From Acidobacteriota bacterium (GTDB lineage: Bacteria > Acidobacteriota > Blastocatellia > UBA7656): 52,887 nt of DNA. The position numbers and the translations under genes are program-made. The notes under the pieces are model-generated. The model was not told the DNA's origin. It saw only the letters and a program-made list of their open reading frames with translations, and made no database searches. This document shows, in pieces, positions 1-52,887 of this stretch. Positions within the stretch are counted from its first letter, which is position 1. Each line of letters starts with the position of its first letter. Location: NCBI GenBank assembly GCA_040754075.1, contig JBFMDH010000045.1, positions 1-52,887 on the forward strand, in the 5' to 3' direction.

Positions 1-18
1 GTAAGACGAAAGGGTAAC

Positions 19-73
19 ATCGGGGAATCTCCTTTGGTTTTTGGATAAAGTGAAACTATGGAGATACCCCGAT
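19..73. repeat. 14-nt imperfect inverted repeat upstream of the sigma factor gene
   Basis: ATCGGGGAATCTCC at 19-32 faces GGAGATACCCCGAT at 60-73. Thirteen of 14 positions are complementary, around a 27-nt AT-rich spacer. No T-run follows it, so it is not a typical intrinsic terminator. It lies 110-245 bp before the candidate sigma-factor starts and could be an operator or a leader hairpin. Function is unknown. Confidence 0.5.
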
Positions 74-263
74 TGAATCCTTACTTTCAAGTGATTCTCA
101 GAAATTCTTTTTCATGAGGTCTATAGTAGAGACTTTTTATTTGTCGTTTGTCAGGTAATCGGCTTTAAGCCCGTCAACCCGCGTGGACTTTCAGCCCTTG
201 CTCTCGAATGTTAGAATGCGCTCAAATGTAACAAGTCAATTTATATCGGAGAATTTTGAGCGC

Positions 264-971
264 ATGGCAAGTGATGCAGCATCGGCAGCCCAATTTGATA
301 ACCCATCGCTTGAAGCGTTAGGCGACGAAGAACTGGTTGACCGGTTTCTTGATGCCACAAACGTAAACAAGCAACGGTGTTTTGAAATTATCATTTCGCG
401 CTATCAATGGTTGATTAACCATGTGATACGCAGTTCGCGCTATCGCTTTCCGGCTTGGGATTCGGCGGATGACGTGATTGCCCGTGCCGTCTTTAAAGTC
501 TATCGCGGCTTGGTGCAATGGCGCAGGGAAGGGAAGCTTTCAAGCTTTATCGCACGCATTGCCACCAGTGAAATGATTGACACGATTCGCCGCGTCCGTC
601 GCGATAAAAGCTGGAATCCGTTGATGACCAATGTCGCTGCGGACGATGACGATAGACCGACGGCAATTGACCGCGCGCCTTCGCGTGAACCTTCACCGGA
701 AGCGCAGTTGCTCAATCGCCAGCAACGCGAACTGGTTGATAGCCTCCTCGAAGAGGTTTGTCGTGATTGGAAAGATAGCGTGATTGTCAGCGATTACATT
801 ATCCTGAATCTCAACGCGAAAGAGATTTCCGAGAAGTACGAGATGAGTGAAGATGTGGTTTATCAACGCGCCCATCGTTTGAAAGAACGGTTGATGAATT
901 GCCTTGCCGAACGTGGCATTACCTCTTCAACTACTTTGCTGGGCGTCGGTGGAAAGAAGGGCAAAAAGTAA
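264..971 (+). CDS. Sigma-70 family RNA polymerase sigma factor
   Basis: This is a DNA-dependent transcription specificity factor of the sigma-70 family, ECF-like in size. An N-terminal region-2-like part (FEIIISRYQWLINHVI, then a basic stretch ending in SEMIDTIRRVRRD) is followed by an acidic linker. A C-terminal helix-turn-helix region-4 part reads NLNAKEISEKYEMSEDVVYQRAH. I chose the ATG at 264 because GGAG lies at 248-251; a GTG at 183 (262 residues) and an ATG at 216 are possible but lack a visible ribosome site. The C-terminus is short and basic (GGKKGKK). The next gene encodes a zinc-finger anti-sigma-like protein, so the two probably form a sigma/anti-sigma pair. The target regulon cannot be read from the sequence. 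Confidence 0.85.
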   Translation: MASDAASAAQFDNPSLEALGDEELVDRFLDATNVNKQRCFEIIISRYQWLINHVIRSSRYRFPAWDSADDVIARAVFKVYRGLVQWRREGKLSSFIARIATSEMIDTIRRVRRDKSWNPLMTNVAADDDDRPTAIDRAPSREPSPEAQLLNRQQRELVDSLLEEVCRDWKDSVIVSDYIILNLNAKEISEKYEMSEDVVYQRAHRLKERLMNCLAERGITSSTTLLGVGGKKGKK

Positions 972-987
972 TTTTTGAAAAGGCGTG

Positions 988-1099
988 TTCTCAACCTTCG
1001 CCAAGTTGGGAACGCATCACCCGTAGGTCAAATGCCGACCTTCAATTTTTGAAAATAATTTCAGGTTGAGAAGCGGTCGTTGACCGCGCCATTTTTATT
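988..1099. repeat. Nested inverted repeats between sigma and anti-sigma genes, with REP-like unit A
   Basis: TTCTCAACCT (988-997) is exactly complementary to AGGTTGAGAA (1063-1072). Just inside the distal side is a GCGGTC-GTT-GACCGC hairpin (1073-1087) followed by an ATTTTTATTT tract (1091-1100). That hairpin resembles an intrinsic terminator or attenuator between the two genes. The hairpin core recurs at 26131-26149 and, more weakly, at 30639-30657, so it may be a short repeated palindromic element of this genome. Confidence 0.55.
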
Positions 1100-1114
1100 T
1101 ATTTCGAGGCAGTT

Positions 1115-1813
1115 ATGAAATCATCGGAAGCGAACAAAGATTTATACGAGGGATTACAAAATACTTTGAAAGCGCGCGCCGCTGCGGCTCAGGATGAACA
1201 CTCGGACGCGGGCGACCTCGCCGCATTTTTTTACGGCAAAGCCAGTAAACCTACAGTTGCCGCACATCTTGCCATCTGTTCGACCTGTAAAGAAGAAATC
1301 GCGCTCTACGCAAAAGCTGAACGAGCGGCGGTGGCTTTTAAGCCTAACAAAAAAAATGTGAGCGAAGTTCCTGCCGCCGCCCGGGAATTGATTCGCGATT
1401 GGGAAGAGAGCGCCTTTGCCAAACCGAAAACCCAAAGTACGGAAATAAACGCCGATTTACTGGCGAAATTGGCGAAAGCGCTTGGCGAACACCAGATTTC
1501 AAGAAAAGAACAACGGTCTGTGAGCGGCAGTGATAAACAACAGGTCACGGTTTTTATCCTCACCCGCTCCGGTGAAATTCGCGGCACCGAAATTTTTGCG
1601 TGCAGCGAAAATAAGAGCGGCGAAGTGATGCTCAAATGCGCCGATACGTCTGCACGGTTCAATAGTCGGAAACTGCATGCCCTGTTACATCAAGACGGCA
1701 AACGTTACACCGTCGAATCCTATTCCATTGAACGTAATCGCGTGCGCGTCGGCAAAATGAATGAACGTGAACTTGCCATCGAGCGAACCCATTATTTCAT
1801 CATCGAAGATTGA
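1115..1813 (+). CDS. Zinc-finger anti-sigma-like protein
   Basis: The 232-residue protein carries an H-x3-C-x2-C motif (HLAICSTCKEEIALY, residues about 50-64), the hallmark of zinc-binding anti-sigma (ZAS/zf-HC2) domains. It lies directly downstream of a sigma-70-family gene on the same strand. The motif is preceded by a helix-rich segment ending DLAAFFYGKASKPTVAA, as in ZAS domains. No transmembrane segment is visible, so unlike most ZAS proteins it would be cytoplasmic. The C-terminal half (residues about 140-232) is a beta-rich, basic region I do not recognise. By context it probably sequesters the upstream sigma factor. A 143-bp gap with terminator-like hairpins separates the genes, so their stoichiometry may be set there. 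Confidence 0.65.
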   Translation: MKSSEANKDLYEGLQNTLKARAAAAQDEHSDAGDLAAFFYGKASKPTVAAHLAICSTCKEEIALYAKAERAAVAFKPNKKNVSEVPAAARELIRDWEESAFAKPKTQSTEINADLLAKLAKALGEHQISRKEQRSVSGSDKQQVTVFILTRSGEIRGTEIFACSENKSGEVMLKCADTSARFNSRKLHALLHQDGKRYTVESYSIERNRVRVGKMNERELAIERTHYFIIED

Positions 1814-1829
1814 AGTGACCCAGGAATGA

Positions 1830-2564
1830 TTAGCTCTCGGTGTTTGGCGGATAAGCGAAACCGCAGTTCGTAATTTGCCAACCTTCCGGAGTGTGAACGA
1901 TTTCAAGATTGATGAGGTAAGCAACTTCTAACCATCGAGCGATATTTTCGGGGAAAATAATCGGAAAAACCCGCGTTTCTGAAATTAATTCTTCGGCTTC
2001 GACCTTTTCGCCGTCGATTCGCAAAATGCGAAAATAACCTTCACGGGCGCACACTTCACCATTTGCGCCAACGTCATATTCACTGTGTCCGCCGGCTTCA
2101 AACGAGGTGAGAAATTCCGGAAATTGGATTGCTCCGCCGCGAGTTGTTAAGTAATTGCTCAGTGCCAGATTGATGGCAATCGCGCGCCGCAAAGTCGATT
2201 GCAATTCGTTTAAAACCGCCAGTCGCTGTTGGTTCAACGGGTCATTGAAACTTTCGCCATGCCAATTGAAAAAAGCAATGAGCGACTTGATTAAAATTTC
2301 TGCATCAGGCAAATGCGGGACTGAATCAGTAATTGAGAAATCGGTATTTCGTCTTTGAGTTTTAATAGTCGCTTCTTCGACATACCAGCGGGCGAGAAAA
2401 TCGCGCAATCGTTCGGGTGTGATGGTGGCAATCCTAACGTTGCCGAAATAGGTGGCGAGACATTCTAAAGCTTGCAGGCAATCGGCAATCGCCAGATGAT
2501 TTTCTTCATCGCGGTTTTTAGCCAACGCCGCGATGAAGAGCGATTGCGCTTGGGCAAGGTTCAT
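1830..2564 (-). CDS. Hypothetical protein, coupled to the upstream 414-residue protein
   Basis: I do not recognise this 244-residue soluble protein. The N-terminal 130 residues are predicted helical (MNLAQAQSLFIAALAKNRDE, then ALECLATYF). The C-terminal part looks beta-rich and contains EGYFRILRIDGEKVEAEELI, ending near EIVHTPEGWQITNCGF, which is reminiscent of a small SnoaL-like or wall-associated fold but not assignable. There is no signal peptide or membrane span. Its ATG overlaps the stop of the upstream gene as ATGA (2561-2564), so the two are translationally coupled and probably function together. It converges with the anti-sigma-like gene, leaving only 16 bp between the stops. Confidence 0.7.
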   Translation of the reverse strand: MNLAQAQSLFIAALAKNRDEENHLAIADCLQALECLATYFGNVRIATITPERLRDFLARWYVEEATIKTQRRNTDFSITDSVPHLPDAEILIKSLIAFFNWHGESFNDPLNQQRLAVLNELQSTLRRAIAINLALSNYLTTRGGAIQFPEFLTSFEAGGHSEYDVGANGEVCAREGYFRILRIDGEKVEAEELISETRVFPIIFPENIARWLEVAYLINLEIVHTPEGWQITNCGFAYPPNTES

Positions 2565-3805
2565 TTCTCTTTTTTCGATTTGCTGTTGAAATCAATGACA
2601 TTTGAATCGGCATCCCCGCTTTTGCCGGACTTTTGACTTTTCGCATTCGCGGGCTTTGCGGGTTCGTTGCCATTGAATAAATCCCACAACAACTCTTCAT
2701 CTTCCATATCTTCAAAACCTTCCGCAGGGTGTTTGTAATGCAGCAGAGCGGCGTAAAGATGCTCAATGGAAAAATTCTTGTCCTCTAAAATATCGCGCAT
2801 CACCTTTTCGACCTGTTTGGGATGTTCTTCGGCAATCCGTTCAAAGGCAACGATGGGAAGCGAAGGCTCTTTGATGTAATTCCACAATAGGTCTTTCCAA
2901 CCCGGAAACTCTTTATCACGATTTTTGCTGGTGAAAATCTGTTTGAATTTTTGATATTCCGGCAAAATCAAAATGCCTTCAAATTCATCGCAAAGAATGG
3001 TCACTTCGCTGGCGGCGGTCATTTCGTGAGGAATGGGTGGCAGTTCCGGGATTTTCAATTCGCGTCCGAATTCTTCCTCAAAAAGTTGGGCGGCGGTTTT
3101 GCCGGTCTCAGGGTCTTTGCGTTCTAAAAACAGAAAGCGTTGAAATCTGCCGATGGTGGCAGGCAATTGTTTGGCGGCAATGGAGATTTCATCTTTGCCA
3201 AATAGTTCAATGAAGGCTTCGCGCTGTTCCTGCTGCGCCTCTTCCAATCCTTCTTCATCGTTCAAGGTTTCAAAGGTCTGGCGAATAGCGAGCGCCTGCA
3301 TCGCCGAATCTTTATCGGGCAGTAAGAATTGCGCGCCCGCGAAAATGAACTGCTCGCCAAGCGGTAAAATTCGCGCTGCCAGATATTCGCCTTTTTTAAA
3401 AGGCAGGTCTTTTAAATTGCCGATGGTTGCGATGGTGAAGGTGTCTTCGCTATCGAGGTCTTTGAGGGTGATTAAATTCGCTTTAAGCGATTTGATTTCA
3501 AAGATGCTGTTGATGGAATTCGTCCATTCCAGAAGCAACTCTTCTTCTTTTTCGCTAAGATCATCCTGTGAGTCGACAAAATGCTCGATGACGCCTTCGC
3601 CGTAATCATCTACCCAGTCGTAAAGAAACCACTCCAGCAGGGTGTGCGCTTCGTGTTCGCCTTCGGGTTCCGAAAGTCCGAAAAATTCTTCGCGCACCTG
3701 TTCGTAGTCTTCTTTTAAATGACCTTCGGTAGCGAATTGGATGAGTGATTGTTTGAGTTCTTCGGCGCGTTTGAGCATTGCCGGAAAAGGAATGGTTGCT
3801 GACAT
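2561..3805 (-). CDS. Hypothetical acidic protein, 414 residues
   Basis: The start is the ATG at 3805, preceded by a strong GGAGGTG (3818-3812 on the minus strand), rather than a codon further upstream. The protein is strongly acidic and probably cytoplasmic, with no signal peptide or transmembrane helix. The N-terminal quarter contains HTLLEWFLYDWVDDYGEG. The middle is a mixed alpha/beta region (FTIATIGNLKDLPFKKGEYL). The C-terminal 45 residues are low-complexity and charged (NAKSQKSGKSGDADS, ending KSKKEK). No catalytic motif is visible and I assign no function. It shares an ATGA overlap with the next gene, so the pair forms an operon. Confidence 0.75.
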   Translation of the reverse strand: MSATIPFPAMLKRAEELKQSLIQFATEGHLKEDYEQVREEFFGLSEPEGEHEAHTLLEWFLYDWVDDYGEGVIEHFVDSQDDLSEKEEELLLEWTNSINSIFEIKSLKANLITLKDLDSEDTFTIATIGNLKDLPFKKGEYLAARILPLGEQFIFAGAQFLLPDKDSAMQALAIRQTFETLNDEEGLEEAQQEQREAFIELFGKDEISIAAKQLPATIGRFQRFLFLERKDPETGKTAAQLFEEEFGRELKIPELPPIPHEMTAASEVTILCDEFEGILILPEYQKFKQIFTSKNRDKEFPGWKDLLWNYIKEPSLPIVAFERIAEEHPKQVEKVMRDILEDKNFSIEHLYAALLHYKHPAEGFEDMEDEELLWDLFNGNEPAKPANAKSQKSGKSGDADSNVIDFNSKSKKEK

Positions 3806-3942
3806 GGGGTTCACCTCCACTGCATGAATAGACGCAGGGATTCTATGCTTACGTTTCAAAGCGCGTCAACAACGGTCTGCAATCTATAGGGGCGGCGCTT
3901 TGATAAAGCAGTGATAAAATTTGTAAATCGTCAAAGAATTTT

Positions 3943-4182
3943 TTAGCGCAACAAATCGCGGATTTCCGCGCGCCTTCTGATTTTATCCCATTCGGCGACA
4001 ACCCGCGCGCGGCGATTTTCTGTCGCATCGGAAAGCAAGCTAACCATATCATCATCAAAGAGGTCTGTTCGGGTCGATTTTTCGCGTGCTGATTCAATTG
4101 CGGTGATGTAGTTGAGTACCTGGGTGATTTCGGTTTCGGAAAGATTTTCGGTCTTGCTCAGTAATAATTGTTTGTTAGTCAT
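3943..4182 (-). CDS. Small hypothetical protein, antitoxin-sized
   Basis: The protein has 79 residues, with a helical N-terminal half (LSETEITQVLNYITAIESA) and a basic C-terminus (RRARVVAEWDKIRRRAEIRDLLR). A clear GGGAGG ribosome site precedes the ATG at 4182. It has its own sigma-70-type promoter (4369-4341) and a palindrome in the leader, so it is a genuinely controlled gene. Size and charge pattern recall antitoxin or DNA-binding accessory proteins, but no toxin partner lies next to it. The following gene is a separate 414-residue protein 137 bp away. Function is unknown. Confidence 0.6.
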   Translation of the reverse strand: MTNKQLLLSKTENLSETEITQVLNYITAIESAREKSTRTDLFDDDMVSLLSDATENRRARVVAEWDKIRRRAEIRDLLR

Positions 4183-4290
4183 AACTGCCTCCCTCGCGCA
4201 TCTGACGGCGACAGGAGACTGACCACAGGCAAGTTCATCCGGTCGCGGCTTTAGCGATGATGATTCGTGAGATTTTGCCCACGATTTTTC

Positions 4291-4305
4291 TTACGTTAAA
4301 CGTAA
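4291..4305. promoter_or_regulatory. TTACGTT-A-AACGTAA palindrome in the leader of the 79-residue gene
   Basis: This perfect inverted repeat has 7-bp arms around one base. It lies about 30-45 nt downstream of the transcription start predicted from the -10 at 4346-4341 and about 110 bp before the start codon at 4182. It fits an operator site. The binding protein is unknown. Confidence 0.45.
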
Positions 4306-4340
4306 TTTTCTTTCCCTTCTTTGTGAATTTGAGTGTGGGC

Positions 4341-4369
4341 ATCATAGCCCAACCTTAAAGTCAAATCAA
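4341..4369 (-). promoter_or_regulatory. Sigma-70-type promoter for the 79-residue gene
   Basis: Read on the minus strand, TTGATT (4369-4364) and TATGAT (4346-4341) are separated by 17 nt. This implies transcription starting near 4333 and a leader of about 150 nt. The rest of 4183-4584 holds no gene I can support; 4370-4584 shows no clear signal. Confidence 0.5.
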
Positions 4370-4584
4370 GCAGACGCAAATATCTTAACGCTTCCTTGTG
4401 CGGCTGTCACCACTTTTGCGGAGCACCAGAACCTGTCCCGCACGCAATGAGGGTTTTGACGAACTGCTCAAATTGATAAGCGCATACTGACGCAAGGATA
4501 AACATTATCCGCTTCATCCGAAAACCAACCTTTCACCTGCAAGGAAAAAACATTCAGTAAAAACTTAATGAGTTGCGGCAATAA

Positions 4585-4611
4585 AAAAGCCCGCCTCGTG
4601 GACGGGCTTTG
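4585..4611 (-). terminator. Intrinsic terminator after the S55-like gene
   Basis: The hairpin AAAGCCCG ... CGGGCTTT is followed on the minus strand by a run of T residues. It lies about 25 bp beyond the stop of the gene ending at 4635. Confidence 0.8.
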
Positions 4612-4634
4612 GTTGAATGCATCATTCAACACCC

Positions 4635-6473
4635 TTATTTCACAATGTTGATGAGAATGACTTCCTGACCGGTGATTAAAAATTGTGAAGGCGGTAATTC
4701 GCGTTCGGCAACCGTCATCACCGAAAGCGGCGTGTAACCGCCTGATGTGCGTTCGGAATTGAGCGTCATCAAAACCGAAGGCGGCAGTCCCGGCATTTCT
4801 TCGTTGCCGACGATTGCCCCATTATCCGAACGCAACACCTTTAAATAAAGTTTGTTGTTGCGTTTTATCTTGTTAATGGCGCGAATCAGTTGCCCTAAAT
4901 CTTTGGGAACGAAATCGGCGCCGATACCGGCGCGCGCTTCAGCCTGGGCTATCGAAGCGCCATCGCCAACCAGTATCATCAACTGTCCGAGCGGCGCATC
5001 GTGGGGAATTTCAAAGGGAATGCGTTCAACAAATTCTGCGCCATTATCTTTCCGCGCAAAGGCTTGAATCTCAATCTTGTCGCCGCGTTGGGCTTCGATT
5101 TTATCTACCCACAGACGCGAAAGCGTACCGTTCGAGCGCACATCGGATGAGGTGATATTGACTTCGATGTTCTGTACGTCGATGCCTTCAAAGCCGCTAT
5201 TGAGCAATGCCGCAAGCGGTTTTTCAACCCCAAGCGTAGCAAACAGCGCGGCGTTGCTCGGCAAAGCAAAGGTGCTGTCGAGTAAAACTTCGGGCTGTCC
5301 TTTAATGGCAATGCGCCCGTTGACTTTGACGGTCTGTTGACCGAGTTGCCGTTCGGTTGCGCCGATTGCGGCAATCATCGCAATGCGCATCAGAATCGGC
5401 GTCAAAAACGGGTCGTTAATCATTTCGTAATTGTAGGTTTCGACCTTGTTGCGGCTGGTGCGAACATTCAAACGCATGGGAATCATTTTGGGTTGTTCGC
5501 CGAGTTTCCCGAATACCGTGGTTGAACGGTCTTGATTGATGGAACCGACGAGATTGCCGCCCACTGCGAGTTTGAACGAGTTGTTTAAATTCGCCACGAC
5601 TGTGATCACCGATGATTCGGACATCGGCCAGGCAGTTGAACCGGATGCTAAGAAGGGATGACCGAATGCATAAATGCGTTCACCATCGCGATAGGTCACG
5701 GTGCCTGCCGCATCGAAATTGAAATCGCCGCGTACCAGTTGCACATTGACCGATGAACCAGGCGCAAGCGTCGTGTCATCATATTTGACCATCGCCGAAG
5801 AGGCGCTTGAAGAACCACCGAGACCGGCAACCGGTTGAATGCCGAGTTTTCTCAGGTCATCGCCAAACATCTCGATGACCGATTGCGGCACGCCCGAAAA
5901 AGTAACCGGCGTGGCAATCGGAATTATCGCCTGCCCGTTGTTGTTAAATGCATTCACGCCGCTCACCGCGCGCGCCCCAAGCGGATTGACGTTGGCGCCG
6001 GGCGAACTCGGCGTTACTGCATAGCCCATCAAGGTATTAAAACTCGAAGGCGTATTGGAATTGACCGGCGTTTGTTCGGTGCCCTGTTCAACCACGCTAA
6101 TCATATTTTGAATCGGTTGAATGCCTGCGATGGGTTCTTTGGCGAAAGGAAAAGCATAAGCGACCGCGCCGAGCAATTTGCCGTCGATGTAGACCGGGCT
6201 TCCGCTCATTCCCGCAAAGACGCCGGTTTTATCAACCTGTCCGCCGCTCAATTTGGCAATCACAATTTTTTGTTTCGGGTTGGCGAAACCATCAAGGACG
6301 CCGAGAATTTCGACTTCAAAGCGTTCCGGTTTCGAGCCTTGAAAAACTGTCATTCCGAACCCTTTCATTCCGGCGCGAACGTCTGCCGGATTCATCAGAT
6401 TGGGGTCGGAAGCGTAGGCGATACCGCTGATGGCAATCATTAAACCAAATAACAAACAACATCTTTTTATCAT
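4635..6473 (-). CDS. Exported SpoIVB-type S55 peptidase-domain protein
   Basis: The 612-residue protein begins with a signal peptide (MIKRCCLLFGLMIAISGIAY, cleaved after ASA-like YAS). Residues 84-105 contain GVFAGMSGSPVYIDGKLLG, the serine motif of family S55, with Ser90 as the likely nucleophile. A histidine motif of the same family (GTVTYRDGERIYAFGHPFL, His272) comes later. In Bacillus SpoIVB the His precedes the Ser, so the order here is reversed. The last 350 residues are an unassigned beta-rich extension. S55 proteins are serine proteases or pseudo-proteases; protease activity here is inferred, not shown. The gene is divergent from the serine hydrolase at 6667 and ends in its own terminator. 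Confidence 0.8.
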   Translation of the reverse strand: MIKRCCLLFGLMIAISGIAYASDPNLMNPADVRAGMKGFGMTVFQGSKPERFEVEILGVLDGFANPKQKIVIAKLSGGQVDKTGVFAGMSGSPVYIDGKLLGAVAYAFPFAKEPIAGIQPIQNMISVVEQGTEQTPVNSNTPSSFNTLMGYAVTPSSPGANVNPLGARAVSGVNAFNNNGQAIIPIATPVTFSGVPQSVIEMFGDDLRKLGIQPVAGLGGSSSASSAMVKYDDTTLAPGSSVNVQLVRGDFNFDAAGTVTYRDGERIYAFGHPFLASGSTAWPMSESSVITVVANLNNSFKLAVGGNLVGSINQDRSTTVFGKLGEQPKMIPMRLNVRTSRNKVETYNYEMINDPFLTPILMRIAMIAAIGATERQLGQQTVKVNGRIAIKGQPEVLLDSTFALPSNAALFATLGVEKPLAALLNSGFEGIDVQNIEVNITSSDVRSNGTLSRLWVDKIEAQRGDKIEIQAFARKDNGAEFVERIPFEIPHDAPLGQLMILVGDGASIAQAEARAGIGADFVPKDLGQLIRAINKIKRNNKLYLKVLRSDNGAIVGNEEMPGLPPSVLMTLNSERTSGGYTPLSVMTVAERELPPSQFLITGQEVILINIVK

Positions 6474-6666
6474 ACTTTTCCTCTCGCAGGGTTTGTGCGT
6501 CTTCGACTGTACGGGTGAACAACAAAGGCAACTTCATAACAAGGCGCTCAGACTTGATGATAGTTTCCCGTAAATCGCTGCGTCAAGACTTGATATTTTT
6601 CGTTTACACCCTTCACTCAAGCGGATAAAGTTTACCCCTGATTTTATCCAAGAGAGGATGCCCCAA

Positions 6667-8169
6667 ATGAAGCTGCAAAATCGCCTTCGCCTTTTGTTAA
6701 TCGCAGGTTTGACGCTTAGCCTTTGCGCCTTCAGTTTTCCATCATCGGCGAATACCCCACAAAGCGTTATTCAAAAAAATAAAACGACGAGTGAGCGCAT
6801 CGCGCGCATCGAAAACGGGCTATTGCCGGCACTGGCAATTAAAGGCAAGCCCGCTAAAAAGTTCAGCCTCATAGAACGCCTGCGCTTTCACAAAGTGCCG
6901 GGCGTGAGCGTGGCAGTGATTAATAATTATGCAATCGAATGGGCGAAAGGTTACGGCGTAAAAGATGTTGAAACCAATGAACCGGTCACCGTTGATACGA
7001 TGTTTCAAGCCGCCTCCATCAGCAAACCGGTTGCGACTATCGGGATGTTGAGATTAGTACAGGCAGGCCAACTCAATCTCGATGAAGATGTGAATGTGAA
7101 ACTCAAATCCTGGAAGGTGCCTGACACGTCGTTCGTAAAAGAAAAGAGCGTGACGCTTCGTGAACTCGTAAGCCACAGCGCCGGACTCACGGTTCATGGA
7201 TTCAGGGGGTATGCCGCAACGGAAACGGTGCCGACGCTTGTGCAATTGTTAAACGGCGAAAAGCCCGCAAATTCGGCGCGCATCATTAACGACATCGAAC
7301 CGCAAAAAATCTGGCGATATTCGGGCGGCGGGTTTTGTGTGATGCAACTGTTGATGACGGATACGACCGGCAAAGCGTTTCCGCAAATCATGCAGGAAAA
7401 AGTGCTCTCGCGAATCGGTATGACGAACAGCACCTATCGTCAACCGCTTCCGGTTGAACGCGCCAAACAAGCCGCTACCGGGCATCGCGCGAGCGGTCAA
7501 ATCGTCAAAGGCAAATGGCATACTTATCCTGAAATGGCTGCCGCAGGACTTTGGACCACGCCTATGGATTTGGCGAAACTTGCCATCGAAGTGCAAAAAG
7601 CCAAACTCGGAAAATCCGCTCGCCTGCTTTCACAGGCGATGACTGAACAGATGCTCACCCGGCAGTTTCAAAATTGGGGACTGGGTTTCAATCTTGAAGG
7701 CAAAGATAATAAAGCGACCTTCGGACATGGCGGCGCGAATGAAGGCTTCCGCTGTCAACTCACAGCTTTTGTAAATGGCGGGCAAGGCGCGGTGGTGATG
7801 ACCAATTCCGATACCGGCGGCGCTTTGGCTCAAGAAATTATTCGCGCCATTGCCGCCGAATACGGATGGGCGCAGTCGTTCATCATTGAGCGTGAAGTCG
7901 CCAGCGTAGATGCGAAGGTTTATCAAACTTACGTTGGCGAATACACCACGCCGCTTGGAAAATTATCGGTTACGGTTGAAGGGGATAGTTTATTGGTTGA
8001 ACTTCAAGGGCAGGGAAAAATCGAAATCTATCCCGAATCGGAAGTGAAATATTTTACCCCCGAAGTTGCGAATCTCTCTTTAGTTTTTAATAAAGACGAA
8101 AACGGCAAAACCATTTCAATTACGATTCGCCAGGGCGCACAGGAAATTCCGGCAAAGCGCCTGCCGTAA
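6667..8169 (+). CDS. Exported serine hydrolase of the class C beta-lactamase/PBP family
   Basis: The start is set at the ATG at 6667, 9 nt after GAGAGG (6652-6657); the ATG at 6658 abuts that site. A signal peptide follows (MKLQNRLRLLLIAGLTLSL, then SFPSSA). The nucleophile motif SxxK reads AASISKPV, a tyrosine motif is RYSGGGF, and the third motif HGG is FGHGGANEGF. These are the three active-site boxes of the beta-lactamase class C/esterase superfamily. A C-terminal domain of about 100 residues (VYQTYVGEYTTPLG onward) is typical of family members with a lipocalin-like tail. The substrate could be an ester, a D-peptide or a beta-lactam. It stands alone and is followed by a strong terminator. 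Confidence 0.88.
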   Translation: MKLQNRLRLLLIAGLTLSLCAFSFPSSANTPQSVIQKNKTTSERIARIENGLLPALAIKGKPAKKFSLIERLRFHKVPGVSVAVINNYAIEWAKGYGVKDVETNEPVTVDTMFQAASISKPVATIGMLRLVQAGQLNLDEDVNVKLKSWKVPDTSFVKEKSVTLRELVSHSAGLTVHGFRGYAATETVPTLVQLLNGEKPANSARIINDIEPQKIWRYSGGGFCVMQLLMTDTTGKAFPQIMQEKVLSRIGMTNSTYRQPLPVERAKQAATGHRASGQIVKGKWHTYPEMAAAGLWTTPMDLAKLAIEVQKAKLGKSARLLSQAMTEQMLTRQFQNWGLGFNLEGKDNKATFGHGGANEGFRCQLTAFVNGGQGAVVMTNSDTGGALAQEIIRAIAAEYGWAQSFIIEREVASVDAKVYQTYVGEYTTPLGKLSVTVEGDSLLVELQGQGKIEIYPESEVKYFTPEVANLSLVFNKDENGKTISITIRQGAQEIPAKRLP

Positions 8170-8190
8170 GGGTTCAATTTATCGGTTTTG

Positions 8191-8233
8191 AAAACTGCTG
8201 CAACAATTTTTGAGCGTTGTTGCAGCAGTTTTG
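8191..8233 (+). terminator. Intrinsic terminator after the serine hydrolase
   Basis: AAAACTGCTGCAACAA at 8191-8206 is complementary to TTGTTGCAGCAGTTTT at 8217-8232, giving a 16-bp stem ending in a T-run. The stem is A-rich 5' and T-rich 3', so it could act in both directions. Confidence 0.8.
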
Positions 8234-8268
8234 TGGTTTGAGAAAGGTGCGACTCACTCGTCGCTTTG

Positions 8269-8277
8269 TGGTATGCT
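8269..8277 (+). promoter_or_regulatory. Extended -10 promoter element for the PHP phosphatase gene
   Basis: TG-G-TATGCT matches an extended -10 box and lies about 58 bp before the ATG at 8335. No good -35 is visible. The same TGnTATGCT form occurs in the SDR promoter at 33185-33193. Confidence 0.35.
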
Positions 8278-8334
8278 TGATGCGCCTGAATTGAAAGTTG
8301 ATTGAACCGCGTATCGTTGAATTCAAGTGGTTTT

Positions 8335-9102
8335 ATGATTGATATTCACAGCCATATTTTATTTCAGATAGACGATGGAGCGCGCACGCTCGATGAATCG
8401 CTTGAAATGTGCCGGATGTCAGCGCGCGATGGCGTAACCACGATTGTTGCAACGCCACATGCGCACGACGGCGTTCACCAAACCCACGACCCTGCGCATC
8501 TGCGACAAAAGGTGGATGAACTCAACGAGTTGCTACAGGGCGAACCGCGAATCGTTTTAGGTAGCGAACTGCGCTTCACACACGATGTCGTCAATCACCT
8601 GTGCAATAAACAAAGCGCGCCGACGCTTGCGGGCACCTCTTATGCGTTAATCGAATTTCCCCATCAAGTAGTGCCGCCCGGCAGTGAACGCGCCTTGTTT
8701 GAGTTGATGAATAACGGCATACGTCCAATCATCGCGCACCCGGAACGCAACGTGATGTTGATGGGACATCCTGAAAAATTTTTTGAATTGGTAGAACTCG
8801 GCGCTTTGGGACAAGCCGATACCGGTTCATTCACCGGACAATTTGGCAGTAAAGTCAAAGAGACGGCAATCATCATGCTTGAAAATGGCTTGCTTCATTT
8901 TGTGGCAAGCGATTGTCACAACCTGCGCAACCGTCTGCCTGGGCTTTCAATGGCAATGACAGCGATTTCTGAACTTGTTGGCGAAGAGTACGCACAGGCG
9001 ATGTCAAAAGATAACCCCGGCGCGATTATCGAAGACCGCGCTATCCCCACACGTCCCGCACCTGTCTTACCCCAGAAGAAAAAACGCTGGTTGTTTTTTT
9101 AG
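8335..9102 (+). CDS. CpsB/YwqE-type tyrosine-protein phosphatase (PHP domain)
   Basis: The start at 8335 gives MIDIHSHILFQIDDGARTLD, the invariant N-terminus of this family; a TTG at 8302 would add an unrelated tail. The HxH pair (residues 4 and 6), a later TPHAHDG (residues about 41-47), AHPERN and ASDCHN supply the metal ligands of a PHP-type active site. The 255-residue length matches CpsB and YwqE. These enzymes are manganese-dependent phosphotyrosine phosphatases that usually act on BY-kinases of exopolysaccharide export. No polysaccharide genes are nearby, so the substrate here is unknown. The C-terminus ends in a basic, aromatic stretch (KKKRWLFF). Confidence 0.85.
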   Translation: MIDIHSHILFQIDDGARTLDESLEMCRMSARDGVTTIVATPHAHDGVHQTHDPAHLRQKVDELNELLQGEPRIVLGSELRFTHDVVNHLCNKQSAPTLAGTSYALIEFPHQVVPPGSERALFELMNNGIRPIIAHPERNVMLMGHPEKFFELVELGALGQADTGSFTGQFGSKVKETAIIMLENGLLHFVASDCHNLRNRLPGLSMAMTAISELVGEEYAQAMSKDNPGAIIEDRAIPTRPAPVLPQKKKRWLFF

Positions 9103-9190
9103 TGCAATTTTTTAAGGCGAGAACTCACAAACACGAATCTGGCTACAGGAGCCGCTTCTAAGGCGGGCAGCTATTGGCTTGAGGGGATTG

Positions 9191-9330
9191 TCACTCATTC
9201 TCTGAGTGATTCTTTAAAAAGAAAATTTGTCTTCGGAGCAGGCGGATCAATTCGGATTGGACGGAAATATTTGAGAAATCAATCTGCCAAATCGGTTTTC
9301 TCCGTTCAATCTGAAGACAAAATTTGCTTC
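9191..9330. repeat. Cluster of inverted repeats downstream of the PHP phosphatase
   Basis: TCACTCA-TTCTC-TGAGTGA (9191-9209) is a perfect 7-bp hairpin followed by a T-rich stretch and may terminate the phosphatase transcript. Further on, TTTGTCTTC (9227-9235) faces GAAGACAAA (9313-9321). Inside these, GGCGGATCAATT and AAATCAATCTGCC pair with wobbles. The element occupies most of the gap 9103-9398, where no gene is visible. Confidence 0.4.
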
Positions 9331-9361
9331 TCTCCAGTGAACGATTGCAGTTGATGGAGGG

Positions 9362-9390
9362 CACTGAATACCGAAAAGGCGCATTCAGTG
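9362..9390. repeat. 8-bp inverted repeat just after trpD
   Basis: CACTGAAT (9362-9369) faces ATTCAGTG (9383-9390), about 9 bp beyond the trpD stop on the minus strand. No U-tract follows, so it is at most a weak terminator or a 3'-end stabilising hairpin. Confidence 0.35.
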
Positions 9391-9398
9391 AACCACGG

Positions 9399-10421
9399 TT
9401 ATTGGGTGAATTGAATCAGTTGATGCAATTTTGCAAGCGCCGCGCCCGTGTCAATGGCTTCGCTCGCAAGCCGGATGCCCTCGCTGAAATCACGAGCGCG
9501 ACCAGCCGCGATTAAAGCTGCGGCGGCATTGAGTAACACAATATCGCGGCGCGAACTTTTTTCTCCCTGCAAAATTTGCCGAATTATTTCAGCGTTTTGT
9601 CGAGCGTCGCCGCCTTTAATCTGGTCAGCAACAGCGCAAGCCAGACCGAAGTCTTCGGGATGAATTTCTCGGGTTTTGACTTCACCATCTTTTAACTCGG
9701 TTAATCGGGTTGTGCCGGTGATGGTGATTTCATCGAGACCATCGCTTCCGTGAACAATCAAGGCTCGCCGGGTTCCCAAATCATTCAACGTATGCGCGAA
9801 CATTTCCGTAAGCTGGGGTGAAAACACGCCAATCACCTGACAGTTTGCGCCTGCGGGATTCGTTAGCGGTCCCAGCATATTGAAAATCGTGCGCACCCCA
9901 AGTTGCCTGCGCACCGGAGCGACATGTTTCATGGCTTCATGTAAGAGCGGCGCGTGTAGAAAGCTGATGCCGACTTCATCAAGGCAGGCGTTAATGCGCT
10001 CAATGGGAAGTTCGATTTTGACGCCGAGCGCTTCCATCACATCGGCGCTGCCGCAATGGCTCGACACTGAACGGTTGCCGTGTTTGGCGACGCGCACCTT
10101 GCACGCCGCAACCACGAAAGCCGCAGCGGTTGAAATATTGAAACTGCCGCTTACGTCGCCGCCGGTTCCGCAGGTATCAACTAACGCCTCATCAGTATTG
10201 ATTAAACGCGGACGCACAGCCGTCGCTTTACTTCGCATCACTCTGGCAAAGCCTGTGAGTTCGGCAACCGTTTCACCTTTCATGCGAAGCGCCGTAAGCA
10301 ATGCGGCAATCTGCGCCTCGGCGCACTGCCCGGTCATGATTTGTTCGAGCACTGCCGCCGCTTCATCGGTTGTCAGGTGCTGGCGCTCGATTACCTTTTT
10401 AATCGCCTCGTTGATGGTCAT
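9399..10421 (-). CDS. trpD: Anthranilate phosphoribosyltransferase
   Basis: TrpD transfers the phosphoribosyl group of PRPP to anthranilate in the second step of tryptophan synthesis. At 340 residues it matches the family. The PRPP-binding glycine loop reads DTCGTGGDVSGSFNIST (residues 82-98). A second signature, VAKHGNRSVSSHCGSADVME, holds the anthranilate and magnesium contacts. The N-terminal helical domain (MTINEAIKKVIERQHLTTDE) is intact. The gene stands alone, without other trp genes nearby, so the pathway is dispersed here. The 293 bp upstream (10422-10714) shows only a weak TGCCC/GGGCA hairpin near 10604-10618 and no recognisable trp attenuator. Confidence 0.95.
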   Translation of the reverse strand: MTINEAIKKVIERQHLTTDEAAAVLEQIMTGQCAEAQIAALLTALRMKGETVAELTGFARVMRSKATAVRPRLINTDEALVDTCGTGGDVSGSFNISTAAAFVVAACKVRVAKHGNRSVSSHCGSADVMEALGVKIELPIERINACLDEVGISFLHAPLLHEAMKHVAPVRRQLGVRTIFNMLGPLTNPAGANCQVIGVFSPQLTEMFAHTLNDLGTRRALIVHGSDGLDEITITGTTRLTELKDGEVKTREIHPEDFGLACAVADQIKGGDARQNAEIIRQILQGEKSSRRDIVLLNAAAALIAAGRARDFSEGIRLASEAIDTGAALAKLHQLIQFTQ

Positions 10422-10714
10422 AAGTTTTTCAGTTGCTGATGAAAAACTAGCACGGTGATGGAAGAAAAGTTAAGCAGCGCGAGTAGTAAAATGTTTTCAC
10501 TCGCTTTCCGAATGGATTTTGGGAAATAGTTGCTGATGAGAAAGACGGATTTATCAGGTTCATTAAAAATAGCCTGACAATACATCGCTGGGCTATTCGC
10601 AACTGCCCTTACGGGGCAAGTCGCAGTTAATCGTTTTCAAACCTTCTGCTTGTGTAAGCTCAGTTACGCACATCTCTTTTCGTTAAACGGTGCCCGGTTG
10701 CAAAGGTTGAAGGG

Positions 10715-11443
10715 TTATCTGCTCAAACCTGTTGGTTCGTCATTCACGCTCAGGCGTCTTGAATTTTTTGAGGCGAATATCACCAGAGAACAGCCGACGG
10801 GAAAAATAATTTCGCTAATCGCTTTTGCGGTTAAATCGGCTTCAGTTAAAGGCGAATTGGCGGTTTCGGTAATGGCAAACAAAATGATGCTGCCAAACGA
10901 AATGCCGACCGTAATGCCAATGAAAATATAAGCTGAGAGATTCTTGCGGGATTGTTTTTCCAGCCATTCAAGCAGCAATCCGAGACAGGCATATTCGATA
11001 GCTTTGATGAAGCCGATTAAAAATAACGGCGTATCGGAAACCACATTTGCGGTCAAACCCAGAGTTTGCGCGACACTCTTTTGCAATAAATTGGCGATTA
11101 AAAAGCCGATGGGGGCGGATAAGAATCCCGCGACGCCCATAAAATTTTCGCGGTGTTGCGCCACCAGTCTGCCCATCGCCAATCCGACGCAAACAATCAC
11201 CGACCACGAAACTTTATGCGCTAAATCGGCGATGAACGGTTTTGCGCTTGCGACGTCGAAATAAAGAAATGCAACCAGAGCCAACAATACTTCAATGGCA
11301 AAGCCAAGTAAAATTGCAATCCAGGCAACTTGCAGCATAGTTAAATTCGATATCCCGGTGAATTGCGGTGTATCTACAGGCTCAGAAAAATCGCTTCTGT
11401 TTTCAACCCATAGAACACCTTTCAAAAAATTTAGGGTAATCAA
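10715..11443 (-). CDS. Hypothetical multipass inner-membrane protein
   Basis: I place the start at TTG (11443-11441), because AGGAG lies six nucleotides before it (11454-11450); an upstream ATG at 11479 lacks a convincing site. The 242-residue protein has about five or six hydrophobic segments, including MLQVAWIAILLGFAIEVLL, WSVIVCVGLAMGRLVA and IFIGITVGISFGSIILFAI. A hydrophilic N-terminal 30 residues precedes them. There are no conserved catalytic residues that I recognise and the fold may be a small channel or DUF-type membrane protein. It is monocistronic, with trpD 293 bp downstream on the same strand. Confidence 0.65.
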   Translation of the reverse strand: MITLNFLKGVLWVENRSDFSEPVDTPQFTGISNLTMLQVAWIAILLGFAIEVLLALVAFLYFDVASAKPFIADLAHKVSWSVIVCVGLAMGRLVAQHRENFMGVAGFLSAPIGFLIANLLQKSVAQTLGLTANVVSDTPLFLIGFIKAIEYACLGLLLEWLEKQSRKNLSAYIFIGITVGISFGSIILFAITETANSPLTEADLTAKAISEIIFPVGCSLVIFASKNSRRLSVNDEPTGLSR

Positions 11444-11695
11444 TGAATTCTCCTTCTCATCACTTCTCTCGCCAGGCATGGATTCCGATGGAGGCTTTAC
11501 CCTTGCGGTCAGGCTTAAACATTCTTCAGGTGTTGAGTGCTAAAATGATTTTCTGTCTCAGGGATTACTGAAGACGATTTACGAGCGAGGGTGCGAAAAA
11601 TTGACCTGCACGCCTCATTGCCTTTGCCTTCTATTCAATGGTTGCGTTGTGTGCTTCCCTTCGTCTTGCCAATAGAAGCGAGCCTTGATTAAACC

Positions 11696-12235
11696 TCAAA
11701 CATTCGGTTTACAAATTGAGGTATAGCTCAATGAAAGTTTCAGATAATCGTTTAAATCGGTTGCCAAGCCGGGTAAATTCGGTTCAGTATTCGCTTGCCT
11801 GAGATTGAATAAAACTGAAATCCGAATTTGCTCGACGACATTGACCTCGGCGTCGGGCAAGAGATAGCCGAAGATGATTGCGCACAGATAAAAAACGATG
11901 AGCGCTTTGATACACGAGGCTTTCGCCTTTTGATAAGCGCGCGTCGGCAAAAATAGTCCGGCGCGCGCCGTCAATCTCTCACCCGCAAGCAAATTTTTCG
12001 TCACTCGACCGAACCGCTTGACGTTCGGGTATTCGCCTTTTTTGAACACGGGCTTTTGAGAAATCGTTCCAGCGACATCGCTCTGCGCGTCTTGGGCTTT
12101 AACTTGAATATAATTATCTGCTAAAGAGTTACTGTCGCCAGAAAATCGGACAACTCGAATGCGGCAGCCCGGACGGCTCGCCATATTTGGTTTAGCGTTC
12201 GTTATGTGATTGTGGTAAGCGATTCGAGTCGTCAT
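11696..12235 (-). CDS. Doubtful open frame with one possible membrane segment
   Basis: This 179-codon frame has no convincing ribosome site and an unusually arginine- and asparagine-rich composition compared with neighbours. One hydrophobic stretch (CIKALIVFYLCAIIFGYLLP) could be a membrane anchor. It resembles no family I know. It could be a decaying gene, an orphan or chance. The flanking gaps (11480-11695 and 12236-12297) show no clear promoter. Confidence 0.3.
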   Translation of the reverse strand: MTTRIAYHNHITNAKPNMASRPGCRIRVVRFSGDSNSLADNYIQVKAQDAQSDVAGTISQKPVFKKGEYPNVKRFGRVTKNLLAGERLTARAGLFLPTRAYQKAKASCIKALIVFYLCAIIFGYLLPDAEVNVVEQIRISVLFNLRQANTEPNLPGLATDLNDYLKLSLSYTSICKPNV

Positions 12236-12297
12236 AAAAGCAAATCCTTTGCTTGTCTTGAGTCAACTTCTCACGCTGACTTATAATCTCAAGACAC

Positions 12298-12343
12298 TCG
12301 GTTGGGGGCTGCGGTCTGGAGCAGCCCCATTGACTTCAACCGA
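12298..12343. other. Two-stem hairpin upstream of the winged-helix regulator
   Basis: TCGGTTG (12298-12304) pairs with CAACCGA (12337-12343). Inside, GGGGCTGC (12305-12312) pairs perfectly with GCAGCCCC (12321-12328). The two stems are nearly coaxial with an 8-nt bulge. No T-run follows on either strand. It lies 80 bp upstream of the regulator start and may be a leader structure or transcription-factor site. Confidence 0.5.
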
Positions 12344-12389
12344 CGTGCTTGATCGTAAGCGAAAGCCTGAGAAAAAGTCTTTAAGAATG

Positions 12390-12420
12390 TCTAAAAGAGT
12401 TCTAAAAGAGTTCTAAAAGC
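12390..12420 (+). promoter_or_regulatory. Direct repeats of 11 bp immediately upstream of the regulator gene
   Basis: TCTAAAAGAGT occurs at 12390-12400 and 12401-12411, followed by the partial copy TCTAAAAGC at 12412-12420; a weak fourth copy TCTTTAAGAATG lies at 12378. The 11-bp period equals the head-to-tail spacing of half-sites bound by OmpR/PhoB-type winged-helix domains. The next gene encodes such a domain, so autoregulation is a reasonable inference. The repeats end 3 bp before the ATG and occupy the place of the ribosome site. Confidence 0.5.
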
Positions 12421-12423
12421 ATT

Positions 12424-14544
12424 ATGTTGCTGAAAAACAAAGAGTTTTATGAGTTCGAGGGCTTCCGTTTAGACCTTGCGGAACGCGCCCTCTATCGCGA
12501 TGGCAAACTCATTCCCCTAACTCCCAAAGCCTTTGATACCCTGCTGCTGCTGGTTGAAAACACCGGACGCATCCTCGAAAAAGAGGAGATGCTGGAAAAA
12601 ATCTGGCCCGATACCTTTGTTGAAGAAGCCAATCTCGCAGTCAATGTATCGGCATTACGCAAAGCGTTGAATGAAGCGAAAGACGGCTTACATTTCATCG
12701 AGACGATTCCACGTCGAGGGTATCGGTTCAGCGCCGAAGTCAAAAAAGTGGTCATTGAGGCAAGCGAACCAGCGGTTCAGGCTGAAGCGATGCGCCGCAT
12801 TGAAGAAACTCCCGAAGAGACCAACGACGACCCGCTCTCGGTAGAGGTCTTTAAATCCCGCCCGAATGTCTCAATCAAAACTACAGTTATTTCACCTGAG
12901 GAGGATGGGCAGGCAAGTGCGGCTCAGGAAAATAATCAACTTGATGACGATACGGCGCGGTTGCTCGATAAACTGGGAGTGTGGGAATCTTCAACTCCTC
13001 AAACCGCAAGTGCTTTGCCAATGCCGCAACGCAATGCGGTAAGCCTTGCGCGAAAATCGGGCTGGCTGGCGCGCAATAAACAATTGGTGATTGCCGCCGC
13101 CGCCTTAGTGGTCGCCTTGCTTGCGGTTTTTATCTATTTCAACTTTTTAAAACCCGCGCCGCCTTCGCGCCGTCTGGCGGTTATGCCGTTTGTTAATTTG
13201 CAGAACGATGCAAATATTGATTTCTTGAGTCTCGCGCTTGCCGATGTCATCATCACCAAGTTGAACTACGCCAGCGAAGTCAGCGTCTTGCCGACTTCCT
13301 ATGTCAGCAAATATCGCAATCAGGAGATTGATGCGAAAAAGATTGCCAGCGAACTCAAAGTGCAAACCATGCTCACCGGAACCTATCAAAAAGATGGCGA
13401 TGACATCATCATCAACACCCAGTTGATTGATGTAAAAAATGACCGCACTGCCTGGCAGGAGAGCATTCGTTTGAAATACAACCGGGTTGTCGAAGTGCAG
13501 GACAAAGTGGCGCAACAGGTCATCAAAGGCTTGCAGGTGCGCATGAGTTCTGACGAAAGCGCGCGCGCTGAGCGTGGCAATACGCAAAACTATCAGGCTT
13601 TTGAATTATTTTTGCAGGGCGTTGATCTCTATCAAACCAACCGCTTCAAAGCCGCAGTTGAACGCCTTGATGAAGCCGTTAAGCTCGACCCGCAATTTGC
13701 GCTCGCCTGGGCGCATCTGGGCAGAGCTTACTCGGCGTCGGCAGCTTTTCAACTGGGAGGAGCAACTGATTATCAAAAAGCGCAGGACTATTATGACAGG
13801 GCGCTGGATTTGAATCCTGACCAGATTGAAGCGCATATTTTTAAAGCCAATCTGCTCACCGATACCGGCAAAGCCGTTGAAGCGGTGCCGCTACTTAGAG
13901 AAGTTTTACAAGCCAACAGCAATTTAGCCGAAGCCCATTGGGAATTGGGTTACGCCTATCGGTTCGGCGGTCTGATTCAGGAATCGATTGCCGAATGCGA
14001 AGCGGCGCGCCGCATCGACCCGGAAGTGAAATTGTATAGTTCGGCGCTCAATAGTTATTTATACAACGGCGATTATCAAAAATTTATCGATTCGTTGCCG
14101 CAACGCGAGATTGCCTTTATCGTCTTTTATCGCGGCTACGCGCATCACTATATGGGCAATGATAAACAGGCAATAGAGTTTTTAAATCGCGCTTATGAAC
14201 TCAATCCCGATTTGTATACCCGCATCGGTAAAGCGATAGCCTTGGCGATTGAGGGCAAAAATCGGGAAGGCATTGAACTGTTGCGCGATACGCGGCAGAT
14301 GATTGAAGAGCGCAATGTCGCGGATGCCGAAGGTATCTATAAAGTCGTGCAAGCTTATGCGATGCTGGGCGATAAAGCGACCGCCCTGAAAATGCTCCGC
14401 CGCAGCATCGAAGGTGGCTTTTATTGTTATCCGTATTTTAAGACCGATGCGCTGTTGAAAAATCTCCGCAACGAAAGCGAATTTAACCAACTGATGGAAA
14501 CCGCCCGCACCCGCCACGAAGAATTCAAACGCAAATTCTTTTAA
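12424..14544 (+). CDS. Winged-helix, FlgO-like and TPR transmembrane regulator
   Basis: Residues about 6-110 form an OmpR/PhoB-type winged helix (FEGFRLDLAERALYRDGKLI, then LAVNVSALRKAL and PRRGYRF). An acidic linker leads to a transmembrane helix near residues 220-240 (LVIAAAALVVALLAVFIYF), so the DNA-binding head is cytoplasmic as in CadC. Outside the membrane comes a FlgO-like domain (RRLAVMPFVNL, then LKVQTMLTGTY), followed by about six TPR repeats from residue 395 to the end. This architecture is common in Acidobacteria. It would be a one-component membrane regulator; the ligand is unknown. No ribosome site of normal type is visible because the direct repeats directly precede the ATG. 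Confidence 0.88.
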   Translation: MLLKNKEFYEFEGFRLDLAERALYRDGKLIPLTPKAFDTLLLLVENTGRILEKEEMLEKIWPDTFVEEANLAVNVSALRKALNEAKDGLHFIETIPRRGYRFSAEVKKVVIEASEPAVQAEAMRRIEETPEETNDDPLSVEVFKSRPNVSIKTTVISPEEDGQASAAQENNQLDDDTARLLDKLGVWESSTPQTASALPMPQRNAVSLARKSGWLARNKQLVIAAAALVVALLAVFIYFNFLKPAPPSRRLAVMPFVNLQNDANIDFLSLALADVIITKLNYASEVSVLPTSYVSKYRNQEIDAKKIASELKVQTMLTGTYQKDGDDIIINTQLIDVKNDRTAWQESIRLKYNRVVEVQDKVAQQVIKGLQVRMSSDESARAERGNTQNYQAFELFLQGVDLYQTNRFKAAVERLDEAVKLDPQFALAWAHLGRAYSASAAFQLGGATDYQKAQDYYDRALDLNPDQIEAHIFKANLLTDTGKAVEAVPLLREVLQANSNLAEAHWELGYAYRFGGLIQESIAECEAARRIDPEVKLYSSALNSYLYNGDYQKFIDSLPQREIAFIVFYRGYAHHYMGNDKQAIEFLNRAYELNPDLYTRIGKAIALAIEGKNREGIELLRDTRQMIEERNVADAEGIYKVVQAYAMLGDKATALKMLRRSIEGGFYCYPYFKTDALLKNLRNESEFNQLMETARTRHEEFKRKFF

Positions 14545-14584
14545 ACTGTATTGGGTTCAATTCTATAAAATCACCAGATGCGAT

Positions 14585-15148
14585 TTAATTTCCCACCTCT
14601 GCTTTAATGGCATCTTGCAAAATCAAATCGGCAATTTGATGGGCATTGAACGCTCCTCGGATATAGGAAGGTTTGCTTTGCATAGAGTAGTCGCTTTCAA
14701 ATAACTCATCGCACAATTGGTCAATTTCTTTTTGAAAGGCGCTATCGGTTGAACGAAAGCCATCAGCGGTGAGCGTGTGGGTGATGGGTAAACGCACCAG
14801 CAAATCATAAGTCGTCATCCAGTGGCGGCAATAGGAATGCAATGAACGATATTCATGATTACCCTGCTGAAAGCGTCTGGCGTAGTAAGCGAAGTTATCG
14901 AGCACGGCGCGGTCACAAACTAAAATTGCGGCGCGCGGCGATTTTTCGATTTCCAGTTGAATCTGTCGCGCAATAATCCATTGATAAGCTTCGCGCGTCC
15001 CCTGTTCGTTCAGCGGAAAAGGGCATTCGCGGGCGATTTCGGTAATCAATTCGACGGTTTTACCGCGCCGTTTTAAAACCCCCGCCAGTTCGTAAGCAAG
15101 GGTGGTTTTATTGACGCCATGCGTGCCCACCAGGGCGACTTTGAACAT
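14585..15148 (-). CDS. P-loop ATPase/kinase of the AAA_28/NadR-like type
   Basis: The 187-residue protein starts with a Walker-A-like loop GTHGVNKTT (residues 8-16). Asn13 replaces the glycine normally found before the lysine. ILVCDRAVLDNFAYYARRF forms a Walker-B/lid region as in NadR-type nucleoside kinases and AAA_28 proteins. LITEIARECPFPLNE resembles the segment after the second strand in that group. It probably binds ATP and could phosphorylate a small molecule; the substrate is unknown. It converges with the regulator gene (40 bp) and diverges from the patatin gene, with a heptamer array between the latter two. Confidence 0.75.
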   Translation of the reverse strand: MFKVALVGTHGVNKTTLAYELAGVLKRRGKTVELITEIARECPFPLNEQGTREAYQWIIARQIQLEIEKSPRAAILVCDRAVLDNFAYYARRFQQGNHEYRSLHSYCRHWMTTYDLLVRLPITHTLTADGFRSTDSAFQKEIDQLCDELFESDYSMQSKPSYIRGAFNAHQIADLILQDAIKAEVGN

Positions 15149-15190
15149 TTTCTGCCTCCGCTAAAAAGCAGACATTGTACGTCGTCGTCG

Positions 15191-15312
15191 GTCACTTGTC
15201 ATTGGTCATTTGTCATTTGCCCGGTGTTTATATCAAACTTTCTGGCTTGATGATTGATAGACACAGGCAATCAATGAATTCAGCCACTAACGAAGGACAA
15301 ATGACTAGGGAC
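15191..15312. repeat. Facing tandem-heptamer arrays, locus 1
   Basis: The left arm has four heptamers, GTCACTT, GTCATTG, GTCATTT and GTCATTT (15191-15218). The right arm reads GAAGGAC, AAATGAC and TAGGGAC (15292-15312), the inverse of the same family. Between them lie 73 bp. The arms can pair into a long imperfect hairpin. The patatin ATG at 15301 is part of the heptamer AAATGAC. Loci 2 and 3 have the same layout with other heptamers. Confidence 0.7.
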
Positions 15313-16131
15313 AACATAGCGATTGTATTATCGGCAGGTTATTTCGGCTTTTTCGCGCACGCCGGGTTTATGCGGGCGATTGAAGAACGCAACATTGATT
15401 ACACGGCAATCGCCGGGTCGAGCGCCGGCGCGATTGTCGCAAGCCTGCACGCCTCGGGCGTACCGGCAAGCGAAATCATCGCGACGCTCGGTGAAATTCG
15501 CAAAAGCGATTTCTGGGACAGCACCGGCGCCGGCGGATTTATTCGCGCGCTTTTAAAAAAAGGGCGCGGCTGGACGGGACTGTTAAAGGGTGAATTATTC
15601 GAGCGCATCATTGAACGTCATCTGCGCGCCAAAACTTTTGAAGCCTGTTCGCGACGGTTATATTTGACCGCCTTCAACCTGGCCACCGGCAAAGATGATA
15701 CCTTTCATTCGGGAACCATTGCCGACAAGGTGCGCGCTTCGTGCAGCTATCCGTTTTTGATGGCGCCGAGAAGAATCGGCGAAGCCGACTATTGGGATGG
15801 CGGGTTTCTCGCAAAAATTCCGCTTGAAGCGATGATTGCCCGCGAACAACCCGACCGCATTCTGGTTCATTATTTGCCAACCCGCGAAGACGAACGCGGC
15901 TTGAATGAGCGCAACTGGACGGCGTTTGCGATGCTTGAAAAATCGCTCACTGCTGCCCGCAAAGAGATTGAACAGCATCGCGTCGAAGCGTTGGGCGAAT
16001 TCAAAGAGCGTCTGAGTTGGATTGAACCGATTGTGCCGCAACTGGGTCCCGATAAACTTGCGCAAGGAAACCAGGCAGTCGATGCGGCATATCAATTCGC
16101 GCTCAAGCGACTTGCGGAAATCGGTTTGTGA
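15301..16131 (+). CDS. Patatin-like phospholipase
   Basis: Patatin-like enzymes hydrolyse acyl esters of lipids with a Ser-Asp dyad. The nucleophile motif GxSxG reads AIAGSSAGAIVASL and the aspartate lies in DYWDGGFLAKIPLE. The oxyanion glycine-rich stretch, usually DGGGxRG, is replaced by LSAGYFGFFAHAGF, as in bacterial RssA-like members. I start at ATG 15301 (MTRDNIAIVLSAG). AAGGA lies only three nucleotides before it, so ATG 15274 or 15250 are alternatives; a heptamer repeat overlaps this region and may have rebuilt the 5' end. No signal peptide is visible and the enzyme is probably cytoplasmic. Its stop codon lies inside the predicted promoter of the next gene. Confidence 0.85.
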   Translation: MTRDNIAIVLSAGYFGFFAHAGFMRAIEERNIDYTAIAGSSAGAIVASLHASGVPASEIIATLGEIRKSDFWDSTGAGGFIRALLKKGRGWTGLLKGELFERIIERHLRAKTFEACSRRLYLTAFNLATGKDDTFHSGTIADKVRASCSYPFLMAPRRIGEADYWDGGFLAKIPLEAMIAREQPDRILVHYLPTREDERGLNERNWTAFAMLEKSLTAARKEIEQHRVEALGEFKERLSWIEPIVPQLGPDKLAQGNQAVDAAYQFALKRLAEIGL

Positions 16132-16155
16132 AAGTTTTGTTGCGCTGGGTATAAT
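16126..16155 (+). promoter_or_regulatory. Sigma-70-type promoter for the IPT-NHL gene
   Basis: TTGTGA (16126-16131) and TATAAT (16150-16155) are 18 nt apart, overlapping the end of the patatin gene. A start near 16162 would give a leader of about 230 nt before the ATG at 16392. No compact riboswitch fold was recognised in that leader. Confidence 0.45.
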
Positions 16156-16391
16156 TGCCAATCGCTTTCTTAACTGCGTACGGCACTGCTAACAAACTGG
16201 AGTTAGAGAATTCTGAGACTGCCAGCAAAAAAGTAAATATCCGTGCAAGGATCGGCTCTGCGATATTTCTATTCATGAAAAAGCGATTGTTTAAAAATCC
16301 GATGAATCAAGTTACCCTAAAGAAAATTAACGCTATTTTTTTACTCAGGCATTCAGCAATCGCGCAATGTAGTTCAAGGAGAGAGTTTTTG

Positions 16392-18641
16392 ATGAGAAGA
16401 GTAGTTTCAACCGTATTGATTTCAATCTTCATCCTTTCGGGTTTAATCATTCCCAACGCAATTCAAAAGATCACGGTGTTTGCTCAAAGCGCAGCGCCTT
16501 TCATCAAGCGGCTTGCGCCTAATGTCATTCCAGCGGGAACCGAAACCTTTACCCTCAGATTGCAAGGCAACAGTTTTTCCGCTGATGCAAAGGTTCACCT
16601 GGATGGCGTACCGCTTGCCACATCCCGAGTCATCGGGAAAAAAGGTCGCTTGCTGTTAGCCGAAATCGAAGCCTCGGTCATCGCCAGCGTTGGCACCCAT
16701 GAAGTGAAAGCGGTCAATGGTGACGGGCAATCGAGCGCCACCCTCACCTTGAGCGTGGTGCAGGCAAGTGCCGAAGTGCGCATGCATTTGCAGGGCAATG
16801 CGACAGAAGCCGGACACGGCTCGGATTTGCTTTTTCCGATTAGCGGCGAAGGCTTTTCCGATAAAACCGTAGCCGTGACCTCCGGTTTTGAAGCGGTTGC
16901 CACAACCTTTATCAACGATGAATTGCTATCGGTGCAAATCGCCGCCGATTTGGTTGAGAATGCCGCGCGCGTGCCGATTTATGTGCGCAATAAAAACGGC
17001 GACATCTCGAATGCGGAAATCTTTTATGTGGTTCCGCAACCCGCCCAAATCAATAGCATCGAACCGGACACTGCCGAAGCCGGGAGCGAAGACCTTGAAC
17101 TGATTGTTCGCGGCGATTTCGCCAACGATGCCATTCTGGTGATTAATGATGTGCCGATTCCGGCGACCTTGAAACGTCCAGGCCGATTGATGACCACGCT
17201 TCCCGCTTCATTGCTTGCACAACCCGGACGCATCTTCGTACGTGTCGAACAGGAAGGTATTCAATCAAGCGACATCATTTTCACGGTGCGCCCGCCAAAA
17301 GAGGAACCGATTGTATTCAATGTTGCGCCAACCCGTATACGACTCGGCGATAAGCGCCCGACGGTTGATTTATACGGCGCAAATTTAGGTGATAACCTCA
17401 CCGTTACACTTGATGATGCGAAGGCTAAAGTGCAATCTTCAACCAAAACTTTACTACGCATTGTGATTCCTGAAGAGAAACAGACCAGTCTCGGCACCCA
17501 CACCATTCAAATAACCAACGAAGAAGGCAACACGGTCACGGCGACTTTCGAGATTGTTCAGGATGTTGAAGTCAGTACGCTGGTCGGCATTTCCCGCGAA
17601 GGCTTCAACGAAACCACCTGTGTACCGGCAGAAGAAGCCAGGCTGCGTCGCCCGAGGCGCATTGCCGTTGGGACTGACCACATGCTGTATGTGACCGACC
17701 AGCAAAACCACGCGATTCGTCGCATCAACCCGGACACCGGCGAAGTTTGCAACATTGCCGGGACGACAGGGGATTTCGGTTATCACGACTCCGGCAACAG
17801 CGCCGGTCGCCCTGTAACCTTCTCCTTCCCGAACGGCTTGGCGGTGGCTCCTGATGGCACAATTTATGTAACCGAAAACGGCAATGATGTGGTGCGACGC
17901 ATCAGTCAAAATGGCGGCGGCATTTCGGTTGATACCATCGCCGGAACCACTGAATTGATAACCACAGCGCCAAGGCAGGAAAAATTGAATGCCACAAAAG
18001 AAGGCATCGAAGGCTTCAGAGATGGTGTAGCCAGTAACGCGGCTTTCCGTCACCCCGATGAAATCGTCATAGGGCCGGATGGCGCATTATATTTCACTGA
18101 CCCGAATAATCATGCGATTCGCAAAGTCGCGCAGTCAGGCGGACAATTTATGGTTGAAACGGTTGCCGGAAACGGTGTGCCGGGATTCATTGACGGGGAC
18201 GGGGTTACCGCCAGATTCAACACGCCGACGGGGTTGGCGATTTCGGCGGATGGGAATTTCCTGTATGTCGCGGATACCGGCAACAATCGCGTTCGCAAAA
18301 TTAATTTGCAGACCCGCAAAGTGGAAACTTTTGCAGGCGAAGGCAGCGGCGGCAGCAGCGATGGACCCGGATTCATTGCCAATTTCATTCAACCGATTGG
18401 CTTGGCTTTTGATGCCAATGGCATTTTGTACGTTTCGGAAATGGGACCGGGGCGCATTCGCCGCATTGATCAGCAGGGCAATGTGACTACGCTTGCCGGA
18501 GCTGACAGCGTCAAATTCCGTGAAGGTCCGGGATCGCGCGCCACCTTTAATTTCCCAAGAGGCATCGCCATTGATCGCGGCACTCTGTATGTTGCGGATT
18601 ATGAAAACTTCCGCATCAGAAAAATTCCGCTGCTCGATTAA
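16392..18641 (+). CDS. Secreted IPT/TIG and NHL-repeat protein
   Basis: AAGGAGAGAG at 16377-16386 fixes the ATG at 16392; longer frames upstream lack such a site. A signal peptide (MRRVVSTVLISIFILSGLI, cleaved near VFAQ) directs export. Residues about 40-390 contain four or so IPT/TIG-like beta domains (IKRLAPNVIPAGTETFTLRL; NSIEPDTAEAGSEDLELIV; FNVAPTRIRLGDKRPTVDL). Residues about 400-749 hold a beta-propeller of NHL repeats (LRRPRRIAVGTDHMLYVTDQ; ISADGNFLYVADTGNNRVRK). IPT domains stack like immunoglobulins and NHL propellers bind proteins or sugars, so an adhesion or surface role is plausible. No enzyme domain is present. A strong terminator follows. Confidence 0.85.
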   Translation: MRRVVSTVLISIFILSGLIIPNAIQKITVFAQSAAPFIKRLAPNVIPAGTETFTLRLQGNSFSADAKVHLDGVPLATSRVIGKKGRLLLAEIEASVIASVGTHEVKAVNGDGQSSATLTLSVVQASAEVRMHLQGNATEAGHGSDLLFPISGEGFSDKTVAVTSGFEAVATTFINDELLSVQIAADLVENAARVPIYVRNKNGDISNAEIFYVVPQPAQINSIEPDTAEAGSEDLELIVRGDFANDAILVINDVPIPATLKRPGRLMTTLPASLLAQPGRIFVRVEQEGIQSSDIIFTVRPPKEEPIVFNVAPTRIRLGDKRPTVDLYGANLGDNLTVTLDDAKAKVQSSTKTLLRIVIPEEKQTSLGTHTIQITNEEGNTVTATFEIVQDVEVSTLVGISREGFNETTCVPAEEARLRRPRRIAVGTDHMLYVTDQQNHAIRRINPDTGEVCNIAGTTGDFGYHDSGNSAGRPVTFSFPNGLAVAPDGTIYVTENGNDVVRRISQNGGGISVDTIAGTTELITTAPRQEKLNATKEGIEGFRDGVASNAAFRHPDEIVIGPDGALYFTDPNNHAIRKVAQSGGQFMVETVAGNGVPGFIDGDGVTARFNTPTGLAISADGNFLYVADTGNNRVRKINLQTRKVETFAGEGSGGSSDGPGFIANFIQPIGLAFDANGILYVSEMGPGRIRRIDQQGNVTTLAGADSVKFREGPGSRATFNFPRGIAIDRGTLYVADYENFRIRKIPLLD

Positions 18642-18663
18642 CTGGCGCAGCAAACAAACAACA

Positions 18664-18695
18664 GGGCTGGCACAATTTGCCAGCCCGATTTTTTT
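18664..18695 (+). terminator. Intrinsic terminator between the IPT-NHL gene and infA
   Basis: GGGCTGGCA-CAATT-TGCCAGCCC is a perfect 9-bp stem followed by GATTTTTTT. It lies 22 bp past the plus-strand stop and 30 bp before the infA stop. Being A-poor on the 5' side, it works best for the plus strand. Confidence 0.9.
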
Positions 18696-18724
18696 ATTAC
18701 CGCAAAAAATTGATAGTAAAGAAT

Positions 18725-18946
18725 TCAGCTTCGATGTCTGTAGGTTATACGACCTTTGGTCAAATCATACGGCGAGAGTTCGACCGTCACCTTGTCTCCC
18801 GGCAATACTTTAATAAAATTCTTACGCATCTTGCCTGAAAGGTGGGCTAAAATCTGGTGACCTTCGGCGATTTGCACTCTGAACGTGGCATTGGGCAATG
18901 AATCAATCACCACGCCATCAACGGGAATCATATCGTCTTTCGGAAT
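18725..18946 (-). CDS. infA: Translation initiation factor IF-1, apparent AUU start
   Basis: IF-1 binds the 30S A site during initiation. The S1-like OB fold is complete: [20 protein letters not shown], then [20 protein letters not shown], ending [24 protein letters not shown] (18960-18953) is the only ribosome site. The ATT at 18946 begins 7 nt after GGAGG and lines up exactly with the initiator methionine of IF-1 family members ([10 protein letters not shown] against AKEDVIEVEG). It gives a 73-residue protein, close to the usual 72. A GTG at 18952 would sit directly against the ribosome site and the ATG at 18931 is 22 nt away and would delete conserved residues. An AUU start is therefore the most likely reading. 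AUU is known for infC. Confidence 0.93.
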
Positions 18947-18960
18947 AAGCACACCTCCTT
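18944..18960 (-). promoter_or_regulatory. Ribosome site and AUU start of infA
   Basis: AAGGAGGT is an 8-nt match to the 16S anti-Shine-Dalgarno. It is followed by GTGCTT and then ATT. The strong site may compensate for a weak start codon. The 230 bp between here and the J-domain gene must hold divergent promoters, which I could not place with confidence. Confidence 0.6.
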
Positions 18961-19190
18961 GAATTGAGTTGATCGCCTGGAATCAAACGATGAGACAAGA
19001 ATACATCAACCTCGAAAATCAGTCTATCGGCATGGCGTTTTTTTCAACTAACCAGGCAAATCAATGGTTGCGATCTGGCAAAGTCGCTTTTAAAAACTTG
19101 GTTCCGTGAAAGAGCACATCATTTGACATAAGCCTGCGGCTCTTTTAATGATATTGATGCACCATCACTGTTGAATCGGGACGCAATTGA

Positions 19191-20225
19191 ATGTCTGTAA
19201 AATTTCGAGATTATTACGAAGTCTTAGGGGTGAAGCGCGATGCCAGCGAAGATGAAATTCGCCAAGCCTTTCGCAAACTGGCGCGCAAATACCATCCCGA
19301 TATGAACCCCGGCAATAAAGCCGCCGAAGAAAAATTCAAAGAGATCAACGAAGCCAACGAAGTGTTGTCCGACCCGGAAAAACGTAAAAAATACGACCGG
19401 CTTGGTGCCAACTGGAAAAATGGCGCGGACTTTACGCCGCCGCCCGGTTGGCAGCAAACCGAGGTCAACTACGATGACCTCAAAGATATTTTTGGCGATT
19501 TCAATCGCACCAATGCGCGAACCCGCACCACGACGCGAACCACTACGACTTCGACAGGCGGCGGCATCTTCAGCGATTTTTTTGAAATGATTTTCGGCAG
19601 TGGCGAACCCGAAACCTCGCCGACCAAAGCTCGCGAAACCGAAATCAGTATCTCGCTTGAACAAGCCCACAAAGGCGGCCGCCAGCGCCTCACCATGCAA
19701 AAAACCAGAACCTGTCCAACCTGCAAGGGAACGGGCATCATTGGGAATACGGTTTGCACACTCTGTAGAGGAAAAGGGCTGGTGATTGCCCCCAAAACCA
19801 TAGACATCAATATACCGGTCGGCGCTCGCGATGGCGCAACCATAAAAGTTCCCAGTCAAGGACACAGAGGCACAGGCAGCACGCCCGCGGGCGATTTGTA
19901 CATTAAAATTCGTATCCAAGCGCATCCGATTTTTACTGTGAACGGTGATGATACCAATGCCGAAGTAGCAATAACCCCTGCGGAAGCCGTGCTTGGCGCA
20001 AATATCGAAGTGCCGACCATCGATGGCAAAGCCGAGATTAAAATCAAACCCGGTTCGCAAGGCGGTCAACGAATGCGGCTCAGAAACTACGGGCTGAATA
20101 AACGCGGCGGCGGACGCGGCGACCATTATATTAAACTTAAAATCGTCGTTCCCACTTCCCCAACCGAGCAAGAACAGCAATTATATAAACAACTTATGGA
20201 GATTAGCAGTTTTAAACCCAGATAA
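19191..20225 (+). CDS. J-domain co-chaperone with a half-size zinc finger
   Basis: This DnaJ/CbpA-type protein stimulates Hsp70 ATPase. The J domain (residues 5-75) has [17 protein letters not shown] and the HPD tripeptide in [12 protein letters not shown] Gly/Phe/Thr-rich linker with a run of Thr-Arg (residues about 105-125) follows. Canonical DnaJ has four CxxCxGxG motifs; only two are present here, CPTCKGTG and CTLCRGKG (residues about 175-203), enough for one zinc. The C-terminal substrate-binding beta domains are complete ([36 protein letters not shown]). The gene precedes clpB, hsp20 and lon, so it belongs to a proteostasis block. Class A/B intermediate is the best label. Confidence 0.88.
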
Positions 20226-20262
20226 AATTATAAATCTGAGTATATTGCTATCAAATTTTTTG

Positions 20263-20292
20263 TTGCCTTAACGCTAAAGTCGTCTGTATAAT
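20263..20292 (+). promoter_or_regulatory. Sigma-70-type promoter of clpB
   Basis: TTGCCT (20263-20268) and a perfect TATAAT (20287-20292) are 18 nt apart, about 45 bp before the clpB start. I see no CIRCE element or sigma-32-type box. Confidence 0.5.
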
Positions 20293-20336
20293 CGAACCGT
20301 CTTTATAAATAAGAAGTTATTGAAGAGGTTTTAAGG

Positions 20337-22964
20337 ATGGACATCAATCGTTTTACAGAAAAAGCCCAGGCGGCGGTTCGTGCTGCCCAAACCATCGCTA
20401 CAAGAAATTCCAACCAACAAATCGAAGTTGAGCACCTCTTGCTTGCCTTGCTTGAACAGGAAGGCGGGTTGGTGCCTTCGGTCTTGACCAAAGCTGGCGT
20501 CAATGTCGATGCCCTCAAACAGGCAGTCGATCAGGAGGTTGGTCGATTTCCGAAGGTCACAGGTCCGTCAGGTCCAGTCGATCAGGTCTATATCACGGCA
20601 CGTTTAAATAAAGTTTTTGTCTCTGCCGAAGATGAAGCCAAGAAATTAAAAGATGATTACATCAGCGTCGAGCATCTGCTGTTAGCCATCATCGACGAGG
20701 GAGGCGCTGCCTCGCGCATACTCAAGACTATGGGCGCGGAACGTAAGCGCATTCAGGAAGTTTTAAAACAAGTGCGCGGTCATCAGCGCGTCACGTCGCA
20801 AAATCCCGAATCGACCTATGAAGCCCTGGAACGCTACGGGCGTGACCTCACCAAAGCCGCATCGCAAGGCAAACTTGACCCGGTCATCGGGCGTGACGAC
20901 GAGATTCGCCGCGTCATTCAGGTGCTGTCGCGTCGCACCAAAAATAACCCGGTGCTGATTGGCGAACCCGGCGTCGGTAAAACCGCAATCGTCGAGGGCT
21001 TGGCGCAACGCATCATTCGCGGCGATGTGCCCGAAGGGCTAAAGAACAAACGCATCGTCACCCTCGATATGGGCGCGCTGGTTGCAGGCGCAAAATATCG
21101 TGGCGAGTTTGAAGAACGTTTGAAAGCCGTACTCAAAGAAGTTCAGGAATCGGAAGGCGAAGTCATCCTCTTCATTGATGAAATGCACACGATTGTCGGC
21201 GCTGGCGCAGCCGAAGGTTCGATGGATGCCTCGAATCTGCTTAAACCGATGCTGGCGCGCGGCGAGTTGCATTGCATCGGCGCAACCACCCTTGATGAAT
21301 ATCGCAAGCACGTCGAAAAAGATGCGGCGCTTGAACGGCGGTTCCAGCCGGTGATGGTTGACCAACCGACCGTCGAAGATACGATTTCTATCTTGCGCGG
21401 ACTCAGAGAACGCTACGAGGTGCATCACGGTGTGCGCATCAAAGATTCGGGCTTGGTTTCCGCAGCAGTGCTTTCGCATCGTTATATCTCTGACCGATTC
21501 TTGCCCGACAAAGCCATCGACCTTGTGGATGAAGCGGCAGCGAAACTGAGAACCGAAATCGATTCGATGCCTGCGGAGTTGGATGAAACCTTGCGTCGCG
21601 TGATGCAACTTGAAATCGAACGCGAAGCCTTGAAAAAAGAGACCGACGCGGCATCAAAAGCGCGACTCGAAAAAATTGAAAAAGAGGTTGCCAACCTGAA
21701 AGCCCAGGCTGATGCGCTCAAAGCGCAATGGGAATCTGAAAAAGAGTCTGTGCAAAAAGTTCGCGCCATTCGCGAAGAGATTGAACAAACTAAAGTCCAA
21801 ATCGAACAAGCCGAACGCGAGTACGATTTGAACAAAGCCGCTGAACTGCGTTACGGCAAACTCACCCAACTCGAAAAACAACTGCACGAGTACGAGGACG
21901 GTTTAGATAAACCGCAAAGCGGCAGTCGTCTATTGAAAGAAGAGGTTGACGAAGAGGACATCGCCGAGGTCGTCAGCCGTTGGACAGGGATACCGGTCTC
22001 GAAATTACTCGAAGGTGAAATGCAGAAGTTGCTGTCGCTTGAAGAGCATTTGCACAAGCGCGTCATCGGGCAGGATGAAGCCGTCAGCGCCGTATCCGAC
22101 GCGGTAATTCGCGCGCGTTCAGGACTCAAAGACCCCAATCGTCCGATTGGTTCGTTCATCTTCTTAGGCCCGACGGGTGTCGGTAAAACCGAACTCGCGC
22201 GCGCCCTGGCGGAATTTTTATTCGATGATGAACACGCCATGATTCGCATTGATATGTCCGAGTATCAGGAGAAACATACGGTCGCAAGGCTCATCGGTGC
22301 GCCTCCGGGCTATGTCGGTTACGAAGAAGGCGGACAACTCACGGAAGCCGTGCGTCGTCGTCCGTATTCGGTGGTCTTGTTCGACGAAATCGAAAAAGCC
22401 CATCACGATGTATTCAACGTCTTGCTGCAAATCCTCGATGACGGGCGGCTCACCGACGGGCAAGGTCGCGTGGTGAATTTCAAGAACACGATTATCATCA
22501 TGACCTCGAACATCGGCAGCCATTTGATTTTGGAATATCACGGCGATACCGAAGGCGATAAATACGAGCGCATGAAAGATTCGGTGATGAATGAATTGCG
22601 CCATCACTTCCGCCCGGAATTTCTAAATCGCGTCGATGAAACTATCGTCTTCCATTCGCTGACGGAAGAAGATTTGCAACACATCGTCGATATTCAACTC
22701 GAACGTTTGCGTAAGCGTTTGGATGAGCGGAGAATTACCATTGACTTGAATGATGAAGCGCGTGCCTGGCTTGCCAAAGTGGGTTACGACCCGGTTTATG
22801 GCGCGCGTCCTTTGAAACGCGCCATTCAACGCGAACTTGAAACGCCGCTGTCACGCCTGATTTTAAAAGGCGAAGTGCGCGATAACACCAACGTCAAGAT
22901 TGGCGTTGCGGACGATAAAATTGCCTTTAATACGGCAGCGCAAGCCGCAGAAGCCAAGCGCTAA
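20337..22964 (+). CDS. clpB: ATP-dependent disaggregase ClpB
   Basis: ClpB works with DnaK/DnaJ to solubilise protein aggregates. At 875 residues it is a full-length Hsp100. It has an N domain (residues 1-145, [20 protein letters not shown]), AAA1 with Walker [14 protein letters not shown] near residue 208, and a middle coiled-coil domain rich in Glu/Lys at about 400-530, the ClpB hallmark. AAA2 has Walker [15 protein letters not shown] near residue 611, and a C-terminal domain follows ([18 protein letters not shown]). AAGG precedes the ATG. The middle domain distinguishes it from ClpA and ClpC. It lies 111 bp after the J-domain co-chaperone gene on the same strand. Confidence 0.97.
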
Positions 22965-23066
22965 TAATCAGCTTGAGGCGTGGGTTAATATGAGTTGAAG
23001 CGAAGGTCTCAGACCCTCGCCGCAACCACCAACAAAAATTTCCGCAAAGCGAATGGAGAGATTGAA

Positions 23067-23432
23067 ATGTCGAGAAGCAGAAAAGTTTTGATTACACGGC
23101 TCACCGGTGAATTGAGTCTTCAACGCACCAGTGGCCCGCTCTGGCAACCGGCAGTTGATATTTATCGAACGCCCGACGGTTGGAAAATTAAATTCGATCT
23201 GGCGGGCGTTCGACCGGAAGATGTGGAAGTTCTGGTCGTTGACAACAAAATTGTCGTTCGCGGTGTCAGACGCGATTCGGTTATGACGCAGGGGTGGAGT
23301 TATCATCAACTCGAAATCACTTACAGCCGTTTTGAGCGCGTCTTGGTGATTCCCTGCGATTTATCGAACACCGAAATTCGCGTCGAATCAATTGATGGTT
23401 GGCTCTTTGTTCATATTGATAACAACTGCTAA
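23067..23432 (+). CDS. Small heat-shock protein, Hsp20/alpha-crystallin family
   Basis: A holdase that binds unfolding proteins and hands them to ClpB/DnaK. The start at 23067 follows GGAGAG with normal spacing; frames reaching further upstream run through untranslated DNA. The 121-residue protein contains the alpha-crystallin domain (WQPAVDIYRTPDGWKIKFDL, then GVRPEDVEVLVVDNKIVVRG). It ends RVESIDGWLFVHIDNNC, lacking the usual I-x-I C-terminal tail that anchors oligomers. The N-terminus is short and basic. It lies between clpB and lon, 102 bp from the former. Confidence 0.85.
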   Translation: MSRSRKVLITRLTGELSLQRTSGPLWQPAVDIYRTPDGWKIKFDLAGVRPEDVEVLVVDNKIVVRGVRRDSVMTQGWSYHQLEITYSRFERVLVIPCDLSNTEIRVESIDGWLFVHIDNNC

Positions 23433-23435
23433 GCG

Positions 23436-23510
23436 CAGATGACTGGTGTCAGAAGTTAGAGGTTAGCCGCAAGACCTGGCTAACGTCGAACGTCTAACAT
23501 CTGGCATCTG
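23436..23510. repeat. Facing tandem-heptamer arrays, locus 2
   Basis: The left arm (23436-23468) divides into CAGATGA, CTGGTGT, CAGAAGT, TAGAGGT and TAGCC. The right arm (23478-23510), read on the minus strand, gives CAGATGC, CAGATGT, TAGACGT, TCGACGT and TAGCC. The 33-nt arms match at 26 positions around a 9-nt loop. The element fills the gap between hsp20 and lon and ends 7 bp before the lon ribosome site GGAG. It could act as a transcription or translation hairpin for lon. Confidence 0.75.
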
Positions 23511-23527
23511 ATTGCAGGAGAATAAAA

Positions 23528-26035
23528 ATGTCAGAAAACAACGAAATGATACAGAACCAGGAAACACTCGAAAATCAAGCTGTGCAGCAATCAACGGGGC
23601 AGACAACCGCACAGCCGAATCGAATTTACGAACTGCCGATTTTGCCTTTGCGCAACACGGTGATTTTTCCGTCGGGAATTTCACCTTTAACGGTTGGGCG
23701 CGCGTTGTCGCTCGCAGCGGTTGAAGAAGCGTTAAACAATCAGGAAAAATTGCTCGGCGTAATCGCCCAACGCGAAGATGATGACGCGGAAGCCTCGGTT
23801 GATAATCTCTACCAGGTTGGCACGCTCGTGGTCATCAATCGCATGATGCGCGCACCAGGCAATGAAGAGGTTTTGCACTTGATTGTGCAGGGGCAGGAGC
23901 GTTTTCGGGTTCTGGAATTTACCCAATCGGAACCCTTATTGAAGGCACGAGTCGAAATTCTTGCCGAGCCGGTTAAAGAAGAGACCCTTGAAGTCGAAGC
24001 CCTGCGACGCAACATCAGTGCACTGGTACAGAAAGCCTTAACCCTACTGCCAAATGTGCCTGCGGAAATTCGCAGCATCGTTTCATCACAGGATGATTAT
24101 GTCAGGCTCGCCTATTTCTTAGGTTCCGTGCTCGACCTCGGGGTTGAACAAGAGCAAGCCTTACTTGAAGCCGATAACGAAGACAAGTTGCTGCGCTTGA
24201 TGCACACCTATCTTTCGCGGGAAGTCGAAGTGCTCGGCATTCGCAATAAAATTTCCAGCCAGGCTCAGGAAGAACTCGGCAAAGCGCAGCGCGATTATAT
24301 TTTGCGCGAGCAGATGAAGCAGATTCAAAAAGAGCTTGGTGAAGCTGATCCCGAACAGGCTGAATCCTTGATGTTGCGCGAGCGCGTCGAAAAAGCCGAT
24401 TTGCCGGAAGACATTCGTAAAGAAGCCGAGCGCGAGTTGCGCCGCCTGGAACGCCTGCCGGCAGCCGCGCCCGATTACAACGTGATTCGCACCTATCTTG
24501 AATGGATTTTGGAACTGCCCTGGAACAAATCCACCGAAGATAGTCTGGATTTGAACAACGCGAGAGTCGTACTTGATGAAGACCACTACGACCTTGAAGA
24601 CATCAAAGACCGTATTCTCGAACATCTGGCGGTGATCAAACTCAATCCGACAAGCAAAGCGCCGATTCTTTGTTTCGTTGGTCCTCCGGGTGTGGGTAAA
24701 ACCAGTCTCGGTCAATCCATCGCCCGTTCGATGGGGCGCAAATTCGAGCGTATGTCGCTAGGCGGGGTGCGCGACGAAGCGGAACTTCGCGGCCATCGTC
24801 GCACCTACATCGGTTCGATGCCCGGTCGCATCATTCAAGCCCTGCGGCGCGCAGGCGTAAACAATCCTGTGATGATGCTTGATGAAGTCGATAAACTCGG
24901 CATGGATTTTCGCGGCGACCCGGCTTCTGCATTGCTTGAAATTCTCGACCCGGCGCAGAACTTTTCGTTCCGCGACCATTATCTGGATTTGCCTTTCGAT
25001 TTGTCGAAAGTCTTCTTCATCGCTACAGCGAATTCGCTTGCGCCGATTCCGCCTGCGCTTCGCGACCGCATGGAGATTATTCAACTTGCCGGTTACACCG
25101 AAGAAGAAAAACTGCACATCGCCAAACGTTATCTGGTGCCGCGCCAAGTCAAAGAAGCGGGACTCACGGAAGAGCAGATTTTAATCAAAGACGAAACTTT
25201 GCAAGCGGTCATCGCGCGCTATACACGCGAAGCCGGGGTGCGCCAGCTTGAACGCACCATCGGCAGACTGGGTCGCAAAGTGGCTTTGAAAGTGGCGCAA
25301 GGCAAAGGCGCATCGTTTACGATTGTGCCGAATGATTTGGAAGAATATCTCGGTCACGAAAGATTCTTCCAGGAGACCGCGCGCGAAACCTTACCGGCGG
25401 GCGTCGCCACGGGACTTGCCGTCACCGAGATGGGCGGCGAAGTGTTGTTCATCGAAGCAACACTTTTACCGGCTGCCAAAGGCTTGACCATCACGGGGCA
25501 ACTCGGCGATGTCATGCAGGAATCGGCGCGCGCCGCCTACAGCTATCTGTGGTCGCACGCCAAAGAGGTCGGCATTAAAAATTTCGACTTCGATAAAAAC
25601 GGCATACACGTTCACGTGCCAGCCGGGGCGATTCCTAAAGATGGCCCTTCGGCAGGTGTAACGATTGTGTCGGCATTCGCTTCATTGCTCACCGGGCGTC
25701 CGGTTCGTAACGACACGGCGATGACCGGCGAAATCACTTTGAGCGGCTTGGTCTTTCCGATTGGCGGCGTCAAAGGCAAAGTGCTGGCGGCGCGGCGCGC
25801 AGGCATCACGCGGGTGATTTTGCCCAAACGCAATGAACCCGATGTCAAAGATATTCCTGAAGAGGCATTGCATGATTTGGAAATCGTCTTTGTTGAAACC
25901 ATTGATGAGTTGTTGAAAAATACGCTCACGCCGGCTCCCGTAGAAAAGGAGATGGTGATGGAAGGGAACAAAGATGCAGATGAAATGCCGCCGGTCAAAG
26001 ACACCGGCATTGATGGACAGGAAGCTCACGCTTAA
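23528..26035 (+). CDS. lon: ATP-dependent protease Lon
   Basis: Lon degrades misfolded and regulatory proteins. The 835-residue protein has the N-terminal substrate-binding LON domain (YELPILPLRNTVIFPSGI), a coiled-coil stretch with LREQMKQIQKELGEADPEQA, and an AAA domain with Walker A GPPGVGKTSLG near residue 385. The C-terminal protease domain has catalytic Ser in KDGPSAGVTI (about residue 707) and Lys in GGVKGKVLAA (about residue 749). It ends in an acidic tail. The ATG follows GGAG with normal spacing. It is preceded by the heptamer hairpin and followed by a terminator. Confidence 0.97.
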   Translation: MSENNEMIQNQETLENQAVQQSTGQTTAQPNRIYELPILPLRNTVIFPSGISPLTVGRALSLAAVEEALNNQEKLLGVIAQREDDDAEASVDNLYQVGTLVVINRMMRAPGNEEVLHLIVQGQERFRVLEFTQSEPLLKARVEILAEPVKEETLEVEALRRNISALVQKALTLLPNVPAEIRSIVSSQDDYVRLAYFLGSVLDLGVEQEQALLEADNEDKLLRLMHTYLSREVEVLGIRNKISSQAQEELGKAQRDYILREQMKQIQKELGEADPEQAESLMLRERVEKADLPEDIRKEAERELRRLERLPAAAPDYNVIRTYLEWILELPWNKSTEDSLDLNNARVVLDEDHYDLEDIKDRILEHLAVIKLNPTSKAPILCFVGPPGVGKTSLGQSIARSMGRKFERMSLGGVRDEAELRGHRRTYIGSMPGRIIQALRRAGVNNPVMMLDEVDKLGMDFRGDPASALLEILDPAQNFSFRDHYLDLPFDLSKVFFIATANSLAPIPPALRDRMEIIQLAGYTEEEKLHIAKRYLVPRQVKEAGLTEEQILIKDETLQAVIARYTREAGVRQLERTIGRLGRKVALKVAQGKGASFTIVPNDLEEYLGHERFFQETARETLPAGVATGLAVTEMGGEVLFIEATLLPAAKGLTITGQLGDVMQESARAAYSYLWSHAKEVGIKNFDFDKNGIHVHVPAGAIPKDGPSAGVTIVSAFASLLTGRPVRNDTAMTGEITLSGLVFPIGGVKGKVLAARRAGITRVILPKRNEPDVKDIPEEALHDLEIVFVETIDELLKNTLTPAPVEKEMVMEGNKDADEMPPVKDTGIDGQEAHA

Positions 26036-26059
26036 TCAACAAACATCACTTCATTCGAT

Positions 26060-26097
26060 AACGCACAGGGTTTTAATATCAAGCTCTGTGCGTTTTT
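26060..26097 (+). terminator. Intrinsic terminator after lon
   Basis: AACGCACAG (26060-26068) pairs with CTGTGCGTT (26086-26094), followed by TTTATT. It lies 24 bp after the stop codon. Confidence 0.8.
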
Positions 26098-26122
26098 ATT
26101 GTGATTGCCTTCAATAATGCAA

Positions 26123-26150
26123 CGTTGAAGAAGCGGTCTTTGACCGCGCT
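26123..26150. repeat. REP-like palindrome, unit B
   Basis: CGTTGAAGAAGCGGTC is followed by TTTGACCGCGC, so GCGGTC and GACCGC form a short hairpin. Unit A at 1064-1090 shares GTTGA-GAAGCGGTC and TTGACCGCGC, and both are followed within 15 nt by ATTTTTATT. It lies just past the stop of the DUF3179 gene, between convergent genes. Confidence 0.5.
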
Positions 26151-26165
26151 TTGAATGCTGCATTT

Positions 26166-27278
26166 TTATTGAGTGAAAATTTCAGTCTTAGGTTTGAATG
26201 CCAGCCAGGCGAAGGCGAAATAATCGCCGTGCGCGATGCGTTTGAGTGATTTGCCTTGCATCTTGCCGCTTATGGCTTTGCCTGAAATGTTCCAGCGGCT
26301 TCCGGTTTCGGCGTCCACAAACTCGCCGTCTTGATAGCCAAAGGTGAGGCGTCGTCCATTGATGAAAGGTTCAAATACGCCAGTCGAACCTGCCGGTTTC
26401 GATTTTTTCATATCGGTTTCATCAAGCGCCGAGAGTGCTCCATCGGCATGAAAAATAACCATCTCCTGCTCGCCGATACGGTCATAGATGACTCTGCGCG
26501 CGCGGCTGATTGCATAAGGATAGGCTTTCGCTTTATCGCCGATTTCGACGCCGATAACTTTTTCCATCGGAATTAAGCGCGAGTCGGGTTTGCCGCGAAA
26601 ATGGCTTGGACGACCTTCGAGGTTGTCATACCGAAAATGCGGATTGCTGCCATAATCGCGAACGAATCCGGTCTGTCTGGAAAGCGTTTGCCCGTTCGGG
26701 AAAGCCTTGGCGAATTGCGCGAAGCTAATCATCTGCGCCGGTATAGGTTTCAATTTCATGCCAAGCAAATCGCCAACGATGGCTTCACCGGTAAACTGTT
26801 GCCACCACGATTCGGTTTCGCGGTCATACATGACCATGTTCGAGCCGTGCACAAAACCCGCGATGCCAAATGATAAAATGCGCCGTCCGAGTTTGCGCTC
26901 AAAGACAATCGCGCTGTTGCAGATTGAACAGTAGGTGACAATGACCGGCACGCCGCCGATCTGGTCATTGACGATTTCATGCCAGATGAGAATTTGCAGC
27001 GGATAGGCGCGATTGACGCCATTAACTTGCAACGCAATAACCGGTTCATTATCCGACAGCCATTTGCTGGCTGCTTTGACGCTCACGAAACGCGGGCGGT
27101 CGATTGCCGGAATGCCGTCTTTGGTGACCCCTGGGGTGAGCAAATCTTTGAGATTGATGGAGCGCTTTTCGGTATTGGTTTTCCATTCGGGGTAGACGGG
27201 ATTTTGCGCCGCGACCAATGTCATGCCTTGCAGAAAAAAGCTAATAAATGCCAATAAAAGTCCGTTGATTCTGGTCAT
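26166..27278 (-). CDS. Exported DUF3179 protein
   Basis: The 370-residue protein starts with a signal peptide (MTRINGLLLAFISFFLQGM, then LVAAQ) at ATG 27278. The DUF3179 signature is present: ALQVNGVNRAYPLQILIWHE followed by the cysteine motif VTYCSICNSAIVFER, then FGIAGFVHGSNMVMYDRETE. The C-terminal part repeats the theme (YAISRARRVIYDRIGEQEMV). DUF3179 proteins are periplasmic, of unknown function; a copper- or redox-linked role has been suggested from the cysteines but is not established. The ribosome site is weak, and longer upstream frames lack any. It converges with lon. Confidence 0.85.
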   Translation of the reverse strand: MTRINGLLLAFISFFLQGMTLVAAQNPVYPEWKTNTEKRSINLKDLLTPGVTKDGIPAIDRPRFVSVKAASKWLSDNEPVIALQVNGVNRAYPLQILIWHEIVNDQIGGVPVIVTYCSICNSAIVFERKLGRRILSFGIAGFVHGSNMVMYDRETESWWQQFTGEAIVGDLLGMKLKPIPAQMISFAQFAKAFPNGQTLSRQTGFVRDYGSNPHFRYDNLEGRPSHFRGKPDSRLIPMEKVIGVEIGDKAKAYPYAISRARRVIYDRIGEQEMVIFHADGALSALDETDMKKSKPAGSTGVFEPFINGRRLTFGYQDGEFVDAETGSRWNISGKAISGKMQGKSLKRIAHGDYFAFAWLAFKPKTEIFTQ

Positions 27279-27673
27279 AAGAAATTGATGCGACTCAGAT
27301 GTTGTCGTCCGTAAAATCGTAAAGATAATAAAAATAAAAATCCCCGCTTGTCTATCTATGAACCAACTGCCGTCAAGTCGATGAAGCTTTCGCTGTGACA
27401 ACATCAGCCAGACAAAAAGGGAAAGATGTGCTTTCGGATTGGGCGGATAAGACCTGAATTAAGTATCTGCCCAACCCACCGCTGCTGCCGAAAACACGCT
27501 ATAACTTTTGCTATAGAGCAACGCGCTTTATGAAGTTAAGCGATTCACGACGAATAAACCCTGAAAGCCTTTGATGGATGGTCGCATCAGTTTGCTTTTT
27601 TCTTTTGCAGCAATTTAATATCCCTTCACGCTTTGATTGAATCACACGGATTTCAACACAAGGAAATAAATTG

Positions 27674-29080
27674 ATGAAGCGAAATTTCTGTATTGCCGCC
27701 ATTCTGTTTTTGTGTTTTGCCACGAACCTCACGGCGCAGACCGCCAAATCATCGGGCGATGAAGTCGATGATTACATCCTCGTTCAAATGCAACGGGCGA
27801 AAATTCCCGGACTCGCCGTTGCTGTCATTCGGGATGGCAAAGTTGTGAAAGCCAGAGGCTACGGGCTTGCCAACCTCGAACACCAAATTTCGGTTAAACC
27901 CGAAACCATTTTTCAATCCGGTTCGGTCGGCAAACAGTTCACCGCAACCGCTGTGATGATGTTGGTCGAAGACGGCAAAATCAGCCTGGATGACAAAATC
28001 ACTAAATACTTCAAAGACGCCCCCGAACATTGGAAAGAGATTACCGTCCGCCACCTGCTTTCGCATACCGCAGGGACTACCGATTACCCGCGTGATTTCG
28101 ATTTTCGTCGCGATTACACCGAAGACCAGTTGCTCGCCGAAGCTGCAAAAATCTCGCTCGCCTTTCAACCGGGCGAAAAGTGGATGTACAGTAATTTGGG
28201 CTATGTGATGCTCGGCATTTTGATTGGCAAAGTGACGGGAAAATTTTACGGCGACTTTTTGCAGGAACGAATTTTTAAACCGCTTGGCATGACTTCAACG
28301 CGCATCATCAACGAAGCCGACATTATCCCGAATCGCGCTGAGGGCTATCGCCTGGTGAAAGGCGAACTCAAACATCAGCAGTGGGTATCGCCAACCCTGA
28401 ATACCACGGCGGATGGCAGCCTCTATTTCAACCTGCCGGATTTAATCAAATGGGACGCTGCGCTTTACACCGAAAAACTTTTGAAAAAATCAAGCCTTGA
28501 TTTGATGTGGACGCCGATTAAACAAAACAACGGCACAACCAACAAAGGCAATTACGGGTTCGGTTGGGTCATCAATAACACGAATGGTCATAAAGTGATT
28601 GAGCATGGCGGCGCGTGGCAAGGCTTTAAAAGTTACATTGCGCGTTACGTCGATGATAAAACCACAGTGATTTTATTAGCGAACTTAGCGCAAACCAATC
28701 CCGAAAAACTGGCGCATCAGGTTGCAGGCTTTTATATCCCTGCGGTGAAACCTGTCGAACCCAAACCGATAGCCGACACTGAACCGCAGGTGACGGCAAT
28801 GTTCAAAGAGGCGCTGAATAAAATGATTGCCGGCAATTTTGAACGAGAGTTGCTCACTGCGGAAATGCAAAAGCAATGGTTTCCCGATAGGGTCACAGAG
28901 GTTGGCGAACTGCTGAAGTCGTTTGGCAATTTGAAATCGGTTACGCTGATTGAACGCAAACAGGAAGCTGAGAATCGCTTCTATCGTTATAAAGTCGCAT
29001 TCAACGATACCGTACTTTTGATTGCGATGACCTTCACCAAAGATAATAAAATTACCGCAATGCAATTTGCGCCTGAATAA
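27674..29080 (+). CDS. Exported serine hydrolase, class C beta-lactamase family
   Basis: AAGGAAAT lies before TTG 27671 and ATG 27674; I take the ATG. A signal peptide (MKRNFCIAAILFLCFATNL, then TAQ) precedes the catalytic domain. The active-site boxes are SxxK in FQSGSVGKQFTAT, YxN in WMYSNLGYVMLG, and HGG in VIEHGGAWQGF. The C-terminal 100 residues (PQVTAMFKEALNKMIAGNFE) form a separate DUF3471-like or cystatin-like domain of unknown role. Thirteen base pairs separate it from a D-aminoacylase-like amidohydrolase, so the two form an operon. Together they suggest processing of D-amino acid-containing peptides, an inference from context. Confidence 0.88.
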   Translation: MKRNFCIAAILFLCFATNLTAQTAKSSGDEVDDYILVQMQRAKIPGLAVAVIRDGKVVKARGYGLANLEHQISVKPETIFQSGSVGKQFTATAVMMLVEDGKISLDDKITKYFKDAPEHWKEITVRHLLSHTAGTTDYPRDFDFRRDYTEDQLLAEAAKISLAFQPGEKWMYSNLGYVMLGILIGKVTGKFYGDFLQERIFKPLGMTSTRIINEADIIPNRAEGYRLVKGELKHQQWVSPTLNTTADGSLYFNLPDLIKWDAALYTEKLLKKSSLDLMWTPIKQNNGTTNKGNYGFGWVINNTNGHKVIEHGGAWQGFKSYIARYVDDKTTVILLANLAQTNPEKLAHQVAGFYIPAVKPVEPKPIADTEPQVTAMFKEALNKMIAGNFERELLTAEMQKQWFPDRVTEVGELLKSFGNLKSVTLIERKQEAENRFYRYKVAFNDTVLLIAMTFTKDNKITAMQFAPE

Positions 29081-29093
29081 AGCAAGGAAAATT

Positions 29094-30623
29094 ATGCGAA
29101 TAAAATTCATCATGTTGTTGGTTGCTGTACTTATTGTTAGTTCAATTCATCCGCTCTCTTTTTCGCAAGCGCAAAATCAGACCGGCTCAATTTTGATTGT
29201 TGGCGGAACGGTGATTGATGGCTCAGGCGCACCTGCTCGTCGCGTTGATGTACGCATCGTCGGCGATACGATTAAAGCGATTGGCAACCTCAAACCGCTA
29301 CCCAATGAGCGTGTGGTAGATGCTCGCGGGATGGTTGTCGCGCCCGGTTTTATTGATATTCATAATCATTCCGACAGGGGACTTGATAGAGAACCAACCG
29401 CAAATAGCCAGATTTTACAGGGCATCACCACGCTTGCGGTCGGCGCGGATGGCGGCTCGCCCGCATCCATCAGCGAATACCTCAAGCGCCGCGAAGCGCA
29501 AAAAATTGGCGTCAATGTTTTAACCTTCATCGGTCATGCAACGGCGCGGGCGCAGGTGCTGGGCGAAGATTTCAAGCGTCAGGCGACCAAAGAGGAGATT
29601 GCCAAAATGGCATCCGTTATTGAACAAGGCATGAAAGATGGCGCGTTTGGTATCTCCACGGGGCTTGAGTACGATGTCGGATTTCCGAGTTCAACCGAAG
29701 AGGTCGTAACGCTTTCAAAAGTGGCTGCGCATTTCGGCGGCATTTACATGAGTCACATTCGCGATGAAGCGGATTTGATGCTCACGGCTCTAGGCGAAGC
29801 GATTCAAATCGGCAAAGAAGCGAAAATTCCCGTACAGATTTCGCATATCAAAATGGGCACGGTCGCGGTTTGGGATAAAGCCGCAGAGGCTGTGAAGATG
29901 GTTGAAGCGGCGCGAAAAAAGGGGCAAGACGTAACCGCCGATTGCTACCCTTATGATGCCTGGTCTTCGACCATCACGGTGCTCGTGCCTTCACGTCGTC
30001 ACGATGATGTGAAGGAGGTGACTAAGGGACTCGCCGATGTCGGTGGCGGCGCAAATGTATTGGTTACCAGTTGTTCGGCGCACAGAGATTACGAAGGCAA
30101 GACGCTTGATGAGATTGCCCGCGCCAATCGCACAACCGCAGTTGAGGTGTATATGCAAATTGTCAAAGATGGCGGCGCGGGAGTGGTTTGCCGTTCAATG
30201 AAAGAATCCGACATCGAGACCTTTTACAAACAGAAGTGGGTGATGGTTTCAAGCGATGGCGGAATCGGTATGCGTCATCCACGCGGCGCGGGAACGTTTC
30301 CGCGTGTGCTTGGTCGTTTTGTGCGTGAGAAAAAATGGCTGACCTTGGAAGAGGCGATTCGCAAAATGACATCGGCAGTTGCCATGCGGTTGGGAATAAA
30401 CGACAGGGGCTTGCTTCGCAAAGGGATGAAGGCGGATATAGTGATTTTCGACCCCGAAAAAGTGATTGATCAATCAACCATGATGCAACCGTTTGCGGAA
30501 CCCATCGGCATCGCGCAGGTTTTCGTCAACGGGGTTGTCGTGGTTGAAGCAAGTAAAGTCACTGGGGCAGTGCCCGGCACGGCTTTGCGCCATCAGTTCA
30601 TTAAGACCAGGAAAAGCTCTTAA
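29094..30623 (+). CDS. Exported N-acyl-D-amino-acid deacylase-like amidohydrolase
   Basis: The ATG at 29094 follows AAGGAAA and begins a signal peptide (MRIKFIMLLVAVLIVSSIH). The metal-dependent amidohydrolase barrel is complete: GGTVIDGSGAPARRVDV, the metal-ligand motif GFIDIHNHSD, then SHIRDEADLM and ISHIKMG. The layout matches D-aminoacylase/dihydroorotase-like enzymes that hydrolyse N-acyl-D-amino acids. It is 13 bp downstream of the serine hydrolase and probably in one transcript. The export signal is unusual for cytoplasmic D-aminoacylases and points to periplasmic peptide or peptidoglycan-fragment processing. Confidence 0.85.
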   Translation: MRIKFIMLLVAVLIVSSIHPLSFSQAQNQTGSILIVGGTVIDGSGAPARRVDVRIVGDTIKAIGNLKPLPNERVVDARGMVVAPGFIDIHNHSDRGLDREPTANSQILQGITTLAVGADGGSPASISEYLKRREAQKIGVNVLTFIGHATARAQVLGEDFKRQATKEEIAKMASVIEQGMKDGAFGISTGLEYDVGFPSSTEEVVTLSKVAAHFGGIYMSHIRDEADLMLTALGEAIQIGKEAKIPVQISHIKMGTVAVWDKAAEAVKMVEAARKKGQDVTADCYPYDAWSSTITVLVPSRRHDDVKEVTKGLADVGGGANVLVTSCSAHRDYEGKTLDEIARANRTTAVEVYMQIVKDGGAGVVCRSMKESDIETFYKQKWVMVSSDGGIGMRHPRGAGTFPRVLGRFVREKKWLTLEEAIRKMTSAVAMRLGINDRGLLRKGMKADIVIFDPEKVIDQSTMMQPFAEPIGIAQVFVNGVVVVEASKVTGAVPGTALRHQFIKTRKSS

Positions 30624-30632
30624 TAGATAAAC

Positions 30633-30660
30633 CGTTGAGGCGCGGTCAAAGAACGCGATT
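30633..30660. repeat. REP-like palindrome, unit C (degenerate)
   Basis: CGTTGAGGCGCGGTCAAAGA followed by ACGCG resembles units A and B in its GTTGAG and GCGGTC parts, but its second arm has lost one G-C step. It sits between convergent genes, like unit B. Confidence 0.35.
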
Positions 30661-30685
30661 GGATTGCCCGAAGTGAGTGATTTTT

Positions 30686-31075
30686 TCACTGCCATGAAAG
30701 GTCGCTTGCTTCTTTATTTTTGGGTGTAACTTTTCTGGTGGAAGGATTGGCTTCCCAGAGGGCTTGATGAGTACCTTGGGAATCACTGTAGGTGAATGAA
30801 ATCAGAAATTGTGCAGGTGCAGCATCAGGTTCCGCCCGCCAGCCCTCAATGGTGATGGCTTCGCCGTTTTGTTGATAGTAATACACGGTCGCGTAAAGGT
30901 ATTGCTGAATGGTGAAATTTTCCTTGCGCGATTTGCTTTCTCTCACCAGACGAATGGCTTTTTGTGAATCGGTCTGTCGCCAATCCCGAAATAAGGCTGC
31001 CGAACTGATCGTGACAATCATCGCAGGTAAAACGATCAAGGTAATTTTATGCCAGTTTTTCAATAAATAATTCAT
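30686..31075 (-). CDS. Hypothetical membrane-anchored protein
   Basis: The 129-residue protein has one N-terminal transmembrane segment (ITLIVLPAMIVTISSAALF). A periplasmic domain follows (IQQYLYATVYYYQQNGEAI; FLISFTYSDSQGTHQALW) that appears beta-rich. No family assigned. It is the last gene of a minus-strand operon with a zinc-ribbon peptide and a polytopic membrane protein, separated from the former by 12 bp. Its role may be in the same membrane process. Confidence 0.6.
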   Translation of the reverse strand: MNYLLKNWHKITLIVLPAMIVTISSAALFRDWRQTDSQKAIRLVRESKSRKENFTIQQYLYATVYYYQQNGEAITIEGWRAEPDAAPAQFLISFTYSDSQGTHQALWEANPSTRKVTPKNKEASDLSWQ

Positions 31076-31087
31076 AAATTTATTGCT

Positions 31088-31249
31088 TCAGGCTGGCAGT
31101 ACGCCGCAATTCGGACACCGCTGTTCAGGGTCATCAAGCGAAAATTTCGCGCCGCAGGTGTAGCAGGTTTTTTGAGAAAATTTTTTCTCAATCAAGCTGT
31201 AAAGAATTAAAATCGCGCTGCTGATTAAAACCGTTAAAATGATTTTCAC
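31088..31249 (-). CDS. Small membrane protein with zinc ribbon
   Basis: The start is a GTG (31249-31247) preceded six nucleotides earlier by AAGGA; GTG codons at 31273 and 31267 lack such a site. The 53-residue product has a transmembrane helix (ILTVLISSAILILYSLI) and a C-terminal zinc-ribbon with two CxxC pairs (CYTCGAKFSL and CPNCGVLP). Such short zinc-ribbon membrane proteins often assist a membrane complex. It lies between the polytopic protein at 31279 and the membrane-anchored protein, probably in one operon. Confidence 0.6.
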   Translation of the reverse strand: MKIILTVLISSAILILYSLIEKKFSQKTCYTCGAKFSLDDPEQRCPNCGVLPA

Positions 31250-31278
31250 TGGGATTCCTTTTCGCACCCGCACAAAAA

Positions 31279-32376
31279 TCAGGCTTTCGCGGGTTCTGCC
31301 ATATGCAGATTTTCATTGAGTTGTTTGTCGTGACGCACCCGCCAGATTTTACTGTCCAGATAATAATGAATAAACGCGCCGCCCCAGATAAAGGCTGCGC
31401 CGATGCCGCCTGGAACGAAAATACCGGCGCGATTGGGAATGTGATAAATCGCCCCGAATAGAAAAGCGAGCAAGGCATAGCGCCACAAATTTTTGCTGAT
31501 AAACGATGCCGCGCCGAAATGGCTGTCGGGTTTGTATTTGTTGCGATTATGAAACCAGACAATGCGATGATATTGAATGTTGTGATAAATCGTCAGCATC
31601 GCCACAATCGCTAAATCGCCATATTCCATCGGCTCAACCATACGCACCACAATCCAATGCACAGGCAAGCAGGCGGCAAGCAAAAGTAATTTGGGAATAT
31701 TAACCGGTTGGCGCGACATCGCGCGTTGCACCTGTCTGCCTAAAAACAGCAACAAAGAAACGATGAAGGCAAATAAAACGATGTTGGCAAACCAGGTGAA
31801 GGCGATGGAATCTTTGGCGAAGGGAATCCGGCGTTGCCCTGCGACCCCATGTTGAATGAAGTGCAACAACGGATAGGTCATGCCGATGAATAAAAAAGCG
31901 CGGTCAATCAAATTGTCGAATTCGGCAAGGTCATGATTTTTTTTCTTGTATAAAATCATGAAGCCATAATGTTGTTTGACCAGATGGTAATATGCCCATA
32001 GTGACGCAAAGACAAAAAAAGCCGGGCCCCAATAAGCAGTTCCTAAAAAATTCAGACGACCTAAAATAACCATGGTCGGGCCAAGCGCAAACCATAGCAA
32101 ACTACCCAGGTAAAGTTTCCTGCGATTCCGCATTTCTTCGGTATCGGCGTAGGTTCTCGAAAGCGTTGCAAAGACGTGCGGACCGTCGAACAGGAGTGCC
32201 CAGACCCACAGCACAACGGAAATCGTGACGCCGAATTGGAGATTAACCAATAAAAGAATGTAACTGGAAACAACGCTGCCAATAAACCAGATGAGGTCAT
32301 CTTTCTGGCTGATCATCCAGCCAAAAGAAAAGAGTGAGCGATTGGTTTCTTTAATCGCAACAGCCGCAGATGCCAT
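31279..32376 (-). CDS. Histidine-rich polytopic membrane protein
   Basis: GGGAGGAAACC precedes the ATG at 32376 and fixes the start. The 365-residue protein has about eight hydrophobic segments (LIWFIGSVVSSYILLLV; VLWVWALLFDGPHVFATL; FANIVLFAFIVSLLLFL). Several histidines cluster in intramembrane or loop positions: FDGPHVFATL, YYHLVKQHYGF, HFIQHGV and YHNIQYHRIVWFHNRN. This recalls di-iron membrane oxygenases or desaturases, but the canonical three histidine boxes are not clear, so I assign no function. It heads an operon with a zinc-ribbon peptide and a membrane-anchored protein. Confidence 0.65.
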   Translation of the reverse strand: MASAAVAIKETNRSLFSFGWMISQKDDLIWFIGSVVSSYILLLVNLQFGVTISVVLWVWALLFDGPHVFATLSRTYADTEEMRNRRKLYLGSLLWFALGPTMVILGRLNFLGTAYWGPAFFVFASLWAYYHLVKQHYGFMILYKKKNHDLAEFDNLIDRAFLFIGMTYPLLHFIQHGVAGQRRIPFAKDSIAFTWFANIVLFAFIVSLLLFLGRQVQRAMSRQPVNIPKLLLLAACLPVHWIVVRMVEPMEYGDLAIVAMLTIYHNIQYHRIVWFHNRNKYKPDSHFGAASFISKNLWRYALLAFLFGAIYHIPNRAGIFVPGGIGAAFIWGGAFIHYYLDSKIWRVRHDKQLNENLHMAEPAKA

Positions 32377-32427
32377 GGTTTCCTCCCGTTGAGAAATCGA
32401 ACTCACTGCAACTTCAAGGATGCTTAG

Positions 32428-32443
32428 TTTAGCATAAGCTAAA
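32428..32443. promoter_or_regulatory. TTTAGC-ATAA-GCTAAA inverted repeat
   Basis: A perfect 6-bp inverted repeat lies 52 bp before the start of the membrane protein gene and 26 bp past the PhaR stop. It could be an operator of the membrane operon. No U-tract follows. Confidence 0.35.
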
Positions 32444-32468
32444 ATCAAGACGTCAAATTCAAAGCGGG

Positions 32469-32990
32469 TTATCGTTTGGGTTTACTGCGAGTCCGGGGTT
32501 TAGGCGGTTCCTCTTGAGCTTTTTTTCCGCCACCCCACATATCTTTCATCACCTCAACGCCCGGTAAAAACTTTTCCCACATTTGCGGAGCTGCCGCGCC
32601 CATCTCTAACCACCCGCGAAACCGCCTGTCGAACTCTTCTTTGGTTTTCATGTAAGCGGCGAAACTGGTTGCCAGGTAGTTTTTAAAAAAGTCCTGAACC
32701 GTCTCTTCTCGCGACCGCAGCAATTGATAAAGGAAGTTGGTCGGTAATAAACTCCTGTCGTTTTTCTCTTCCTCCAAAATAATCTGCATCAATACGGATT
32801 TGGTGACATCTGCTTTGGTGGTTGAATCAATCACCTGAATATCTTGCCCATCACGGATGAGCTTAATCAAATCCTGATAATTGACATAGCTGCCGGTTTC
32901 CGTGTTATAGAGCCGCCGATTGCCATAACGCTTAATCACCAGCGTATTATCGTCCGCCGCTTTGGTTGCCTGTTTCTTTTTTCTAGCCAT
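32469..32990 (-). CDS. phaR: PhaR-type polyhydroxyalkanoate synthesis regulator
   Basis: PhaR proteins bind both DNA and PHA granules and repress phasin genes until polymer appears. The PHB/PHA accumulation regulator domain is complete: [40 protein letters not shown] and [26 protein letters not shown] precedes ATG 32990, giving a 173-residue protein. The C-terminal third ([20 protein letters not shown]) and a basic tail ending [11 protein letters not shown] follow. A divergent SDR/phasin-like arm starts 225 bp away, with a 20-bp palindrome between; this is the probable operator. No PHA synthase is in the window. Confidence 0.85.
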
Positions 32991-33126
32991 CGCTCTCCTC
33001 GTACCTTTAGAAATACAGGATTGAGGCTTGTTGACGCAAGTGCGAAAATCACGAGTATAAGAAAAATATAAATACTTGCCGGTAAATCGCCGATTATTTC
33101 CCAATCGGTGATGAAAAGAAAAAGCG

Positions 33127-33168
33127 GTCAAGAATTATTTTTCGCATTTGCGAAAAATAATTCTTGAC
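33127..33168. promoter_or_regulatory. 20-bp perfect palindrome between phaR and the SDR gene
   Basis: Arms of 20 bp (33127-33146 and 33149-33168) are perfectly complementary around a 2-nt centre. The half-site core reads CAAGAATTATTTTTCGCA. The right end contains the TTGAC of the SDR -35 box. Divergent genes flank it, so an operator is more likely than a terminator. Confidence 0.75.
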
Positions 33169-33193
33169 TTCAAGTTTGGCGATTTGCTATGCT
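33164..33193 (+). promoter_or_regulatory. Sigma-70-type promoter of the SDR/phasin-like arm
   Basis: TTGACT (33164-33169) and TATGCT (33188-33193) are 18 nt apart, the latter with an upstream TG (extended -10). The transcription start would be near 33200, giving a leader of about 15 nt. The palindrome overlaps the -35, which fits repression. Confidence 0.6.
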
Positions 33194-33214
33194 CACGGCG
33201 TCAGGAGAATCGTC

Positions 33215-34087
33215 ATGCTGCGCAAATTACGCGGAACCACAGCCATCATCACCGGAGCAACCAGCGGTATCGGGCGCGAAACGGCGCTGGAATTTGCCCG
33301 GTCTGGAGTTCGCGTTATCGTGGCGGGGCGTCGTAAAGCGCGGCTTGCGGAAGTGGTTCGCGAGATTGAAACCAAAGGCGGCGAGGCGCTTGCCGTACAA
33401 ACCGATGTTGCCGAGCAAAAACAGGTCGAACGGCTCATCGAAAAAAGCTTAAAACATTTTGGACAGATTGATACGCTGGTCAACAACGCAGGCGTCGGGG
33501 TTGCCGCGCGGTTTGATGAATTATCGCTTGAAGATTTCCGTCGGGTGATGGAAATCAATTTCTGGGGCGCGGTTTACGCCTGTAAAGCGGCGCTTCCGGT
33601 GATGAAGTCGCAAAAAAGCGGCGGTGTGATTATTAATGTCTCATCGATTTTAGGCAAACGCGGCGTGCCGTATGAAACAGCTTACTGCGCCAGCAAATTT
33701 GCGCTCGCGGGATTTTCGGAATCACTTAGAACCGAAGTGATGGCAGATAAAATTGATGTGACGACTATTTTCCCGGGCGCGATTGAAACTGAAATTTTCG
33801 AGACCTCGGCAAATCAAACAGGATTTGAGATGCCCGCATTTATTCCGAAATTTCCGGCGCGGGGCTTGGCACGAGTGATTGTGCAAAACGCGCGATTGCC
33901 GCAACCGGAAGTGGTTATGGCTTTGGATGCGATGGCAATCAATTTCTTTAACACCCTCGCGCCGGGACTGCTGGATTATGCGATGGGATGGGGATTGCCT
34001 TTTGTAGAAGCGTTCGGACGCGGAAAATCTAACGCATCTGCGAAAAAAGGCAACCTCTACACGAATGATGATTCTCAAGAATCGTAA
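33215..34087 (+). CDS. Short-chain dehydrogenase/reductase
   Basis: AGGAG precedes ATG 33215. The Rossmann motif TGATSGIG, the arginines in VIVAGRRKARL that favour NADPH, NNAG, the catalytic serine in IINVSSILGK and YxxxK in AYCASKFAL are all present. The 290-residue protein is longer than PhaB-type acetoacetyl-CoA reductases (about 246), with a C-terminal extension containing FNTLAPGLLDYAMGWGLP that may contact membrane or lipid. It is 80 bp ahead of the phasin-like gene. Substrate is unknown; a role in lipid reduction is suggested only by the neighbours. Confidence 0.88.
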   Translation: MLRKLRGTTAIITGATSGIGRETALEFARSGVRVIVAGRRKARLAEVVREIETKGGEALAVQTDVAEQKQVERLIEKSLKHFGQIDTLVNNAGVGVAARFDELSLEDFRRVMEINFWGAVYACKAALPVMKSQKSGGVIINVSSILGKRGVPYETAYCASKFALAGFSESLRTEVMADKIDVTTIFPGAIETEIFETSANQTGFEMPAFIPKFPARGLARVIVQNARLPQPEVVMALDAMAINFFNTLAPGLLDYAMGWGLPFVEAFGRGKSNASAKKGNLYTNDDSQES

Positions 34088-34167
34088 TGGATTGACTGAA
34101 CATTGAAGTGTCAGGCAGGCAAATGCCTTTGCAATGATTGTTTGGATTTTAGAAAGGAGTTTTAATT

Positions 34168-34767
34168 ATGGCTACGAAAGCAAAATCAGCAAAAGGAAGT
34201 CACGCGAAAAGCAACGAAAATTTACAGGCGGCAGAATGGGCAAGCCAGGTTGCCGAACATCTGGTTGAAGCGCAGAAGAAATGGATTGAAATTACCACTG
34301 AACAAAACGCTCTGGTAATGAAAGCGATTAAAGAAGGCATGGAACTCTATAATACTGCGCCGACGCCTGCGCTTGGCGAATGGGCAAAACAAGGGGTTGA
34401 AAGTTTCGTTGAAGCACAAAAGCGCTGGGCTGAAATGGTGTCGCAACAAAGCACACAACTGTTTGGCGCGCTTCGTGAAGGCGTTAGCTTTAACGGTTCG
34501 GAAATGCTTACTGCGATGGGCGATTATATGGGACAAGGACTTGAAACCGTCATCAAAGCGAGAACCCAGTGGCTCGATTTTGCGGCGCAACAAAATACCC
34601 AGGTCATCAATGCCATGAAAGAAAGCTTCGGCATTGATGAGTCCTCACCGGCTGCGGCGCTGGCGGATTTCGCGCAGCAATCCTTCAATAATTATGTTGA
34701 GGTGCAAAAGCGCTGGCTCGACCTTGCCACCCAATTGCCGTTTTTCGGAATACCGGCTAAGAAATAG
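34168..34767 (+). CDS. Phasin-like protein with four 48-residue repeats
   Basis: Phasins coat storage granules through amphipathic helices. This 199-residue protein is built from units of exactly 48 residues: Trp or aromatic at 24, 72, 120 and 168, a second Trp at 39, 87, 135 and 183, and Gln at 46, 94 and 142. Each unit carries a form of [10 protein letters not shown] followed by QQxxQ. The last unit is cut to about 30 residues. The N-terminus is basic ([15 protein letters not shown]) and the C-terminus ends FFGIPAKK. A good ribosome site (AAAGGAG) precedes the ATG. Between a PhaR regulator and a WS/DGAT acyltransferase, it is a plausible coat protein of a storage droplet. Confidence 0.7.
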
Positions 34768-34885
34768 TTCGCCGCTATAAATTTTATCGAATGTGATGGG
34801 CGGTGGGTTTACAATCTATTTGAGTAAAATCGATAAGACCTGTCGCTCATCGCCGTTTTTTATTTTATAAAACTCAGGGGGCGCA

Positions 34886-35491
34886 ATGTTAAAAGGCTGG
34901 AGAACTCGAAGCGCAACCCAAAAGGATAAACGTTATTTAAAAAAGCTTGAAGATAACGTGAAACTCCGTGATGGCTCCAGGCTTTCCTTGCGCCCAATCA
35001 AACCTGATGATGATGTGAAACTGCTCGACCTTTACCGGAGGCTTTCACCTACAAGCCTCTATCACCGGTTTTTCACTGTCCCCAAACCTGACCCCAATTA
35101 CGCCAAATATCTGGCAGATGTCGATGCGAAAAATCATTTCGCGCTGGTTGCCGAATTCCATAATCAAATCGTCGGGGTGGCGCGGTTTCACAGAGGCGAC
35201 GAAAGTTCGCAACGTGCCGAAGCGGCTGTAACAGTTGCTGATGACTGGCAAGGTAAAGGGGTGGGTTCAATGTTACTCAAGAAACTTGCAGCGGTTGCAG
35301 TGCAACAGACCATCACCGAATTTGAATGTCAGGTGGCGTTGGACAATGAAGCGATGAAGCGGTTGCTTTCACATTCGGGTTTTAAATTGACGAGTGAGGT
35401 CAAAGAAGGGCGGCTTTACATTACGCTGTTATTAAAACGCGACGCTGGACAACCGCGAAAAAGATTGATAAGAAGAGCAGGCAAACTTTAA
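34886..35491 (+). CDS. GNAT-family N-acetyltransferase (Pat-like)
   Basis: The acetyl-CoA-binding motif A is DDWQGKGVGSMLLKKL, with QGKGVG as the phosphate loop. The start of the domain (LRDGSRLSLRPIKPDDDVKL, then YRRLSPTSLYHRFF) resembles the acetyltransferase domain of Pat-type enzymes that acetylate acyl-CoA synthetases. The 201-residue protein is a stand-alone version. Its stop codon overlaps the ribosome site of the next GNAT gene, so the two are coupled. Control of acetyl-CoA flow to lipid would fit, as inference. Confidence 0.8.
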   Translation: MLKGWRTRSATQKDKRYLKKLEDNVKLRDGSRLSLRPIKPDDDVKLLDLYRRLSPTSLYHRFFTVPKPDPNYAKYLADVDAKNHFALVAEFHNQIVGVARFHRGDESSQRAEAAVTVADDWQGKGVGSMLLKKLAAVAVQQTITEFECQVALDNEAMKRLLSHSGFKLTSEVKEGRLYITLLLKRDAGQPRKRLIRRAGKL

Positions 35492-35504
35492 GGAGATGAA
35501 ATTG

Positions 35505-36071
35505 ATGGCTCGAAAAGCGGCTTCAAAACGCTCATATCCGTGGAACACGACAATCAAAGATAAAAAAGTCACCATTCGATTACTGAATGCAAACGATAAA
35601 GCGGCATTGCTCAATTTTGCGCGCTCTTTGCCCGAAGAGGATTTGTTATTCCTGTCGATGGACATCACCACGCCGCAAGTGGTCGAACGTGCCATCGACA
35701 ATGTCAGTGCCGGTCGCTTCAATGTGATCCTGGCGGAAATGGACGGCAAACTCGTCGGCTATGCCAATCTCATCATCAGCGAACTGACCTGGGTGCGGCA
35801 CCTCGGTGAAATTCATTTGATGATCAGCCGTGAATGTCGTGGCTTTGGGCTAGGCAGCCTCCTGGCGGATGAAGTTTTCGCAATGGCGAAAAATTTGGGG
35901 ATGCAGAAAATCATTGCGCGCATGGCATTTGACCAGCGCGGCGCAATTCAGGTTTTTGAACGCTTGGGATTTCGCGCTGAAGCCCTGCTTTCGGATTTCG
36001 TCATTGATCGCAATGACCGCACCCACGATTTGCTGGTGATGTCGCACGATGTGCGCGGCTTGACCGAGTAG
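35505..36071 (+). CDS. Second GNAT-family N-acetyltransferase
   Basis: AAGGAG at 35490-35495 places the start at ATG 35505; the ATG at 35496 abuts it. The 188-residue protein has motif A SRECRGFGLGSLLADEVF, the RGFGLG loop being the acetyl-CoA phosphate site. QRGAIQVFERLGFRAEALLS is motif B. It shares its N-terminal layout (TIKDKKVTIRLLNANDKAA) with the upstream GNAT, so the pair may be a duplication. Substrate is unknown. Confidence 0.8.
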   Translation: MARKAASKRSYPWNTTIKDKKVTIRLLNANDKAALLNFARSLPEEDLLFLSMDITTPQVVERAIDNVSAGRFNVILAEMDGKLVGYANLIISELTWVRHLGEIHLMISRECRGFGLGSLLADEVFAMAKNLGMQKIIARMAFDQRGAIQVFERLGFRAEALLSDFVIDRNDRTHDLLVMSHDVRGLTE

Positions 36072-36084
36072 TTAGAGATTCAAT

Positions 36085-36525
36085 ATGTCGGCAAACGCTT
36101 TTACCAATTTACAAAATGATTTTTTTCGCAATTTGAATCTGGTGGTCGAACCCTGGATTCGACTGGGAGTCGCTTCGCCTGTTTGTACGCCGACGGGGTT
36201 GATCGTTTTGGAAACCACAGGGCGCAAAAGCGGGCGCAAATTCAATGTGCCGCTTCTGGCAACACGGTTTGGGCGATACGTTTTCGTCAGCACTTTTCGC
36301 AGTGAGTCGCAATGGGTGAAAAATATCGAAGCCAATCCGCCGGTGCGCTACTGGATCGGCGGCAAAGCGCACGTGGGTGTCGCGTTGGTTTTGTCGCAGG
36401 ATTCAACCGGCGACAATTTGGAAAACTTGCCGCCCACACTTAGAAACTTTGCGCAAAACTTGAACCAATATTTCCGGGCATTCGGCGGGTATGCAGCGGT
36501 TTTATTACCGCAAGAAAACCAATAA
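36085..36525 (+). CDS. Deazaflavin-dependent nitroreductase-family protein (DUF385)
   Basis: The family signature TGLIVLETTGRKSGRKFNVP and the end WVKNIEANPPVRYWIGGKAH fit the split-barrel, F420/FMN-binding DUF385 group named after mycobacterial Ddn. At 146 residues the size is normal. The gene follows the second GNAT by 13 bp. Most members are thought to reduce quinones or nitro compounds with F420H2; F420 genes are not in the window, so the cofactor is not proved. Confidence 0.75.
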   Translation: MSANAFTNLQNDFFRNLNLVVEPWIRLGVASPVCTPTGLIVLETTGRKSGRKFNVPLLATRFGRYVFVSTFRSESQWVKNIEANPPVRYWIGGKAHVGVALVLSQDSTGDNLENLPPTLRNFAQNLNQYFRAFGGYAAVLLPQENQ

Positions 36526-36608
36526 TCAACACGCAATGATTGCGGTTTTTATGATGCAGCGCTTCGCATAAAAATGAGCAAACGGGATTCTTTTACGGAG
36601 TAATTATC

Positions 36609-38222
36609 ATGTCAACACCCAACCTGCATCGCAGACTGACGACCCTGGATGCAAGCTTTCTCTATTTCGAGAGAAAAGAAGCGCCCATGCATATTGGCAG
36701 CGTCATGATTTTTGAAGGCGAAGTGCCGTTTGAAAAATTCGTCGAAAGCGTTGATGCCAAACTGCACCTCTTGCCGCGCTATCAACAGATTGTCGTAAAT
36801 GACCCGTTCAACCTGGGGCATCCGACGTGGGAACAAGCTACGGATTTCGACATCCGCAATCACATTTTTAAATTGCAAATTGACGCCCCGGGCGGCGAAA
36901 AAGAATTGGTAGAACTGGCGAGCAAAATTTTTACGCCGGTGATGAATCGCAAAAAACCGCTCTGGGATATTTATCTGGTTTATGGATTGGAAGGCAATAA
37001 CACGGCGATGATTTCCAGAGTGCATCATTGCATGGTGGATGGGGTGTCGGGGGTTGATCTGGTGAAGCTGTTATTCGATTTTTCGCCAACCCCTGCGCCG
37101 ATTCCGCCTAAACCCGCGCCGCAACCGCGTGAACCGCGACGGGACGCAACGCGACAGTTTTTTGATTCGCTTTTGGGCGGTATGCAGGAAGGCATGAATC
37201 GCTGGATGGAATTTCAAAACGGGCTGTTAAATTTAGCGGAAGCCTGGACGAAACGCGATGTTCGCACCGCCATGCAGGGGATTGCCGGGTTTTTGCCGGG
37301 GCTTGCAACCCCGCCCACGCAATTGCCTTTCAATAAAGCGACCACGGGCGACCGCCGGTTGGTGTGGCAGGAATTTTCTTTTGCCGAAGCGCGGGCGATT
37401 CGCGGCGCTTGCAGCGGCACCGTCAATGATGTGGTTTTAACCGTGCTTTCAGGCGCAGTGGCGCGCTATCTGGCATTGCACAAACAACCGGTCGAAGGTC
37501 GCATGCTGCGGGTGATGGTTCCGGTGAGCCTTCGTCAGGATGACCAACGCGGCGCGCTCGGCAACCTGGTATCGATGTTGCCGGTTGAGATTCCGCTCGA
37601 TATGCGCAATCCCTTAGAACGTTTTCGTTATATCAATGACAAAACCATGAAGATGAAAGCCGGGCGAGTTGCCGAAGGCTTGAATCTGTTTTCAGCATTG
37701 ATGGGCATCTTGCCTGCGCCAGTGCAGGCTCTTGCAGGGGCAATCGCCAACACGCCGGTTGCGCCATACAACATGGTTTCAACCAATGTGCCCGGACCAC
37801 AGGTGCCGCTTTATATGGTTGGCAAAAAAATGATTGCCTATTATCCTTATGTGCCTGTCGGCTACGCCGTCGGTTGCGGTTGCGCGATTATGAGCTATGA
37901 CCAGAAGTTGACTTTTGGCATCACCGCAGACACACATGCGATGCCCGATGTCGAAAATATGAAGAAGTTTTTGCATGAATCGTTTGTCGAATTGCGGACG
38001 CTGGCGGGGGTTGCGGAGATTAAGCCGCCTGAAATAAAAAAGACCAAGCCCGAAGTCAAGCAGAAATCTGTTGAAGTCAAAAGCGAAATAAAGAAACCGG
38101 TGAAGCAGGCACCGGCAAAGGTTGCGAAAAAGGTGACAACCAAAAAAGCGCCAGCGAAAAAGACCGCAGCGAAAAAAACAGCGAGTAAAAAGGCGAGGGC
38201 TGCAAGCGGAAAAGCCAAATAA
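36609..38222 (+). CDS. WS/DGAT acyltransferase with histone-H1-like tail
   Basis: Wax ester synthase/acyl-CoA:diacylglycerol acyltransferases make storage wax esters and triacylglycerol. The active-site HHxxxDG reads [14 protein letters not shown] (His139, His140, Asp144, Gly145). The N-terminus starts [20 protein letters not shown] and the C-terminal domain contains [20 protein letters not shown], as in the family. The usual size is 450-480 residues; here residues 473-537 are an added tail of Lys/Ala/Pro repeats ([20 protein letters not shown]), like histone H1 or PhaF. Such tails bind DNA or RNA. The enzyme may tether lipid droplets to the nucleoid, an inference. Confidence 0.9.
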
Positions 38223-38414
38223 AAAAGCAGCAATTTTCAAATGATAAAAAATCGAGTCGTGAAAATTAAAAGAGATTCAATCGCAAGACTGCATGGATAA
38301 AAGTTCGTGCGGTTTTTTTTGTTTTTCCAAATCGGTTGCTCGCTTAACGGAAAAATAGATTACAATTACTGACAGCAGGGACGAAGAACTATCTAAGGAA
38401 ACGGGGACTCGGCA

Positions 38415-39197
38415 ATGTCATCAAAACCATTGGCATCATTTCACAGGGAATTTCAAACCACTTCTCGTCCAATCTGGCTTGAAGCGCTTGCAGGGATGGA
38501 TTGGCTGGCGCTTCACGCTTCACCGGTTTATTACGGACTGGGGGTGCCGCGCGGCGACCGTTCGGCAGTGGTCGTGGTTCCGGGCTTTCTCGGCACAGAC
38601 CTGTATCTCACGGAGATGTATTACTGGCTTCGGCGCATTGGCTATAATCCATATTTTTCCGGCATCGGTTGGAATGCCGATTGTTTGAATACACTGGTCA
38701 GGCGGTTGTTGAAAACGGTTGAAAAAGCCTACGACGAAACCGGCAAGCGCGTGCATTTAATCGGTCACAGTCTCGGCGGCGTGTTGTCGCGTTCGGCGGC
38801 TGAAAAACGCCCGAATCATATCGCCTCGGTGATTACCCTGGGTTCGCCGTTTCGCGGTGTGCGTTCGCACCCAATCGTTTTGGAAACTTCCAAAATTGTC
38901 CGCGAAAGAATTCTCGCGGCGCGCAAAGGCAAGCCGGGCTACCCCGACACTTACCCTGAATGTTACACGGGCTTTTGCACCTGTGATGCGGTGATGTCTT
39001 TGCAATCGTTTTCCGAGACCGTGCAGGAAACCGCTATCTATACCAAGACCGACGGCATCGTTGACTGGAAAGTTTGCATCACCGAAAATCCTGAAAGCGA
39101 TTTTGAAGTTCTGGCAACCCACGTCGGACTGGCATTCAATCCGACAGTCTACAGCATTATGGCAAAACGGTTGTCAAAGGCGATTAAAAAGCATTAG
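38415..39197 (+). CDS. Alpha/beta-hydrolase lipase/esterase
   Basis: The nucleophile elbow is [38 protein letters not shown] supplies the oxyanion loop region. [11 protein letters not shown] follows and DGIVDW and LATHVGLAF give the acid and histidine. The 260-residue protein is in the triacylglycerol lipase/PGAP1-like group. No signal peptide, so it would act inside the cell, possibly mobilising the stored lipid made by the preceding acyltransferase. The 192-bp gap upstream has only a weak AATTTTCA/TGAAAATT inverted repeat (38231-38268). Confidence 0.83.
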
Positions 39198-39268
39198 CCT
39201 TCACGTTCGTGGCTTATCGAAAATTGAAGAAATCCAGCCGAAAATAAATTTCCACATGGAGATGCAGT

Positions 39269-40459
39269 TTGCTGGCTTCTTCAGACCCTACACTTGACTT
39301 TCCTTTTCGTTTAGCAAATCGCTGGGCGCGGCTCGCTCTACTTTTTGGCGCGGGCACGTTGTTCGGTTTGCTGATCGCCAGTCAAACCTATATTGCTTAC
39401 AGCACACGCGAAGTGCCTTTTCAACTCACCCGGATTTTTCTGCTCAGTTTTATCTATGCCTATTCGTGGGCGGCGCTCACCCCGTTGATTTTGTGGTTGG
39501 CGCGACGGTTTCCCATTGAACGCCACACCTGGCAGCAACATCTGGTCATTCACCTTGTTGCCAGTTTACTCATCAGCTTTGCGACCCGGACAATTGAAAT
39601 TCTCAGTTTTTTTTATTTGATGGCTGAAGCCGGGCAAACCTTGTCACTTTGGCGTGTACTCAGAAACGTGTGGGCGATTTTCGATTATGGCACGCTCATT
39701 TATTGGGTCATCATCTTAATCAAATACGCCCTGGAGTATCACCGCCGTTTTCGCGAAGGCGAATTGAAAGCCTCGCGTCTTGAAACCCAACTCGCGCAAG
39801 CCGAATTGAGCGCCCTTAGAATGCAACTCAATCCGCATTTTCTTTTTAACACCCTCAATGCCATTTCGGCTTTGATGAATAAAGACCGTGAAGCTGCCGA
39901 AAAAATGATTGCCCGGCTCGGTGATTTTCTGCGTCTGACACTGGAAAGCGTCGGCGCACAGGAGGTCACGCTCAAAGAAGAACTCGAATTTTTAAAAGCC
40001 TATCTCGATATTGAGTGCATTCGCTTTCAAGACCGTTTGCGCGTGCAGATGCAGGTCGAACCGGAAGCCTTGCAGGCGCGTCTGCCCAATTTGATTTTGC
40101 AACCGCTGGTTGAAAACGCCATCATTCACGGCATTGCGCCACATAAACAATCGGGACGGGTTGAAATTCATGCCAGATGTCGCAATGACCATTTGCTGGT
40201 TCAGGTCATCGATAACGGCTCAGGAATTCCCATACAAAAAAACTTGCTTCGTGAAGGCATCGGGCTTGCCAATACACAAGCGCGTTTATATCAGCTCTAT
40301 GGTGTTGAGCATCGTTTTGATATAGAAAATGCCCCTCAAGGGGGATTGGTGGTGACCATTGAAATTCCCTTTAAATCATCCCGCGAAAAAATGAACCAAC
40401 CGGATAGCTTGCGCGTTATAGAGAGCAACAGCGTACACGCCCAGCCTTTAATGCATTAA
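39269..40459 (+). CDS. LytS/YesM-type sensor histidine kinase
   Basis: A TTG start at 39269 follows GGAG (39258-39261) by 7 nt. About four membrane helices (LALLFGAGTLFGLLIAS; IFLLSFIYAYSWAALTPL; LLISFATRTIEILSFF; IYWVIILIKYA) lead to the His_kinase domain: LNPHFLFNTLNAISALM holds the phospho-accepting His, LVENAIIHGI the N box and VIDNGSGIPI the G box. The 396-residue kinase is paired with the LytTR regulator 106 bp downstream. LytS-type sensors usually sense envelope or cell-wall conditions; the stimulus is unknown here. Confidence 0.9.
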   Translation: MLASSDPTLDFPFRLANRWARLALLFGAGTLFGLLIASQTYIAYSTREVPFQLTRIFLLSFIYAYSWAALTPLILWLARRFPIERHTWQQHLVIHLVASLLISFATRTIEILSFFYLMAEAGQTLSLWRVLRNVWAIFDYGTLIYWVIILIKYALEYHRRFREGELKASRLETQLAQAELSALRMQLNPHFLFNTLNAISALMNKDREAAEKMIARLGDFLRLTLESVGAQEVTLKEELEFLKAYLDIECIRFQDRLRVQMQVEPEALQARLPNLILQPLVENAIIHGIAPHKQSGRVEIHARCRNDHLLVQVIDNGSGIPIQKNLLREGIGLANTQARLYQLYGVEHRFDIENAPQGGLVVTIEIPFKSSREKMNQPDSLRVIESNSVHAQPLMH

Positions 40460-40565
40460 ACCAATTCGCAAAGGTTCACTCAGTAAAGTTAATCAAAGTT
40501 CTGATTGAGCCATCTATGTCCCGGCGCATGATTTATCTTTGCGAGTTGTAGAGGAGGGGAGAGGT

Positions 40566-41345
40566 ATGTCTGAAACTCAGGGGCTTCGTGTCTTGATTGT
40601 TGATGATGAATTGCTGGCGCGCGAGCGGGTGCGCGATTTGCTCGCGCGACACACCGATATTCAGATTATCGGTGAATGTGCGAACGGCTTTGAAGCAGCA
40701 GCGATACTCGAATGCGCGCGCACCGATTTGCTGTTTCTCGATGTGCAGATGCCCGAAGCCGATGGCTTTGCGGCAATCGAAAAGGTTCGCGCCGACCGCC
40801 TGCCTTATATCATTTTCATCACTGCCTTTGACCAGTATGCGGTTCGGGCTTTTGAAATCAATGCCCTCGATTATTTACTCAAACCCTTCGACCGCGCGCG
40901 TTTCGACAAAGCCATTGAACGCGCAAGAAACGCGATTAACACGCGCAAAGATGAAAGCCTGCGCCACAAAATCATTCAGGTTCTCGAATGTGTGAAAACC
41001 CAAAACGCCCACATCGAACGACTCATCGTAAAAAACAACGGTCATATTGCTTTCGTTAAAACCGAAGAGATTGATTGGATCGAATCCGAAGGCAATTATG
41101 TGCGTTTGCATACTGGCAAAGAATCGCACCTGCTCAGAGAAACCATCACGGCTTTGGAAAATTGTCTCGACCCGAAAAAATTTTTGCGCGTGCATCGTTC
41201 GACCATCGTCAATGTTGACCGCGTCAAAGAATTGCAAAGCTGGTTTCATGGCGAATACAAAATCATCATGCAAAACGGCGCGGAGTTGATGTTGTCGCGC
41301 AATTACCGCGACCGCTTGATTGAATTCGTCGGCAGGAATTTGTAA
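40566..41345 (+). CDS. LytTR-family response regulator
   Basis: GAGGAGGGGAGAGGT precedes ATG 40566. The receiver domain (residues 1-125) has acidic Asp13/Asp14, phospho-acceptor Asp59 (LLFLDVQMPEADG), the Thr of FITAFD and the Lys of LLKPFD. The C-terminal LytTR domain (KNNGHIAFVKTEEIDWIESE; FLRVHRSTIVNVDRV; LSRNYRDRLIEFVGRNL) binds direct repeats of DNA. At 259 residues it is typical. It pairs with the upstream LytS-like kinase. No LytTR direct-repeat sites were recognised in the gaps I read. Confidence 0.92.
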   Translation: MSETQGLRVLIVDDELLARERVRDLLARHTDIQIIGECANGFEAAAILECARTDLLFLDVQMPEADGFAAIEKVRADRLPYIIFITAFDQYAVRAFEINALDYLLKPFDRARFDKAIERARNAINTRKDESLRHKIIQVLECVKTQNAHIERLIVKNNGHIAFVKTEEIDWIESEGNYVRLHTGKESHLLRETITALENCLDPKKFLRVHRSTIVNVDRVKELQSWFHGEYKIIMQNGAELMLSRNYRDRLIEFVGRNL

Positions 41346-41573
41346 AAGAGTTGTAAAGCGCCAGGTGATTCATCCGCTTTATCCATCGCTCTGTCACAAA
41401 GTCACTGATGCTCATCACACTTTCATATCGCCCATCTCGTATTCAGCTTAAACTCACTGCATAAACATCAACGCGTTTTGCACGGACGCGGGATATTTTC
41501 AACATAGTTTCTCATTGCTTGGTTGATGCCCACTGGCATCAACCAGGCAAATTTTTTTGAACAGGAGTGAGCC

Positions 41574-42173
41574 ATGAAAAAATCGGCTGTTGTCGCTCTG
41601 ATATTCCTCGCAGGCATTTTGATTGAGGTCGAGGATTTAATGGCAAAAGGAAATCGAGAAACCAAAACGGTGAAACCCATGCGGACGCTTGACCTCTCAA
41701 AATTTGATAAAGAGGTAGTCAAACAATTTCAAAACGCCTGGCACGTATCCAAATGCGGAACCAGTAACAGCGAAGGGGTGGTATTGATTTATCGCATGCT
41801 GGGAGGCTTTTACAAAGCAAAATTCCTGGGCGAGAGCAACGAGTTCCAGCGATTTACTTTTACCCTTGACCCGGCGGCGATTGCCATCGTTCACACGCAT
41901 CCCAACATTTGTCAAGCGCAGCCTTCTGCGGATGATATGGAGATTGCAGATAAATTTGGCTTATTGATGTTTACGATTACTGCCAAAGGCATGTATGTCT
42001 ATGACCCGTTTACGAGAAAAACGACAAAGCTAATGGATGGGATTGAATGGTTGGACGCGGCAAAGTGGACAGGGCAACTGGCGACCAGGATGGCAGGGCT
42101 TTCGCCATCGTTTATGCTCGATTTGCCTCAGCGATCATTACGTGATTTACCAATTTTTGTCGGGATGTTTTAA
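41574..42173 (+). CDS. Exported JAMM-like metalloprotease-fold protein
   Basis: A signal-peptide-like N-terminus (MKKSAVVALIFLAGILIEV) follows GGAG. Residues about 104-119 carry AIVHTHPN followed by QPSADDMEIA, an H-x-H-x8-S-x2-D arrangement. The JAMM consensus is H-x-H-x7-S-x2-D, so there is one extra residue. FGLLMFTITAKGMYVYDPFT, which follows, resembles the strand after the JAMM loop. JAMM domains are zinc isopeptidases or, in bacteria, repair and cell-wall-linked proteins such as DUF4329. A conserved Glu upstream of the motif is not clear. Function and activity are unproven. Terminator-like hairpin 42225 follows. Confidence 0.6.
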   Translation: MKKSAVVALIFLAGILIEVEDLMAKGNRETKTVKPMRTLDLSKFDKEVVKQFQNAWHVSKCGTSNSEGVVLIYRMLGGFYKAKFLGESNEFQRFTFTLDPAAIAIVHTHPNICQAQPSADDMEIADKFGLLMFTITAKGMYVYDPFTRKTTKLMDGIEWLDAAKWTGQLATRMAGLSPSFMLDLPQRSLRDLPIFVGMF

Positions 42174-42224
42174 ACCGGCAGAGCAAGGTTTTTTGAGTAG
42201 CCCAATCCACACTCCTCCTAAGAC

Positions 42225-42274
42225 GAGCGCGCGGTGGCTGTCTCAAAAGATAAAAACTGCGCGCTCTATTTTTG
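42225..42274 (+). terminator. Intrinsic terminator after the JAMM-like gene
   Basis: GAGCGCGCGGT (42225-42235) pairs with ACTGCGCGCTC (42256-42266), 11 bp with one G-U wobble, followed by TATTTTTG. It lies 51 bp past the stop of the JAMM-like gene. Confidence 0.7.
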
Positions 42275-42285
42275 ATTTGAAAATT

Positions 42286-42398
42286 GGCGACTGAACAAAG
42301 TCGCCTCGCCAAAACAGCGCAAAGGACGTGAACCTTTAGCAGCAGAGATACGGCTGGGTTTCTCTGAACGAACGCGTTCTTTGCGCTGCTATTTTTTT
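42286..42398 (+). ncRNA. Candidate structured RNA between two terminator hairpins
   Basis: A 7-bp hairpin GGCGACT-GAACAA-AGTCGCC (42286-42305) precedes a cloverleaf-like element. In it a 10-bp stem CAGCGCAAAG/CTTTGCGCTG (42315-42324, 42379-42388) encloses three small hairpins: AAAGG/CCTTT, CAGAGA/TCTCTG and GAACG/CGTTC. A TATTTTTTTG tract (42390-42399) follows, as in a terminator. It could be a small RNA, an attenuator for NDH-2 or a repeat. It lacks tRNA signatures. Confidence 0.4.
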
Positions 42399-42539
42399 GA
42401 ATCACTCATTGTCGCCTGCCTCAAATTGAAAAATCTCGATTATCTGTAAACCCATCTGGCAAAACCCTTGTGCGGTTCAGTATCCTTGCTACGCTGATAA
42501 ATGAAGTGAACAAATTGGAGCAGGGGATTTTTGAAAGCT

Positions 42540-43880
42540 ATGCAAGAGAAGAAAAGCGCGACCCCGCGCGTCGTGATTGTTGGAGGCGGATTTGGCGGAC
42601 TCTCGGCAGCGCGAACGCTTCGTTCAGCGCCCGTGCGCCTGACGCTCATTGACCGCACCAATCATCATCTGTTTCAACCATTGCTTTATCAAGTCGCTAT
42701 GGCAGGGCTTTCGCCCGCCGATATTGCCGCGCCGATTCGCTCGATTCTTCGCAAACAGAAAAACGTCAACGTGCTGCTCGACGAAGTTACCAGCGTCAAT
42801 CTTGCCGCCGGTAAAATCAAATTGCGCGCCAGCGAGTTGACCTATGACTATTTAATTCTCGCGACCGGCGGGCGTACCAGTTATTTCGGACACGATGAAT
42901 GGGAAAAGTTTGCACCGGGATTGAAAGACCTGGACGACGCCGTAGAGATTCGTCGCCGCGTGTTGCTGGCGTTCGAGCAAGCCGAAAAAGAGACCGACCC
43001 TCAGCGCAAAAAAGAACTGATGACTTTTGTGGTGGTTGGCGGCGGTCCGACAGGCGTTGAACTTGCGGGGGCAATCGCCGAGCTTGCGCGTTACGCCTTG
43101 TCGAGAGATTTTCGCAATGTTGACCCGGAATCAGCGGAGATTATTTTGCTTGAAGGTGGCGCACGCATCTTGCCGAGTTTTGCCGAAGATTTATCGGCAA
43201 GCGCCCAAGCGCAACTCGCAGAACTCGGTGTCAAGGTTCGCCTCAATGCACAAGCGACCAACATTGATGATACGGGCGTTTATTTGAAGGACGATAAGAT
43301 TCGCGCCGCGACGGTCATCTGGGGCGCGGGCGTCGGCGCAACCGGACTCACGAAAACTTTAGGTGTGCCGCTTGATAGAGGCGGGCGCATTATCCTTGAA
43401 CCGGATTTAACCGTGCCGGGATATAAAAATGTTTTTGCGATTGGCGATATGACCAGCTTCACACATCAGGACGGAAAACCCTTGCCGGGCGTCAGTCCCG
43501 TGGCGATGCAGATGGGCGAACACGCTGCAAAAAATATTCAGTGGGCACTTGAAGGAAAGTCTTACGAGAAATTTAAATATTTCGACAAAGGCAGTATGGC
43601 GACCATTGGACGCAGCGCCGCCATTGCGCAGATGGGCACAACGCATCTCAGCGGCTTTGTCGCGTGGATGGCGTGGCTGATGGTGCACATCTTTTTCCTT
43701 ATCGGATTTCGCAATCGCTTGATGGTTTTGTTCAACTGGGCTTGGTCATATTTCACTTATCAACGTGGCGCGCGCCTCATCACCGGCAGGCGTTTGAGCT
43801 TACTGCCGCGCAAAACCGTGAATAATGATGGTCAGACTCAAGACGCGCAAACCACCGAAGGCGAATATCAGGTGCGATAG
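42540..43880 (+). CDS. Type II NADH dehydrogenase (NDH-2)
   Basis: NDH-2 is a single-subunit flavoprotein that oxidises NADH and reduces quinone without pumping ions. The FAD motif is VVIVGGGFGGLSAARTLRSA and the NADH motif VVVGGGPTGVELAGAIAEL. VFAIGDMTSF, near residue 305, contacts FAD. A hydrophobic C-terminal stretch (FVAWMAWLMVHIFFLIGF) gives the usual membrane association. I start at ATG 42540; TTG 42531 is nine bases upstream and equally near the GGAG/AGGGGA region. The 357-bp gap before it holds a terminator and a structured element (42225-42398). Confidence 0.92.
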   Translation: MQEKKSATPRVVIVGGGFGGLSAARTLRSAPVRLTLIDRTNHHLFQPLLYQVAMAGLSPADIAAPIRSILRKQKNVNVLLDEVTSVNLAAGKIKLRASELTYDYLILATGGRTSYFGHDEWEKFAPGLKDLDDAVEIRRRVLLAFEQAEKETDPQRKKELMTFVVVGGGPTGVELAGAIAELARYALSRDFRNVDPESAEIILLEGGARILPSFAEDLSASAQAQLAELGVKVRLNAQATNIDDTGVYLKDDKIRAATVIWGAGVGATGLTKTLGVPLDRGGRIILEPDLTVPGYKNVFAIGDMTSFTHQDGKPLPGVSPVAMQMGEHAAKNIQWALEGKSYEKFKYFDKGSMATIGRSAAIAQMGTTHLSGFVAWMAWLMVHIFFLIGFRNRLMVLFNWAWSYFTYQRGARLITGRRLSLLPRKTVNNDGQTQDAQTTEGEYQVR

Positions 43881-43913
43881 CAGGGAAGTGAAGGAAAGAT
43901 TCAGGTGAGGAAT

Positions 43914-44960
43914 TTATTGAATCTTGAATTCAATGTCTACCTTCATCCAATAGGTAATGGCTATGCCATTTTTCATTGCTGGCTTAAAAAGCATTCGATA
44001 GATAGTCCATATCGCCTCTTCGTTCAAGCCGTCAGGTAACCCGGAAGTGATGCGCACACTTTTTACCTTGCCGTCTGCGCCAATCAACGCTCTTGCTTGA
44101 ACCGAGCCTTCGATTTTATTCTTTCGCGCCTCTTCGGTGTAACGAGAACTAGGTGAACTGAGAAGCGCCGGCTTTGAATCAGCTTCCTCTTGAGATTCAT
44201 CAGGAAATCTCTTAACTGTATTCTCAAAGATGTATTTTGACTCAGCCTGCTCTTCCCAAATCGAGTTGTCGGCGAAAACAATGCCTGCAACTTTGACCAT
44301 CAGTTGTTCAGGGTTTTGTAGCCAACTGAGTTCCGTAGAGGTGTTCGACATCTGAAAAGTGAAGGTGTTGTATGGTCCGACGCCTGTAGAATGAATGTAG
44401 GGCAGTTCATCGGGGTCGCTATAGCCAATTTTGAGGAAATAGATACCAAAGGCTTTAATCGGTTTGCTGGTTGCATTCGAGAATTTAATGCTTGTTTCCA
44501 TCACATAAACTTCCGAAAGATCACTAAATGGTCTGTGAGGTCGTCTGATTTTTTTGATTTCCAGGTCTGCACTTACAATGACCAGAGGCGAATTCTGCGG
44601 GTTCTCGAATTTCACAGGAACCGCGGTATTCAATCCGATAGTTTGTAGCAACTCTTTGGCTCTTTCATAAGGAACCAAATCTTCTTGCCCCTTATCGGCA
44701 CTCATTCCCGGTCTATCAGACATATCTTGATGATCTCCTGTCGGGATAAATGAAGGTTCGGGCGCAGGTTTGCTTGCAATGAAAACCTCGGAAGAATCAA
44801 TCGGAAAAAGAGATGGAAGTTTAACAGGTTTGAGCATTGGCTGTTTTTTTGAATGCTCAGGTTTCTTTCTTTTAGATTGTGCAAAGATTGCTGTTGAAGA
44901 CAAAGAACAAGCTAACAAAAAAACCGACACAACGCTCAAGCTCCCTTTTATTGAAAACAT
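43914..44960 (-). CDS. Exported TonB C-terminal domain protein
   Basis: GGAGG lies 7 nt before ATG 44960. A cleavable signal peptide (MFSIKGSLSVVSVFLLACSL, then STAIFAQ) replaces the transmembrane anchor of a normal TonB. The middle (ASKPAPEPSFIPTGDHQDMS) is linker-like. Residues 160-265 form a beta-rich domain I do not recognise. The C-terminal 75 residues are a TonB_C domain (RYTEEARKNKIEGSVQAR; SVRITSGLPDGLNEEA). This part is nearly the same as in the TonB-type proteins at 50510 and 51625. It may act in the periplasm rather than as a PMF-driven transducer. It is transcribed from 30 bp after the amidohydrolase on the same strand. Confidence 0.8.
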   Translation of the reverse strand: MFSIKGSLSVVSVFLLACSLSSTAIFAQSKRKKPEHSKKQPMLKPVKLPSLFPIDSSEVFIASKPAPEPSFIPTGDHQDMSDRPGMSADKGQEDLVPYERAKELLQTIGLNTAVPVKFENPQNSPLVIVSADLEIKKIRRPHRPFSDLSEVYVMETSIKFSNATSKPIKAFGIYFLKIGYSDPDELPYIHSTGVGPYNTFTFQMSNTSTELSWLQNPEQLMVKVAGIVFADNSIWEEQAESKYIFENTVKRFPDESQEEADSKPALLSSPSSRYTEEARKNKIEGSVQARALIGADGKVKSVRITSGLPDGLNEEAIWTIYRMLFKPAMKNGIAITYWMKVDIEFKIQ

Positions 44961-44990
44961 CTTTGAACCTCCAGTTGAAGGAACGAAGCT

Positions 44991-46706
44991 TTAGTTGGCA
45001 TTTGCATCGTAAGCAATCTCGCCGCCGATGACGGTCATCACACACCGGGTTTTTAAAATTTCCGGTTCGGCGATTTTCATGATGTCCGCCGACAGAATCG
45101 TAAAATCCGCGAGTTTGCCGACTTCAATCGAACCTTTGAGATTTTCTTCAAATGCCGCGTATGCCGCCCACAGCGTGAACATCTTCAAGGCATCTTCACG
45201 CAAAACTTTCTGTTCGGGATGCCAGCCTTCACCTGTAAAGCCGCGAATATCTTTGCGCGAAACTGCCGCGTAAAATTCAATCATCGGCTCGCCGCGTTCG
45301 ACCGGCGCGTCCGACCCTCCGGCAATTTTACAGCCGAGTTTAATCAAACTCTGCCACGCATAAGCGCCTTCGAGTCGCTTCATTCCAAGTCTGGAGGGCG
45401 CGAAATGCAAATCGCCGATGGCGTGCGAAGGCTGCATCGAAGGAATCACCTGCAATTTGGCAAAGCGCGGAATATCGTCCGGGTGAACAATCTGGGCGTG
45501 TTCAATGCGCCAGCGCGGCTCTTTAACTTTTCTCTGTTCCGGCGGCACCGCTTTGAAAGCGCGTTCATACAAATCGAGAATCGTGCGGTTGGCTCGATCA
45601 CCAATCGCATGAGTTTCAACTTGAATGCCAGCTTTCAAGGCTTCAACCAGCATCGGGTATAACTCGTCTTCTTTTACGGTCGGAAATCCTGCGGTGTTGT
45701 AATCGGAATAATTTTCCAGAAGCCATGCCCCTTTGGAACCAAGCGCCCCGTCCATCACCACTTTAATGGCGCGCAGAGTGAAATGATTTTTAAATTCGCC
45801 GGTGCTTGCGCCTTCTTTAATCAAGCGCATGGCGTTCGGGTTGGGTCCGTGAATCGCTTTGTAAATTCGCAGTTTGATTTTGCCTTCGCCGTAAAGCTTG
45901 CGCATTAAATCAACATCGCCGTAATTGCCGCCCGCATCCTGAATCTGTGTCCAGCCAAGTTCGACGCTGCGATTTGCGCCAGTCACAATGGCATCAGCCA
46001 AACTGCCTTCAGCCTGTCGGGGGATTTTTCGCCCGATGAGCGATTGCGCCCCGTCCAAAAACATTCCGGTCGGTTCGCCGGTCTCTTTGTCTTTCATGAT
46101 TTCGCCGCCGAAAGGATTGGGCGTCGCTTTATCAACGCCCGCGAGTTTAATCGCCATGCTGTTGGCGACGCCCGCGTGACCGTCTGCGCGTGTGAGATAA
46201 ACCGGATTATTCGGCGCGATTTTGTCCAAATCAGAGCGCGTCGGAAAGGCTTGCGGTTTCCAGAAGGTTTCAATCCAGCCGCGACCTGTTACCCATTCGC
46301 CCGCTTTGGTTTTATCGACGCGCTCTTTGACTTTGGCTAAAAAGGCTTCAAGTGTATTGGTGCCTTCGAGGTTTAAATTCATTTCGCGGAAACCGACGCC
46401 CGACAGATGATAATGCGAATCGGTCATGCCGGGAACGACGGTGTTGCCTTTCAAATCAACGACGCGAGTGGTTTTGCCTTCGTACTGTTTGGCGTCTTTG
46501 CTAGAGCCGACGAAAATAATTTTATCGCCTTTAACGGCTACGGCTTCGGCGCGCGGTTGTTTGGCATTGACCGTATAGATATTGCCATTTTTGAAAACAA
46601 TGTCAGCGGTGTCTTTCAGCGTGAAAGCTTCAACCGACGCGGTTGGCAAAATCAATGAAGGTAAACAAAGCGCAAGAATAATAAGCGAAAGGGTAATAAA
46701 TTTCAT
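44991..46706 (-). CDS. Exported amidohydrolase family 3 protein (YtcJ-like)
   Basis: A signal peptide (MKFITLSLIILALCLPSLI, then TASVEA) precedes a 550-residue metal-dependent amidohydrolase. The metal-ligand region reads VVPGMTDSHYHLSGVG; the second histidine pair is near VETHAIGDRA, and WRIEHAQIV and GGSDAPVERG supply further ligands. Substrate ranges in this group are wide, including N-acyl compounds and imidazolones. It forms an operon with the TonB-type gene downstream, with a 30-bp gap. The 199-bp gap before it contains the structured repeat 46758-46876. Confidence 0.85.
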   Translation of the reverse strand: MKFITLSLIILALCLPSLILPTASVEAFTLKDTADIVFKNGNIYTVNAKQPRAEAVAVKGDKIIFVGSSKDAKQYEGKTTRVVDLKGNTVVPGMTDSHYHLSGVGFREMNLNLEGTNTLEAFLAKVKERVDKTKAGEWVTGRGWIETFWKPQAFPTRSDLDKIAPNNPVYLTRADGHAGVANSMAIKLAGVDKATPNPFGGEIMKDKETGEPTGMFLDGAQSLIGRKIPRQAEGSLADAIVTGANRSVELGWTQIQDAGGNYGDVDLMRKLYGEGKIKLRIYKAIHGPNPNAMRLIKEGASTGEFKNHFTLRAIKVVMDGALGSKGAWLLENYSDYNTAGFPTVKEDELYPMLVEALKAGIQVETHAIGDRANRTILDLYERAFKAVPPEQRKVKEPRWRIEHAQIVHPDDIPRFAKLQVIPSMQPSHAIGDLHFAPSRLGMKRLEGAYAWQSLIKLGCKIAGGSDAPVERGEPMIEFYAAVSRKDIRGFTGEGWHPEQKVLREDALKMFTLWAAYAAFEENLKGSIEVGKLADFTILSADIMKIAEPEILKTRCVMTVIGGEIAYDANAN

Positions 46707-46757
46707 TAAAGACCTCGATGAGATAATAAGCAGGATGCTTTTGTGTTGGCGACTCTG

Positions 46758-46876
46758 CCGCTTTGATGTGCGGAAAGGCTCTGCCTTTCCTGTTGGCTGA
46801 ATTTATTCTTAGCCACTACGCCGCCTTTATAAGCGTACTTTACAAAGAGCCACCGGCTCTCCGCACATCAAAGTGG
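46758..46876. repeat. Cloverleaf-like terminal inverted repeat element
   Basis: The ends CCGCTTTGATGTGCGGA (46758-46774) and TCCGCACATCAAAGTGG (46860-46876) pair over 17 bp with one G-U. Between them lie three hairpins: GGAAAGGC-TCT-GCCTTTCC (46772-46790), TGGCT/AGCCA (46794-46815) and AGAGCC-ACC-GGCTCT (46846-46860). GGCTCT of the first can also pair with AGAGCC of the third. The 119-nt element fills most of the gap between two minus-strand genes. It may be a MITE-like repeat or structured RNA; strand and activity are unknown. Confidence 0.6.
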
Positions 46877-46905
46877 TAAAGCCCCAGGAAAATCGACTCA
46901 AGAAA

Positions 46906-48684
46906 TCAGTGCGACGACAAATTGTATTTGCCCGCGGCAATGATGGCGTCAGCGATTTGGCGATGCGCGGCAATGGTTTTAATCGGCGCGCTGTGAACCA
47001 GGCGTTGAATGGTTTCCAGACTCTTTTCATAGCCGGTTTCGACCGCAACGGTGCGCGCCGCGCGTGCTATGCGCAATGCCGCGTCACGAACAAAGATGCG
47101 TGTGATGTTAATTTGCGTTTCAATATTTTCCGCGCCTTTGTCGGCAATTAGCCGTTCGGTTCTGAGCAACGCGCTTTCCATCGCGTAAACATCAATGACC
47201 ATATCGGAAACCAGACCTAAGAATTCCTGTTCGTCGCGGGCTTTATCGCCGTAGGTTTCATTTACTTGATTGATGGCTAAAAGCGTCATGGATTTTGCGC
47301 TTCTTAACATCTTCAACTCATCATTGAGCAATAAGGTCGCGACATTCAAATCCATAGTATCGGAATTCAAACGGTCGCCCGCTTCGACACATTTCGCGGC
47401 TTCAAACAACGCAAGTTCGCCGATTTTGGCGCGGCGGAAAAGCTGTGAGGCGATGACGATGCGATTGATTTCGCTGGTGCCTTCATAAAGCCTGGCGATG
47501 CGCGCATCACGATAGGCGCGTTCCGCCGGGTAATCTTTTGAATAACCATAGCCGCCGAAAATCTGCACCTCTTCGTCAACCACATAAGCCAAGGCTTCGG
47601 TCATCCAGATTTTGATAATCGAACATTCGGTAGCGAATTGTTCGAGTATGCGCAAAACCTGTGTCGGGTCGTCTTTGTCAACTTCGTGCAAGGCATCATC
47701 AATTGCGCCAAGCGTGCGATAGAGCATGGCTTCGCCGACATAACCGCGAATCGCCATCTCGGCGATTTTGTGTTTGATGAGTCCGAAATTGGCAATCGGT
47801 TGACCGAATTGATGGCGCTCTTTGGCGTAGCGCACGGCATCGCCGAGCGAAAGTTTGATGGTGCCAACGGAACGCGCGCCGAGTTTCAAGCGCCCGATGT
47901 TTAAGACATTGAATGCGATTTTATGCCCGCGTCCGATTTCGCCGAGTACATTTTCTACAGGCACTTTGCAATCTTCGAGCATCAACGCGGTGGTCGAAGA
48001 ACCGTCAAGACCGAGCTTCTTTTCTTCGTGACCGCTTACCAAGCCTTCGCCGCGTTCGACGAGAAATGCGGTAAATTTTTCACCGTCGATTTTGGCAAAG
48101 ACAGTGAACAAATCCGCGAAACCGCCGTTGGTTATCCACATCTTCTGCCCGTTGAGAATGTAATGTTTGCCGTCTTCCGAGAGCACCGCTTTGGTTTTCG
48201 CGGCGAGCGCGTCGCTGCCCGATTGCGGTTCGGTGAGCGCATACGCGCCAATCATTTCGCCCGATGCCAGTTTCGGGAGATATTTATTTTTCTGTTCCTC
48301 ATTACCGAAAAAGACCAGTGGCAGGGTGCCGATGTTGACGTGCGAACTCTGGGTTCCGGCAAACGAGGGTTGCAGAGCGAACTGTTCGCCGACCACTGCG
48401 GAACTCACTTTGCTGAGTCCGAGTCCACCATGTTTTTCGGGAATGTCGATGCTCAAGAGTCCGAGTTCTCCGGCTTGCAACATCAGTTCGCGATGCGTCG
48501 CATAGTCTTTCGCATAGATTTGTTCTTCGCGGGTGATGACCTCTTTACGAAGAAACTCTTCGGCAGTTCGGGCGAACATGCGTTGTTCTTCGTTAATGTC
48601 TTCGGGAGTGAAAACTTCGGCGGGTGTGCGGTCTTCGATTAAAAAACTGCCACCCTTGATCGGTTGTTTCGCTGTCCTGGTCAT
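46906..48684 (-). CDS. Acyl-CoA dehydrogenase, long/very-long-chain type
   Basis: This flavoprotein introduces the first double bond in beta-oxidation. ATG 48684 follows GGAG; the 592-residue length with a C-terminal extension matches VLCAD/ACAD9-type rather than 380-residue enzymes. Signatures are [37 protein letters not shown] and [20 protein letters not shown], with the catalytic Glu in [11 protein letters not shown]. The N-terminus ([20 protein letters not shown]) is typical of a bacterial FadE-like group. It could burn the fatty acids released from stored lipid. Confidence 0.94.
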
Positions 48685-48874
48685 TCGCTTGTCTCCGTTT
48701 ATAACTGGCGATTTAAGGTATTGGTTAGGGTATCGCACAACCGCGTTCTAGTCCAATTCGCCAGCGTAAAAATTATTTGTATGAAAATTTTTTCTGCAAA
48801 CACGCCTTAGCCCGTGCAATCCTACGAATGATAGAATCATCTATGCGAAAGAAAATCAACTCAAGGAAAATTTG

Positions 48875-50060
48875 ATGCGACGAAAATTTGGATTAACGCT
48901 TCTCAGTCTGACGACGATTATTTTTTATGCAGCCTGTTCCAATACCAATTTGCCGGGCACCTGGGTGCCGATGGACGCAGGCATCGGCGATGCGTTTTAT
49001 TCGGTCAACTTCGTGAATGAAAATGTCGGATGGATCAACGCCCAATCCGACCGCAATTATCTTCCGATTGGCGAAGATGCCAATGTCAACGCCAATACCG
49101 ATCAAAATGCCAACAGCAACGCCAACATCAATAAGAACGCCAACAGCAACGCCAACAAAAACGAGGAAAAGAAAAAGGAGAAAGACAAGGATGACCCGCT
49201 GAAAAACAATCAGGGTTTCGAGGTTTTGCAGACCACGGATGGCGGCAACACCTGGAAACAATTGCCCGACCAGTTCAAATACAAAATTCGCTCGGTCTTT
49301 TTCGTTGATGAACAGACGGGCTGGGCGCTTACGATTGACCGGGACATTTTAAAAACTACGGATGGCGCGAAGACCTGGACGACGCAACGCAAAGCCGGGA
49401 AGGTCAATGTGAAGGTCACCGCTAACCGGCGCAACCCGCTGATGGAACAACCGGAACAGATTGAGCGCATCTATTTTTTGAACGCCAGTCATGGTTGGGC
49501 ATGGGGCGGTGGACGCAAAGATGATTACTCGGAACAACCCGGAATATTTTTGAAAACCATTGATGGCGGGCAAAACTGGAATGAAATCAAATACCCGTTC
49601 GAGCAGAATATGAACAGCATCTTTTTTCTTGACGCTAACCGCGCCTGGGCGAATACAACTGATGGCAAATTTTATAAGACCACGGACGGCGCGTTGAACT
49701 GGACGGAGATTCAAGGGAAATTGCCGGAATTGAATTTCGGAGCCATCTGTTTTCTGGATGATAACAATGGCTGGGTGGTCGGGCAGAGCGGGCGGCCTGC
49801 GAAAACTTCGGATGGCGGCAAGACCTGGTTGAAGATGGTTTATTTAAAGCCTGAATTTAAAATGCGCGATTTGCATTTTTTCGATAAAGACCACGGTTGG
49901 GCAGTGGGTGATCGGGGTGAAATTATTTACACCAGCAATGGCGGCGATAGCTGGGTGTCCGTACCGAATGCCATCGGTGCGGATTTGCGCGATGTGGTTT
50001 TTCTCAGCCGCGAGCGTGGCTTTGCCGTAGGACTTGGCGGCGCATTTCTGAAATATGAGG

Positions 50061-50068
<8 letters not shown>
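48875..50068 (+). CDS. YCF48/BNR-repeat propeller lipoprotein
   Basis: ATG 48875 follows AAGGA by 7 nt. A lipobox (FYAAC) in the signal peptide predicts a lipoprotein. The body holds repeated blades of the YCF48/photosystem-II-assembly-factor-like or sialidase type (EVLQTTDGGNTWKQL; GWALTIDRDILKTTDGAKTW; GWAVGDRGEIIYTSNGGDSW). Residues about 68-105 form a spacer of Asn-Ala repeats (NANTDQNANSNANINKNANS) and a Lys/Glu run. There are no photosystem genes, so the name should not imply photosynthesis. The stop codon TAG is supplied by the first heptamer of locus 3. Confidence 0.82.
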
Positions 50069-50195
<127 letters not shown>

Positions 50196-50509
50196 ATTTT
50201 CCCAGGCATCGCAATTGCCAACTTAAAGCACTAAAGAAAACGGGTGTTTGGGGAAATAAAATCGCAAGTTCTTAACCGTTAAGCGTTCGAGAATTGTCGG
50301 AGTTGTTTGAAACTGCTCCGATGCACAATCCGTAAATTATAAACGAATATAGAAGGCAATTACTTGACACTCAAAAGAGCCTCAAGTCAAAATTAAAAAG
50401 CCTATGATTTTTGAAGGAAAGCAGGACAGGTAGAGGGCTTAAAAGCTCTCAACCCTCTGAGCCGCGATTCTCCCAATCAACCAAACGGCTCAACGGAGGA
50501 AAAAAGGAT
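50196..50509. other. Intergenic region before the TonB-type gene
   Basis: No gene is visible. It holds the palindrome CTTAAC-C-GTTAAG (50271-50283), a TTGACA hexamer (50364-50369) with only a poor -10, and an ACTTGA/TCAAGT inverted repeat (50362-50387) over it. These look like regulatory sites for the TonB-type gene. Confidence 0.35.
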
Positions 50510-51529
50510 ATGCAAGAAAAAGGTTTATTTGCAGACGCGTTTATCAATCAACCATCCATTGCCAAGCGTCTACTGACAGAATTTAGTGAAGCCACAAGAG
50601 AATTTTCTCACGACCCCGCAGGTTACATCACCAGTGCCATTAAGGGTGATGGAATTGGTGGAAAACGTCGCCAGATGAATTTGCTGTATGGTTTAGCCGT
50701 TGCCATGATGGTCTTTTCAACGGCTTTCATTGGCGTGCTTGCTGCTTACACCATTGCTCACGCAAAAGACGGAGAAAAAACCGACGAGCAGCAGGAATTC
50801 ATCGCCTTAGCGAATCCTCAGGATTTTCAGGAACAAACAATCGATATGCCGAAAGGCAAAGAAAAAGCCGGTGGTGGCGGCGGCGGTGGTCGCAAATCTG
50901 CAACCCCTCCGTCTCAAGGTCAACTGCCCAAGTTTGATTTGAAACCGCCGATTATTGCGCCGCGCCCGGAACCAACGCTTCGTCCGCCCGCGTTACCGGT
51001 TCCTGAAACCGTTCAGGTTGACCCGCGTCTGCAACCCAAGCGCGATGATTTAGCGCCGACCGGACTGCCGACAGGCGTTCCGGGCCCGCCCTCGCCCGGT
51101 CCCGGTGAAGGTGGTGGTATCGGTTCAGGCAAAGGCGGTGGTATCGGTTCAGGCGATGGCACCGGCGTTGGTCCCGGCAGAGGGTATAATATGGGCGGCG
51201 GCGACCCGAATATTGGTGGCGGCGATGGTAACCGCAACCCGGATGGTTCAGCCAAGAGCGTTGATTCCAGACCTGTAGCGCTCAATTATCCACGTCCGAA
51301 TTACACCGAAGAAGCCCGCAAAAACAAAATTCAGGGTGCCGTTTTAGTTCGCGTTCTGGTTGGCGCTGACGGTTCAGTGAAATCCGTTAGGGTATCACGC
51401 GGATTGCCCGACGGCTTGAACGAAGAAGCGATTCGCGCCGCGTATCAAATACGCTTCAGACCGGCGACCAAAAACGGACAACCGGTTGCTTACTGGGTCA
51501 ACGTGCAGATTGATTTCAATTTGCGATAG
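50510..51529 (+). CDS. TonB-family protein with conserved cytoplasmic segment
   Basis: GGAGGAAAAAAGG precedes ATG 50510. The 339-residue protein has a cytoplasmic N-terminus (residues 1-56, with FSEATREFSHDPAGYI), a membrane helix at 58-83, a Gly/Pro-rich periplasmic linker (about 100-250) and a TonB_C domain (NYTEEARKNKIQGAVLV; SVRVSRGLPDGLNEEAI; YWVNVQIDFNLR). TonB normally carries energy to outer-membrane transporters. The N-terminal REFSxDPxxxI segment is shared with the next protein. A terminator follows, so the two have separate transcripts or partial read-through. Confidence 0.88.
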   Translation: MQEKGLFADAFINQPSIAKRLLTEFSEATREFSHDPAGYITSAIKGDGIGGKRRQMNLLYGLAVAMMVFSTAFIGVLAAYTIAHAKDGEKTDEQQEFIALANPQDFQEQTIDMPKGKEKAGGGGGGGRKSATPPSQGQLPKFDLKPPIIAPRPEPTLRPPALPVPETVQVDPRLQPKRDDLAPTGLPTGVPGPPSPGPGEGGGIGSGKGGGIGSGDGTGVGPGRGYNMGGGDPNIGGGDGNRNPDGSAKSVDSRPVALNYPRPNYTEEARKNKIQGAVLVRVLVGADGSVKSVRVSRGLPDGLNEEAIRAAYQIRFRPATKNGQPVAYWVNVQIDFNLR

Positions 51530-51561
51530 CGTTTGAACGCTACGGGAAAAATGGTTAATGA

Positions 51562-51599
51562 GGAGCGCCGCGAGAATTTTATCGCGGCGTTCGTTTTAA
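51562..51599 (+). terminator. Intrinsic terminator between the two TonB-type genes
   Basis: CGCCGCGA (51566-51573) pairs with TCGCGGCG (51582-51589), extended by GA/TC steps, then TTCGTTTTAAT. It ends 26 bp before the next ATG. Confidence 0.7.
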
Positions 51600-51624
51600 T
51601 CAGGTAAAATTTAACCGCTTCACT

Positions 51625-52743
51625 ATGGCTACAGCGACGACCAGCGAAATATTCAAAAAGACCGAACCGGAATTGCCGTTTGCGATGCTGCAACAGAAAA
51701 GCATCTTTGCGCGTCTGGTCGAAGAGGTGTTGCTTGCTGCTCGTGAGTTTTCCAAAGACCCGCAAGCTTTCATCAAAAATTTATTCCTTGACGAAGCGAA
51801 AGACCTGCAACGCAAAAAACTGATTCGCATGGGGCTAACGCTCGCCATCGTTTTTCACATTGCTGTAGGGATTTTTTTAGTATCGGTCAAGTGGCAGAGA
51901 GGGTCATTGAGTGAAGCCAATGATGACAAAGAGTTAGTTCTTAAACATTGGGTTACTCCTGACAAACCCGAACCCGATGAACCCATAGAACCAGAGGCGA
52001 ATTCAAAAGATAATTTCTCAAAAACTCCCCAAGAAGGTTTAGGTGGTGGCGATAAAAACGCTGCCGCGAGTGGTGGTGGACAAAACGAAGCGACGCCCGC
52101 AAATAAAGGTATGCCGCCGCAATCCGCGCTAATTGAACCGGTCTTGCCGCCAACTGCGCCGAATGTACCGAACCCTGCCTTGCCGATGAATCCAACCTTA
52201 AAAGGCGAAACCGAAACGCCTCCGCCTCCATCCGGCGAAACTATTGGGTCGCCTACCGGAACCGGAACCACCCCATCGGGCGGGACTGGCAAAAATGGCG
52301 GCGTTGGTGAAGGGAATAATGGTGGGGTTGGCAATAATAACGGTCCTGGCGCGGGCAATGAAAACAGCACCGGCAACAAACCCGGCGCAGGCGGCACGGG
52401 CGGGTCGCCAACAGGTAACATCGTGCCTACAGGAATTCCTTATACTAAACTTCCATCAATGCCTGAAAGCACAGGCATCTCATGGATAAGTCGGGTTCGC
52501 CCGATTGTCACGCCCGAAGCACAGGAAAATAAAGTCTACGGTTATGTCTTACTCGAAGCCACTTTCAACGCCGATGGTACGATAACCGACATTGTTGTAA
52601 GAACCCACTTGGAAGGCATGGATGATGCGGCGATTGCTGCGCTTCGCAAAGCCAGATTTCGTCCCGCGACCGTTAAAGGCCAGCCGATTACCCTCTACAA
52701 AGTTCCTATCAAAGTTCCGGTCAATCTCGGAGCCGGTTCGTAA
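51625..52743 (+). CDS. Second TonB-family protein
   Basis: The 372-residue protein repeats the layout of its neighbour: an N-terminal cytoplasmic segment with LLAAREFSKDPQAFI, a membrane helix at residues 67-87, an acidic then Gly/Asn-rich linker (GVGEGNNGGVGNNNGPGAGN) and a TonB_C domain from about residue 285 (TPEAQENKVYGYVLLEAT; DAAIAALRKARFRPATVKGQ). The TonB_C is more divergent than in the two other copies. The ribosome site is weak. It may serve a different set of transporters. The last 144 bp of the window (52744-52887) show no gene or clear signal. Confidence 0.86.
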   Translation: MATATTSEIFKKTEPELPFAMLQQKSIFARLVEEVLLAAREFSKDPQAFIKNLFLDEAKDLQRKKLIRMGLTLAIVFHIAVGIFLVSVKWQRGSLSEANDDKELVLKHWVTPDKPEPDEPIEPEANSKDNFSKTPQEGLGGGDKNAAASGGGQNEATPANKGMPPQSALIEPVLPPTAPNVPNPALPMNPTLKGETETPPPPSGETIGSPTGTGTTPSGGTGKNGGVGEGNNGGVGNNNGPGAGNENSTGNKPGAGGTGGSPTGNIVPTGIPYTKLPSMPESTGISWISRVRPIVTPEAQENKVYGYVLLEATFNADGTITDIVVRTHLEGMDDAAIAALRKARFRPATVKGQPITLYKVPIKVPVNLGAGS

Positions 52744-52887
52744 TCCGATGAATTGCCTCTTAGTACACCGTTTTTTAAGTTTTGTTATATTTCTGATTGT
52801 CTGCATTGACCTTCTCATAATGCCTGTTCAATTTGCTTCTTGCAGACTCTATGGAAAATTGCCAATCTATTTTTATCTGTTTTTCTT

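Follow-up and report, generated by a model that had tools for sequence, protein, structure and literature searches.

The wax ester synthase/diacylglycerol acyltransferase (WS/DGAT) encoded in this stretch of DNA ends in a lysine-rich, histone H1-like tail, which raises the question of whether an enzyme of neutral-lipid synthesis could itself tie a storage droplet to DNA. The window, meaning the whole 52,887-nucleotide stretch analysed, is contig 45 of a 7.58-Mb Acidobacteriota genome assembled in 68 contigs. The enzyme and its two diagnostic regions are:

36609-38222, forward strand: WS/DGAT, 537 amino acids, ATG start and TAA stop, from Pfam and NCBIfam matches
37023-37043, forward strand: HHxxxDG active-site motif, residues 139-145, from sequence and alignment
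38007-38219, forward strand: H1-like tail, residues 467-537, net charge +19, from composition, AlphaFold model and codons

The enzymatic assignment was supported by profile searches. PF03007 and PF06974 matched residues 10-276 and 318-462, respectively, and TIGR02946 matched residues 10-466 over its full length (model positions 1-453 of 453) at 372.5 bits, above the cut-off of 309.95; this score together with the HHxxxDG motif places the protein in the WS/DGAT family. H139, H140, D144 and G145 were invariant in all 30 aligned homologues, and the gene was the sole PF03007 match in the genome at E ≤ 0.001. An intact active site and a core of normal length, both noted in the initial annotation, were thereby borne out, the core ending at about residue 466. 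The same profile matches the solved relatives 7nxg and 6chj over positions 10-465/466. These enzymes share the catalytic core and HHxxxDG motif of the window enzyme, but their chains measure only 463 and 455 residues, whereas the window enzyme adds the 71-residue H1-like tail.

The tail contains 24 K/R, 5 D/E, 13 A and 6 P residues and carries a net charge of +19, compared to +3 for the 466-residue core. In the AlphaFold model, pLDDT was at least 70 for 434 of the 537 residues and below 50 at residues 479-537, which are predicted to be disordered. The initial annotation had described a Lys/Ala/Pro repeat tail; the tail is present, though "repeat" was generous, as it holds three AKK motifs, one PAKK and no full PAKKA. 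Tandem Repeats Finder returned only a faint repeat of 2.5 copies of a 15-bp unit, lysine is encoded by 13 AAA and 10 AAG codons, and the alanine codons are mixed: the tail is not a microsatellite. An assembly artefact was likewise unsupported, given the continuous frame, the mixed codons and the similar tails in other genomes. We also considered whether such tails are a general feature of this proteome and rejected this, having not seen it in a 453-kb sample of the 7.58-Mb genome (twenty 20-kb stretches together with the window), where lysine-rich 40-residue stretches occurred in 2 other ORFs among 372 sampled non-overlapping ORFs. One of the two is an internal linker. The other, the only other terminal arm sampled, is the K/A/T-rich C-terminal tail of a DUF2934 protein (L242:1953-2441).

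Lysine-rich arms of this kind are known from storage-granule proteins. Through its lysine-rich C-terminus, MLDS from Rhodococcus jostii binds DNA regardless of sequence and recruits it to droplets, and DNA binding is lost when the lysines of this C-terminus are exchanged for glutamate or the C-terminus is deleted; the rest of MLDS includes an N-terminal droplet-targeting part, and the protein has four PAKKA motifs (PMC5504291). MLDS and the window synthase thus both carry a lysine-rich C-terminal arm within a neutral-lipid droplet system, and both loci include a regulator gene, which for MLDS belongs to the same operon, but MLDS has four PAKKA motifs and its arm sits on a droplet protein, whereas the window tail lacks PAKKA and sits on an enzyme; the word "acyltransferase" is absent from the main text of PMC5504291. 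PhaF of Pseudomonas and PhaM of Ralstonia/Cupriavidus are DNA-binding proteins separate from the synthase that tie polyhydroxyalkanoate (PHA) granules to the nucleoid, and PhaM in addition binds the synthase PhaC1 and activates it (PMC9049629, PMC3556143). In the window, by contrast, synthase and arm form one polypeptide, in a genome where PhaC was not found. AlgP of Pseudomonas, whose H1-like C-terminal domain is needed for polyphosphate granule spacing (PMC9239181), also has such a domain, but it is a DNA-binding protein of polyphosphate granules and not a lipid synthase. HBHA of mycobacteria requires a lysine-rich arm for lipid inclusions, and without this C-terminal region it neither binds phosphatidylinositol lipids nor restores inclusions (PMC6176652); it is not an enzyme of lipid synthesis, and its arm was tested for lipid binding.

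The window tail shares with MLDS- and PhaF-type tethers the long, disordered, lysine-rich arm. It is not joined to a non-catalytic granule-binding part, the rest of the protein being WS/DGAT, and no phasin family appeared among the Pfam and NCBIfam matches of the enzyme. We class the protein as a WS/DGAT that carries the H1-like arm as an accessory; it lies outside the MLDS, PhaF and PhaM families, though by analogy it may work like one of them. To this extent the tail anatomy and the PhaF/MLDS analogy drawn in the initial annotation hold, resting on a 71-residue basic, predicted-disordered tail and on known DNA-binding arms. Our literature search, in which subscription journals were thinly covered, found no published description of an H1-like tail borne by a synthase, and the ties between granule and DNA that were found in print (MLDS, PhaF, PhaM and, as a proposal, AlgP) run through coat or adaptor proteins.

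The genes around the synthase provide further context:

32469-32990, reverse strand: PhaR homologue (PHA synthesis regulator), 173 amino acids from the likely ATG, basic C-terminal end, from TIGR01848 and PF07879
33230-34087, forward strand: SDR family oxidoreductase, start codon assumed, from profile matches
34168-34767, forward strand: phasin-like protein, 199 amino acids, N-terminal arm of 19 residues with net charge +3, from sub-threshold phasin matches
34886-35491, forward strand: GNAT acetyltransferase 1, from Pfam
35496-36071, forward strand: GNAT acetyltransferase 2, a recurrent WS/DGAT neighbour, from Pfam and locus comparison
36085-36525, forward strand: F420H(2)-dependent quinone reductase-type protein, from PF04075
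38415-39197, forward strand: alpha/beta hydrolase, a recurrent downstream WS/DGAT neighbour, from Pfam and locus comparison

PhaR, which stands divergent in the window, the phasin-like protein, the second GNAT acetyltransferase, WS/DGAT and the hydrolase recur as a set in many Acidobacteriota relatives, including a Bryobacteraceae locus (L032). The set recurs in part in Hydrogenedentota, Rhodothermaeota and Chloroflexi, and PhaR, phasin-like protein, hydrolase and WS/DGAT are found together in two genomes of family f16 (L196, L197).

The window PhaR scored 111.6 bits against the TIGR01848 cut-off of 109.45, as expected of a family member, and its second domain, PF05233, fell just under the cut-off (24.1 versus 27). 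The phasin-like protein fell below the TIGR01841 cut-off (11.7 versus 30.2 bits). Among 24 phasin-like relatives, TIGR01841 matched 8 at E values up to 0.5 (best 8.6e-5) and PF09361 matched 4 (best 0.0082), and unrelated families scored equally on the same set (Arc_capsid_dom 7 of 24, best 2.2e-5; ESAT6_3 7 of 24, best 1.5e-4). One of the 24 aligned members had a weak match to the histone H1-like family PF07382 (E 0.0028). The structural model showed four long helices at low confidence (mean pLDDT 59.7), and the profile of the family found nothing convincing among the sequences of solved structures. Judged from these matches, "phasin" is a weak label for the protein at 34168-34767.

The gene names at this locus recall PHA metabolism, and a PHA system was considered and rejected, as PhaC was not found in the genome and PhaC_N does not track the locus. 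Neither PF07167 nor TIGR01836 matched in this genome at E ≤ 0.001; as a control, TIGR01836 matched in 1 of 14 genomes, below the cut-off. Across 162 genomes of the class, WS/DGAT was found in 32 (including one weak match, G151, E 4.2e-4) and the phasin-like protein in 28, and the two co-occurred in 26, compared to 5.5 expected. PhaC_N was matched in 19 of the 162, mostly partially, with most matches covering the last third of the model only and G011 alone matching the whole model; just 2 of the 19 were among the 26 two-gene genomes, and over the 162 genomes PhaC_N had no association with the locus. Because of this co-occurrence in 26 genomes, with PhaC_N unlinked, in this class the phasin-like protein accompanies the neutral-lipid synthase and not a PHA synthase. 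The lack of a PhaC_N match in 24 of the 26 two-gene genomes suggests a role for PhaR and phasin-like proteins with neutral-lipid droplets in Acidobacteriota. The pair in the window (32469-34767), whose genome has no PHA synthase that could be detected, likewise suggests a circuit of PhaR/phasin type acting on such droplets. WS/DGAT homologues of Pseudomonadota have been reported beside PHA-metabolism genes, with a putative phasin in one scaffold (PMC10351704). These loci resemble the window in having WS/DGAT near PHA-type genes or a phasin and differ in phylum and gene sets; a lysine-rich tail goes unmentioned in the passages considered.

To see how widely the tail occurs, as the initial annotation had proposed, we surveyed the C-termini of WS/DGAT homologues. 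By a single rule, an H1-like tail was present in 7 of 131 distinct homologues with a full C-terminus, a set gathered by similarity and hence non-random, from which one homologue with a cut end was skipped and matches ending before core residue 440 were left uncounted. The seven, in three phyla, are the window enzyme, that of G073 (L020/L120; 102 residues, net +16) and the following, all from outside the class:

L170 (G308), WS/DGAT tail: 97 residues, net +33
L212 (G520), WS/DGAT tail: 92 residues, net +17
L223 (G528), WS/DGAT tail: 157 residues, net +28
L057 (Hydrogenedentota), WS/DGAT tail: 76 residues, net +20
L091 (Blastococcus), WS/DGAT tail: 50 residues, net +9

Five more of the 131 had ends of net +9 to +11 that failed the tail rule. 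The L091 genome also has a PHA synthase match.

The tail is unevenly distributed among close relatives. The closest orthologues from the same class, with cores 67-74% identical, have ends of 18-37 residues with net charge +4 to +7, except G073, so the clade can do without a long tail; in the next WS/DGAT clade (about 50-57% identity) the ends carry net -2 to 0. The initial annotation had held that absence of the tail from all relatives would count against it. This is not what was found, as G073 and other lineages are tailed, though the other nearest orthologues are not. On a core tree of 45 rows (a first tree of 50 hand-picked rows, less 8 and plus 3), the seven tails need at least 6 changes, gains and losses being indistinguishable, and the window enzyme was placed beside L130 with weak support (91/55). 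On the 50-row tree, holding the tails of the window and of G073 together as a single inheritance was disfavoured (p-AU 0.022); a single gain followed by later loss may apply to these two. In 14 Acidobacteriota loci of genus g111 (L175-L188), which shares a family with G308, G520 and G528, genomes of three other genera with H1-like tails, the best-matching WS/DGAT copy has an acidic end (-6 to -11). Each of the L175-L188 genomes has two WS/DGAT matches about 1 kb apart.

Basic arms also occur on the phasin-like protein, and their placement within the locus follows a pattern. In the clade without a basic WS/DGAT end, the phasin-like N-terminal arm is usually 50-110 residues long and rich in K, A, P and T; it measures 19-33 residues in the clade whose WS/DGAT ends in a basic stretch. 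With cut-offs of net ≥ +3 for the WS/DGAT end and net ≥ +7 for the phasin arm, and with phasin-like starts set by rule (first MA or MS), 24 of the 26 two-gene genomes gave a basic end on WS/DGAT only in 11, on the phasin-like protein only in 11, on neither in 2 (G087, G090) and on both in 0. Over these genomes the two charges were inversely correlated (Spearman -0.70, uncorrected for kinship). A set of 28 loci, comprising 22 of the 24 genomes (G042 and G052 omitted) and 6 loci added to bring in other families and phyla, whose phasin arms were cut by eye (G076, G055, L057, L196/L173, L197/L174 and L032), gave 12 on WS/DGAT only, 12 on the phasin-like protein only, 4 on neither and 0 on both. 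Under a strict H1 rule the same 28 loci gave 13 neither, 12 phasin, 3 WS/DGAT and 0 both, a result that is weak alone. Placement is structured by clade: on the tree the WS/DGAT end changes twice and the phasin arm three times, and only 2 pairs were available to an independent-pairs test (p = 1). Because there are so few changes, the either/or placement is without statistical proof; we regard it as a sequence pattern resting on two to three independent changes.

Two cases that fit this pattern carry information over and above the division between clades. L057, from another phylum, has an H1 tail on WS/DGAT and an acidic N-terminus on the phasin homologue. G073 has a long-tailed synthase in the window's clade and a phasin-like protein that falls in the long-arm clade yet is short-armed; the grouping of these two proteins (L120, L147) with different clades suggests that a gene was transferred or replaced within the locus. 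The tailed synthase of G308 is outside the reach of the pattern, as neither a phasin-like protein nor PhaR was found in the 20 kb around it.

We also scored every ORF of these neighbourhoods for lysine-rich arms. An earlier rule that counted arginine alone flagged 90 of 998 ORFs, mostly arginine-rich and taken to be spurious frames of GC-rich loci; the final rule requires lysine, and both it and the charge cut-offs were set after the tails were known. Under the final rule, 33 Acidobacteriota loci (408 ORFs) yielded 13 arms, namely 2 on WS/DGAT, 10 on phasin-like proteins and 1 on PhaR. Sixty other loci (556 ORFs) yielded 3, on the WS/DGATs of L057 and L091 and on a 194-residue protein of L045, and 10 further loci yielded 2, on the WS/DGAT of G308 and the phasin-like protein of G076; apart from the two f16 genomes (L196, L197), the synthase loci of this last set, including G308 and three of g111, had no phasin-like match. 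The ORF picker resolves overlaps in favour of the longest ORF, and at least one armed phasin escaped it (L023, which passes in the analysis of 28 loci). Four genomes of genus g14 (G031, G015, G046, G042) have a PhaR that is extended at its N-terminus by a basic segment (net +6 to +10), the length of which, like that of PhaR arms generally, depends on the choice of start. The L045 protein (Hydrogenedentes, L045:8350-8934, reverse strand) is encoded about 1 kb from the synthase and has a lysine-rich C-terminus, a layout like that of MLDS or PhaF; it had no Pfam match.

Taken with the known granule tethers, these observations lead us to propose that the tail works as a flexible arm that binds polyanions without regard to sequence, DNA being the most likely target, and that on the synthase it would hold the nascent lipid droplet at the nucleoid. 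The arm would be carried by the synthase here, by the phasin-like protein in most Pyrinomonadaceae-type relatives and possibly by PhaR in one genus. We give this reading, a probably DNA-directed arm that ties synthase and nascent droplet to the nucleoid and varies in its placement within the locus, slightly better than even chances. A granule tether is likelier than it could have seemed from the sequence alone, given that PhaR and a phasin-like protein lie nearby and that relatives bear a comparable arm on their phasin-like protein; the coupling of droplet formation to DNA and segregation suggested in the initial annotation is plausible and in part supported. From the analogy with known tethers we infer DNA binding, presence of the enzyme on droplets and an effect on droplet position or inheritance.

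The main competing explanation is that the tail has anionic phospholipids, not DNA, as its target and anchors the synthase on the plasma membrane or the droplet monolayer. HBHA, whose lysine-rich region is needed both for binding phosphatidylinositol lipids and for lipid inclusions, provides a precedent, and for a membrane anchor even ends as short as the basic ones of close orthologues (net +4 to +7) could be enough. However, charge alone was insufficient in HBHA, which required native methylation (PMC6176652), and by inspection the mixture of K with A, P and T in the window tail looks closer to H1-like DNA-binding arms than to amphipathic anchors. Phospholipid binding also leaves the arm on the relatives' phasin-like protein unexplained, unless that protein needs it too, and overall we judge it unlikely as the tail's role in place of DNA binding, though one arm could bind both DNA and phospholipid. 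The spacing role of the AlgP H1-like domain on polyphosphate granules (PMC9239181) may point instead to polyphosphate or RNA as the ligand, or to condensation driven by the tail, by which droplets would be spaced or joined to polyphosphate granules. Sequence hardly separates such binding from DNA binding. On reading the ORFs near the synthase we saw no polyphosphate gene, and we hold this account to be quite improbable.

The tail could also be a neutral low-complexity extension, arising by slippage in lysine and alanine codons or by a shifted stop codon and having no function. Its length and sequence do vary widely among close relatives, and other WS/DGATs have variable, even acidic, ends. Against this stand the mixed codons, the scarcity of such stretches among the sampled ORFs of the genome, the repeated changes needed to explain the seven tails, and the confinement of all arms in the 33 Acidobacteriota loci to WS/DGAT, phasin-like or PhaR proteins, so that we consider a functionless tail likewise quite improbable.

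The synthase-borne tether, set against the arm on a coat-like protein in relatives, would amount to a natural experiment on arm position in one locus. A broader proposal treats the H1-like arm as a module that is portable within the locus: selection would maintain about one nucleoid tether, whether on the synthase, the phasin-like protein or perhaps a PhaR-type regulator, and a synthase bearing it would start droplets on the chromosome itself, so that storage would be coupled with inheritance from the first molecule. This proposal is possible but doubtful.

Extensions of another kind were observed in Chloroflexi/Anaerolineae (L044, L047-L050, L056, L062, L063, L074 and L077), where the protein continues for about 200-330 residues past the WS/DGAT core. 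These extensions have an Ala/Pro-rich linker followed, as seen in L044, L047-L049, L056, L062 and L063, by a conserved LFSxxWA-type segment, which may have a sterol-carrier-like fold.
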